This document shows positions 1-42,463 of a DNA stretch of 42,463 bases, piece by piece; position 1 is the stretch's first letter, and every line of letters begins with the position of its first letter. Below the pieces are notes generated by a model. That model made no database searches. It was not told the origin of the DNA and worked only from the letters and a program-made list of their open reading frames with translations. Position numbers and translations under genes: made by a program. The stretch lies in assembly GCA_002171475.2 (NCBI GenBank), contig NHEX02000005.1:1-42463 (forward strand). The letters run 5' to 3'. Source of the DNA: Flavobacteriales bacterium TMED96 (lineage in GTDB: Bacteria; Bacteroidota; Bacteroidia; Flavobacteriales; Flavobacteriaceae).

Positions 1-1225
1 AGAACGTTTTACAAAAAAGTCTCCATGCTTGGTTCCTATGATTTCATCATCGAACCACTCAGTTTGGGAAACTAGTTCTTGGTCTATTTCGAAAGCTTTT
101 TCAATTCCAATGCTTTCTAAAGAATTATTAAATCTATTTTTTAAAAACTCATTAACTACTGCCTTGGGCAAAAAGTCAATTTCACCGTCTTCAAAAATCC
201 AATCTACTACCTCTTTTTCTGCTTCATAAGCTTGTTTGCATAGCTCGTGTATATTTCTGTTGTAGTCTGAGGTAAACCATTCGGGATTTTCCTTTTGAAG
301 AATTTTGATTAAATCAATTCCGAAATCGCCATGGATTTGTTCTTCTTTAGAGGTCGCCTCTACAACATTTGAAATTCCTTTAAGCATATTTTTATGTTTG
401 TTAAAAGCCATTATAATTAAAAACTGCGAAAACAACGAAACGTGTTCAATAAATAATGAAAACAGAAGGATCGCCTCTGCATATTCTCTGTTGTCATCGC
501 TTTTGGAATTTCTAAGAGCAGTCTCCAAATAACGAACTCTCTTCATTATTGCGGGTTTCTTCTTGAGCTCACTAAACTCGGAGTTTAACCCCAAAATTTC
601 TAGTAAATGGGAATAGGCATCTGCATGGCGAACTTCACTTTCAGCAAATGTTGATCCTACAGACCCGACCTCAGGCTTAGGAATCCTATGATAGAGGTCT
701 CCCCAGAAAGACTTTACTGCAACCTCTATTTGAGATATTGCGAGCATAGTATTTTTGATGGCATTTTTTTCAACTGGAGATAGTCTTGATTTAAAATCTT
801 GGATATCACTTGTGAAATTGAACTCGGAATGAATCCAATAAGAATGTCTTATAGCAGGAACATATTCATACAAATTTGGATACTCATATGGTTTTAAATT
901 GATTCGTTTTTCGAAGATATCTGATTGTCTTTGTTGACTTCTTTTATTTCGATATAGAATATACGCTTTTGCTACTTCTGGAAACTGACTTTCCATAAGC
1001 TTGGTTTCAACTGTATCCTGAACCTGTTCGATAGTTGGGATATATTCTGGTTCTATTTTTTTTCTTTCAAGTAACTTTTGGTTTACCAATAAAGCTATAT
1101 CCTCTGCATTCTGTTTATTACCAACCCCTACAGCAAGCATTGCCTTTTCAACAGCATCTGTAATTTTGTTTAGATCATAAACTCTGGTGGTAAAGTCTCT
1201 TTTGATTATGTGTTCTATCTTCATT
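1..1225 (-). CDS. nrdB: Ribonucleotide reductase beta subunit with N-terminal ATP-cone (3' end cut by window edge)
   Basis: The minus frame is open from an ATG at 1225 to the window edge, giving 408 residues without a stop; only the extreme C-terminus is missing. The protein supplies the radical for reduction of ribonucleotides to dNTPs and pairs with NrdA. Residues 1-95 read as an ATP-cone (KIEHIIKRDF at the start, AKAYILYRNKR at the end), a module usually found on the alpha subunit. The ferritin-like core follows: E197-V-R-H200 and Y204 (ESEVRHADAY) give metal ligands and the tyrosine-equivalent position, E260 a further ligand, and E295-x-x-H298 (EEQIH) the last pair. This architecture matches the class Id (NrdBi) proteins described in Leeuwenhoekiella blandensis, where the cone on NrdB controls activity and the cofactor is a Mn pair. 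Assignment to nrdB is firm; the class Id label rests on domain order and resemblance. The upstream gap may hold its promoter. Confidence 0.93.
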
Positions 1226-1444
1226 TTTTAAAAATTAGCTCCAAAAAGTAGCCCTTCAATTTCGATTAAATTGAAAAGCATTTTACTTAAAGAATTTTTG
1301 ACAATTTTTGTACTAACAAATATTTCGAAAATTTTATCAGAATTGAAAGACCAACTTTTCCACAATGATGCCTAGTTTTTAACAAAAAACAGTTTTTTAA
1401 AAAAAACACTATCGCTGTGGCTTTTTTTAATTGATTGTTAGACA

Positions 1445-1497
1445 GTAACTTACGGATTCGCCCCTCTGTAAAACCCCGTTTTTGTTAGGAAAGTTAC
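1445..1497. repeat. Nested inverted repeat, possible structured RNA
   Basis: GTAACTT at 1445-1451 is exactly complementary to AAGTTAC at 1491-1497, and inside it ACGG (1452-1455) can pair with CCGT (1476-1479). CCCC tracts and two TGTAAAAC-like stretches lie in the loop. The patch is noticeably less AT-rich than its surroundings. It could be a leader RNA structure of nrdB, an sRNA or chance; I do not recognise a known RNA family. Confidence 0.3.
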
Positions 1498-1528
1498 AAA
1501 ACGTCAAATAACACTGTTTTAATTGCAT

Positions 1529-1561
1529 TTTGAATTTAATTCTACAAGTCTTGTAACTTTG
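1529..1561 (+). promoter_or_regulatory. Candidate Bacteroidetes-type promoter (TTTG-N21-TAACTTTG)
   Basis: TTTG at 1529-1532 and TAACTTTG at 1554-1561 fit the -33/-7 pattern used in this phylum, pointing rightward. No plus-strand gene follows; transcription would run antisense into the DUF3109 gene. It may drive a small RNA or be a chance match in AT-rich DNA. Confidence 0.25.
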
Positions 1562-1663
1562 GATAAGCAAAAAACAAAATTATAAATATTTAAGCCTCCG
1601 ATAACTTATTTTAATAACCTTTAGGTGTTGAAAATTTCATTAACAATTCCTTTAACGGTTCTT

Positions 1664-2242
1664 TTAATTTTTATCATCAATTCTGTTTTTAAAAATCTTC
1701 TCGAGTTTTTCATACCATTCAGTTCCAAACCTTTTGATAATACTATTTTTTAAAAACTGGAATACATACACTTTATTTTTTTCTCCCAAACTACAAGCAG
1801 ATTTGCAAATACTCCAGTTGTGATAGTTAATGGCCGTAAAAGACTTATATTTTTTTATTCTTAAAGGATATAAACCACATGAAATTGGTTTTTCCCAATT
1901 TATTTTTTTTTCATCATATGATTTTTGGATTGAGCATAGCGCTATACCATTTTCATCAAAAAAAGCATATGCACATTCTTTACCATTAATTATTGGTGTC
2001 TCTATATCTCCGTCTGAACCTCTAACATAGAGACCCTTTTTTTCAACCTCATCAATACCTTTTTTGGTCATGTATGGTTTGATGTGTTTGTAATTCTTTT
2101 TTAATTTTTTTACATCCTCTTTTTCCAATGGAGCTCCTGCATCTCCTTTTACGCAACACTGTCCCTTGCAACTATTTATATCACAAATAAATTTTTTTTC
2201 TAATACTTCGTCAGAAACAATAACATCATCAATTTTAATCAT
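1664..2242 (-). CDS. DUF3109 family cysteine-rich protein
   Basis: This is a 192-residue cytoplasmic protein with the cysteine pattern of the DUF3109 family common in Bacteroidetes. It has a Cys group near residues 20-30 (ICDINSCKGQCC), a Cys in INGKECAYAF, and later Cys residues in ALCSIQ, SCGLYPLRI and SICKSACSLGE. The arrangement resembles the YkgJ-type zinc- or iron-chelating proteins, so a metal or Fe-S site is likely by analogy. The biochemical role is not established for the family. The ATG at 2242 leads directly into the conserved N-terminus. It diverges from the small membrane protein at 2292, with under 50 bp between the starts. Confidence 0.8.
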   Translation of the reverse strand: MIKIDDVIVSDEVLEKKFICDINSCKGQCCVKGDAGAPLEKEDVKKLKKNYKHIKPYMTKKGIDEVEKKGLYVRGSDGDIETPIINGKECAYAFFDENGIALCSIQKSYDEKKINWEKPISCGLYPLRIKKYKSFTAINYHNWSICKSACSLGEKNKVYVFQFLKNSIIKRFGTEWYEKLEKIFKNRIDDKN

Positions 2243-2244
2243 AC

Positions 2245-2276
2245 TTGAATAAAATTAAAATAATTAGATAAATTTG
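2245..2276 (+). promoter_or_regulatory. Promoter of the small membrane protein gene (TTG-N21-TAAATTTG)
   Basis: TTG at 2245-2247 and TAAATTTG at 2269-2276 match the Bacteroidetes -33/-7 consensus with a 21-nt spacer. The expected start of transcription is near 2283, leaving a leader of about 9-12 nt before the ATGs at 2292 and 2295. The element overlaps the upstream in-frame TTG at 2274, which argues against that codon as the start. Confidence 0.55.
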
Positions 2277-2291
2277 GGGCATATTAAATGT

Positions 2292-2498
2292 ATGATGAAA
2301 AATTTGATTTTGGTATTTATTTTGATTTCAATTGGTATGCTGATCTTTAATGCCTTTTTAATAGACTTTGATAATCCTCTTGTTAATGAAAGTCTAGTTG
2401 CAGTAATTGGAGTTTTTTCTTCTCTATGTTCATTTTTACTTCTTTTAATACTTCTTTTATCACTTAAGATAAAACGTCTTAAAAAAAAGGGAAATTAA
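2292..2498 (+). CDS. Small two-helix membrane protein of unknown function
   Basis: I do not recognise a family for this 68-residue protein. It begins MMKNLILVFILISIGMLIF, giving a first hydrophobic helix at about residues 4-22. A short polar stretch with Asp and Asn follows, then a second helix at about 34-57 (VIGVFSSLCSFLLLLILLL), and a positively charged tail ending KIKRLKKKGN. By the positive-inside rule both ends lie in the cytoplasm. The start is taken at the first of two adjacent ATGs because a promoter covers the region upstream. It converges on the S41 protease gene, 7 bp away. The clean promoter and the helix-tail design suggest a real gene. Confidence 0.6.
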   Translation: MMKNLILVFILISIGMLIFNAFLIDFDNPLVNESLVAVIGVFSSLCSFLLLLILLLSLKIKRLKKKGN

Positions 2499-2505
2499 AC
2501 TAATA

Positions 2506-4041
2506 CTATTTCAGAATATTTATTGCCTCAAATATATAAGGGTCATTGGAATTATTTACTTCAATCTGAGTCTTTCTGTCAAAAAGTTGAAAAACTAAAA
2601 TAGATCTAATACTATTAATCATAATTTCATAATCAGTTGATTTTAAATCTATTTTATTTTTTTTAGATAGTACATTTAAAAGTTCAATCCATTTTGCTTT
2701 GTCTAAAAATTGTTCTTTTAAGACATCTTCTCTTTTTAGTTTTGAATAAAAATTACGGTTTTTGTCTACCTCTTCAATAACCATACGATTGAGTTGATTC
2801 CATATAATTTCATAACTAATATTTTTAGCTTTAGCTTCTTTACTAGGTAAAATTTTATCAGGTAAAATTCCCCCTTTAGTAAATAATTTTTTCCCATTAG
2901 TGCTATAATATATTATAGTGTCAATAGCTTGAACACGTGGCTTTTTTGAATCATTTATCAAGTATTTAATATTGTCATTATAAGACTCAAAGGGTTTTTG
3001 AATACTTCTGCCAGAGGGTGTATAATATTTTGCTACAGTAAGGCGAATTGCATCTTTACTTCCTAGTGGGAATTGATTTTGAACCAACCCTTTGCCGAAA
3101 GAAGTTTCTCCGATTATGAAGGCTCTATCATTATCTTGCAGGGCTCCAGCTAAAACCTCGCTTGCAGATGCGGAGTTTTTATTTATTAGAATGCAAACCC
3201 TTCCGTCTTTAAATATTCCTTCCCCTGAAGCGAGTTTTTCTTTTATTTCACCTTTACTTGACTTAACAATCACAATTTTTTGATCTTTTTCTAAGAATAG
3301 ATCTGAAATTTTCTCAGCTGAGAACAAGTAACCTCCAGGGTTGTCTCTTAAGTCCAAAATAAGTTTTTTAATCCTCTTTTCATTAAAATTTTCAATAGCC
3401 AATTTAAAATCAACATCTGTTTCTTTAATAAATCTATCAATTTTGATGTATCCTACATCTTCTTTCAATTCATAAAAAAAGACTGAAGCGATATCAACCT
3501 TCCCTCTTTCTATATTTACATTAAATTTTTCCGCGGAACTAGGCCTGAAGATTTCAAGATTAATTTTTGACTCTTTTGGCCCTTTGATTTTATCTAAGAT
3601 TTTTTGATTTGATAGATTTTTGCCATAAAGGGTATCCTTATCGCTCATTAAGATTCTATCCCCTGCTAATAAACCAAATTTTTCAGCTGGACTGTCTTTC
3701 AATACTCTTATGATAGAAACCGTATCGTTTATGAAAAAAAAGTTTACTCCAATTCCTTCAAAACTTCCCCTCATACTTTCATTTACAATAGGTAATTCGT
3801 TTTTTGAAATATAAAATGAGTGTGGGTCTAATTTTTTTACAACATCTTTTATAATTTCATTAGAAAGACTATCTAAATCTATTTTGTCTACATAATAATT
3901 TTTTAAGTAGTAATATAAGTTTTCAATTTTCTTTTCAGGATTATTAGATGATTCAAATAAATTATTTCCTAAGCTTTTATAATTATAGATTAATAGAAAT
4001 GTACTACCTGCGATAAGAATCAGATATATATAATTTCTCAT
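2506..4041 (-). CDS. S41 family carboxyl-terminal processing peptidase
   Basis: This is a 511-residue periplasmic serine protease of the CtpA/Prc family, which trims or degrades envelope proteins from the C-terminus. An N-terminal hydrophobic segment (residues 4-20) serves as a signal anchor. A PDZ domain at about 95-170 begins GIGVNFFFINDTVSI and binds substrate tails. The catalytic domain follows with S292 in NKNSASASE and K317 in GETSFGKGLVQ, the 25-residue spacing of the Ser-Lys dyad in Prc. The LRDNPGGYL strand is also typical. A C-terminal extension of about 140 residues is less conserved. The gene sits 8 bp downstream of the dCMP deaminase gene and is probably in the same operon. Confidence 0.9.
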   Translation of the reverse strand: MRNYIYLILIAGSTFLLIYNYKSLGNNLFESSNNPEKKIENLYYYLKNYYVDKIDLDSLSNEIIKDVVKKLDPHSFYISKNELPIVNESMRGSFEGIGVNFFFINDTVSIIRVLKDSPAEKFGLLAGDRILMSDKDTLYGKNLSNQKILDKIKGPKESKINLEIFRPSSAEKFNVNIERGKVDIASVFFYELKEDVGYIKIDRFIKETDVDFKLAIENFNEKRIKKLILDLRDNPGGYLFSAEKISDLFLEKDQKIVIVKSSKGEIKEKLASGEGIFKDGRVCILINKNSASASEVLAGALQDNDRAFIIGETSFGKGLVQNQFPLGSKDAIRLTVAKYYTPSGRSIQKPFESYNDNIKYLINDSKKPRVQAIDTIIYYSTNGKKLFTKGGILPDKILPSKEAKAKNISYEIIWNQLNRMVIEEVDKNRNFYSKLKREDVLKEQFLDKAKWIELLNVLSKKNKIDLKSTDYEIMINSIRSILVFQLFDRKTQIEVNNSNDPYIFEAINILK

Positions 4042-4049
4042 TTATTTAA

Positions 4050-4469
4050 TTATTTTAGAGGAATTTGATCTACTATAACACCTGCTTTTTTTAAAAATTC
4101 AACCCCAGATAAATCTTTGTAGGCCTCAGAATAAACCACTCTGGATATTCCTGATTGATGGATCAATTTAGAACATTCCCTACATGGTGAAAGAGTAACG
4201 TATAGTGTTGCTCCGTCAGAAGATTGAGTTGAACTTGTAACTTTTAAAATTGCATTGGCCTCGGCATGCAGAACGTACCATTTTGTATAGTTATCTTCAT
4301 CTTCACAAACATTTTCAAAACCTGTCGGAGTTCCGTTGTACCCATCAGAAATTATCATCCTATTTTTAACTATTATTGCACCAACTTGTCTTCTTTTACA
4401 GTAGGAAAGTTTTCCCCAAGTTTCTGCCATTTTTAAATAGGCAATGTCATATTTTTTTGTTTTGTCCAA
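4050..4469 (-). CDS. Deoxycytidylate (dCMP) deaminase
   Basis: This zinc hydrolase converts dCMP to dUMP, feeding thymidylate synthesis. The 139-residue length is normal for the ComEB-like family. The zinc ligands and proton shuttle are visible as H68-A-E70 and C96-x-x-C99 (HAEANAIL and SPCRECSK). An NGTPTGFENVCEDE stretch is typical of the family's substrate region. The start is a TTG at 4469, because the conserved N-terminus (YDIAYLKMAETWGKLSYCKR) would be cut by the next ATG. It lies between hupE-like and S41 protease genes. Together with nrdB nearby it belongs to dNTP supply, though not in one operon with it. Confidence 0.9.
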   Translation of the reverse strand: MDKTKKYDIAYLKMAETWGKLSYCKRRQVGAIIVKNRMIISDGYNGTPTGFENVCEDEDNYTKWYVLHAEANAILKVTSSTQSSDGATLYVTLSPCRECSKLIHQSGISRVVYSEAYKDLSGVEFLKKAGVIVDQIPLK

Positions 4470-4491
4470 TTAGTTTAAAATAATATTAAAT

Positions 4492-5052
4492 TCAAAATCT
4501 TGAAAAAATCATTTGTACGGATGCTAAAATAACAATTGAAATTATTACAACTCTCCACATTTGAAATAATGTTTCCTTTTTAGAAAAAATTTGATTTAGT
4601 GAGATTACTACAAGAACAATCAGTATTTGTGCAAACTCGATTCCTAAGGCGAAAGGAAATAAAGTTTCTGTTGAATTATTAGATTGAAAAATAAATCCAA
4701 AATATTTACCAAATCCAAATCCGTGAATGATACCATAGGAAAAGGTTACTATGTTTTGATAAAATAAATTTTCATTTACTTTATTTCTCAAACTTGAAAT
4801 TGCGGTAAGTAAAATTGTAATTGGAATTAAAAGTTCAATTATATACGAGGAAGTTTCTATTTTATAATAATTCCCGAAAAAGAGTGAAATTGTGTGTCCA
4901 AGTGTAAAAAAAGTAACCCATATAAAAGTTTTCTTCCACATTTTAAATGTGTGGTTAATCACCAATACAACGATGAAAAATAAGTGGTCTAAACCATCCA
5001 GGTCAAGTACGTGTTGAAATCCTAACAATAAATTAAAGTAAAAGCTATCCAT
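4492..5052 (-). CDS. HupE/UreJ family membrane protein
   Basis: This 186-residue integral membrane protein has about six hydrophobic helices. The family signature is clear: HVLDLDGLDHLFFIVVLV at the start, TFFTLGHTISLF in the middle and SYGIIHGFGFGKYFGF later, with conserved His and Asp residues in membrane segments that could bind a metal. Members are linked to nickel or cobalt handling for hydrogenase or urease, but this Bacteroidetes branch (HupE/UreJ_2) is usually found without either, and neither is present here. The ATG at 5052 overlaps the stop of the DnaJ-type gene as TAATG, suggesting translational coupling. The substrate is unknown. Confidence 0.8.
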   Translation of the reverse strand: MDSFYFNLLLGFQHVLDLDGLDHLFFIVVLVINHTFKMWKKTFIWVTFFTLGHTISLFFGNYYKIETSSYIIELLIPITILLTAISSLRNKVNENLFYQNIVTFSYGIIHGFGFGKYFGFIFQSNNSTETLFPFALGIEFAQILIVLVVISLNQIFSKKETLFQMWRVVIISIVILASVQMIFSRF

Positions 5053-5780
5053 TAGAACCCTCTCTCTTTTTGAATTTTTTCATATGCATCTTGTACTCTT
5101 TGAAATTTTTCTTTTGCTCCTTTTTTTAGTGCCTCATCACTTGATTGTATTTTATCTGGATGATATTTTTTAGCCATCTCTCTGTATGCTTTTTTGACTT
5201 CTAAATCAGTTGAATCGGGAGTAATTTCAAGAATTTTATAAGCATTATCGGTTGATTTTATAAACATTGCTTTTATACTTTCAAAATCTATACTGTTTAT
5301 TCTTAATGAGTCAGAGATTTGAAAAATTTTTTTAACTTCTGAAACATCAATCCTACCATCTGCATTTGCTATTCCAAATAAAAAATGTAGAATTTGAAGC
5401 CTAATTTCATAAGGGGCAACTCTGACAAAATAATCACAAAGATTTACAACATCTTGACTATCTTTTTTCACTTCTTTATTAAATTTTGAAAAAATCATAT
5501 CCGCATTCATTTTTCCGTAACTGGATATAAAATAATTTCTAACAAAGTTTAATTCTCTATCATCCACCTTACCATCAGCTTTGATGACAATTGCCGCTAG
5601 AGAAAGAAGGTTTAATTGCAATTTATCATCGGTAAACTTTCTTCGAAAATTCCCGGTTCTATAGGAGCCTCCCTTTAATTGGAGTGAATTTTCTAAGATG
5701 CTTCCTAAAAAATAACCAATAATCGCCCCGGCAAATCTAAAGTAGATATAACCAAATATTGCACCAATCCATTTTATCAT
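5052..5780 (-). CDS. TerB-like and DnaJ domain protein (DjlA-like)
   Basis: This 242-residue protein carries an N-terminal glycine-rich hydrophobic segment (residues 6-26, IFGYIYFRFAGAIIGYFLGS) that probably anchors it in the inner membrane. A TerB-like acidic helical domain follows at about 50-155, with two DG[KR][VI]D repeats (ADGKVDDRE and ADGRIDVSE). A C-terminal J domain at about 173-240 has the HPD motif in AKKYHPDKI. DnaJ domains stimulate the ATPase of DnaK, so it is likely a membrane-bound co-chaperone of the DjlA type. It is first in a run with the HupE-like, dCMP deaminase and S41 genes. Confidence 0.87.
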   Translation of the reverse strand: MIKWIGAIFGYIYFRFAGAIIGYFLGSILENSLQLKGGSYRTGNFRRKFTDDKLQLNLLSLAAIVIKADGKVDDRELNFVRNYFISSYGKMNADMIFSKFNKEVKKDSQDVVNLCDYFVRVAPYEIRLQILHFLFGIANADGRIDVSEVKKIFQISDSLRINSIDFESIKAMFIKSTDNAYKILEITPDSTDLEVKKAYREMAKKYHPDKIQSSDEALKKGAKEKFQRVQDAYEKIQKERGF

Positions 5781-5856
5781 TGAATTACAACTTTAATGCA
5801 AATATAAGTTTATATAAAAATGTTTTTTTATGCTAATTAAAAATTGATAAAATATC

Positions 5857-5864
5857 TATATTTG
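5857..5864 (+). promoter_or_regulatory. Candidate -7 promoter element TATATTTG of the bacilliredoxin gene
   Basis: TATATTTG matches the Bacteroidetes -7 consensus TAnnTTTG and lies 12 bp before the ATG at 5877, so the leader would be very short. No good TTTG lies at the expected -33 distance, so the assignment rests on the -7 box alone. Confidence 0.4.
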
Positions 5865-5876
5865 AAAAAAAAATAA

Positions 5877-6290
5877 ATGTATCCAGAAGAAATTGTTTTA
5901 CCTATGCGCGAGGAACTAACTTCGGTTGGTTTTAAACAAGTAACCACATCATCTGAAATTGAAAGCGCAATAAAAAGTTCAGGAACCACATTAGTTGTTG
6001 TCAACTCTGTTTGTGGGTGTGCCGCGGCAAATGCTAGGCCAGGAGTAAGACTTTCACTAGAAAATGAGGTTTTACCTTCTAAATTAACAACTGTCTTTGC
6101 TGGAGTAGATCGTGAAGCTACAGATAAAGCTAGATCGCTGATGGTTCCCTTCCCCCCTTCATCACCATCGATTGCTCTATTTAAAGATGGCGAATTGGTG
6201 CACATGATAGAAAGACATCACATTGAGGGAAGACCCGCAGACGCAATAGCTGAGAATCTAAAATCTGCATACGACGAGCATTGTAAATAA
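5877..6290 (+). CDS. BrxA/BrxB-type bacilliredoxin
   Basis: This 137-residue cytoplasmic thioredoxin-fold protein belongs to the bacilliredoxin (YphP/YqiW, DUF1094) family. Residues C46-G47-C48 in NSVCGCAAANARP form the CGC redox site. In Firmicutes these proteins remove bacillithiol from oxidised proteins, and many Bacteroidetes also make bacillithiol, so the same role is plausible. The conserved PFPPSSPSIALF and the IERHHIEGR region complete the family pattern. The sequence is richer in G and C and in codons such as GCC and CGC than its neighbours. The gene stands alone on the plus strand and ends one base before the stop codon of the convergent crotonase gene. Confidence 0.92.
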   Translation: MYPEEIVLPMREELTSVGFKQVTTSSEIESAIKSSGTTLVVVNSVCGCAAANARPGVRLSLENEVLPSKLTTVFAGVDREATDKARSLMVPFPPSSPSIALFKDGELVHMIERHHIEGRPADAIAENLKSAYDEHCK

Positions 6291-6291
6291 G

Positions 6292-7068
6292 TCAGTAATT
6301 TGGTTTTTGTTTGTTTAAAAATGCATTGACCCCCTTTTTAAAATCTGGGTGGTCAAAACACTTTGAGAAGTATTCGGATTCAATATCACTGCATTTTTTT
6401 TTGCTATCCCCTCCACTATAATTAATCGCCTTAATTGCAGAATTTACTGCATTTGGAGAGTTCATTATAATCTGATTTGCAACCTGAGTTGCTTTATCCA
6501 GCAATTCGTTTTTTTCAGTCAGATATGAAATTAACCCTATCTCTAAGGCTTCTTTGGCACTTATCTTTCTACATGTTAAAATCATTTCTTTGGCAATTCC
6601 TTTTCCTACTATCTCCGCTAATCTGTATGTGCCCCCGTAACCGGGAATAGTCCCCAAAGATGTTTCAGGGAAACCCATTAAAGAATTGTCTGATGCAATT
6701 CTTATATCGCAGGACAAAGCTAGTTCTAGCCCTCCTCCTAACGCATATCCATTAATAGCTGCAATAATAGGTTTTGAGAAATCTTCAATAAAATCAAATA
6801 CTTTTTCTTTTCCATTTTTTGAAAGCTCCATCGCTTCTTTAGATTTAAATTCTGAAAACTCCAAAATATCTGCCCCAGCTGCAAAAGCTTTTTCACCTAT
6901 ACCCGTTAAAATTATTACCCTAATTTTATCATTTTTGGATATTGCTCTAAGAGTTATATTGATTTTATTAAGTAAAGAAATATTTAAGGCATTGAATTTT
7001 TCTGGTCGGTTTATATATAAAAAAGCTATTTTATCTTTTCGTTCTATTAATAATTCCTCTCCCTCCAT
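6292..7068 (-). CDS. Enoyl-CoA hydratase/isomerase (crotonase) family protein
   Basis: This is a 258-residue crotonase. The oxyanion-hole segments FAAGADI and NGYALGGGLELALSCD are intact. Both catalytic glutamates of classical enoyl-CoA hydratase are present, E115 (GGGLELA) and E135 (GFPETSLGTIPGYGGT), with the 20-residue spacing seen in rat mitochondrial hydratase. Water addition to trans-2-enoyl-CoA, as in beta-oxidation, is therefore the likely reaction; short-chain substrates such as crotonyl-CoA are probable. It follows the sensor kinase by two bases and ends the minus-strand operon that begins at the AraC-type gene. It has no obvious functional link to heme synthesis. Confidence 0.9.
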   Translation of the reverse strand: MEGEELLIERKDKIAFLYINRPEKFNALNISLLNKINITLRAISKNDKIRVIILTGIGEKAFAAGADILEFSEFKSKEAMELSKNGKEKVFDFIEDFSKPIIAAINGYALGGGLELALSCDIRIASDNSLMGFPETSLGTIPGYGGTYRLAEIVGKGIAKEMILTCRKISAKEALEIGLISYLTEKNELLDKATQVANQIIMNSPNAVNSAIKAINYSGGDSKKKCSDIESEYFSKCFDHPDFKKGVNAFLNKQKPNY

Positions 7069-7070
7069 TT

Positions 7071-8516
7071 TTATTTTTTTAAGATTATAGAAAATTTAGT
7101 TCCCTTATTAGGTTCTGATTTAAAACTAATGCTACCATTTAAAGAGTCAATTATATTTTTTACAATAGCCAAGCCTAAACCCATTCCTGCTGACTTGGTT
7201 GTAAATTTTGGTTCAAATATTTTTAATTGGTCCTTTTTTACGATTCCAGTCCCATTGTCCTCTATGTTCATTTTAAATTTATTTTTTTCAAGTAAAATGT
7301 CAACATTAATTTTCGGTGTTCTGTTTTCAGGAACTGCTTGAATAGCGTTTTGAATTAGATTGGTAAGTACTCTAATCCACTGAGTTCTGTCAATTGGCCA
7401 AATTATTTTCTTTTTGGTTGATTTAATTTTGACATTAGAGCTTTTGAAAATTTGAACTGCTGAATTTGTTATTTCAACTATATCTTGATCTTTTATTTTT
7501 GGCTTTGGCATAGTTGCAAAGTCTGAAAAGGTATTAGCAACCATACTCATAGTATCAATTTGCTCTATCAATGTTTTGAGAAAGGATTCTAATTTTTTTT
7601 GATAGTTTTTTTCATTGGGAACGTTAAATTGCTGAAAACTCTGTATTGTTAGTCTCATAGGAGTTAATGGATTTTTGATTTCATGAGCGACTTGTTTGGC
7701 CATCTCTTGCCAAGCCTGTTCCCTTTGTCCTTTAGCAAGTTTTTCAGCACTTTTTTCAAGTTCTGATAACATCTTATTATATGAACGAGCTAAACTTTCA
7801 ATTTCTTTTGTTTTGGTTTTAATTTTAATCCTATTGTTTTTTTCTAATAATCCTGTTTTAAGAATTTTAGACCTTAACTTTTCTATTGGACGAGTTATAA
7901 AACTTGACAAGAAAAAGGCAAAGAAGATGGTTGCAATCAACATCAAAGAATATACTTGTAGCAACCTAACTAAAAAGATATTGAGTTCTGTTTGACTAAA
8001 TGATAAATCTTCAAAATATGGGAAATATAAAATTAAATATGGTTTCAAATCGTCTCCTAGAAGTAGACTGTAAGAGGACTGAAATTCTCCCTTTTCGTTT
8101 ATATTTTGTTCGAGTATCCTAGAAGTCTGATTTTTTGTGAGATTTTTAATGATGGTATCCTTTATCTTTAGATGCTCCGTTTCATCAAAGTCATCTACAT
8201 ATGAATAGTATAGAGGTTTTCCATCAAGTGAATATAGCGCAAATTCAACCTTATGAATAGTAGAGATAGGATTAAACTCTTTTAAAAAATAATCATAGTT
8301 TTTAGGAACAAATTTAATTGTGGTGTCTTTGGTAATAATATTTTTTAAATGACTTTTTACTTGCGTCTCTTTTCTTATTAATCTTCTATTATTATAATCA
8401 TCATTTTGAGCAAAATACTGGAAATAGGTGGCCACTACAATTAGTAAAAGTGAAAAAATTATTAGTAAAATCATTGAAAAGAAAATTCTTACCCTTAAAG
8501 AAACTTTACCTTTCAT
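7071..8516 (-). CDS. Membrane sensor histidine kinase, NtrY-like
   Basis: This is a 481-residue histidine kinase. TM1 is at about residues 11-33, a periplasmic sensor region at 34-182 and TM2 at about 183-206, followed by a HAMP segment (ITRPIEKLRSK). The HisKA helix carries phospho-acceptor H278 in QVAHEIKNPLTPMRL, and the HATPase domain has the N box at N390 (NLIQNAIQA), G1 at DNGTGI and G2 at GMGLGLAIVKN. The PLTPMRL extension of the H box is typical of NtrY-type kinases. I prefer the ATG at 8516, 7 bp after the hemJ stop, over a TTG at 8558 that would overlap hemJ. No response regulator gene is adjacent, so its partner is unknown. Location behind hemJ suggests co-transcription only. Confidence 0.88.
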   Translation of the reverse strand: MKGKVSLRVRIFFSMILLIIFSLLLIVVATYFQYFAQNDDYNNRRLIRKETQVKSHLKNIITKDTTIKFVPKNYDYFLKEFNPISTIHKVEFALYSLDGKPLYYSYVDDFDETEHLKIKDTIIKNLTKNQTSRILEQNINEKGEFQSSYSLLLGDDLKPYLILYFPYFEDLSFSQTELNIFLVRLLQVYSLMLIATIFFAFFLSSFITRPIEKLRSKILKTGLLEKNNRIKIKTKTKEIESLARSYNKMLSELEKSAEKLAKGQREQAWQEMAKQVAHEIKNPLTPMRLTIQSFQQFNVPNEKNYQKKLESFLKTLIEQIDTMSMVANTFSDFATMPKPKIKDQDIVEITNSAVQIFKSSNVKIKSTKKKIIWPIDRTQWIRVLTNLIQNAIQAVPENRTPKINVDILLEKNKFKMNIEDNGTGIVKKDQLKIFEPKFTTKSAGMGLGLAIVKNIIDSLNGSISFKSEPNKGTKFSIILKK

Positions 8517-8523
8517 ATCATGA

Positions 8524-9060
8524 TTATTTTCTATATTTCTGATATAGTTTAATTCCAATAAATAGGAAAATCATAAGTGAAATAAAACTTACAACTCCTG
8601 ATAACAATGTCATTGCTTCCTTAAATGTTGCTAATAAAATTATTATAAATAAAAGTAGAGTTGGTGCCTCATTCCATATTCTCATAAAAAAAGAAGATTT
8701 TTTAATTTGATCTCTTTGTAATTGTTTAAAAAAAACGTGTGTTCTTAAATGATAAATAATTAATAGAGCCACAAAAGATAACTTAACAATCATCCACTTT
8801 TGCAATATCCAGGAAGGAATAATTGTCAACATTAAAACACCAAAAAGTATAGTTAATATGGCTGAAGGCCAGCTAATAATATACCATAATCTTCTTGTCA
8901 TTATTTTTAGTTGCTTAGTAAGAATTTCTTTTTCTGGACTACCTTTTTTAGAAGCTTCAATATGATATATAAATAGTCTGGGAACATAAAAAAGTCCAGC
9001 AAACCATGCAACAACAAAGAAAATATGAAGGACTTTAAAATAATTATAATACGATTCCAA
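8524..9060 (-). CDS. hemJ: Protoporphyrinogen IX oxidase HemJ
   Basis: This is a 178-residue membrane protein with about four to five helices, of the HemJ (UPF0093, CopD-like) family. It oxidises protoporphyrinogen IX to protoporphyrin IX, the step before ferrochelatase, probably passing electrons to the respiratory quinone pool. Signature segments are KVLHIFFVVAWFAGLFYVPR near residue 9, with the conserved His, and ILQKWMIVKL with the conserved Lys. Start is a TTG at 9060, matching the normal short N-terminus; no better ATG exists. The family is often annotated only as CopD-like, but the surrounding hemH, hemA and hemCDEFB and absence of hemG or hemY make the HemJ call strong. Confidence 0.88.
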   Translation of the reverse strand: MESYYNYFKVLHIFFVVAWFAGLFYVPRLFIYHIEASKKGSPEKEILTKQLKIMTRRLWYIISWPSAILTILFGVLMLTIIPSWILQKWMIVKLSFVALLIIYHLRTHVFFKQLQRDQIKKSSFFMRIWNEAPTLLLFIIILLATFKEAMTLLSGVVSFISLMIFLFIGIKLYQKYRK

Positions 9061-9105
9061 AATCTAAGTTTTAATAAAATTACAAAAAAGCATTTTTGGA
9101 ATTGC

Positions 9106-10449
9106 TTATGTGATTATTATTAATTTTTTTAATTCAAAATTCAAATAAATCCCAGTGAGTACTGTAGATAGCAGCTCCGCCAACGGAAATGATATCCATA
9201 CACCGTATACACCGTACATTTTTGAAAGAAGAAAAACTAGTGGTATTAAAAAAAACACTTGCCTTGAAAGAGTAAGCATTAATGCTGGAAAAGCCCTCCC
9301 AACTGCTTGGAAATACGCAGAACCGATTAACTGAATACCAATAATTGGTGTCGCCATAAATACTAAAATGAGTGCATCCGATGTTTTGTCAATTATATTT
9401 ACATCGGATGTAAAAGCACTTGCTACGATATCTGAAAATGTATATATAAACAAAAATATTATTGTGGCCATACCTGTTGAATAAATAATTGCTTTTTTTA
9501 CTGAATTTAGAACTCTATCTTTATTTTTTGCCCCAAAATTGTATCCAGCAATGGGAATAAATCCTTGTGTAATTCCTAAAATTGGGAATAACATAAACAT
9601 CAACATTCTGCTAATTATAGCATAGACAGCTATCATACTTTCACCCTGCAGTGAAAAAAGGATATTATTTACAACTAAAACAGTCAAACTAACTGCAGCT
9701 TGCCTAGATAGAGTCACAAATCCTAGAGACACAGTTTCTTTAACTATGCTCATGTCAAATTTCAAATCACTTATATGTAATTTCAAGTCAGATTTTTTTA
9801 AAACAAAAAATAGTAATATGTATATGCCGCATATAAAGTAGGATAAGGTAGTTGCTAAAGCTGCTCCATACATCCCCAAACCTAATTCATAAATGAACAA
9901 ATAATCCAAACATAAATTTGACACAGATGGAATAAACATAGCATACATAGCAATTTTGGGCTTACCCTCAGATCTAATTGTATTATTTGACATCATGCAA
10001 AGACCCAGAATGGGAACCCCAATCATAACAATTATGTAGTAAATTTTAGCTAAATCAAATAATTCACCCTTTCCACCAAAAAGTGGAATTAACGTATCTG
10101 TGAAATATAATCCTAAAGACATAAAAAAAACGGTTGAAATTAAAGTGAGCGAAACTTGATTTCCAAATGTTTTGTTCGCCTTTTTATGATTTTTATTTCC
10201 AAGAGATCTCGATATAATAGACCCACCGCCTATACCTATAGACATTCCAATTGCAGCAACAAAAAATGACACTGGAAGAACAATATTTATTGCTGCAATT
10301 GCATTCGGGCCAATCCAATGTCCGACAAGAATGGTATCAATGAGTATATTTAAGGACATTACTAAGATGCCTAGTGATGAAGGTACCGCATGTTTAATAA
10401 GTAGTTTTCCAATAGGTTCTATTCCCATTTCAGAAGCAGAACGATTCAT
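9106..10449 (-). CDS. MATE family efflux transporter
   Basis: This is a 447-residue inner-membrane protein with twelve hydrophobic helices in two six-helix halves, the MatE fold. It begins with a polar stretch and PIGKLLIKHAVPSSLGILVM, a usual MATE opening, and contains ISRSLGNKNHKKANK, the loop between helices 2 and 3. MATE proteins export cationic drugs or metabolites in exchange for Na+ or H+. The ATG at 10449 overlaps the last codons of hemH by 4 bp, so translation is coupled to a heme gene. Export of a porphyrin or other toxic compound is conceivable but cannot be read from sequence. Confidence 0.9.
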   Translation of the reverse strand: MNRSASEMGIEPIGKLLIKHAVPSSLGILVMSLNILIDTILVGHWIGPNAIAAINIVLPVSFFVAAIGMSIGIGGGSIISRSLGNKNHKKANKTFGNQVSLTLISTVFFMSLGLYFTDTLIPLFGGKGELFDLAKIYYIIVMIGVPILGLCMMSNNTIRSEGKPKIAMYAMFIPSVSNLCLDYLFIYELGLGMYGAALATTLSYFICGIYILLFFVLKKSDLKLHISDLKFDMSIVKETVSLGFVTLSRQAAVSLTVLVVNNILFSLQGESMIAVYAIISRMLMFMLFPILGITQGFIPIAGYNFGAKNKDRVLNSVKKAIIYSTGMATIIFLFIYTFSDIVASAFTSDVNIIDKTSDALILVFMATPIIGIQLIGSAYFQAVGRAFPALMLTLSRQVFFLIPLVFLLSKMYGVYGVWISFPLAELLSTVLTGIYLNFELKKLIIIT

Positions 10450-11477
10450 ATTTTTTCAAGCACCTTTTCATTCCACTCTGTAACCCATTTTGACAATAGT
10501 TCTACCCAATCTTCTCTGTCATTAATACATGGAACGACGTGCAATTTTTCTCCACCATTTTCCTCAAAATCCTCTACTGCCTCCATCCCAATTTCTTCAA
10601 GAGTCTCTAGACAATCTGATACAAAAGCTGGTGTTACAACAGCCATATTTTTGACTCCGGATTTTGCAAAATTATTAATTGTTTTATCTGTGTAGGGTTG
10701 CAACCACGGATCAGGACCTAGTCTTGATTGAAAAGATGTAGAGTAGGCACCATCTTTAAGTTTAAGGAATTTTGCAACTGCTTGAGTTGTTTTTATGCAC
10801 TGATGACGGTAACAGAAATTATGAGCCTTTGACTTAGTATCACAGCATACATTATTCATCTTACAATGTGATTTAGTAATATCAGACTTTTTTATATGTC
10901 GTTTTGGAATACCATGATATGAAAATAAAAGATGTTCCCATTTTTTATTTTTTAAAAACTCTTTAATAGAATTTGATAAAACCCGTATATAGTTTTTATC
11001 ATCATAAAATGATTTAAACGAAGAGAGTTTAAGGTGAGGATAAAATTTATTTTTTATTTCTTTTGCTAATACTAAAATAGTTTCTGTAGTTGCCATCGCA
11101 AATTGTGGGTATAAAGGAACAAGGAGAATTTCATTTACCCCCTTTTTCGATAAAGAATCCAAACCATACTTTATTGATGGATTACCGTAACGCATTGCAA
11201 GTTCTACAGGTATATCAACTTTTTTTTCTAGCTTTTCCTTCAATCTTTTTGAAAGAACTATTAAAGGAGATCCCTCTTTCCACCAAATTTTTTTATAGGC
11301 CTTTGCGGATTTTTTTGGTCTTGTATTTAAAATGATTCCTTTTACCAATAAGCTTCTAATAAAATAAGGAAAATCAATGACTCTTTCATCCATTAAAAAT
11401 TCTCTCAAATAATTTTTAACATCAGCAGGTTCAGGTGTATCAGGGGATCCTAAATTTACTAATAAAATTCCTTTCAT
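10446..11477 (-). CDS. hemH: Ferrochelatase
   Basis: This is a 343-residue ferrochelatase, inserting Fe(II) into protoporphyrin IX as the last step of protoheme synthesis. The N-terminal MKGILLVNLGSPDTPEPADV is diagnostic. The metal-binding histidine is in LLFSYHGIPKRHIKKSD and the catalytic glutamate in SDCLETLEEIG. A Cys-rich insertion (NVCCDTKSKAHNFCYRHQC) lies between, as in many bacterial ferrochelatases; whether it binds a cluster is unknown. The tail after about residue 320 is short. It lies 26 bp after the AraC-type gene and overlaps the MATE gene. Confidence 0.95.
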   Translation of the reverse strand: MKGILLVNLGSPDTPEPADVKNYLREFLMDERVIDFPYFIRSLLVKGIILNTRPKKSAKAYKKIWWKEGSPLIVLSKRLKEKLEKKVDIPVELAMRYGNPSIKYGLDSLSKKGVNEILLVPLYPQFAMATTETILVLAKEIKNKFYPHLKLSSFKSFYDDKNYIRVLSNSIKEFLKNKKWEHLLFSYHGIPKRHIKKSDITKSHCKMNNVCCDTKSKAHNFCYRHQCIKTTQAVAKFLKLKDGAYSTSFQSRLGPDPWLQPYTDKTINNFAKSGVKNMAVVTPAFVSDCLETLEEIGMEAVEDFEENGGEKLHVVPCINDREDWVELLSKWVTEWNEKVLEKI

Positions 11478-11503
11478 ATATTTATTGATGCTTTAAAAAA
11501 TTG

Positions 11504-12391
11504 TCACGAAGATAATGAGAGTAAATATTTTTTTGGTGTAATTCCAAATTTCTTTTTAAATGCTGCAATAAAGTGACTGGCTGTTGAATATCCAACTTTT
11601 AATCCTACCTCATTAACATTGTATTTGCCAGAATCTAACATTCTCCTAGCTTCTTCCATTTTGTGAGTTAATAAATATCCATAGACAGTGTCTCCATACA
11701 ATTCTTTAAAACCTTCTTTTAATTTATTTAACCCTATTTCAACCTTATTAGAAAGCTCGGTCAATGAAGGTGGTTCAGAGAAATTTTGAAGAACTATTTC
11801 CTTTGCATTTCTTATTTTTCTTACGTTATCTTCATCGGCTAAAAAGGGACAATTTTCCAAACTTGAATCTTCACTTTTACTAAAACAAAGACTCAATAAT
11901 TCGTAAATTTTACCGGTTAAATATAGAGATTTCATGTTATTATTTACTTTAGCTTTTGTTATTTGATTTATCACAAAATTCATACTTGGATTAATAATCA
12001 TGGTCTCGTAATACTTTTTAGCGGTGTTTTCATCACTTAGAAAAGGAATATTTTCAGCATCGGATGAAAATAAACTATGAAATTTTTTAATAGATATTAT
12101 GATGCTAAGAATTGAAGATTTTGGATTCAATTTTAAATTTATGGGTAAATCTTTTTCTGGATTAAATAGTAAAATCACTTTATTTTGATCAATTGGTAAC
12201 AAATAATTTCCGTTATTGAAAATAAAATCAGCTCCTCCCTTGACACAAAAATGAAATTGTATTAGACTTCTTTTTACATCTTTCGTATTTGTTTTCTGAA
12301 AATCTGATTCATTTACAAAATAATACATGTAAAAACCATTGCTTAACTCAAATTTATTTGTTAAACTTTTATCGTTATTTTTGTCAGACAT
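11504..12391 (-). CDS. AraC-family transcriptional regulator of the heme locus
   Basis: This protein has a C-terminal AraC-type double helix-turn-helix at about the last 100 residues (SLTELSNKVEIGLNKLKEGF, then VNEVGLKVGYSTASHFIAAF and KKKFGITPKKYL). The N-terminal two thirds is a beta-rich region with no recognised ligand domain. I place the start at the ATG at 12391 (MSDKNNDKSL, 295 residues), which fits related Flavobacteriia proteins. The frame stays open upstream to an ATG at 12433 and a GTG at 12481, so an N-terminal extension is possible. The gene lies between hemH and the divergent hemA, an arrangement I recall from other Flavobacteriia, which suggests it controls heme synthesis. An 18-bp direct repeat lies within and upstream of its start region. 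Confidence 0.8.
   Translation of the reverse strand: MSDKNNDKSLTNKFELSNGFYMYYFVNESDFQKTNTKDVKRSLIQFHFCVKGGADFIFNNGNYLLPIDQNKVILLFNPEKDLPINLKLNPKSSILSIIISIKKFHSLFSSDAENIPFLSDENTAKKYYETMIINPSMNFVINQITKAKVNNNMKSLYLTGKIYELLSLCFSKSEDSSLENCPFLADEDNVRKIRNAKEIVLQNFSEPPSLTELSNKVEIGLNKLKEGFKELYGDTVYGYLLTHKMEEARRMLDSGKYNVNEVGLKVGYSTASHFIAAFKKKFGITPKKYLLSLSS
12365..12382. repeat. 18-bp direct repeat, copy 1 (inside the AraC-type gene start)
   Basis: ACTTTTATCGTTATTTTT here is repeated exactly at 12499-12516, 134 bp to the right. This copy encodes residues around KNNDKS just after the chosen start of the AraC-type gene. It may be an operator half of a looped autoregulated control region or a relic of a small duplication. 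Confidence 0.6.
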
Positions 12392-12498
12392 TTTAAACAC
12401 ATTATTTAGAATCAATCTATATAAGGACGACATACAGTCTTTAAATCTATTGTTTACCTTACCAAGAGTAAAAGTATGCACTTTGCGTTAATTATTAT

Positions 12499-12516
12499 AC
12501 TTTTATCGTTATTTTT
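12499..12516. repeat. 18-bp direct repeat, copy 2 (in the araC-hemA control region)
   Basis: This is an exact copy of the 18 bp at 12365-12382, placed 17 bp upstream of the TATTTTTG element of hemA and 43 bp before the hemA ATG. The position is where an activator would bind, and AraC-family proteins often bind direct repeats. Confidence 0.6.
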
Positions 12517-12532
12517 TTAATGTAAGTGATAT

Positions 12533-12540
12533 TATTTTTG
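12533..12540 (+). promoter_or_regulatory. Candidate -7 promoter element TATTTTTG of the hem operon
   Basis: TATTTTTG fits TAnnTTTG and lies 19 bp before the hemA ATG. The -33 region holds no TTTG but overlaps or borders the second copy of the 18-bp repeat. That is consistent with a weak promoter needing an activator such as the neighbouring AraC-type protein; this part is inference. Confidence 0.4.
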
Positions 12541-12559
12541 TGTTGTATTAGAGTTTTAA

Positions 12560-13804
12560 ATGAATATTTTTAATGATTTAACTAATTTTTATGTAATTGG
12601 AATTAGTTATAAGAATGCAGATTTACACACAAGGGGAAAATTCAATCTTTCAAAGTCCCAGAAAATTAAAATTTTAAAAAAAGGTAAAGGTCTTGACATA
12701 AATGAAATTTTAATTAATAATACATGCAATAGAACAGAAATTTATTCTTTCGCTGAAAGTTCACGGGTGATTGTAAACCTACTCTGTGAAAATTCTGATG
12801 GAGATCATGAAACTTTCAAACAACTGGGCTATGTTTTTGAAAATACGGAAGCTATAAATCACATTTTTAAAGTTGGTACGGGACTGGATTCTCAAATCTT
12901 AGGAGATTTTGAAATTATTGGACAACTTAAAAACAGTTTTAATCTTTCCAAGGATAATCAACTAATTGGAAGCTTTATGGAAAGGCTCACAAATTCTGTT
13001 ATACAAGCAAGTAAAAGAATAAAAACTGAAACAAAAATTTCTTCTGGTGCAACATCAGTTGCTTATGCAGCGGTTCAATTTATTATTAATGAAGTTGATA
13101 ATGTCTCAAATAAGAATGTTTTACTTATAGGAACGGGAAAAATTGGAAGAAATACATGTGAAAACCTAGTTAAACATACAGAAAACAAAAAAATAACTGT
13201 TATTAATCGATCCAAGGAAAAAGCAGAAATTCTTGGTCACAAATTTGACATATTGGTAAAAGACTTTTCTGAAATTCATGGTGAAATTGAAAAATCTGAT
13301 ATAATTGTATTAGCTACAGGTGCTGACGAACCTCTAATCCATAATAATCTACTTCCAAAAAAACAAAAACTATTGATTATCGATTTAACTATTCCTTCAA
13401 ATATTGATATCGACAGTAGCACAAAAAATGTTAGGGTTGTTAATCTTGACGATCTGTCTAAAATAACTTACAATACTCTTTCCGAAAGGAAAAAATATAT
13501 CCCAGAGGCAAAAAAAATTATTGAAGAAATACAACAAGAATTTTTACAATGGATTCATGATCGAAGATATGCTCCAGCTTTGAAAGCTCTTAAAAATAAA
13601 TTAATAGAACAGCAAAATGCTGAAATTGGAGCTAGAAAAAGAAAAAATGGAGTTACAATTTATGATTCATCTTTGTCCTACGATATGATTCAAAAAATAA
13701 CAGGCCAATTTGCATTTTATCTAAAAGAAAATCCAACTAAGGCCAACGATGCCATGAACATTTTTAACGAGGTATTCCAACTCGACCTTCAAAATCATGA
13801 ATAA
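12560..13804 (+). CDS. hemA: Glutamyl-tRNA reductase
   Basis: This 414-residue enzyme reduces glutamyl-tRNA to glutamate-1-semialdehyde with NADPH, the first committed step of the C5 pathway to heme. The active-site cysteine is C56 in INNTCNRTEIYSF. The NADP-binding glycine motif is VLLIGTGKIGRN at about residue 190, and the C-terminal dimerisation helices follow. It is the first gene of the plus-strand hem operon and overlaps hemC by 8 bp. The next enzyme, HemL, is not in the window and must be encoded elsewhere. Being first and pathway-controlling, it is the natural target of the divergent regulator. Confidence 0.96.
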   Translation: MNIFNDLTNFYVIGISYKNADLHTRGKFNLSKSQKIKILKKGKGLDINEILINNTCNRTEIYSFAESSRVIVNLLCENSDGDHETFKQLGYVFENTEAINHIFKVGTGLDSQILGDFEIIGQLKNSFNLSKDNQLIGSFMERLTNSVIQASKRIKTETKISSGATSVAYAAVQFIINEVDNVSNKNVLLIGTGKIGRNTCENLVKHTENKKITVINRSKEKAEILGHKFDILVKDFSEIHGEIEKSDIIVLATGADEPLIHNNLLPKKQKLLIIDLTIPSNIDIDSSTKNVRVVNLDDLSKITYNTLSERKKYIPEAKKIIEEIQQEFLQWIHDRRYAPALKALKNKLIEQQNAEIGARKRKNGVTIYDSSLSYDMIQKITGQFAFYLKENPTKANDAMNIFNEVFQLDLQNHE

Positions 13805-14708
13805 GCCAATTATATTGGGATCAAGAGCTAGTAAGTTGGCATTATGGCAAACCAACTTAGTTAAAAAAAAACTCGAAGATTCAGGCGTCAAATGTGAAAT
13901 AAAAACAATTTCTAGCTCTGGAGATATTGACCTAAAAACTCCAATTTACTCAATGGGAATTACAGGGGTTTTTACAAAAGAATTGGACCAAGCTTTATTA
14001 AACAAAGAAATTGATGTTGCAGTTCACAGTTTAAAAGATGTTCCAACAAGACTAGCTGAAGAAATATGTATTGGAGCTGTGTTAAAAAGAGGTAAATGGG
14101 AGGATATTATTTTATGGAAAAATATGGAATGCAAATCAAAAAAAATTAGATCAGTCGCAACTGGGAGCCTTAGGAGAAAATTTCAATGGAAACTAAAATA
14201 TCCTAATGATAAAGTGATTCCTATAAGAGGAAATATTAATTCAAGAGTTGAAAAGTTAAAAACTGATTCTAAAATTGATGGGGTCTTCTTTGCAAGTGCA
14301 GCTCTTTCTAGATTAAAAATTTGTCAAGAAAATGAGGAAACTTTAGACAACTTTCTTCCAGCTCCTTGTCAGGGATTTATTGTGGCAACGTGTTTAAAAG
14401 ATAATAAGTTGGTAATTGAAAATCTTAATAAAATTAATAATAAAAAATCTAGTATTTGTTCAGAAATAGAAAGAGATTTTTTGAGAACTCTTGAGGGTGG
14501 TTGTTCTGCTCCAATTGGTGCAATTGCAAAGGTTAAAGGAAAAATTATTGATTTTAAGGGTGGGGTCTTCTCAATGAAAGGGGAACAACCTAAAATCATT
14601 GAAGCCTTACTAAAAATTGATGAAAGGAATGGAGTTGGGAAAAAGCTTGCAAATGAGGTCTTGAATAATGGAGGTAGATTGTACATAGAAGAGGCAAAAG
14701 TAAAATGA
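13797..14708 (+). CDS. hemC: Porphobilinogen deaminase (hydroxymethylbilane synthase)
   Basis: This 303-residue enzyme joins four porphobilinogens into hydroxymethylbilane. The dipyrromethane cofactor cysteine is C236 in LEGGCSAPIGA and the catalytic aspartate is D81 in HSLKDVPT. The N-terminal ILGSRASKLALWQTN is the family signature. Its ATG lies inside the end of hemA, and its stop overlaps the hemD start (ATGA), so translation of the three genes is coupled. Confidence 0.96.
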   Translation: MNKPIILGSRASKLALWQTNLVKKKLEDSGVKCEIKTISSSGDIDLKTPIYSMGITGVFTKELDQALLNKEIDVAVHSLKDVPTRLAEEICIGAVLKRGKWEDIILWKNMECKSKKIRSVATGSLRRKFQWKLKYPNDKVIPIRGNINSRVEKLKTDSKIDGVFFASAALSRLKICQENEETLDNFLPAPCQGFIVATCLKDNKLVIENLNKINNKKSSICSEIERDFLRTLEGGCSAPIGAIAKVKGKIIDFKGGVFSMKGEQPKIIEALLKIDERNGVGKKLANEVLNNGGRLYIEEAKVK

Positions 14709-15364
14709 AAAATAAAAGAATCTTATCAACCAAAATCTTAAATGAAGATGAGTTAAATCAACTTGATTTACAAGGGCATGAGGTCGAACAGTGGAACTTT
14801 ATAAAAGTTGAAGAAAAGAAATTTTCAATTAATTTAAATGAGGAGATACTTATTTTTTCATCCCAAAACGCGGTTAATTCATTTTTCTCACAGCATAAAA
14901 ATGTAACAACCAGAAATTGTATATGTGTAGGTGAAAAAACTAAACAACTTTTGGAAAAGAAAAAACAAAATGTTGTAAACTTTTTTTTAAGTTCAAAAGA
15001 GATGGTAAAATTTTTAGAAACAAACCTATTGGGTAAAAAATTTGTTTTTTTTACAGGTAATCAACGCATGAACAATATCGAAAACTTCTTCGATAATCAA
15101 GATGACAATTTCAAAGTAATTGAGGTCTACAAATCGTATTGCGATCCAAAATATTTTAAAGATTTTAATATTGCTTTATTTTTCAGCCCCTCCGGTGTAA
15201 GATGTTTCGCAAAATTGAATTCTTTTGAGAACATAGATTGTTTTGCAATTGGAGAGTCAACAGCTAATGAACTTAAAAATTATACTAAAAACATCCACAT
15301 TGCAAAAAAACCAACAATAAATAATTTGATTGAGAAAGTAAAAATTTTACACCAAACTATATGA
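14705..15364 (+). CDS. hemD: Uroporphyrinogen-III synthase
   Basis: This 219-residue protein cyclises hydroxymethylbilane to uroporphyrinogen III. The family is poorly conserved, and the call rests on length, two-lobed alpha/beta pattern and position between hemC and hemE. Supporting segments are [12 protein letters not shown] near residue 50, [13 protein letters not shown] near 77 and [10 protein letters not shown] with [10 protein letters not shown] in the second half, typical of HemD. A T8 tract at about 14971 stays in frame. ATGA overlaps join it to genes on both sides. Confidence 0.88.
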
Positions 15365-16383
15365 AAAACGATTTGCTTCTTAGAGCTTTGAAAGGTCTTC
15401 CTGTTGATAGACCTCCAGTATGGATAATGAGACAAGCTGGGCGATATTTACCAGATTATATTAAACTAAAAAATAAATATGATTTTTTTACTCGCTGTAA
15501 AACCCCAGAATTAGTTTCTGAGATAACACTTTTACCGATCGATCAAATAGGAACTGACGCTGCTATTATTTTTAGTGATATATTGGTTGTCCTTCAAGCG
15601 ATGAATATTGAGGTTGAGATGAAGCCTAATTTCGGACCATTTATTGCTAATCCTATAGATTCAAAAGAAAAAGTGAAAAATTTAATAAGCCCTAATGTTA
15701 TGGATAAACTTGGATATGTGTTTGAGGCTATTAAAGTAACTAAAAGAGATCTAAATAATAGAGTCCCTTTAATTGGGTTTGCTGGCTCTCCATGGACACT
15801 TTTTTGTTATCTAGTTCAAGGCAGTGGCTCAAAAACTTTTGATAAGCCTAAAGGATTTGCCTTTTCTAATCCAAAAGAAACTGAAATAATTCTTGAAAAG
15901 ATAACCTTGACAACCATCGAATATTTAAAGGGACAAATTAATGCAGGAGCAGATGTTGTTCAAATTTTCGATTCGTGGGGTGGGCTTTTATCACACTCTG
16001 ATTACAGTCAATTTTCTCTTAAATATATAAATTTGATAGTATCAGCTATTAAGAATTATGCCCCCGTTATTATTTTTGGAAAAGGATGTTGGTTTGCTTT
16101 AAACGAAATGGCTAAAACTGGAGCTTCTGGTCTAGGAATTGATTGGAGTTGTTCTGCAAGAAATGCAAGATATTTGTCTGGTGGGAATATAACTCTTCAG
16201 GGGAACTATGATCCAGCCAAATTACTTTCCCCAATATCAAAAATCAAATCAGATGTGCATCAAATGATTAATGACTTTGGTAAAGAAAGGTATATTGTGA
16301 ACCTCGGGCATGGAATATTACCAAATATACCTGTATCTCACGCAAAAGCTTTTGTGGATGCTGTTAAGGAATATCAAATCTAA
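15361..16383 (+). CDS. hemE: Uroporphyrinogen decarboxylase
   Basis: This 340-residue enzyme removes the four acetate carboxyls of uroporphyrinogen III to give coproporphyrinogen III. The N-terminal [16 protein letters not shown] is diagnostic, with the arginines that bind the substrate. [12 protein letters not shown] holds the conserved Asp, and [18 protein letters not shown] closes the active site. Its ATG overlaps the hemD stop (ATGA). hemF follows after 4 bp. Confidence 0.96.
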
Positions 16384-16387
16384 TTTA

Positions 16388-17287
16388 ATGAAGGAAGAAT
16401 TTTACAAATACATACAAAATCTTCAGCTGTCAATAACAAAACAACTTGAAAAGATTGACGGTAAATCAAAGTTCAGCAATATAAAGTGGGAAAGAGTAGG
16501 TGGTGGCGGTGGTCTTACTAAAATTATTGAAAATGGTGATGTTTTTGAAAAAGGAGGAGTAAACATATCTAATGTGTTTGGAGAATTACCAAAAACAATG
16601 AAAAATTACTTGAAAACTAAATATTCTCTTTTTAGCGCGTGTGGACTTAGCTTAGTGATTCATCCTAAAAGCCCACTAATTCCTACTGTTCACAGCAATC
16701 TAAGATATTTTGAACTTTACAACAAATCTAAAATGATTGTAGACCAATGGTTCGGAGGTGGAATTGACCTAACACCATATTATATTGACAATTTTGATAT
16801 TAATCATTTTCATAAGGTCTGTAAAATTTCATGTGATAAACATGATAAAAATTATTATGATGTTTTTAAGAAAAATTGTGATAAGTATTTTTGGAATAAG
16901 CACAGAGAAGAAGCAAGAGGGGTCGGTGGAATCTTTTTTGATTATTTAAAACCAAATGGTAAATCAGTAGATGAACTATATAATTTTGTTACTACAGTTG
17001 GTAATAATTTTTTGAATTCTTATTTACCAATTGTAAATAAAAACAAAAAACTCAACTACTCGGATAAACAAAAAAAATGGCAAGAAGTTAGAAGAGGAAG
17101 ATATGTTGAATTTAATCTTCTTCATGATAAAGGAACCCAATTTGGAATCAAAACCAATGGAAGGATTGAAAGTATTTTTATGAGTTTACCTCCAACTGTT
17201 AGGTGGGAATATAATTTTAAACCTAAAGAAAACAGTTCAGAAAGTGAGCTTGTTGGTATTTTAAAAGAACCTAAAGAATGGATTTAA
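16388..17287 (+). CDS. hemF: Oxygen-dependent coproporphyrinogen III oxidase
   Basis: This 299-residue enzyme oxidatively decarboxylates coproporphyrinogen III to protoporphyrinogen IX with O2. Signatures are WERVGGGGGLTKII, HSNLRYFELYN, WFGGGIDLTPYY with the substrate-binding region, and VRRGRYVEFNLLHDKGTQFG in the C-terminal half. The start is the ATG at 16388, four bases after the hemE stop; the open frame extends upstream inside hemE but without HemF-like sequence. Use of HemF rather than HemN, with HemJ nearby, indicates aerobic heme synthesis. Confidence 0.95.
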   Translation: MKEEFYKYIQNLQLSITKQLEKIDGKSKFSNIKWERVGGGGGLTKIIENGDVFEKGGVNISNVFGELPKTMKNYLKTKYSLFSACGLSLVIHPKSPLIPTVHSNLRYFELYNKSKMIVDQWFGGGIDLTPYYIDNFDINHFHKVCKISCDKHDKNYYDVFKKNCDKYFWNKHREEARGVGGIFFDYLKPNGKSVDELYNFVTTVGNNFLNSYLPIVNKNKKLNYSDKQKKWQEVRRGRYVEFNLLHDKGTQFGIKTNGRIESIFMSLPPTVRWEYNFKPKENSSESELVGILKEPKEWI

Positions 17288-17297
17288 ATTAAAATAA

Positions 17298-18284
17298 ATG
17301 TTCCCTAAACAAAGAAAAAGAAGACTCAGAAATTCTGATTCGATTAGAAAAATTGTAAGTGAAATTAATTTGACTGTTAATGATTTAATAACTCCTATTT
17401 TTTTGGCAGAAGGCGAAAAAATAAAGGAGGAAATAGAATCTATGCCGGGTTACTTTCGGTTATCACTTGATCTTTTAGAAGAAGAAATAGATTCGTTATG
17501 GGGATTGGGCTTAAAAGCTGTTTTACTTTTTGCAAAAATCCCAAATAAACTTAAAGATAATAAAGGAACTGAGGCTTTAAATGAAAACGGATTAATGCAA
17601 AAGGGAATTAAATTAATTAAGTCCATTAACACTCAAATTTTGGTGATTTCTGATGTTGCACTTGATCCATACTCGTCATATGGGCACGATGGTATTGTTT
17701 TGGATAATGAAATTCTCAATGACGAGACCAATAAAGTTTTATCAAAAATGGCTCTTTCCCACGCCAAAGCTGGAGTTGATTTTGTCTCTCCAAGTGATAT
17801 GATGGATGGGAGAATCGGTGAAATTAGAAGTGCTCTTGAAAATAATGGATTTAAGAATACTGGTATTATGAGTTACAGTGTAAAGTATGCTTCAAATCTT
17901 TATTCTCCTTTCCGGGATGCATTATCATCCAATCCAGGATTTGGTGATAAAAAAACATACCAAATGGATTTTCACAATAGAAAAGAAGCAATTAGTGAAA
18001 CTTTACTTGATATAGATGAGGGGGCTGATATTGTAATAGTTAAGCCTGGAACATTTTATCTAGACATAATTTCTGATTTGAACACGAAAATAAATCAACC
18101 AATAGCTGCTTACCAAGTCAGTGGTGAATACGCTATGTTAAAAGCTTCGCAATCAAAGGGTTGGATAGATTACGATTCTGTAGTTTATGAAAATATGGTA
18201 GCATTCAAAAGAGCTGGTTGTTCAATGATTATTACTTACTGCGCAAAAGACGTAGCAAGGATTCTCAATTCTAAGAAATATTAA
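17298..18284 (+). CDS. hemB: Delta-aminolevulinic acid dehydratase (porphobilinogen synthase)
   Basis: This 328-residue enzyme condenses two 5-aminolevulinates into porphobilinogen. The Schiff-base lysines are K196 (SYSVKYAS) and K249 (IVKPGTFYLDI). The metal region reads DVALDPYSSYGHDG, with Asp and Ala in place of the Cys triad, so this is a Mg-type rather than zinc-dependent enzyme. It is the last gene of the hem operon, 10 bp after hemF. Its stop codon shares TTAA at 18281-18284 with the stop of the convergent DUF885 gene. Confidence 0.95.
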   Translation: MFPKQRKRRLRNSDSIRKIVSEINLTVNDLITPIFLAEGEKIKEEIESMPGYFRLSLDLLEEEIDSLWGLGLKAVLLFAKIPNKLKDNKGTEALNENGLMQKGIKLIKSINTQILVISDVALDPYSSYGHDGIVLDNEILNDETNKVLSKMALSHAKAGVDFVSPSDMMDGRIGEIRSALENNGFKNTGIMSYSVKYASNLYSPFRDALSSNPGFGDKKTYQMDFHNRKEAISETLLDIDEGADIVIVKPGTFYLDIISDLNTKINQPIAAYQVSGEYAMLKASQSKGWIDYDSVVYENMVAFKRAGCSMIITYCAKDVARILNSKKY

Positions 18285-20005
18285 TTTTTTTCTAATAATC
18301 TCGAGGCTATATATTCTGAAATTTGATCTTCTAGTAAAGGAAGGGTAAGAGTTCCGTTTTTTAGTATCGATTCATGAAAATCTCTAATATTAAATTTCTC
18401 TTTTAATTTTTTTTCCGCCTCCTTTCTTAATTCAACAATTTTTAATTCTCCTATTTTATAAGACAAAGCCTGGCCTGGCCAGGATATATATCTGTCTACT
18501 TCAGTATTAATTTCGTGTTCAGACAAAGCAGTATTATTTAACATGTAGTCTATTGCTTGCTCTCTAGTCCAATTAAAAGCGTGTATGCCCGTGTCAACTA
18601 CCAACCGACATGCTCTCCACATTGAGTAAGATAATTGACCAAATTTTTCGTAAGGGTTAGTATAGATACCCATTTCCTCTGCTAAAAGTTCACTATATAA
18701 TCCCCAACCCTCACCAAATGCTGATAGATATAAATCTTTTCTAAATTTAGGAATTGACTCTGGAAGTTCCTTGTTTAGTGCACCTTGTAGATGATGCCCT
18801 GGCACAGCTTCATGTGCTGTTAAAGCTGGGATATTAAATAAGGGTCGACTAGGAAGATTGTAAGTGTTAACCCAGTAGAAACCTGGGGTAGTACCGTCTT
18901 TTGGAGCGGGGATATATCTGCCACCAGTATATTTTGGGGCTATTGACAATGGCACAGGCGCAACACCATAGGGTTGTCTTGGTAAATGTTTAAAAAATCT
19001 GGGCAGCTGTTCATCTAACCTTTTTGCTATGTCTCTCGCGTGAACTAATAATTCATTTGGAGAAGAAGCATAGAATTTTTCATTAGCTCTAAGAAAATTT
19101 AGAAATTCTTTGAAATCACCTTGAAATTTCACTTCATTAATAACCTTAAACATTTGCTTTTTTATTTTTTCAACTTCTACAATACCTAAATTGTGAATTT
19201 CTTGTGGTTTAATTTCAAGAGTAGTATAATATTTAATTCTACTTTCATAGTACTTATCTCCATTTGGGATTTGATAAATTCCAATTTTACTCCTCGTCCT
19301 AGGTAGATACTCTTTCTCAAAAAAATGTTTGATTTCTTTGAAAGAGGGAATAACAGAGTCCATTATAATATTAGCTGCTAGGACTTTTAGACTGTCTTTT
19401 ATATAATTTGGAATTGAGTTGGGTAGTTTTAAAAAGGGAGAGTAATAAAAGTTGTTTTTGTAAGAAGGTGTAATGTGTTTGTCATAAGTCGTGTTATAAC
19501 CTTCAAAAATTATTTTAGGTTGGGATATACCCATATCAAGACCCCTAGAAATCAATTCAATATTTTGTTTAACGAAATTTGGAATCTCTCCCAAAGTTTT
19601 GATGTAATCGTAGGCCTCGTCAACACTTGAAATTTTTTTAACTTTGTAAACTAAATTGTTATGAAAACCTGCGTCTGATAAAATGGGATTATACTGGGTT
19701 TTATAATTAAAATCAACTATTTTTTTATTTATAATAAAGGTTAATAGTTCATGAGAAATTTTATCTTGTTTTGAAAGGCGATCTTTATTTACTTTAAATA
19801 ACCTTTCATATGTTTTTTTGTAAAATAGATTCTCTCTTTCATACCTTTCTTCACTATAATCACCTAACAAATATTTAGAATCGTCAAACGGTTTGAAATT
19901 TTCAAAATCTTGAATAATTTTCTTGAAGATCTTAGAGTCATCCAGCTTAAAGCAGGATGAAAAAATCAAAATAAATAATAGTAATGATTTTATATTTAAA
20001 TTCAT
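18281..20005 (-). CDS. DUF885 family lipoprotein, putative metallopeptidase
   Basis: This 574-residue protein begins with a lipoprotein signal (IKSLLLFILIFSSC, Cys at residue 18), so it is probably anchored on the envelope. The DUF885 family is thought to be gluzincin-like: the motif LTAHEAVPGHHLQGAL holds an HExxxGHH-type metal site, and a downstream glutamate lies in AFGEGWGLYSELLAEE. The family is widespread in Bacteroidetes; the natural substrates are not defined, though peptides are expected. The C-terminal region with ISWPGQALSYKIGELKI is typical. It diverges from the serine hydrolase at 20059 with only 53 bp between starts. Confidence 0.88.
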   Translation of the reverse strand: MNLNIKSLLLFILIFSSCFKLDDSKIFKKIIQDFENFKPFDDSKYLLGDYSEERYERENLFYKKTYERLFKVNKDRLSKQDKISHELLTFIINKKIVDFNYKTQYNPILSDAGFHNNLVYKVKKISSVDEAYDYIKTLGEIPNFVKQNIELISRGLDMGISQPKIIFEGYNTTYDKHITPSYKNNFYYSPFLKLPNSIPNYIKDSLKVLAANIIMDSVIPSFKEIKHFFEKEYLPRTRSKIGIYQIPNGDKYYESRIKYYTTLEIKPQEIHNLGIVEVEKIKKQMFKVINEVKFQGDFKEFLNFLRANEKFYASSPNELLVHARDIAKRLDEQLPRFFKHLPRQPYGVAPVPLSIAPKYTGGRYIPAPKDGTTPGFYWVNTYNLPSRPLFNIPALTAHEAVPGHHLQGALNKELPESIPKFRKDLYLSAFGEGWGLYSELLAEEMGIYTNPYEKFGQLSYSMWRACRLVVDTGIHAFNWTREQAIDYMLNNTALSEHEINTEVDRYISWPGQALSYKIGELKIVELRKEAEKKLKEKFNIRDFHESILKNGTLTLPLLEDQISEYIASRLLEKN

Positions 20006-20058
20006 GAAAGAAATTGTCTTATTGAAAATATTAAATTACCTTATTTAAATACAAAATT

Positions 20059-21189
20059 ATGAAATCAACATTAATTTCATTTACAGTTATAGTAACTATA
20101 ATAATTTTATTGTATTTAAGTCCTATAGGATACATAATACCAGGGGTTTTTAAAATTTATGGGACTGGGCACACTACAGCTTTCCTAGATGATTATAAAA
20201 TATTCGATAATGTTGTAGTTAAAAATGGAACAATTAAAACTAAGTGGAGTCATCACAATCTATACAATCGAATCCCACTATCAAAAGAGTTTGATTCAAT
20301 TAACAAGAAATATAAAACAGTAGCTTACCTTATTTTTCATAAAGATAGTTTACTTCATGAATCTTATTATTTGGGTCATAATTCCAAGTCTAAAAGTAAT
20401 TCATTTTCAATGGCAAAAAGTATGGTCACAGCTATGCTTGGAAAGGCTATAGAGCAAGGTCATATATCCAGTCTTAATCAAAAAGTAAGCGATTTTTATG
20501 ATGAGTTTTCTCAAGGCCTTGCTTCAAAACTGACTGTTGGTGATTTAGCTTCAATGTCATCCGGTTTGGATTGGACAGAAAAATATTACTCCCCTGTTAA
20601 TATAACTACTGAGTCTTATTTTACAAAGGATTTAAAAAAATTACTGTTATCAAGAAAAATCATAGGACAACCGGGTAAATTCTTTAAATATCTAAGTGGT
20701 AATACTCAGCTCTTAGGAATGATTATTAGGGATGCAACGGGTAAAACTTTATCAGATTATTTTTCCAAATACTTTTGGATCCCAATTGAAGCTGAAGAAG
20801 AAGCACTTTGGCAAATTGATGGTATAGAAAACAAGATGGAAAAAGCATTTTGCTGTTTTGCTTCAACTGCAAAAGATTTCGCCAGATTGGCTAAGCTTTT
20901 TAAAAGTAAAGGGAAATGGAATGGGAAACAAATTATAGATTCAAGTTTCGTAAATCTAAGTTTAAATCCGAGATTTGAAAATAGCCCTAATTACGGTTAT
21001 GGTTGGTGGCTGATAAATAGAAATAATGAAAAAGGATTTTTAATGAGAGGTCATCTTGGTCAATATGTTATTGGATTTCCAAAATCAGATTTAATAATCG
21101 TGAGATTAGGCCATAAAAAAGGTCCAAAAAATGAGAATTATTATATTGATGAGGCATTCAAAATGATAAGTGATGTTAAACAACATTAA
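20059..21189 (+). CDS. Beta-lactamase-fold serine hydrolase (class C / esterase-like)
   Basis: This 376-residue protein has an N-terminal membrane anchor or signal (residues 5-24) and a class C beta-lactamase-type domain. The nucleophile motif SxxK is S117-M-A-K120, the second motif is YLSGN (Y-x-x-N-like) near residue 214, and the third is RGHLGQY, an HxG in place of KTG. Such proteins are usually periplasmic esterases or D-aminopeptidases rather than antibiotic-degrading enzymes. Similar proteins in the 6-aminohexanoate-dimer hydrolase group show the same layout. The last codons overlap the exonuclease gene by 17 bp. Confidence 0.85.
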   Translation: MKSTLISFTVIVTIIILLYLSPIGYIIPGVFKIYGTGHTTAFLDDYKIFDNVVVKNGTIKTKWSHHNLYNRIPLSKEFDSINKKYKTVAYLIFHKDSLLHESYYLGHNSKSKSNSFSMAKSMVTAMLGKAIEQGHISSLNQKVSDFYDEFSQGLASKLTVGDLASMSSGLDWTEKYYSPVNITTESYFTKDLKKLLLSRKIIGQPGKFFKYLSGNTQLLGMIIRDATGKTLSDYFSKYFWIPIEAEEEALWQIDGIENKMEKAFCCFASTAKDFARLAKLFKSKGKWNGKQIIDSSFVNLSLNPRFENSPNYGYGWWLINRNNEKGFLMRGHLGQYVIGFPKSDLIIVRLGHKKGPKNENYYIDEAFKMISDVKQH

Positions 21190-21871
21190 TTTATCTAGAG
21201 TTCTTTTTTTGGACATAGAGACAGTTCCTGAAACATACAATTATAAGGATCTTAATAGTAACAAGAAGAAAATATGGGAGGAAAAATATGGAGGAGAGAA
21301 GGAATATACAAAATCCAGTATGCTAGCAGAATTTGGAAAAATTATTTGTATATCTGTTGGCTTTTTTGATTTAAAAACTCCCAAAAAAAGGTCATTCAGA
21401 GTTAAAAGTTTTATAGGTGAAGAAATAGAAATACTTGAAAATTTTAAAATCCTCTGTAACTCACATTTTCATTTGAAAAATAGTCTTTTATGCGCACATA
21501 ATGGAAGAGAATTTGATTTCCCCTTTATAGCAAGAAGAATGATAATCAACAAAGTTAAGTTACCCAAAATACTTGACATGCATGAAAAAAAACCTTGGGA
21601 AATCCCTCATTTGGACACTCTTTATCTATGGAAATTTGGAGACTACAAAAGTTCAATATCACTCAGACTTCTTTCGGAGGTTTTAGGTTTGAGTTCAAAA
21701 AAAATTAAATTACAAGGGAAGGAAATAGCTAATAAGTTTTACTTAGAAAAACAAATAGATAAAATTGTTGAATACTGTGAAAACGACGTTTTGATTTTGT
21801 CTCAAGTAATATTAAGATTTAGGAACGATCCCTTACTGCAAGATGAGGAAGTTGTTTTCTTAAAAAATTAG
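21173..21871 (+). CDS. Predicted 3'-5' exonuclease, PolB-like (DnaQ fold)
   Basis: This 232-residue protein is of the family of stand-alone exonucleases related to the proofreading domain of B-family polymerases. Exo I motif is VLFLDIETVPE with the catalytic Asp and Glu near residue 14; Exo II lies in LCAHNGREFDFPFIARR; Exo III in IVEYCENDVLIL near the end. Role is probably DNA or RNA end processing; the substrate is unknown. The ATG at 21173 is inside the end of the serine hydrolase gene. It ends with TAG, showing that TAG is read as stop in this genome. Confidence 0.85.
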   Translation: MLNNINLSRVLFLDIETVPETYNYKDLNSNKKKIWEEKYGGEKEYTKSSMLAEFGKIICISVGFFDLKTPKKRSFRVKSFIGEEIEILENFKILCNSHFHLKNSLLCAHNGREFDFPFIARRMIINKVKLPKILDMHEKKPWEIPHLDTLYLWKFGDYKSSISLRLLSEVLGLSSKKIKLQGKEIANKFYLEKQIDKIVEYCENDVLILSQVILRFRNDPLLQDEEVVFLKN

Positions 21872-21879
21872 AATTAAGT

Positions 21880-22921
21880 CTATGGTGCTGGATCTGGATA
21901 TTTGGAGTGTACTTTCTCTATTGAACTTAAAATTTCAGTTGACAGTGATTTGTTAATTGAATTAATGTTTTCACCTAGCTGATTTAAGTTTGTTGCTCCA
22001 ATTATATTGCTTGTAACAAATTCTTTAGAATTAACAAAGCTAATAGCCATTTCAGTAAGGGTAAGACCAAAATTATTTGCTATTTCGTAATAATCATCTG
22101 TAGCGTTTATGGAATTTTCACCACTAAATCTGGCTAAATTAGGAAAGAGTTTGAATCTTGACTTTTCAGGCATTTGTCCTTTTCTATATTTGCCAGTTAA
22201 ACGACCAAATGCTAGCGGGGAGTAAGCTAATAAGCCAATCCCTTCTCTCATGCAAAGTTCTGCAGTTCCAATCTCGAAAAGGCGATTTAGTAAATTATAT
22301 GGATTTTGAACAGTGGTGATTTTTGGTAAACCCGTTTTTGCTAAATTTAAAAATCTCATTATGCCCCAAGGGTTTTCATTAGATAGACCGATTGACCTTA
22401 TTTTACCTTCTTTAATTAAATCATCGAGAGTCATTAAAATTTCTTCAAAATTATCAGTCCAAGGGTCTTCACTAGGTGAAAACTTATACCCCCTAATGCC
22501 AAAATTGTTGGTCTGTCTTTCAGGCCAATGCAATTGATAAAGATCAAGATAGTCTGTGTTGAGTCTATCGAGACTTTTTTCTAAAGCTCGTCGCAAATTG
22601 TTTGGACTGAAATGATTTTTTTTTTCTAATATGTGCCGTATATGAACCAGGGCCAACAATTTTAGATGCTAGAACAATTCTTTCTCTTTTACCATTTTTT
22701 TTAATCCAGGAACCTATAATTCTTTCTGTATCAGCGTAAGTGGAATGGTCAGCTGGAACAGGATATAATTCTGCTGTGTCCAAAAAATTTATACCTCTAT
22801 CCAATGAAAAGTCAATCTGAGAATGTGACTCAATCTCTGAATTCTGCTTACCAAATGTCATCGTTCCTAAACATATCTTACTTACGCTTATATCAGTATT
22901 TGGCAGATTGGTATATATCAT
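21880..22921 (-). pseudogene. Aldo/keto reductase (Tas-like), frameshifted at an A10 tract
   Basis: Two overlapping frames together make a full NADPH-dependent aldo/keto reductase of the Tas type. The first part (from ATG 22921) carries D48 and Y53 (FLDTAELYP) and K87 (LASKIVGPG); the second carries H131 (LYQLHWPER), completing the catalytic tetrad, and runs to a normal C-terminus. The switch lies at T10 on the plus strand (22616-22625). Removing one base gives a continuous 346-residue protein, the length of E. coli Tas. No other defect is seen, so a sequencing error, slippage during transcription or a very recent mutation are all possible. It lies 9 bp upstream of nothing else on its strand but follows exonuclease III closely, probably in one operon. 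Confidence 0.82.
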
Positions 22922-22930
22922 AAATTGATT

Positions 22931-23704
22931 TTAAACTAAATTAAAATTCAAATCAATACCTATTGGGCAATGATCAGATTGATAAGTATCCGCAAATATA
23001 TTTGCATTGACCAATTTCTCATCTAAACTATTTGAAACGAGTATATAGTCAATTCTCCATCCTTTATTATTTGCTCTTGAGTTGGCACGATAACTCCACC
23101 AAGTATATTTATCCTTTTCATTAGAAAACTTTCTAAATGAATCAATAAATCCGTTTTTCATAAAGTTATCTAACCATAGTCTTTCTTCTGGAAGGAATCC
23201 AGATACATTTTTATTTCTAATTGGATCGTGGATATCTATATGCTTATGACAAATATTATAATCTCCACAAATAATAATATTATTTAATTTTTTTTTTAAT
23301 TCAATTATATAGTTTTGGAAATCGTCCATGAATTTGAATTTATGACTCAGTCTTTGAATATTTGTGCCAGAAGGTAGATAAAGGCTCATTACAGAAAACT
23401 TATTGTAGTCAGTGCGAATTACCCTTCCTTCCTCATCGATATGATTTATTCCTGTACCATATGTTATGTTTTTTGGTTTCCTTTTTGTCAAAATTGCTAC
23501 TCCACTATATCCTTTTTTCGTTGCAGAATACCAGTAATGGTGGTAACCTAATTTTTCAAATACTTCGGTTGGTATTTGATCCTTCATAGCTTTAATTTCT
23601 TGAAAACATAAAATATCTGGATTTACGTCTTCAATCCAATTAATTAGATTTTTCTTTAAAGCGGCTCTAATACCATTTAAGTTGTAAGAAATTATTTTTA
23701 TCAT
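22931..23704 (-). CDS. xth: Exodeoxyribonuclease III (AP endonuclease)
   Basis: This 257-residue enzyme cuts DNA at abasic sites and removes 3' blocking groups in base excision repair. The EEP-fold motifs are all present: SYNLNGIRAAL at the start, the metal-binding Glu in CFQEIKA, CGDYNICHKHIDI in the middle and the catalytic SDHCPIGIDL near the end, with NKGWRIDYILVS before it. Length and start (ATG at 23704) are normal for XthA. It lies between glyS, 37 bp upstream, and the broken aldo/keto reductase. Confidence 0.95.
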   Translation of the reverse strand: MIKIISYNLNGIRAALKKNLINWIEDVNPDILCFQEIKAMKDQIPTEVFEKLGYHHYWYSATKKGYSGVAILTKRKPKNITYGTGINHIDEEGRVIRTDYNKFSVMSLYLPSGTNIQRLSHKFKFMDDFQNYIIELKKKLNNIIICGDYNICHKHIDIHDPIRNKNVSGFLPEERLWLDNFMKNGFIDSFRKFSNEKDKYTWWSYRANSRANNKGWRIDYILVSNSLDEKLVNANIFADTYQSDHCPIGIDLNFNLV

Positions 23705-23740
23705 TTTAAAGAAGATTTTATTCCAAAATTCGATTACAAA

Positions 23741-25267
23741 TTAATTAGCCCTTAGCCAATTTCTTACGTTAAGTTTTTCATTTAGAATATTCTCAAGAGA
23801 AGCCAAAGGAATCCTTTCTTGTTTCATATGATCTCTGTCTCTTAAAGTTACTGTGTCATCATCAAGGGTCGTATAATCAATTGTAACGCAAAATGGAGTT
23901 CCAATTGCGTCTTGTCTTCTATACCGCCTACCGATGGCATCCTTTTCATCGTATTGTGTGGAATAACTTAATTTCAAATCATCAAAAATCTTTTTTGCAT
24001 ATTGCGGCAAACCATCTTTTTTAACTAAAGGAAGTACAGCTAACTTTATTGGAGCTAAGAAAACTGGAAATTTTAATACTTTCCTTGTGGTACCGTCATT
24101 TAATTTATCTTCTCTTAAAGACCAAGATAAAACTGCTAAAAATATTCTATCAAGCCCGATGGATGTTTCAACAACATACGGGATATAATTTTTTTCTAGT
24201 TTTGGATCAAAGTATTTAAGATTCTTCCCAGAAAACCTTTCATGATTACTTAAATCAAAATCGGTTCTTGAATGAATTCCCTCAAGTTCTCTAAATCCAA
24301 AAGGAAATTTAAATTCAATGTCGCAAGCTGCATCAGCATAATGAGCAAGTTTTTCGTGGTTTTTGAACCTATAGTTTTCAGACCCCATGCCAATTGACTT
24401 GTGCCATTCCATTCTTTTATTCATCCACTTCTTGTACCATTCTTTTTGGGTTCCGGGTGGAACAAAAAATTGCATTTCCATTTGTTCAAATTCTTTCATC
24501 CTAAATATGAATTGTCTGGCAATTATTTCGTTTCTAAACGCCTTCCCCACTTGAGCAATTCCAAAAGGGACTCTTAATCTTGAAGTCTTTTGAACATTTA
24601 AAAAGTTTACAAATATCCCCTGCGCGGTCTCGGGTCTCAAGAAAATTTCAGTCATGGAACCAGATGTAGCTCCGAGTTTGGTTGAAAACATTAAATTGAA
24701 TTGTTTGACATCAGACCAATTTTTTGACCCTGATTTTTCACATGCTATTTCTAGTTCAATAATTAAATTTCTAACATCATTTAAATCAGAATTTTCTAAA
24801 GAGGTGTTGAGTCTATTTAAAATTTTTTCAACCTTTTTTTTAAGCTTACTAACTTTTGGATTTGTTTCAATGAATTTTTTTTGATCAAAATCTTTTCCAA
24901 ACCTTTTTTTGGCTTTTGAAATTTCCTTTAGGATTTTATTATCCAACTTTTCACAATATTCTTCAACTAAGGAGTCAGCGCGGTACCTTAGTTTTGAATC
25001 CTTGTTGTCGATTAATGGATCGTTAAATGCATCAACGTGGCCAGAAGCTTTCCAGGTGGTCGGATGCATAAAGATTGCCGAATCAATGCCCACAATATTT
25101 GAATGGAGATCAACCATAGCTTTCCACCAGTAATTTTTAATATTATTTTTAAGTTCTACTCCGTTGTGAGCATAATCATAAACTGCGCTCAACCCTTCGT
25201 AAATATCACTTGAAGGAAAAATAAAACCATACTCTTTGGCATGTGAAATTATTTTTTTTATTTCCAT
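23741..25267 (-). CDS. glyS: Glycyl-tRNA synthetase, dimeric class II
   Basis: This 508-residue homodimeric GlyRS attaches glycine to tRNA-Gly; it is the single-chain type, not the alpha2-beta2 GlyQ/GlyS form. Class II motif 2 appears in IGIAQVGKAFRNEI-like FGIAQVGKAFRNE, followed by RQFIFRMKEFEQMEMQFFV. Motif 3 is ETSIGLDRIFLAVL. The N-terminal GFIFPSSDIYEGLSAVYDYA and HPTTWKASGHVDAFNDP are typical of the family. The C-terminal anticodon-binding domain starts near residue 405 (LAPIKLAVLPLV). It is essential and well preserved. Confidence 0.96.
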   Translation of the reverse strand: MEIKKIISHAKEYGFIFPSSDIYEGLSAVYDYAHNGVELKNNIKNYWWKAMVDLHSNIVGIDSAIFMHPTTWKASGHVDAFNDPLIDNKDSKLRYRADSLVEEYCEKLDNKILKEISKAKKRFGKDFDQKKFIETNPKVSKLKKKVEKILNRLNTSLENSDLNDVRNLIIELEIACEKSGSKNWSDVKQFNLMFSTKLGATSGSMTEIFLRPETAQGIFVNFLNVQKTSRLRVPFGIAQVGKAFRNEIIARQFIFRMKEFEQMEMQFFVPPGTQKEWYKKWMNKRMEWHKSIGMGSENYRFKNHEKLAHYADAACDIEFKFPFGFRELEGIHSRTDFDLSNHERFSGKNLKYFDPKLEKNYIPYVVETSIGLDRIFLAVLSWSLREDKLNDGTTRKVLKFPVFLAPIKLAVLPLVKKDGLPQYAKKIFDDLKLSYSTQYDEKDAIGRRYRRQDAIGTPFCVTIDYTTLDDDTVTLRDRDHMKQERIPLASLENILNEKLNVRNWLRAN

Positions 25268-25344
25268 AATTCCCCAAAAATACTTCTTTTTATATAAACT
25301 TAGAATTAAGCAATATAAAAGAGAAGAGATTTTATACGCTATTA

Positions 25345-25376
25345 AATTGTAAATTAATTATGAAATGTTTACAATT
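25345..25376. repeat. 9-bp inverted repeat upstream of the Ig-like lipoprotein gene
   Basis: AATTGTAAA at 25345-25353 is exactly complementary to TTTACAATT at 25368-25376, with a 14-bp spacer. It lies between the divergent glyS and lipoprotein genes, about 42 bp before the latter. It has no T-tract, so an operator or leader hairpin is more likely than a terminator. Confidence 0.35.
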
Positions 25377-25418
25377 ATAATTTACTTTTATTTATAAATA
25401 ACCCTTCAATTTTTCTTT

Positions 25419-27029
25419 GTGGTAAAGTGGCTCTTATATTTTTTACTTGTTTTTGAAAGTTTAACCCTTATTAACTGTGCAAAAAGAGGAACATTAACCG
25501 GCGGTTTAAAAGACACAATCCCTCCAGTATTAGTAAATGCTGATCCTCCTTTAAATAACTTAAATTTTAACTCCGAAAAAATCACACTTAATTTCAACGA
25601 ATATATAGAACTAAAAGAAATAAATGAACAACTGATTATTTCACCTCCATTGGAAGTCAAAGATTATAAAATAATTCCAGAAAATACAGTAACAAAAAAA
25701 GTTGAAATTAAGATTAAAAATAAACTTCGTGAAAATTCTACTTTCACATTTAACTTTGGTTCATCGATTGTTGATTACAACGAAGGTAACTCCTTACCGT
25801 TTTTTAATTATACCTTCTCTACAGGAGATTACATTGACTCATTAAAAATTTCTGGTTTCGTAAAAGATGCTTATGAAATTGATTCTTTAGATTTTGTCTC
25901 CATACATTTATATCCTATAGATTCTGTTTTTAATGATTCAACGATTTATAATCAAAAACCTTTTTATGTTGGAAGTACACTAGATAGTGTTTATTTTGAA
26001 TTGAACAGTCTTGCTCCAGGCAAGTATGAATTTATTGCTATCAAGGATCAATCAAAAAATTATTACTTTGATCAAAGCTTTGATAAAATAGGATTTTTTG
26101 AAAAGCCTATAGAAATCCCAAAAGATACTTTTTTTCTACCTGTTTTGTTTAAAGAAATTACAAACTTCCAATGGGGTAGAGCAAAAATCATAAACGATCA
26201 CCACATTGAGTTTCCTTACTATGGAGAACTCGGTAAAAGGGAAGTGAAAATACTAAATAAATTTGAGGAAGGAACAAAGATTTTTTTTACTAAAGACAGG
26301 GAAAAAGACACACTCCATTTTTGGTTTACTCCTCAAAAAAAACTCGATTCAATTTTAGCAGAAGTAAAGATTAAAGATAGTACTCAAGTTGTAACTTTAA
26401 AACCATTTAAACTTGAAAAAGATTCTTTGGTATTGAAAATTTCTCCCTCTAATGGTAGTAAGATTGATTTTCTTGACACATTAAAAATTAGTAGTAATTT
26501 ACCCATAACAGCGGTTAATGACGACTTAATCCAAATCTTTGATATTGATACTTTAGAAATCCCATTTTCAACTGAAATTGACAATAATCTCGATTTAGTT
26601 TACTTAAATTTTGAAAAAGTTCCAAACGATCTTTACCAGATTCAACTACTCCCTAATGCGATAAAGGATTTCTTGGGGTCAACAAATGATACAATTTTTC
26701 ATAAAAACAACACTACAAAAATTGAAGATTATGGTAAGCTTTTATTAACTGTAAAGCGAAAAAATTATCAGAAAAACTACATACTTGAGCTACTCAACAA
26801 TAAAAAAGAGCGAGTTAGAAGAATTAAAAATAATTCTGAAAACTTTTACACAATGGAATATTTACCACCTGGAGAATATCAAATTAGAATAATTAAAGAT
26901 GCGAATGGAAACGGAAAATGGGACACAGGTAATTATTTGAAAAAAATTCAACCTGAGGAAGTTAAATATTTAAAAGAGTCAATAAATGTAAGAGCTAATT
27001 GGGAGTTTAATGAAACTATTGAAATTTAA
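25419..27029 (+). CDS. Lipoprotein with N-terminal Ig-like (Big_5/SbsA-type) domain
   Basis: This 536-residue protein starts at GTG 25419 with a lipoprotein signal, the lipid-modified Cys being C20 in LTLINCAKRG. Right after it, residues 25-110 form the Big_5 type Ig-like domain (DTIPPVLVNADPPLNN, then KITLNFNEYIELKEI). The middle is beta-rich. The C-terminal part, YLPPGEYQIRIIKDANGNGK, ends with a calcium-binding-like DxNxNGxWD stretch typical of this Bacteroidetes protein group. It is probably an outer-membrane surface or periplasmic lipoprotein; its function is unknown. Its end overlaps the convergent omega-amidase gene by 14 bp. Confidence 0.8.
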   Translation: MVKWLLYFLLVFESLTLINCAKRGTLTGGLKDTIPPVLVNADPPLNNLNFNSEKITLNFNEYIELKEINEQLIISPPLEVKDYKIIPENTVTKKVEIKIKNKLRENSTFTFNFGSSIVDYNEGNSLPFFNYTFSTGDYIDSLKISGFVKDAYEIDSLDFVSIHLYPIDSVFNDSTIYNQKPFYVGSTLDSVYFELNSLAPGKYEFIAIKDQSKNYYFDQSFDKIGFFEKPIEIPKDTFFLPVLFKEITNFQWGRAKIINDHHIEFPYYGELGKREVKILNKFEEGTKIFFTKDREKDTLHFWFTPQKKLDSILAEVKIKDSTQVVTLKPFKLEKDSLVLKISPSNGSKIDFLDTLKISSNLPITAVNDDLIQIFDIDTLEIPFSTEIDNNLDLVYLNFEKVPNDLYQIQLLPNAIKDFLGSTNDTIFHKNNTTKIEDYGKLLLTVKRKNYQKNYILELLNNKKERVRRIKNNSENFYTMEYLPPGEYQIRIIKDANGNGKWDTGNYLKKIQPEEVKYLKESINVRANWEFNETIEI

Positions 27030-27792
27030 AATCGTCTATATCATCTAAAAATTTTAATTCTTTTCGAGTTGACATCATTTCGTCTTTTTTAAAATTAAAG
27101 CTGATGATATTATTTTTATCTTCGATACTAGTTGCTACCTTATCCCCTAGATAATTAAAAAAAGTTGTGTGCCCTGGATAGCTTTTTTTATTTCCGTCAT
27201 TTCCGACCCTATTTACACCCAAACAATAACTCATATTTTCAATTGCTCTAGCTCTTAAAAGAGTATCCCAGGCTTTTATTCTTTTCTTAGGCCAGTTTGC
27301 AACATAAATTAAAAGATCATAATTATATCTATTCCTAGACCAAACGGGGAATCTTAAATCATAACATATTCTTGAACAAATCTTCCATCCCTTATATTCA
27401 AAAATTCCCAAATTACTCCCTTTGGTATAATACATATTTTCATGAGCTAAAGTAAATGTATATCGTTTATCATAAAAGAATATTTCTTTTTCAGGTGTTA
27501 CAAAAACGAAGCGATTGTAAATTTCAGAACCTTCCGATACAATTATGCTTCCACCTATAGCTGAACCTAACTTTTTGGACCATAATCCCATCCATTTGAT
27601 TGTTTCACCTTCCATATTTTCAGAAAATTTTTGAGCTTGCATCGTAAACCCTGTTGTAAACATTTCTGGTAATAATACAATGTCTGTTTCGGATATTTTA
27701 CTTAAGTATTTCTCAATAATCCTTAGATTTTCATGTTTTGATTCCCATTTAATATCAAATTGAATCGCGGCAATTTGAAGACTATTTTTCAA
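27016..27792 (-). CDS. Nitrilase-superfamily amidohydrolase, omega-amidase-like
   Basis: This 258-residue enzyme is of the carbon-nitrogen hydrolase fold. The catalytic triad is visible as Glu in LLPEMFTTGF, Lys in YDKRYTFTLAHE and Cys in SRICYDLRFPVWSR. The sequence is closest to the YafV/Nit2-like omega-amidases, which clear alpha-ketoglutaramate or ketosuccinamate (metabolite repair of transamination by-products). The start is a TTG at 27792, directly before the conserved IAAIQFDIKWE. It ends in TAG, and lies 20 bp downstream of sdhB on the same strand. Confidence 0.88.
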   Translation of the reverse strand: MKNSLQIAAIQFDIKWESKHENLRIIEKYLSKISETDIVLLPEMFTTGFTMQAQKFSENMEGETIKWMGLWSKKLGSAIGGSIIVSEGSEIYNRFVFVTPEKEIFFYDKRYTFTLAHENMYYTKGSNLGIFEYKGWKICSRICYDLRFPVWSRNRYNYDLLIYVANWPKKRIKAWDTLLRARAIENMSYCLGVNRVGNDGNKKSYPGHTTFFNYLGDKVATSIEDKNNIISFNFKKDEMMSTRKELKFLDDIDDFKFQ

Positions 27793-27812
27793 AACTTGTA
27801 AAAATTAAAGAA

Positions 27813-28562
27813 TTAGGATTTAAGTGTTGATGTCATATATTCGCTATTCATTCTAGCTATATTTTTTAAAGAAATTCCCTTTGGACACTCAACTTCACAT
27901 GCACCAGTGTTTGTACAATTTCCAAACCCCTCGTCATCCATTTGCTTGACCATATTTAAAACTCTTTGTTTTGATTCTACCTTACCTTGTGGTAGTAGTG
28001 CATATTGAGAAACTTTAGCAGATACAAATAACATAGCGGAAGCGTTTTTACAACTAGCGACACAAGCACCGCAGCCTATGCAAGTAGCGGCATCAAATGA
28101 TTTGTCTGCATCATTTTTTTCGATAGGAATAGAATTTGCATCTTGGGTATTACCGGAAGTATTAACACTAACAAAGCCTCCTGCTTGTTGAATCCTATCA
28201 AATGCTGAACGGTCAACTACCAGGTCTTTTATTACTGGAAAAGCATTAGCCCGAAATGGTTCAACAACAATGGTATCACCATCTTTGAACTTTCGCATAT
28301 GCAACTGACATGTTGTTACAAGTCGATCAGGCCCATGAGCCTGACCATTTATAAACATGGAACACATACCACATATACCTTCTCTACAGTCATGATCAAA
28401 GGCAACTGGATCTTCTTTGCCTTCGGATATAATTTTACTGTTTAGAACATCTATCATTTCTAGAAATGACATATCAGGAGAAACGTTTGACATCTTATAT
28501 GTTTTCATTTGCCCCTTAGAGTTACTATTTCGTTGTCGCCAAATTTTTAATGTTAAATTCAT
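27813..28562 (-). CDS. sdhB: Succinate dehydrogenase iron-sulfur subunit
   Basis: This 249-residue subunit carries electrons from the flavin in SdhA to the membrane quinone site. The [2Fe-2S] ligands are in [15 protein letters not shown]. The [4Fe-4S] and [3Fe-4S] ligands are in [17 protein letters not shown] and [15 protein letters not shown] longer linker between the domains (about residues 125-140) is normal for the Bacteroidetes type B enzymes. The ATG at 28562 follows the sdhA stop by a single base, so the two are co-translated. Confidence 0.95.
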
Positions 28563-28563
28563 T

Positions 28564-30822
28564 TTATTTATATGATCTTGTTTTTACCTCAATTTCTTCG
28601 TATTCTAATTTTTCTTTGTGAAGAACAGATTTTCTGGGTTCCTTATTAAATTCCCATGCTGAAACATATTTATAATTTTTATCGTTTCGCAACGCCTCCC
28701 CTTCTTTTGTTTGGTGTTCCTCCCTAAAATGTCCTCCGCACGACTCTTCTCTTTCAAGTGCATCTTTTGCAAATAATTCACCGAGTTCAAGAAAGTCAGA
28801 TACTCTAGTAGCTTTTGACAATTCTTCATTGAATTCATTCAATTTTCCAGGTATTTTTACATTCTTATGGAAATCTTCTCTAAGATTTTTTATTTCATTT
28901 ATTGCTTCCTTAAGTTCATTTTTGTTTCGAGACATTCCGCATTTATTCCGCATGATTTTGCCAAGTTTTTTGTGATAAAAGTCGACCGGATTTTTGCCTT
29001 TTTTATTTATTAAATTTTCTAAAGATTCTCTAACGTATTTTTCTGCCTTCTCAAATTCAGGTCTATCAACTGAAATTGGACCAGTACGAATATCATCAGA
29101 TAAATAATCTCCTATGGTGTAAGGTAGGACAAAATAACCGTCCGCTAGTCCCTGCATTAATGCTGAAGCGCCAAGACGATTGGCTCCATGGTCAGAAAAA
29201 TTAGCTTCGCCTATTGCATAACATCCAGGTATTGTTGTCATTAAATTATAATCAACCCAAACACCACCCATTGTATAATGTACTGCAGGATAAATCATCA
29301 TTGGGGTTTCATATGGATTTTGGTCTACAATCTTTTCATACATCTGAAACAAATTCCCGTATTTTGCTTTAACAACCTGTTTCCCTAGATTCATTACTAA
29401 TGAAGCATCGTTTTCATCAAGTCCCAAAACTAATGCTCTCTCTTTTCCATATCTTTCAATCGAAGAACTAAAATCTAAATAAACTGCTTCTCCTGTCTTG
29501 TTTACACCATATCCCGCGTCGCAACGTTCTTTAGCTGCTCTTGAAGCAACGTCTCTTGGGACTAGATTTCCAAATGCCGGATATCTTCTTTCTAGATAAT
29601 AATCCCGGTCCTTTTCCGCGATTCGAGTTGGACTTAATTTACCCTCTCTAATCATCTTAACATCATCTAATTTTTTTGGTACCCATATCCGTCCATCGTT
29701 TCTTAGTGATTCGGACATCAGAGTTAACTTAGATTGATGATCTCCTGAAACTGGGATACAGGTTGGGTGAATTTGAGTAAAGCAAGGGTTAGCAAAAAGA
29801 GCACCTCTTTTATGTATTTTCCATGAAGCAGAAACATTACTACCCATCGCGTTAGTAGACAAGTAAAAAACATTTCCATAACCACCAGATGCTATTACAA
29901 CAGCATGCGAAGAATGTCTGTTAATTTCGCCTGTAACCAAATTTCTTGTTATAATTCCTCTTGCTTTGCCGTCAATAACAACGATATCCATCATTTCATG
30001 TCTATTATACATTTTAATTTTACCTCTACCGATTTGTCTATTCATAGCCGAATAGGCACCTAATAAAAGTTGTTGACCGGTTTGACCTTTGGCATAAAAG
30101 GTCCTAGATACAAGTACTCCTCCAAAAGATCTATTATCTAAAAGACCTCCATAATCCCTAGCAAATGGGACTCCTTGAGCAACACATTGGTCAATTATAT
30201 TTCCTGAAACCTCTGCTAGTCTGTATACGTTAGCCTCCCTAGATCTATAGTCTCCTCCTTTGATAGTATCATAAAAAAGTCTATGGATTGAATCGCCATC
30301 TCCCTGATAATTTTTGGCTGCGTTTATACCACCCTGAGCAGCTATAGAGTGAGCTCTTCTAGGGGAATCTTGAAAACAAAAAGTTTTGACATTATACCCA
30401 AGTTCTGCTAAAGTAGCAGAAGCAGAAGCTCCAGCTAAGCCAGTACCAACAACAATGACATCGATTTGACGTTTGTTCGCAGGACTTACTAAATTTATTT
30501 TACTTTTGTGATTAATCCACTTTTCAGAAAGATTTCCCTTTGGTATTTTGGGATCAATTATTGAACCATTATCATTAGTTTTTTTGTAGAGATTTTTTTC
30601 CCACTCTTTAGCTAATAATTTTGCTTTTTTAATGTGTAATTCATTTTGATTTTTTTCATCTTTTGTTTTAGGGTCGGTAATTAAATGAAATGGTAAGGTT
30701 TTAATAAGCCTTTTTGCCTTACGCTTTCCATTTACAATTTCATATCCAGAAAAGAAATTTAACCTAATTGATGAGGTTCCATTTGAATTTTGTCTGAATC
30801 TTATTTTTACTGTTTTTTTCAA
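28564..30822 (-). CDS. sdhA: Succinate dehydrogenase flavoprotein subunit with an extra N-terminal recombinase arm-like domain
   Basis: Residues from about 87 to 752 form a complete flavoprotein of type B succinate dehydrogenase: FAD motif VVGTGLAGA at 124-132, the covalent FAD histidine in [13 protein letters not shown], and catalytic-domain segments [13 protein letters not shown] and GGVWVD. Before it lie about 85 residues that related SdhA proteins lack. They read [20 protein letters not shown]..., then [11 protein letters not shown], then [20 protein letters not shown], a pattern strongly like the arm-type DNA-binding domain at the N-terminus of Bacteroidetes tyrosine recombinases (short beta sheet, then a helix with EKxxNxExxxxA). 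No ATG, GTG or TTG lies in frame between the TTG at 30822 and the FAD motif, so the fused form is the only obvious product. It lies 98 bp after sdhC with its own promoter-like box. Confidence 0.92.
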
Positions 30823-30835
30823 AATAAATTTTTAT

Positions 30836-30865
30836 TTAAGGTACACAAATTGTTCAAGGTTCAAA
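30836..30865 (-). promoter_or_regulatory. Candidate internal promoter for sdhA-sdhB (TTTG-N18-TACCTTAA)
   Basis: On the minus strand TTTG (30865-30862) and TACCTTAA (30843-30836, one mismatch to TAnnTTTG) are separated by 18 nt. Transcription would start near 30830, about 8 nt before the TTG start of sdhA. That fits the fused start and would let sdhAB be expressed apart from sdhC. The -33 box lies inside the palindrome at 30859-30875. Confidence 0.4.
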
Positions 30866-30875
30866 AAATTTGAAC
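30852..30875. promoter_or_regulatory. Palindromic operator-like site in the sdhC-sdhA gap
   Basis: GTTCAAAAAATTTGAAC at 30859-30875 has perfect 7-bp arms (GTTCAAA and TTTGAAC) around AAA. It is preceded directly by GTTCAAG at 30852-30858, giving two direct half sites and one inverted. It overlaps the -33 region of the candidate sdhA promoter, so it could bind a dimeric regulator. The regulator is not identifiable from this window. Confidence 0.45.
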
Positions 30876-30920
30876 ATATGTAATTTTTACTATATGGATA
30901 AATTGAAAAGATTCATTTGA

Positions 30921-31583
30921 TCATATTGAGGTTGTAAAATGATATATTGCTATAAAAATAAATCCTAAAGGAACACCTATAGCAAAAATTTTAGTCAAGC
31001 CTTTTATTGAAAGTATATATTTATTATTCACTCCGACAGATTGAAAAGAAGAATTGAAGCCATGTAAAAGATGTAAACCTAGAAAAAGAAAAGAGAAGGA
31101 GTAAATAGCAACTCTAATTGGACTCTCAAATTTGTGTTTCATTTCGTGGAAATATCTATCAGGATCTAATGGGTTAAATTGTACATATTTATAATTCATT
31201 TCAGGTACCCAAAAATCATAAAAATGAAGAAATAAAAAAAGCAAAACAACAATTCCAGATAGAATCATATTTCTAGACACCCAAGATGAATTTGAACTTC
31301 CCTTGACGAAATAATATTTAACGGTGCGTGAGCTACGATTTTGATAATCTAATATCATTCCCATCACAAAATGAAAGACCACACCAAAAATTAAAATTGG
31401 TTGTAAAATAAATTGAACTATTGGATTATTCCCCATAAAATGAGAAATACTATTAAAAATCTTTTCGGAAAAAACGGAAGTTAAATTAATCGAGAAATGT
31501 TGAAACAGAAAAAGAATCAAAAAAAGACCAGAAATAGCCATCGCGTACTTTTTTAGTAAAGAAGACCGAAGTATCTTGAACAT
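30921..31583 (-). CDS. sdhC: Succinate dehydrogenase cytochrome b subunit (type B, single anchor)
   Basis: This 220-residue membrane protein has five hydrophobic helices, the single-polypeptide di-heme anchor of type B succinate:quinone reductases. Candidate heme ligands are the histidines in LFLFQHFSINL, GVVFHFVMGM, LFLFLHFYDFW and LGLHLLHGFNSS. It anchors SdhAB on the cytoplasmic face and exchanges electrons with menaquinone. It is the first gene of the sdhCAB set; two copies of an 11-bp repeat lie 25-53 bp upstream of its ATG. Confidence 0.92.
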   Translation of the reverse strand: MFKILRSSLLKKYAMAISGLFLILFLFQHFSINLTSVFSEKIFNSISHFMGNNPIVQFILQPILIFGVVFHFVMGMILDYQNRSSRTVKYYFVKGSSNSSWVSRNMILSGIVVLLFLFLHFYDFWVPEMNYKYVQFNPLDPDRYFHEMKHKFESPIRVAIYSFSFLFLGLHLLHGFNSSFQSVGVNNKYILSIKGLTKIFAIGVPLGFIFIAIYHFTTSI

Positions 31584-31607
31584 GTTTTAATATATCTAAC
31601 TATCAGC

Positions 31608-31636
31608 TAAGGTACATATTTTTTTTAAGGTACATA
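31608..31636. repeat. Tandem 11-bp repeat TAAGGTACATA upstream of sdhC
   Basis: TAAGGTACATA occurs at 31608-31618 and again at 31626-31636, an 18-bp period. A 9-bp version (TAAGGTACA) lies at 30837-30845, just before sdhA. On the sdh coding strand each contains TACCTTA, near the -7 consensus TAnnTTTG. They are either tandem promoter boxes or sites for a regulator shared by sdhC and sdhAB. Confidence 0.5.
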
Positions 31637-31767
31637 GATCATTTATAAAATAAGGGAAAGAATTAATAAGTTTGTTTAGTTTTTATTTATAAATACTGCT
31701 AAAAATTTAGACAAAAAAGACATTGATTAAATACTAACTGAAGCAAAAAATTGGCTAAATTTATCTT

Positions 31768-33060
31768 ATGAGATATACTCCAATCATCAGTGAATTATAC
31801 AAAAAAAACAGGGAAAAATTCATGAGGAAGATGAAAAAGGACAGTATTGCAGTTTTTAATTCAAATGATATTTATCCAATCGGAGCAGACTCAACTTTTC
31901 CATTCGAACAACATAGAGATATTTTCTATTTGACTGGAATTGATCAAGAAGAAACCATTCTATTACTTTCGCCTGAAGCGAAAGAAATAGAAAACCGTGA
32001 AATCTTATTTATTAGAAAAACAGACAAAAATGTTCAAGTTTGGGAAGGGTCAAAACTATCAAAAAGCGACGCAAGATCGATAAGTGGCATTGAAAAAATT
32101 TTATGGTTAAATGAATTTGACTCCACTCTAAAGGAAATGACTTCTCAAAATAATGGGATCTATCTTAACAAAAATGAACATTACAGAAATAATTCCGAGA
32201 CACAAACTAGAGAAGATAGATTCATTGGAAAGTTTAAGAAAGAATATCCAATTCATTTTGTATACAGAAGTAATCCGATATTGCAGCACATTAGGTCAAT
32301 AAAAGACCCATTAGAAATAAGACAGATTCAAAGAGCTTGCAATATTACTGAGATGGGATTTAGAAGGATTTTAAAATTTATAAAACCTGGTGTATGGGAA
32401 TATGAGATTGAAGCAGAATTACTTCACGAGTTTATTTCAAATCGTTCAAAAGGATTCGCCTACTCACCCATAATAGCAAGTGGGAAAAATGCCAATGTAT
32501 TGCATTATATAAAAAATAATTTTCAATGTAAGTCTGGAGAACTTGTCTTAATTGATGCTGCAGCTGAGTATGGAAATTATTGTAGTGATCTTACACGTAC
32601 AGTACCTGTTTCTGGAAGGTATAGTGATCGGCACAAGGCTATTTACAATTCAGTCCTAAATGTTAAAAAGAAAGCTTCAACTCTTTTGACCCCTGGTGTT
32701 TTATGGAAAGAATACCATGAAGAAGTTGGAAAAATTATGACTGCAGAGCTTCTAATGTTGGGATTACTTGACAAAAATGATGTTAGAAAGCAAGATCCTA
32801 AATTACCTGCATATAAAAAATATTTCATGCACGGAACCTCACATCACATTGGATTAGATACTCATGATTATGGACTTTTAAATGAACCTTTTGAACCTAA
32901 CATGGTTTTCACTGTTGAACCTGGAATTTACTTACCTAATGAAGGTTTTGGAATACGTCTTGAAGATGTAGTAGTGGTTCAAGAAAGTGGTGAACCTGTT
33001 AACTTAATGAAAAACATACCGATTGAAATCGATGAAATTGAGAGTATTATGAATAGTTAA
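31768..33060 (+). CDS. Aminopeptidase P family (Xaa-Pro aminopeptidase)
   Basis: This 430-residue metallopeptidase removes N-terminal residues that precede proline. It has an N-terminal creatinase-like domain (about 1-170) and a pita-bread catalytic domain. The dinuclear metal ligands are in LIDAAAEYGNYCSDLTRTVP (Asp, Asp), HGTSHHIGLDTHDYG (His), VFTVEPGIYL (Glu) and GFGIRLEDVVVV (Glu). The PepP-like length and the HHIGLDTHD motif point to aminopeptidase P rather than prolidase. Its TAA stop shares TTAA with the stop of the convergent small gene at 33057. Confidence 0.93.
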   Translation: MRYTPIISELYKKNREKFMRKMKKDSIAVFNSNDIYPIGADSTFPFEQHRDIFYLTGIDQEETILLLSPEAKEIENREILFIRKTDKNVQVWEGSKLSKSDARSISGIEKILWLNEFDSTLKEMTSQNNGIYLNKNEHYRNNSETQTREDRFIGKFKKEYPIHFVYRSNPILQHIRSIKDPLEIRQIQRACNITEMGFRRILKFIKPGVWEYEIEAELLHEFISNRSKGFAYSPIIASGKNANVLHYIKNNFQCKSGELVLIDAAAEYGNYCSDLTRTVPVSGRYSDRHKAIYNSVLNVKKKASTLLTPGVLWKEYHEEVGKIMTAELLMLGLLDKNDVRKQDPKLPAYKKYFMHGTSHHIGLDTHDYGLLNEPFEPNMVFTVEPGIYLPNEGFGIRLEDVVVVQESGEPVNLMKNIPIEIDEIESIMNS

Positions 33061-33179
33061 TGACAGTCACAGTCGGCATCACAAGATTTATCTTTTACTT
33101 TAAAAAATCTATAATATAAAAACCTTAAGGATAAAAAAATACAAAGTACAACTAAAAAATACTGGATAAAAGAATTCAC
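33057..33179 (-). CDS. FeoB-associated Cys-rich small membrane protein
   Basis: This 40-residue protein begins at a GTG (33177-33179) that overlaps the feoB TGA stop as GTGA. It has one hydrophobic helix (about residues 3-23, SFIQYFLVVLCIFLSLRFLYY), a basic stretch and a Cys-rich end, KSCDADCDCH. Size, position and tail match the FeoB-associated Cys-rich membrane protein family of Bacteroidetes. The family is thought to assist ferrous iron uptake, perhaps handling the incoming Fe(II), but its mechanism is unknown. A longer reading of the same frame starts inside feoB and is unlikely. Confidence 0.78.
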   Translation of the reverse strand: MNSFIQYFLVVLCIFLSLRFLYYRFFKVKDKSCDADCDCH

Positions 33180-35212
33180 GACAAAAACTTGTATACTATT
33201 AATGAAGAAATATAAGCAATAATCGTCATAAATGTAAATTGTATTGCCGGCCACTTCCAAGAATTAGTTTCTTTTTTAACTATAGCAATTGTGCTCATAC
33301 ATTGAAGTGCAAATGCGTAAAAAACCATCAGAGAAACTCCGGTTGGTAAATTAAACAATAGTTCACCATTTGGTTTTCTTTGATAGGACATTTTCTCTTT
33401 TATTGTATCCATCTTTTCACTGCCAACGCTAAAAATAGTTGCTAAGGTCCCAACAAATACTTCTCTTGCTGCAAATGAGGTTATTATTGCAATCCCTATT
33501 TTCCAATCATATCCCAAGGGATTTAATATAGGTTCTAGTAATTTCCCTGCAGTACCGATATACGAGTTTTCTAATCTATAAGATTGAATCTCATAATCCA
33601 ATTCATTAATATTTTTTTTGTTATCATATCTCTCCATTATAATTTCCTCTGCATATTTGAAATTGTCTCCAGGTCCATTTGATGCTAAAATCCATAAAAA
33701 AATCGATATCGATAATATTATCTTACCCGCTTCAAAAACGAATGATTTTGTTTTTGAATAAATAGTAAATAAAACGTTTTTTAAAACAGGAATTTTGTAG
33801 TTTGGCATTTCAATTATAACGTGATTCTTAAAGTTAGACTTAATTACTTTACTTAACACAAAGGCTGAAATTAGAGCCATTAAAATACCAAGTACGTATA
33901 AACCTAAAAGGGTTAACCCTTGATAATTAAATATAAAAAAATATTTATCTGGGATTACAACAGAAATAAGTATTAGATAAACAGGTAGCCTTGCAGAACA
34001 AGTCATAAAAGGTGTTACCAATATTGTTATTAGTCTTTGTTTCCAATCATCAATACTCCTTGTTGACATAACAGCTGGAATAGCACAAGCTACTCCTGAA
34101 ATTAGTGGAATTATACTTTTACCGCTTAAACCATATCTTTTTAGTCTTTTATCAAACAAAAAAACAACTCGATTCATATATCCTGTCTCTTCAAGAATAG
34201 AAATGAACATGAAAAGAAGGGCTATTTGTGGTATAAAAATTACTACACCACCTATTCCAGTAATAATTCCCTCCGCTAAAAGATTAGTAAATACTCCTTC
34301 AGGCAAAACTAATTTTGTGTAATTTGATAAGTAGGAAAACATTTCATCAATAAAATCCATTGGATAACTACTCCAACTAAAAATTGTTTGGAATATTAAA
34401 GCTAGAATTGATATAAAAATAATAGTACCCAAAAAAGGATGTAAAAATATATTGTCAAGTTTAGACCTTACATCATAAGCTTTTTTTCTATCAATATTTA
34501 AGGTTTTATTTAATTGTTTGTTTATGAATCTATATCTCTGAACCGCTTCTTTATGTTGAATTTTTTTTATGTCATTTTGATTAGGAATGTTATTTATTTC
34601 TTGAAGCCACATCCTGTAAAGTGAATTAGAATGTTTTTTTTTGTTACCCTTTTGTAGAGTTTTGAGATCCATGTAACTATTATCTAAGAGTGTTGATGTA
34701 TCTGTGTCTAGTATCTTAGGAATTTCATTTAATAAATCTTTAATCCCAGTAGAATTTCTTGTACTAATTAAAAAAATTTTGGTTTTTAATTCTTTCTCTA
34801 AACTATTTATATCTAGGGTTATGCCTCTTTTATCCATAACATCACACATATTAATAACTAGATATAATGGAATGCACAAATCTTTTGCTTGGGTAAACAA
34901 AAGAAGATTATGTTTTAGATTTTCAATATCTGAAACAACAAGGGCAGCATCAGGTGAAATTTCATTTTTTTTAAGTAGAATGTCCGATACAATCTGTTCC
35001 TCCGGCGAAAATGAGTTTATACTATAAGCCCCTGGTAAATCAATTACATTTACAAAACAATTGTTTTTAATATTTATAATCCCCTCTTTTTTTTCAACTG
35101 TAACTCCTGGGAAATTCCCTGTTTTTTGGTTTAAACCTGTCAATTTATTAAACAATGAAGATTTACCCGTATTGGGGTTACCCAAAAGCAAAAGGTTGAA
35201 TTTTTTTTTCAT
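33176..35212 (-). CDS. feoB: Ferrous iron transport protein B
   Basis: This 678-residue inner-membrane Fe(II) transporter is driven or gated by an N-terminal GTPase. G1 is GNPNTGKSSLFNKLTG near residue 11, G2 in NFPGVTVEKKEG, G3 in DLPGAYSI and G4 in INMCD. The membrane part has two Gate motifs, with the conserved Cys in SGVACAIPAVMSTR and TPFMTCSARLPVY. The A9 tract right after the ATG (KKK codons, T9 on the plus strand at 35201-35209) keeps its frame. The ATG overlaps the feoA stop as TAATG. Confidence 0.96.
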   Translation of the reverse strand: MKKKFNLLLLGNPNTGKSSLFNKLTGLNQKTGNFPGVTVEKKEGIINIKNNCFVNVIDLPGAYSINSFSPEEQIVSDILLKKNEISPDAALVVSDIENLKHNLLLFTQAKDLCIPLYLVINMCDVMDKRGITLDINSLEKELKTKIFLISTRNSTGIKDLLNEIPKILDTDTSTLLDNSYMDLKTLQKGNKKKHSNSLYRMWLQEINNIPNQNDIKKIQHKEAVQRYRFINKQLNKTLNIDRKKAYDVRSKLDNIFLHPFLGTIIFISILALIFQTIFSWSSYPMDFIDEMFSYLSNYTKLVLPEGVFTNLLAEGIITGIGGVVIFIPQIALLFMFISILEETGYMNRVVFLFDKRLKRYGLSGKSIIPLISGVACAIPAVMSTRSIDDWKQRLITILVTPFMTCSARLPVYLILISVVIPDKYFFIFNYQGLTLLGLYVLGILMALISAFVLSKVIKSNFKNHVIIEMPNYKIPVLKNVLFTIYSKTKSFVFEAGKIILSISIFLWILASNGPGDNFKYAEEIIMERYDNKKNINELDYEIQSYRLENSYIGTAGKLLEPILNPLGYDWKIGIAIITSFAAREVFVGTLATIFSVGSEKMDTIKEKMSYQRKPNGELLFNLPTGVSLMVFYAFALQCMSTIAIVKKETNSWKWPAIQFTFMTIIAYISSLIVYKFLS

Positions 35213-35436
35213 TAATCTATTTTTTCAACCTCAATTTTTTTTGCAATTTCTTCCGTTATAGCTAAATAAAAACCATCCAAAACTATATATAGCAAACCAT
35301 TTTTTGAAGGAAGTCTTTCTAATGCTATTTCAGCACCAGGAATGAAACCTAATTGAACAAATTTAGCTGGAACGAAGTCTGTAGGTACTTTACAAACTTT
35401 AACAGGCTGATTTAATTTGATTTTATCTAAAGTCAT
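35212..35436 (-). CDS. feoA: Ferrous iron transport protein A
   Basis: This 74-residue cytoplasmic SH3-like protein supports FeoB. The family pattern is seen in ALERLPSKNGLLYIVLDGFYLAIT with the LGFIPGAEIALE strand before it. It is the first gene of feoA-feoB-small Cys-rich gene, with one-base overlap to feoB. A well-formed promoter lies 24 bp upstream. Confidence 0.9.
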   Translation of the reverse strand: MTLDKIKLNQPVKVCKVPTDFVPAKFVQLGFIPGAEIALERLPSKNGLLYIVLDGFYLAITEEIAKKIEVEKID

Positions 35437-35459
35437 TAAATTAAGGATGGATAATAAAA

Positions 35460-35490
35460 CAAAATTAACCTAAATTGATTGGTTTGCAAA
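35460..35490 (-). promoter_or_regulatory. Promoter of the feoAB operon (TTTG-N19-TAATTTTG)
   Basis: On the minus strand TTTG (35490-35487) and TAATTTTG (35467-35460) match the Bacteroidetes consensus with a 19-nt spacer. Transcription would start near 35453, about 17 nt before the feoA ATG. The spacer ends in TTTAGGTTAA, one half of a DtxR/IdeR-like iron box, overlapping the -7 element; the second half is not conserved, so iron control is only suggested. Confidence 0.55.
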
Positions 35491-35503
35491 AATGATTTTA
35501 GAG

Positions 35504-36175
35504 CTAGTTGTATTCTTCAATTAAAATATCAATATCTTTTTTAAGTACTTGTATATCTTTGTCATCAGTACCATCGTAAAAACCTCTAATTCTTTTTTCT
35601 TTGTCTACCAGAACAAAATTTTCTGTATGAATCATATCATGAGTATTACTGTCTGCGTTTTCTTTTACAACTAAAAACGATTTTCTAGCAAGGGAATAAA
35701 TTTTTGACTTTTCTCCAGTCAACAGGTTCCAATACTTGTCATCTACTCCTTTTTTAACCGAATATTCTTTAAGTACTGGAACTGAATCTATTTCTGGAGT
35801 GACTGAAAATGATAATAATTTTACTTTCTTCTTGTCTTTTATATAGTTTTGAATCTTAACCATATTATCTGTCATAATAGGACAAATTGATGGGCAAGTT
35901 GTGAAGAAAAAATCAGCAACATATATGAATCCGTTATAATCCTTTTCTGACACTATTTTTCCATTTTGATTTAAAAATTCGAAACTTTTAATTTTGTGAA
36001 ATCTCTTCACATGTTGAATACTACTATCTACTAATTCATAATTTACATCATTTGGCTGAAAAATTGGTAAAGTTTTTTTTGGGGTTAGCGCTGTATAAAA
36101 AAGTAACAGAATGAGGAAAGCAATTGAAATAAATATGGCTAAAAATAATCTATACTTATATATAATTTTATACAT
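35504..36175 (-). CDS. SCO1/SenC family copper chaperone
   Basis: This 223-residue thioredoxin-fold protein is anchored by one N-terminal helix (about residues 10-30) and faces the periplasm. The copper ligands are C94 and C98 in FTTCPSICPIM and H183 in DMIHTENFVLVD. SCO proteins deliver copper to the CuA site of cytochrome c oxidase. The gene diverges from rseP with 108 bp between starts. Confidence 0.93.
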   Translation of the reverse strand: MYKIIYKYRLFLAIFISIAFLILLLFYTALTPKKTLPIFQPNDVNYELVDSSIQHVKRFHKIKSFEFLNQNGKIVSEKDYNGFIYVADFFFTTCPSICPIMTDNMVKIQNYIKDKKKVKLLSFSVTPEIDSVPVLKEYSVKKGVDDKYWNLLTGEKSKIYSLARKSFLVVKENADSNTHDMIHTENFVLVDKEKRIRGFYDGTDDKDIQVLKKDIDILIEEYN

Positions 36176-36255
36176 TAATTATATTTTATCAAGCTTATAA
36201 AATGTTAAATCAAATATAAATTGAAATATAAACAATACTAAAACTTTGAAATGTT

Positions 36256-36263
36256 TATTTTTG
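36256..36263 (+). promoter_or_regulatory. Candidate -7 promoter element TATTTTTG of rseP
   Basis: TATTTTTG matches TAnnTTTG and lies 20 bp before the rseP ATG. No clear TTTG lies at -33. Confidence 0.35.
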
Positions 36264-36283
36264 TCCCTCAATAGGAAAAATTT

Positions 36284-37597
36284 ATGGAAATTTTTTTAAT
36301 TAAGGCTTTTCAATTTTTACTAAGCTTGTCATTGATTGTGGTGTTACATGAGCTCGGTCATTTTATCCCTGCTAAAATTTTCAAAACAAAGGTTGAAAAG
36401 TTTTATCTTTTTTTTGATGTTAAATTCTCTATATTCAAAAAGAAAATAGGCGATACAATATACGGGATTGGGTGGTTGCCGTTGGGAGGTTATGTGAAAA
36501 TAGCTGGTATGATTGACGAGAGCATGGATTTAGATCAAATGAAAAAAGACCCTCATCCCTAGGAATTCAGATCAAAACCAGCATGGCAGAGATTAATTAT
36601 AATGCTGGGAGGAGTCACTGTGAATATTATTTTGGGTTTTCTTATATACATGATGATATTATTCATTTGGGGTAAAGACGTTATGCCGTATAGTGACATG
36701 CCTGACGGATTTAATGCTTCGCCCGTTGCAAAATCAATCGGTTTTAGAGATGGAGACCTAGTACTTGAGGTTGACAATAAAGAGTTAGAATCGGTGGTTG
36801 ATATCAATCGTTATCTTTTTCTTAGAAACTCTAAAAGAGTTAAAGTTAAACATACTAGCGGGAAAATTGAAGTGATTAATATTCCTGAAAATTTCGGCTC
36901 CATGCTTTTTGAAGCTGGTGAAATCATACCTTTATCTCCAAGAATCAGTAATACTGTTGACAGCATTGTTAAAGGGGGACCAGCTGATCTTGCAGGAATT
37001 AAAGCAGGTGATAAAATTATTGCTCTTTTTGAAGATACAATTTCATCTAGGAACGATATTACAATTGAAAAGTATTCTAAAAAAGATTCGCTTAAGTTTA
37101 CAATCCAAAGAAATGGGAACTCATTTGTCAGGTATGTCTATCCAAGGGAAGATTCATTTTTTGGAGGATATTTCAAGCAAAATTTTAAATTAACTCATGT
37201 TGGCCTGACATTCTCTGAAAGTATTGTTCAGGGCTTCAGCTATGGTTATTGGACTCTTTATGAATATATAGCACAATTCAAATATATTTTTACAAAAAAG
37301 GGAGCTTCACAACTAGGTGGCTTTGGTGCAATCGGCAGCTTATTCCCCTCGAAATGGGATTGGAAAGGGTTTTGGTCAAGCACCGCCTTAATCTCAATTA
37401 TTCTTGCATTTATGAATATCTTACCCATTCCAGCCCTGGATGGAGGACATGCAATGTTTTTGATGTATGAAATTATAACTGGAAGAAAAGCGAATGATAA
37501 AGTTCTTGAGTATGCACAAGTAATTGGATTCATTTTTCTAATTACATTAGTTATTTATGCAAATGGGAATGATCTTTACAGATGGCTTTACACATAA
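36284..37597 (+). pseudogene. rseP: Site-2 protease RseP, interrupted by an in-frame TAG
   Basis: The frame from ATG 36284 to 37597 would encode a 437-residue intramembrane zinc metalloprotease, except for a TAG at codon 93 (36560-36562). Before it lie the HExxH motif H21-E-L-G-H25 in VVLHELGHFIPA and the GYVKIAGMIDES loop. After it, in the same frame, come EFRSKPAWQR, PDZ domains, and the second zinc motif NILPIPALDGGH. Relatives have tryptophan at this spot (PWEFRSKPAW), so one G-to-A change, TGG to TAG, explains the break. RseP cleaves anti-sigma factors and signal peptides and is normally important. Possible explanations are a base-call error, a rare allele, suppression, or a real knock-out. 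Restart at ATG 36602 would give only the C-terminal part. Confidence 0.85.
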
Positions 37598-37672
37598 AAT
37601 ATTTTTGTTGTTTTTTTTTCCCACTAATAATTGTCTTTTCTATATTTGAGTTACAATGATTAAAAAATCTAT

Positions 37673-38110
37673 ATGAAAAATTTAACTTTTTTATGCTTTC
37701 TTCTACTATCTGTTAATATTTATTCTCAGGAAGAGAAAGCTAGTATTGAAGATTTTGTTAGCGAACATCAAGGTCTTGAGGAAAACGAGAGTGGTGAAAT
37801 AACTCCAATAAACGATAGAGAAATCAACAAAAAAATCCGTTTTTTTATTGAAGAGAGATTTGTTAATGTTGAGTTTACTAGAAATATCATTTGGGATAAC
37901 TATCAAACCTTCATAAGTCCTTATGATAGATATCACTACCACACTTTTATAGTCCAAGTTAAGGTTCAAGGGCATGATCGATTAAAATATCTAGAGGTAA
38001 CATATTACCCAAGAACAGAAAAAGTCGAGAGTGGATTTGAGTGGGAGGACGAAACAATGGAATTTGAGGACAAAACAAAAGTAAAAGAAGTAGAAGCTAT
38101 TAATTCTTAA
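37673..38110 (+). CDS. Small secreted protein of unknown function
   Basis: I do not recognise a family for this 145-residue protein. A signal peptide is clear at residues 1-18 (KNLTFLCFLLLSVNIYSQ, cleavage after YS). The mature part is acidic and rich in aromatic residues, with FIVQVKVQGHDRLKYLEVTYYP suggesting a small beta-sheet domain, and a Glu/Asp/Lys-rich tail (TMEFEDKTKVKEVEA). A TATATTTG at 37641-37648 could be its -7 promoter box. It follows rseP by 75 bp and converges on the phosphoesterase gene. It may be periplasmic. Confidence 0.65.
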   Translation: MKNLTFLCFLLLSVNIYSQEEKASIEDFVSEHQGLEENESGEITPINDREINKKIRFFIEERFVNVEFTRNIIWDNYQTFISPYDRYHYHTFIVQVKVQGHDRLKYLEVTYYPRTEKVESGFEWEDETMEFEDKTKVKEVEAINS

Positions 38111-38131
38111 GGATTATTTTCGGCGCTTTCA

Positions 38132-38776
38132 TCAATTTGCTTTCTCTTTTATTTCGATAACTTCCTTATTTGTTATTACAAATACTTGATCATCATTTTC
38201 AATTTTTAGTAGGTGCATTCCTGTAAAACTGCCAAAGGAAGGTAGTATTATCTGATCTTTATTATAGATGAAGCAAGGAAATTTCATTATTTGTTTTCCT
38301 TTTCCGGCTAATCTTACCCCAGGGTGAATGTGTCCAGAAAACACAAAATAATCATTTATTTTTTTTGGATGATGTGTGAAAAGAAACTTTTCAATTTTTA
38401 AATAATTATAAGTTTTTATTCCTACTTGTTGAAATTTTAATTTTGGAATGATATCGTGGTTGCCCTTAATTAAAATGATTTTTAAGGAGTTTTTTTTTAC
38501 CCAATTCTCAAATAAAAACCATTCGTTATTAAGGGAGCTATGAAATAAATCTCCCAAAAAAATTATTTGGGAAAAATTTAGTGAATTTTTAAGCTTGGAA
38601 ATCTTGTCATAAAATACGCTTTCAACTTTTCTAGGTACTGGTATACCGCTCTTTCTAAAGTGACCTACTTTTCCCAAATGTATATCTGCAAGTAAAAGAG
38701 TATTTTTTTCTTTCCAAAAAATCGCTCCTGTTTTATGTAAGTAAAAGTGATTTTTAAATATGACTATCTCTTTCAT
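38132..38776 (-). CDS. pdeM: Ligase-associated DNA damage response endonuclease PdeM
   Basis: This 214-residue calcineurin-like metallophosphoesterase has metal-binding motifs LLADIHLGKVGHFRKSG (D-x-H), IFLGDLFHS (GD), LIKGNHDI (GNHD) and FSGHIHPG (GHxH). It matches the phosphoesterase of the Bacteroidetes ligase-associated DNA damage cluster. The ATG overlaps the helicase stop as ATGA, so helicase and nuclease are meant to be made together. A T9 tract at 38490-38498 (plus strand) keeps its frame here. The exact substrate is not known. Confidence 0.9.
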   Translation of the reverse strand: MKEIVIFKNHFYLHKTGAIFWKEKNTLLLADIHLGKVGHFRKSGIPVPRKVESVFYDKISKLKNSLNFSQIIFLGDLFHSSLNNEWFLFENWVKKNSLKIILIKGNHDIIPKLKFQQVGIKTYNYLKIEKFLFTHHPKKINDYFVFSGHIHPGVRLAGKGKQIMKFPCFIYNKDQIILPSFGSFTGMHLLKIENDDQVFVITNKEVIEIKEKAN

Positions 38777-41191
38777 TTAACAGACTTTTCAAGTTGTAAA
38801 TACATTTTTCTAATCCGATCCTCAACACTTTCGGATGACATTTTACTTCTGATTCTATCGGTAATTAATGGAAATGAAAATGGTGTAGGATATTTGCAGT
38901 CTTTCCAAACCATTTTTAGCTTTTCAATTTTTTCAAAAGTTCTCTGTATTCTTGAACTTTCTATTCCATGATCAAAGGTTTCGTTTATAGCTTGTTGGTA
39001 AAGTAAGTTGTCAGGTTCGTACTCTTTGAATACATCATAAAATAATTGAGACCCTGATTGAAGCTGCTTTGTTTTAACTGGTTTTGTAGGGTACCCTTGA
39101 AAAACCAATCCAGAAATTACTGCAATTTCTCTAAACTTTCTCCTACTCATTTCAGAAATATTTACACTTTTTGATAGGTCGTCTAATAAATAATCTTTTG
39201 TTAGTAAATTATTTTCTATAAAAATATCTCTATCAAACTCTTGATCTGATAGAAGCTCAAATCCATAATCATTGACGGATATCGTAAAAGTTATTGGATA
39301 AAGTAAACTTATTCTATATGCCAGTAGGCTTGAAACTGCTTCGTTGACTGCATATCCTTCAAAAAGGTAAAATAAAGTATGAAAACCCTCCTTAGTTTTA
39401 AAGCGCTCAATAAGCAGTTCGTCACTCTTGGGTATTTTTGATTCTCGGTTCTGTTGATTAAACATACTATCTAGAGCCTTGAACTCTTTTGTTGAATAGT
39501 TTTTTTTGTTGTGAAAAGTGTTTTTTAATAGATCACTTAAATTAGAACTAAAGCTAAATCTTCCTCCAATCCAAGCTGGAATTTTAGCTTTATTTAATTT
39601 CGATTTTCTAACTATTACCTCCATACCTTTAAGATTTAAAAGTTCTAAGTTTTTCCCTGCAAATGTAAAGACCTCTCCTTTAGATAATTTTGACACAAAC
39701 CATTCTTCAATTGTCCCTAGTTGTTTACCAGTTTGATATTTAACTTTTAATACCGAATCACTTACAATTGTACCCATTGAAAGCCTGTGTCTCAACGCAA
39801 TCCCTTTATCAAGAACCACCATAAGTCCGTCCTCTAAAATTTGTACTTTTTTGAATTCATCATAATATTCTAAAGATTGGCTACCCTTAGTTAAAAAGTT
39901 TAGAATCCATTTCCATTTACTAGAATTAATCGTTTGAAAACTAAATGTTTTTTTTATCAATGAAAAAATTTCGTCAGGAAAAAAACCTTCTCCAATTGCA
40001 AGAGTAGTTAGAAATTGAATCAATACGTCATAGGAATTGATATGTGGTAATCGGTCTTCAATCATTTGTTTTTTAATTCCCTCTTGTAAAGCAACAGATT
40101 CAATTAATTCAATTGCGTGGGTTGGAAGAAAATATATTTTGCTGGGATTATTAGGTTGGTGTCCACTCCTACCAGCCCTTTGAATAAATCTTCCAACACC
40201 TTTTGGGCTTCCAACTTGGATACACACTTCAACTGGACTAAAGTCAACTCCTAAGTCAAGACTAGAAGTACATACGACAACCTTTAATTTATTTTCTCTA
40301 AGACTATTTTCTACCCATAGTCTTATTTTTTTATCAATACTCCCGTGATGCATTGCAATTTCTCCAGCTAATTCTGGGTAAGAATGTATGATTGTGTGAT
40401 ACCAAATTTCACACTGTGAACGTGTATTGGTAAAAATTAAAGTTATTTTACCTTTTCTAATAATTTTTATTACCTCACCTATCAAATGAGTACCTAAATG
40501 ACCTCTCCATGGAAATCTCTCCATACTTTTTGGGATGATAGATTTTACATTTATCTTTTTATTTATTTTAGATGTAATAGTTGTGAAGCTGTTTTCTATT
40601 CCCATTAATATTTCACCAGCTAGTTTTTTGTTCCCAAGTGTTGCAGATATACCAATAATTTTGATTTTAGGTATTAAAAATTTAAGATATGAGATTGCTA
40701 GTTCTACCTGAACACCCCTTTTTGTTCCTAAAAGTTCGTGCCACTCATCAACTACTATGGCTCTCAAATTTTTAAAAATATCTTTGTGCTTTTTTGAACT
40801 TAAAAGGATATGTAAAGTTTCTGGCGTAGTTATTAATCCAAAAGGAAAGTTTTTGTTTTGTTTTGTCTTCCTGCTCTGTGGAGTATCTCCTGTTCTTAAA
40901 TCAACATTTATGTCAGTTTTTAAATCTGTACATAACTGTTGCGTAGATTTCTGAATTTCAACGGCCAAAGCTCTAAGTGGGGTAATCCATATAACATTTA
41001 TTCCTTCTTCAATTTTTTTTTAGTTCAAAAGATTCATTCAATATACCCCCCCAAACAGCATAAGTCTTTCCTGTTCCCGTCGGAGCATGAAGCATTATAT
41101 TTTCCCCTTTCGCGTAGTGTTCCCAACAATCAACTTGAAAGTCCTGGGGTTTCCAGCCCTTTGCTTTAAACCATTTTTCCACTGGCCTCAT
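38773..41191 (-). pseudogene. Ligase-associated DEXH-box DNA helicase (Lhr-like), frameshifted at an A9 tract
   Basis: The reading frame begins at ATG 41191 with the Q-motif region (DFQVDCWEHY) and Walker A HAPTGTGKTY near residue 36. It runs into a stop at 41009 after an A9 tract (T9 at 41013-41021). The next frame continues at once with VIWITPLRALAVE (motif Ia), DEWHELLG (motif II), ISATLG (III) and RFIQRAGRSGHQP (VI), then a long Lhr-like C-terminal domain to 38773. Dropping one A restores an 805-residue protein. It overlaps the ligase and pdeM genes by 4 bp each. Homologues are the DEXH helicases of the ligase-associated DNA damage cluster. Because everything else is intact, an error or slippage at the tract is as likely as true loss. 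Confidence 0.85.
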
Positions 41192-42463
41192 ACTAACAAC
41201 TTTTTTAAGTCTTCAACTGAATTAGCCTCGGAAATTTTTTTGTCATGTCTTTGTCTTAAAATCCTGGGGAAACGTACTGAAACTCCACTTTTGTGTCTAG
41301 ACGACAACGAGACTCCCTCAAACGCTATTTCAAAAACAAGTAGAGGTTTTACTTGTCTTACTGGACCAAATCTATTTAATGTGTTTTGTTTTACAAATCT
41401 GTCAACCTCTTTTATTTCTTTGTCATTGAGTCCTGAATATGCTTTAGCAAAAGTTACCAATTCTCCGTTATTCCATAATGCAAACGTGTAATCTGTGTAT
41501 AAATTTGTTCTTCTACCGTGACCTCTCATTGCATAAGTCAAAACTGCATCAATAGTCTTTGGATCAGATTTCCATTTCCACCAATTCCCCTTTATTCTTC
41601 CAACTTCATACTTTGAGTTTTTTCTTTTAATCATCAATCCTTCACTCTTTTTTTTACCAGCATTCTCCCTTTCTTTTTTGACTTCTTCCCAACTTTTAAA
41701 TTTCATGTATTTCGATAATCTAACCGGTGACGAGAGGTTTGTATTGTTTTTTAAAATGACCTCTAATTTTTTTTGTCTCTCAAATAAAGGTAAGGTCCTT
41801 ATATCCTTACCTTCAGTTTCTAGAAGATCGTAAGCCATTATTATAATAGGGTTTTCATGCAAATCCTTTTTGGAAATATTTTTTTTCCCAATCCTTTTTT
41901 GCAAAGTGTTAAAATCTCCAATTACTCCATTTTTAAAAGGTAATAATTCACCATCTATAACCGTTCCATTAGGAACTTGTTGTGATAAAATTTTTAGTTC
42001 AGGGAAATTTTTTGTTATCAGATCTTCACCTCTACTCCATAAGTAATAATTATCATCTCTAACAATTAATTGTGCTCTCATACCATCCCACTTATGTTCT
42101 ATATTCCATTCACTTACATCCGATTTTAAAAATAAATCTAAATCTATAGGATAAGCTAGATAAAACGGGTATGGTTTTGATAGTTGATCTTTTGGGTCAG
42201 GATTGATTATTAATTTTTCTAGAGTAGTTGTCTGTGGATCCCATTCTCCCATTAAGCGGTGAGAAATAATGTGTTCTTCAATATTTACTGCTTTGGACAA
42301 AGCTCTGGTCATTAATTTTTGGCTAATACCAATTCTAAATCCACCGGTTAAAATTTTATTAAATACAAATCTTTCATAGTTGTTAAATCCCTTCCATCTT
42401 TTCAATATATATTTTTTTTTCTCTTCATCTGTTTTATCTTTTAATGATATTATTTCTTTAATG
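41188..42463 (-). CDS. Ligase-associated ATP-dependent DNA ligase (5' end cut by window edge)
   Basis: The minus frame is open from the window edge (42462) to a stop at 41188; about 100-150 N-terminal residues are missing. The adenylation lysine lies in IEHKWDGMRAQLIV (KxDG motif I), followed by WSRGEDLI, VIDGELLPF (motif III), ligase motif IV in EGLMIKRKNSKYEVGR and GNWWKWK (motif V). The OB-fold domain ends with SGVSVRFPRILRQRHDK. It seals nicks with ATP, unlike the NAD-dependent housekeeping LigA. The fit is to the bacterial ligase of the DNA-damage cluster with a helicase, an exonuclease (not in the window; probably upstream) and PdeM. A TTG at 42405 is only an internal codon. Confidence 0.93.
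   Translation of the reverse strand, partial: IKEIISLKDKTDEEKKKYILKRWKGFNNYERFVFNKILTGGFRIGISQKLMTRALSKAVNIEEHIISHRLMGEWDPQTTTLEKLIINPDPKDQLSKPYPFYLAYPIDLDLFLKSDVSEWNIEHKWDGMRAQLIVRDDNYYLWSRGEDLITKNFPELKILSQQVPNGTVIDGELLPFKNGVIGDFNTLQKRIGKKNISKKDLHENPIIIMAYDLLETEGKDIRTLPLFERQKKLEVILKNNTNLSSPVRLSKYMKFKSWEEVKKERENAGKKKSEGLMIKRKNSKYEVGRIKGNWWKWKSDPKTIDAVLTYAMRGHGRRTNLYTDYTFALWNNGELVTFAKAYSGLNDKEIKEVDRFVKQNTLNRFGPVRQVKPLLVFEIAFEGVSLSSRHKSGVSVRFPRILRQRHDKKISEANSVEDLKKLLV

Follow-up and report, generated by a model that had tools for sequence, protein, structure and literature searches.

A recombinase-type domain at the N-terminus of flavobacterial SdhA and its possible role in autoregulation of sdhCAB

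SdhA with an in-frame N-terminal extension

What does a DNA-binding-like domain do at the head of a respiratory flavoprotein? The question is raised by the sdhA gene (28564..30822, minus strand) of the window, the whole 42,463-bp stretch of DNA analysed here. The gene has 752 codons and a TTG start, and is adjoined by sdhC (30921..31583, minus strand), encoding the cytochrome b558-family membrane subunit (TIGR02046), and sdhB (27813..28562, minus strand), encoding the iron-sulfur subunit (NF005746). The flavoprotein body, residues 87-752, is a full-length family match, aligning with positions 4-641 of the 641-position NCBIfam SdhA subfamily model NF005749 at 1163 bits (cut-off 866). Because this alignment begins at residue 87, residues 1-86 (30565..30822, minus strand) are extra; the protein is like SdhA/FrdA of NF005749 over its body and differs in the 86-residue DNA-binding-like extension. 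A first-pass annotation of this DNA had counted about 85 additional residues that run into the flavoprotein without a stop, which agrees with this result and with a reading frame that is uninterrupted across all 752 codons. The distance between the sdhC stop and the LVSPANKR anchor of SdhA is 68-153 bp at ordinary loci (124 loci, 120 distinct) and 433-558 bp at extended loci in the same comparison.

In the window gene, codon 1 is the sole in-frame ATG, GTG or TTG within the first 130 codons, so the enzyme would be made only with the extension unless an unusual start codon is used. Other members of the genus have a few such codons further in, at codons 30, 43, 111 and 122. Six other genomes of the genus were searched: five contain the fusion, and one, 65% complete, gave no sdhA match. 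Comparison of the sdhA 5' ends thus places the extension in every genus member with an sdhA match, six in total, and the TTG start is kept in each of them. The predicted sheet of the extension (codons 2-51) is under purifying selection, with dN/dS of 0-0.094 in 14 of the 15 pairs of these genomes and 0.31, at a dS of 0.03, in the remaining pair. For codons 52-86 dN/dS is 0.09-0.45 (one of 15 pairs undefined), and for the SdhA body 0.025-0.055 over the 15 pairs. Two explanations offered by the first-pass annotation fit poorly here. An integrase that was inserted and then decayed is at odds with a fusion in six of six genus members and a sheet under purifying selection, and simple read-through is at odds with a selected fusion shared by these six and a window gene that has no other conventional start. 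There is good support for another of its suggestions, that sdhA captured the 5' end of an integrase. The window's own assembly (6.5% contamination listed) holds a second SdhA fragment, 68% identical (G000:C63:2-361), which is probably a foreign contig.

The extension can be identified with confidence, from sequence profiles, as a tyrosine-recombinase arm-binding domain, here called type A. A Pfam scan of residues 1-88 of the window SdhA found no family at E<=10, and PF17293 was not passed directly by the window extension or by the other type-A and type-B extensions scanned (0 families). Profile A1, built from seven of the nine type-A extensions, scored 119 (probability 99.55%) in hhalign against 11 recombinase arms, a partly circular comparison in that eight of the arms had been found with A1 itself and three by single-sequence search; the reversed alignment scored 11.8 and the highest of 50 column shuffles 16.8. 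When 60 genomes were searched with the extension, its highest-ranking matches outside the genus fell on the N-terminal ends of tyrosine recombinases, with E values of 1e-5 for L007, 1.5e-5 for L008 and 3e-5 for L009, which is frameshifted. Among these, L007 passes Phage_integrase, Phage_int_SAM_5 and PF17293. The arm-like character read from the N-terminus in the first-pass annotation is borne out in this way by the profile comparison, even though the Pfam scan is empty.

In the family sample, A1 has matches at E<=0.001 in 26 of 397 genomes, comprising six SdhA fusions and a remainder with E values from 1e-19 to 6e-4. The majority of the proteins matched by A1 and by the type-B profile have Phage_integrase or its SAM-like domain, and many also have PF17293. 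Recombinase Pfam domains were found in the scanned matches L226-L232, L234, L235, L238, L239, L241, L244 and L245; in L244 these are the SAM-like and arm domains only, and in L230 Phage_integrase scores below its cut-off. The fragment L225 has no Pfam match. L233 and L236 duplicate the L007 and L008 loci, and L237, L240, L242 and L243 are short frames.

AlphaFold2, run without an alignment, predicts strands at residues 4-11, 16-24, 27-30, 33-36 and 39-48 and a helix at 54-76 in the type-A extension (mean pLDDT 76). This predicted order can be reconciled with PMC8138268, in which arm-binding domains have three strands and a single helix. Residues 1-51 contain 12 K/R and 2 D/E. Fold searches of the PDB and of viral structures named no arm domain, an absence that is no proof, so that the identification comes from the profile comparison with recombinase arms and the fold is a prediction. 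Sequence profiles of the PDB returned one match for type A, at E 1.3 and taken as chance, and none for type B. A PF17293 search of the window's own genome found nothing, nor does that genome hold a further copy of the extension. Scans of viral contigs with types A and B and two whole recombinases gave no confirmed match. In phage records, tblastn found two weak matches for type A (E 0.04), none for type B and 16 distant records for a recombinase.

The SdhA extension is thus similar to the recombinase arm domain (PF17293; PMC8138268) in profile, N-terminal position, predicted three-strand-plus-helix order and nearby direct repeats. It differs in heading SdhA: core-binding and catalytic recombinase domains are absent after the arm, and only flavoprotein domains are found there.

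Different extensions at one position

Extended SdhA is not confined to the window's genus. Among the matches listed, there are at least 29 extended sdhA loci (nine type A, ten type B, one type C and nine type D). At least four types of extension can be distinguished, of which A, B and C are recombinase-arm domains and D is an excisionase-like HTH_17 domain. Beyond the window's genus, type A heads SdhA in G211 and G383, which belong to one genus, and in G317 of another; in the family sample, a type-A query matches six of 397 genomes at E<=1e-21, and the window's genus accounts for three of the six. Type B occurs at the SdhA N-terminus of G010, G418, G084, G359, G177 and G095, and of G469 from another family of the order. 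It is also present in the named records L077 (AG-333-B03), L095 (AG-461-G08) and L083 (MED-G125, cut by the contig end), presumably of marine origin to judge from names such as MED-G125. Type C is represented by L061 (AG-435-G19), whose extension matches PF17293 at E 1.1e-9 (39.1 bits, cut-off 22.6). The nine type-D loci come from eight genomes of another family of the order, in which 12 genomes were searched and 11 had a match; the single member scanned matches HTH_17 at E 9.6e-15.

Profile A2 consists of nine type-B rows, without the cut L083 and the rearranged G164. Against seven recombinase arms it scored 137 in hhalign, compared with at most 16.1 in 50 column shuffles and 21.5 for the reversed alignment, which lies above the shuffles and far below 137. 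Cross-scores between the types are low, at 10 and 12 for A1 with the type-B profile and the type-B arms and at 9 for A2 with the type-A arms, so types A and B, the two covered by this comparison, have no detectable relationship. Among the A2 matches, L253, L254, L255, L259 and L260 pass Phage_integrase, and L258 has the SAM-like and arm domains. L257, at a contig end, falls just short of the arm cut-off. L256 matches no Pfam family.

A quick tree of the SdhA body with 131 rows (29 extended and 102 not, some of them near-copies) requires at least ten changes in the presence of an extension. Seven of these changes are forced by well-supported branches, with gains and losses indistinguishable. 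The 12 type-A and type-B fusions of the family sample are all found in genomes of at most 2.1 Mb, and most of the 397 genomes are larger.

Several further loci were noted during this survey. G429, whose assembly is listed with 5% contamination, has two differing type-D sdhA loci (L199 and L206, with frames of 736 and 760 aa), which come from either a duplication or a bin that mixes two strains. In G164, a type-B extension (L252, G164:C13:59155-59436) runs into a stop, sdhC-like fragments that are out of frame come after it, and the same repeats as at other type-B loci lie upstream; this locus is either rearranged or misassembled, and stands outside the count of 29. The long open frames of G424, G524, G552, G475, G456 and G385 proved to be ordinary starts with an open frame upstream. 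By eye G530 has no extension, and in G167 the sdhA frame starts normally and encodes 667 aa, despite a listed open frame of 894.

Repeats at two places in the sdh operon

The 98-bp spacer between sdhC and sdhA in the window (30823..30920, minus strand) contains two repeats. The operator-like repeat TGTACCTTAA is located at 30836..30845 (minus strand), and a second, weaker copy, TGAACCTTGA, lies 18 bp upstream of it at 30854..30863 (minus strand). At the place of TGAACCTTGA, four of the five other genus members have TGCACCTTGA or TGCACCCTGA, and the fifth (L026) has nothing within one mismatch. The distance from sdhC to the extension is 59-228 bp in extended loci, L207 not included, and 54 bp in type C.

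Spacer repeats were also sought de novo as the commonest 9-mer with one mismatch allowed, and 40 dinucleotide-shuffled sets repeated this discovery step; these shuffles alone redo the discovery, the other repeat tests being made on the data in which the repeats were recognised. The commonest 9-mer is GTGTACCTT for type A (16 copies in nine spacers, of which one genus supplies six; no more than 12 in shuffled sets), GTGTTACAA for type B (22 copies in eight spacers; at most 16) and TAGACAAAA for type D (19 copies in nine spacers; at most 12). Type-A copies all point one way, type-B copies nearly all do, and the short type-D copies lie on both strands. The period of the type-A pairs is 18 bp in five of six genus members, the sixth having a single copy, and that of the type-B pairs is 11-12 bp, three loci having two pairs 57-58 bp apart. 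At least two copies are present in seven of the nine type-A spacers (reached in 0-1 of 500 shuffles) and one copy in the other two (24 and 26 of 500). The corresponding figures for type B are seven of eight spacers (0-9 of 500) and one (44 of 500). The type-C spacer contains GGGGCACTTTTTGGGGTACAAA, together with a TATCTTTG box right before the ATG. By comparison, in the 400 bp before the anchor of 124 ordinary loci, two or more motifs of types A, B and D (the D word being GGACAAAA) occur in one, zero and one locus. The sequence of the spacer repeat follows the type of the extension, and the repeats are nearly absent at ordinary loci.

The spacers may also contain promoters. TAnnTTTG, the flavobacterial sigma-A -7 box according to PMC9723704, is found in 17 of 28 spacer stretches, compared with a mean of 5.6 and a maximum of 13 in 200 shuffled versions. 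It is present in none of the six spacers of the window's genus, so a promoter there is unproven.

A second set of repeats is located upstream of sdhC. In the window, the operator-like repeat TGTACCTTAG at 31607..31616 (minus strand), which contains an exact TGTACCTTA, and a further TGTACCTTAA at 31625..31634 (minus strand) lie 18 bp apart. A type-A pair with the 18-bp period is present upstream of sdhC in six of six genus members, its flanks having diverged by eye, and in G383 one copy is accompanied, at a distance of 18 bp, by a second with two mismatches. The window contains three exact TGTACCTTA, all at the sdh locus (one in the spacer, two upstream of sdhC), with 0.26 expected per window and none of 100 shuffles reaching three. 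With a looser form of the type-A pattern there is no enrichment across the window (six found, nine expected). In the regions upstream of 84 ordinary sdhC genes, a pair of type-A copies is never seen, a single type-A copy is seen in five and a single exact type-B copy in two. Exact type-B copies precede sdhC in G010 (L262; two, inverted) and in L077 and L095 (one each), and G095 (L266) has two inverted copies, placed by eye, if sdhC starts at a TTG; this type-B comparison leaves out G469, and also G418, whose stretch ends inside sdhC. Repeats upstream of sdhC were not found in G211 and G317 (type A), in G084, G359 and G177 (type B) or, by eye, in type D. The set upstream of sdhC is the strongest single point for autoregulation.

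Across whole genomes, a strict type-A pattern has 1-4 matches per genome (0-2 in the backward control) and a strict type-B pair four (none in the backward control). Ten other exact type-A sites and a site in G267 all fall within reading frames and were set aside. In G084, an exact type-B pair (L261, G084:C25, 1174-1193) has a flavodoxin gene on one side and, on the other, the gene for a second SdhA/FrdA-like flavoprotein, whose best NCBIfam scores are to TfrA and sdhA_frdA-type models, below their cut-offs. This pair is a possible target in trans.

Autoregulation and its alternatives

Taking these observations together, we consider it probable, with roughly three chances in four, that SdhA autoregulates sdhCAB in the manner of PutA, through a DNA-binding domain captured from a recombinase, probably along with its binding sites. 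The target of a recombinase arm domain is a set of short repeats, and some elements have these repeats immediately in front of the recombinase gene. With sites so placed, in-frame fusion of a recombinase gene to sdhA could have captured domain and sites jointly as a ready-made feedback circuit. The captured domain would then have been kept by purifying selection, with repeats of the same sequence and period also before sdhC. We infer DNA binding by the extension, with the repeats as its target, an effect of repression rather than activation, and the free subunit as the signal. SdhA outside the membrane complex would bind the repeat pairs and repress sdhCAB, and uptake of SdhA by SdhB and SdhC would end the repression, so that synthesis would follow assembly or demand.

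Components of such a circuit have precedents. PutA (PMC5293562) is a flavoenzyme with a small N-terminal DNA-binding domain that alternates between autogenous repressor and membrane-associated enzyme. Extended SdhA resembles trifunctional PutA in being a flavoenzyme with a small N-terminal domain of DNA-binding type and a membrane-associated catabolic dehydrogenase, for which self-regulation is proposed here. Unlike PutA, which uses an RHH domain and represses put, SdhA is a subunit of a respiratory complex, its DNA binding is putative, and its domains are of several kinds, derived from tyrosine recombinases or excisionase-like proteins. Measured against enzymes of the PutA kind, SdhA has an intact enzyme body, a fused domain and operator-like repeats, all known here from sequence alone. 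In ICEMlSymR7A (PMC11963761), IntS lowers expression from its own promoter by about 25% in an attP region with five arm-type motifs. RdfS, with a domain closest to HTH group 17, likewise acts as repressor at the promoter of its own gene. There too a recombinase- or excisionase-type domain acts on its own gene, as proposed for SdhA, but the regulators are proteins of a mobile element and not a metabolic enzyme.

The same locus could be read as a relic: sdhA would have picked up an integrase 5' end with its arm sites by accident and lost its native start, and the extension would survive as a passive N-terminal cap that serves nothing but translation and folding. The window gene indeed has no native conventional start, capture alone could leave arm sites just upstream, the helix and linker evolve faster than the sheet, and the distribution is patchy, with at least seven forced label changes on the tree. 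Capture upstream of sdhA would not place repeats before sdhC, across a gene of about 660 bp, as seen in six of six window-genus members and four type-B loci, and passive caps would not be expected to be DNA-binding domains in every case, HTH_17 among them. We regard this explanation as unlikely.

The repeats might instead be operators of a separate transcription factor, the extension serving assembly, RNA binding, or contact with the membrane or a partner. Such a division of labour gains some room from the link between extension and repeats, which is deduced rather than directly proven; it seems very improbable in view of repeats whose sequence changes with the type of extension from genome to genome and which hardly occur at ordinary loci, of a recombinase with a type-B-like arm (L253) that has type-B-like repeats, and of the 12 K/R to 2 D/E in the first 51 residues. 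Least credible is a membrane tether, in which the domain would bind its own locus and hold the sdh genes at the membrane during insertion of the enzyme, with no control of transcription. Succinate dehydrogenase is a membrane complex and the sites lie within its operon, as such a tether would have it, but sites close upstream of the first gene fit control of transcription better, and we give the idea hardly any weight.

Autoregulation by SdhA would mean that an enzyme of the TCA cycle and respiratory chain carries its own transcription-factor domain. A broader proposal, which we hold to be evenly balanced, is that small-genome flavobacteria repeatedly made SdhA a regulator through captured domains and sites, so that it would serve as a respiratory-state sensor for sdhCAB, and in some species for further flavoprotein genes, replacing a dedicated regulator. 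The several kinds of domain gained at one position amount to a natural replicate experiment. They suggest a route by which selfish DNA supplies regulation, a recombinase with adjacent sites yielding a full feedback loop by one fusion. Control of respiration in these little-cultured bacteria becomes testable by short DNA probes. DNA-binding autoregulatory enzymes are known as a kind; the enzyme and the source of its domain are new, and a search of open-licence PubMed Central papers, at the level of listings, found no paper on SdhA with a DNA-binding domain.

Recombinase relatives of the extensions

The joint capture of domain and sites has one good case, in type B. L253 is the recombinase with the arm closest to type B (E 3.8e-32; the next is at 5.5e-19), and it alone among 24 recombinases has two type-B motifs within 200 bp upstream (3 of 2000 shuffles), in a pair reading GTGTTCCAAATTGTGTTCTAA. 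As a de novo upstream repeat this pair has p 0.18, and a generic test for upstream repeats gave p<0.05 at eight of 25 recombinase loci (seven of 23 distinct); given these two results, co-capture beyond this case is a conjecture. Other tandem repeats are found upstream of type-B-like recombinases, GGGGTACTATATGGGGTACTA in L254 and TTGTTCCAAATCTTGTTCCAA in L260, as though arms and their sites had changed in step in this group. A tRNA gene (Asp, Met or Phe) lies close upstream of all seven recombinases L253-L257, L259 and L260.

HTH_17 genes lie directly before the recombinases L008, L011 and L012, so that a recombination module is a likely source of type D as well. The recombinase L007 lies directly behind the 3' end of mnmE (TrmE_N, MnmE_helical), and by eye L008, L009, L011 and L012 have the same reading-frame end, NIFANFCIGK, before the recombinase. 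The 3' end of mnmE is likely the shared integration site of these recombinases.
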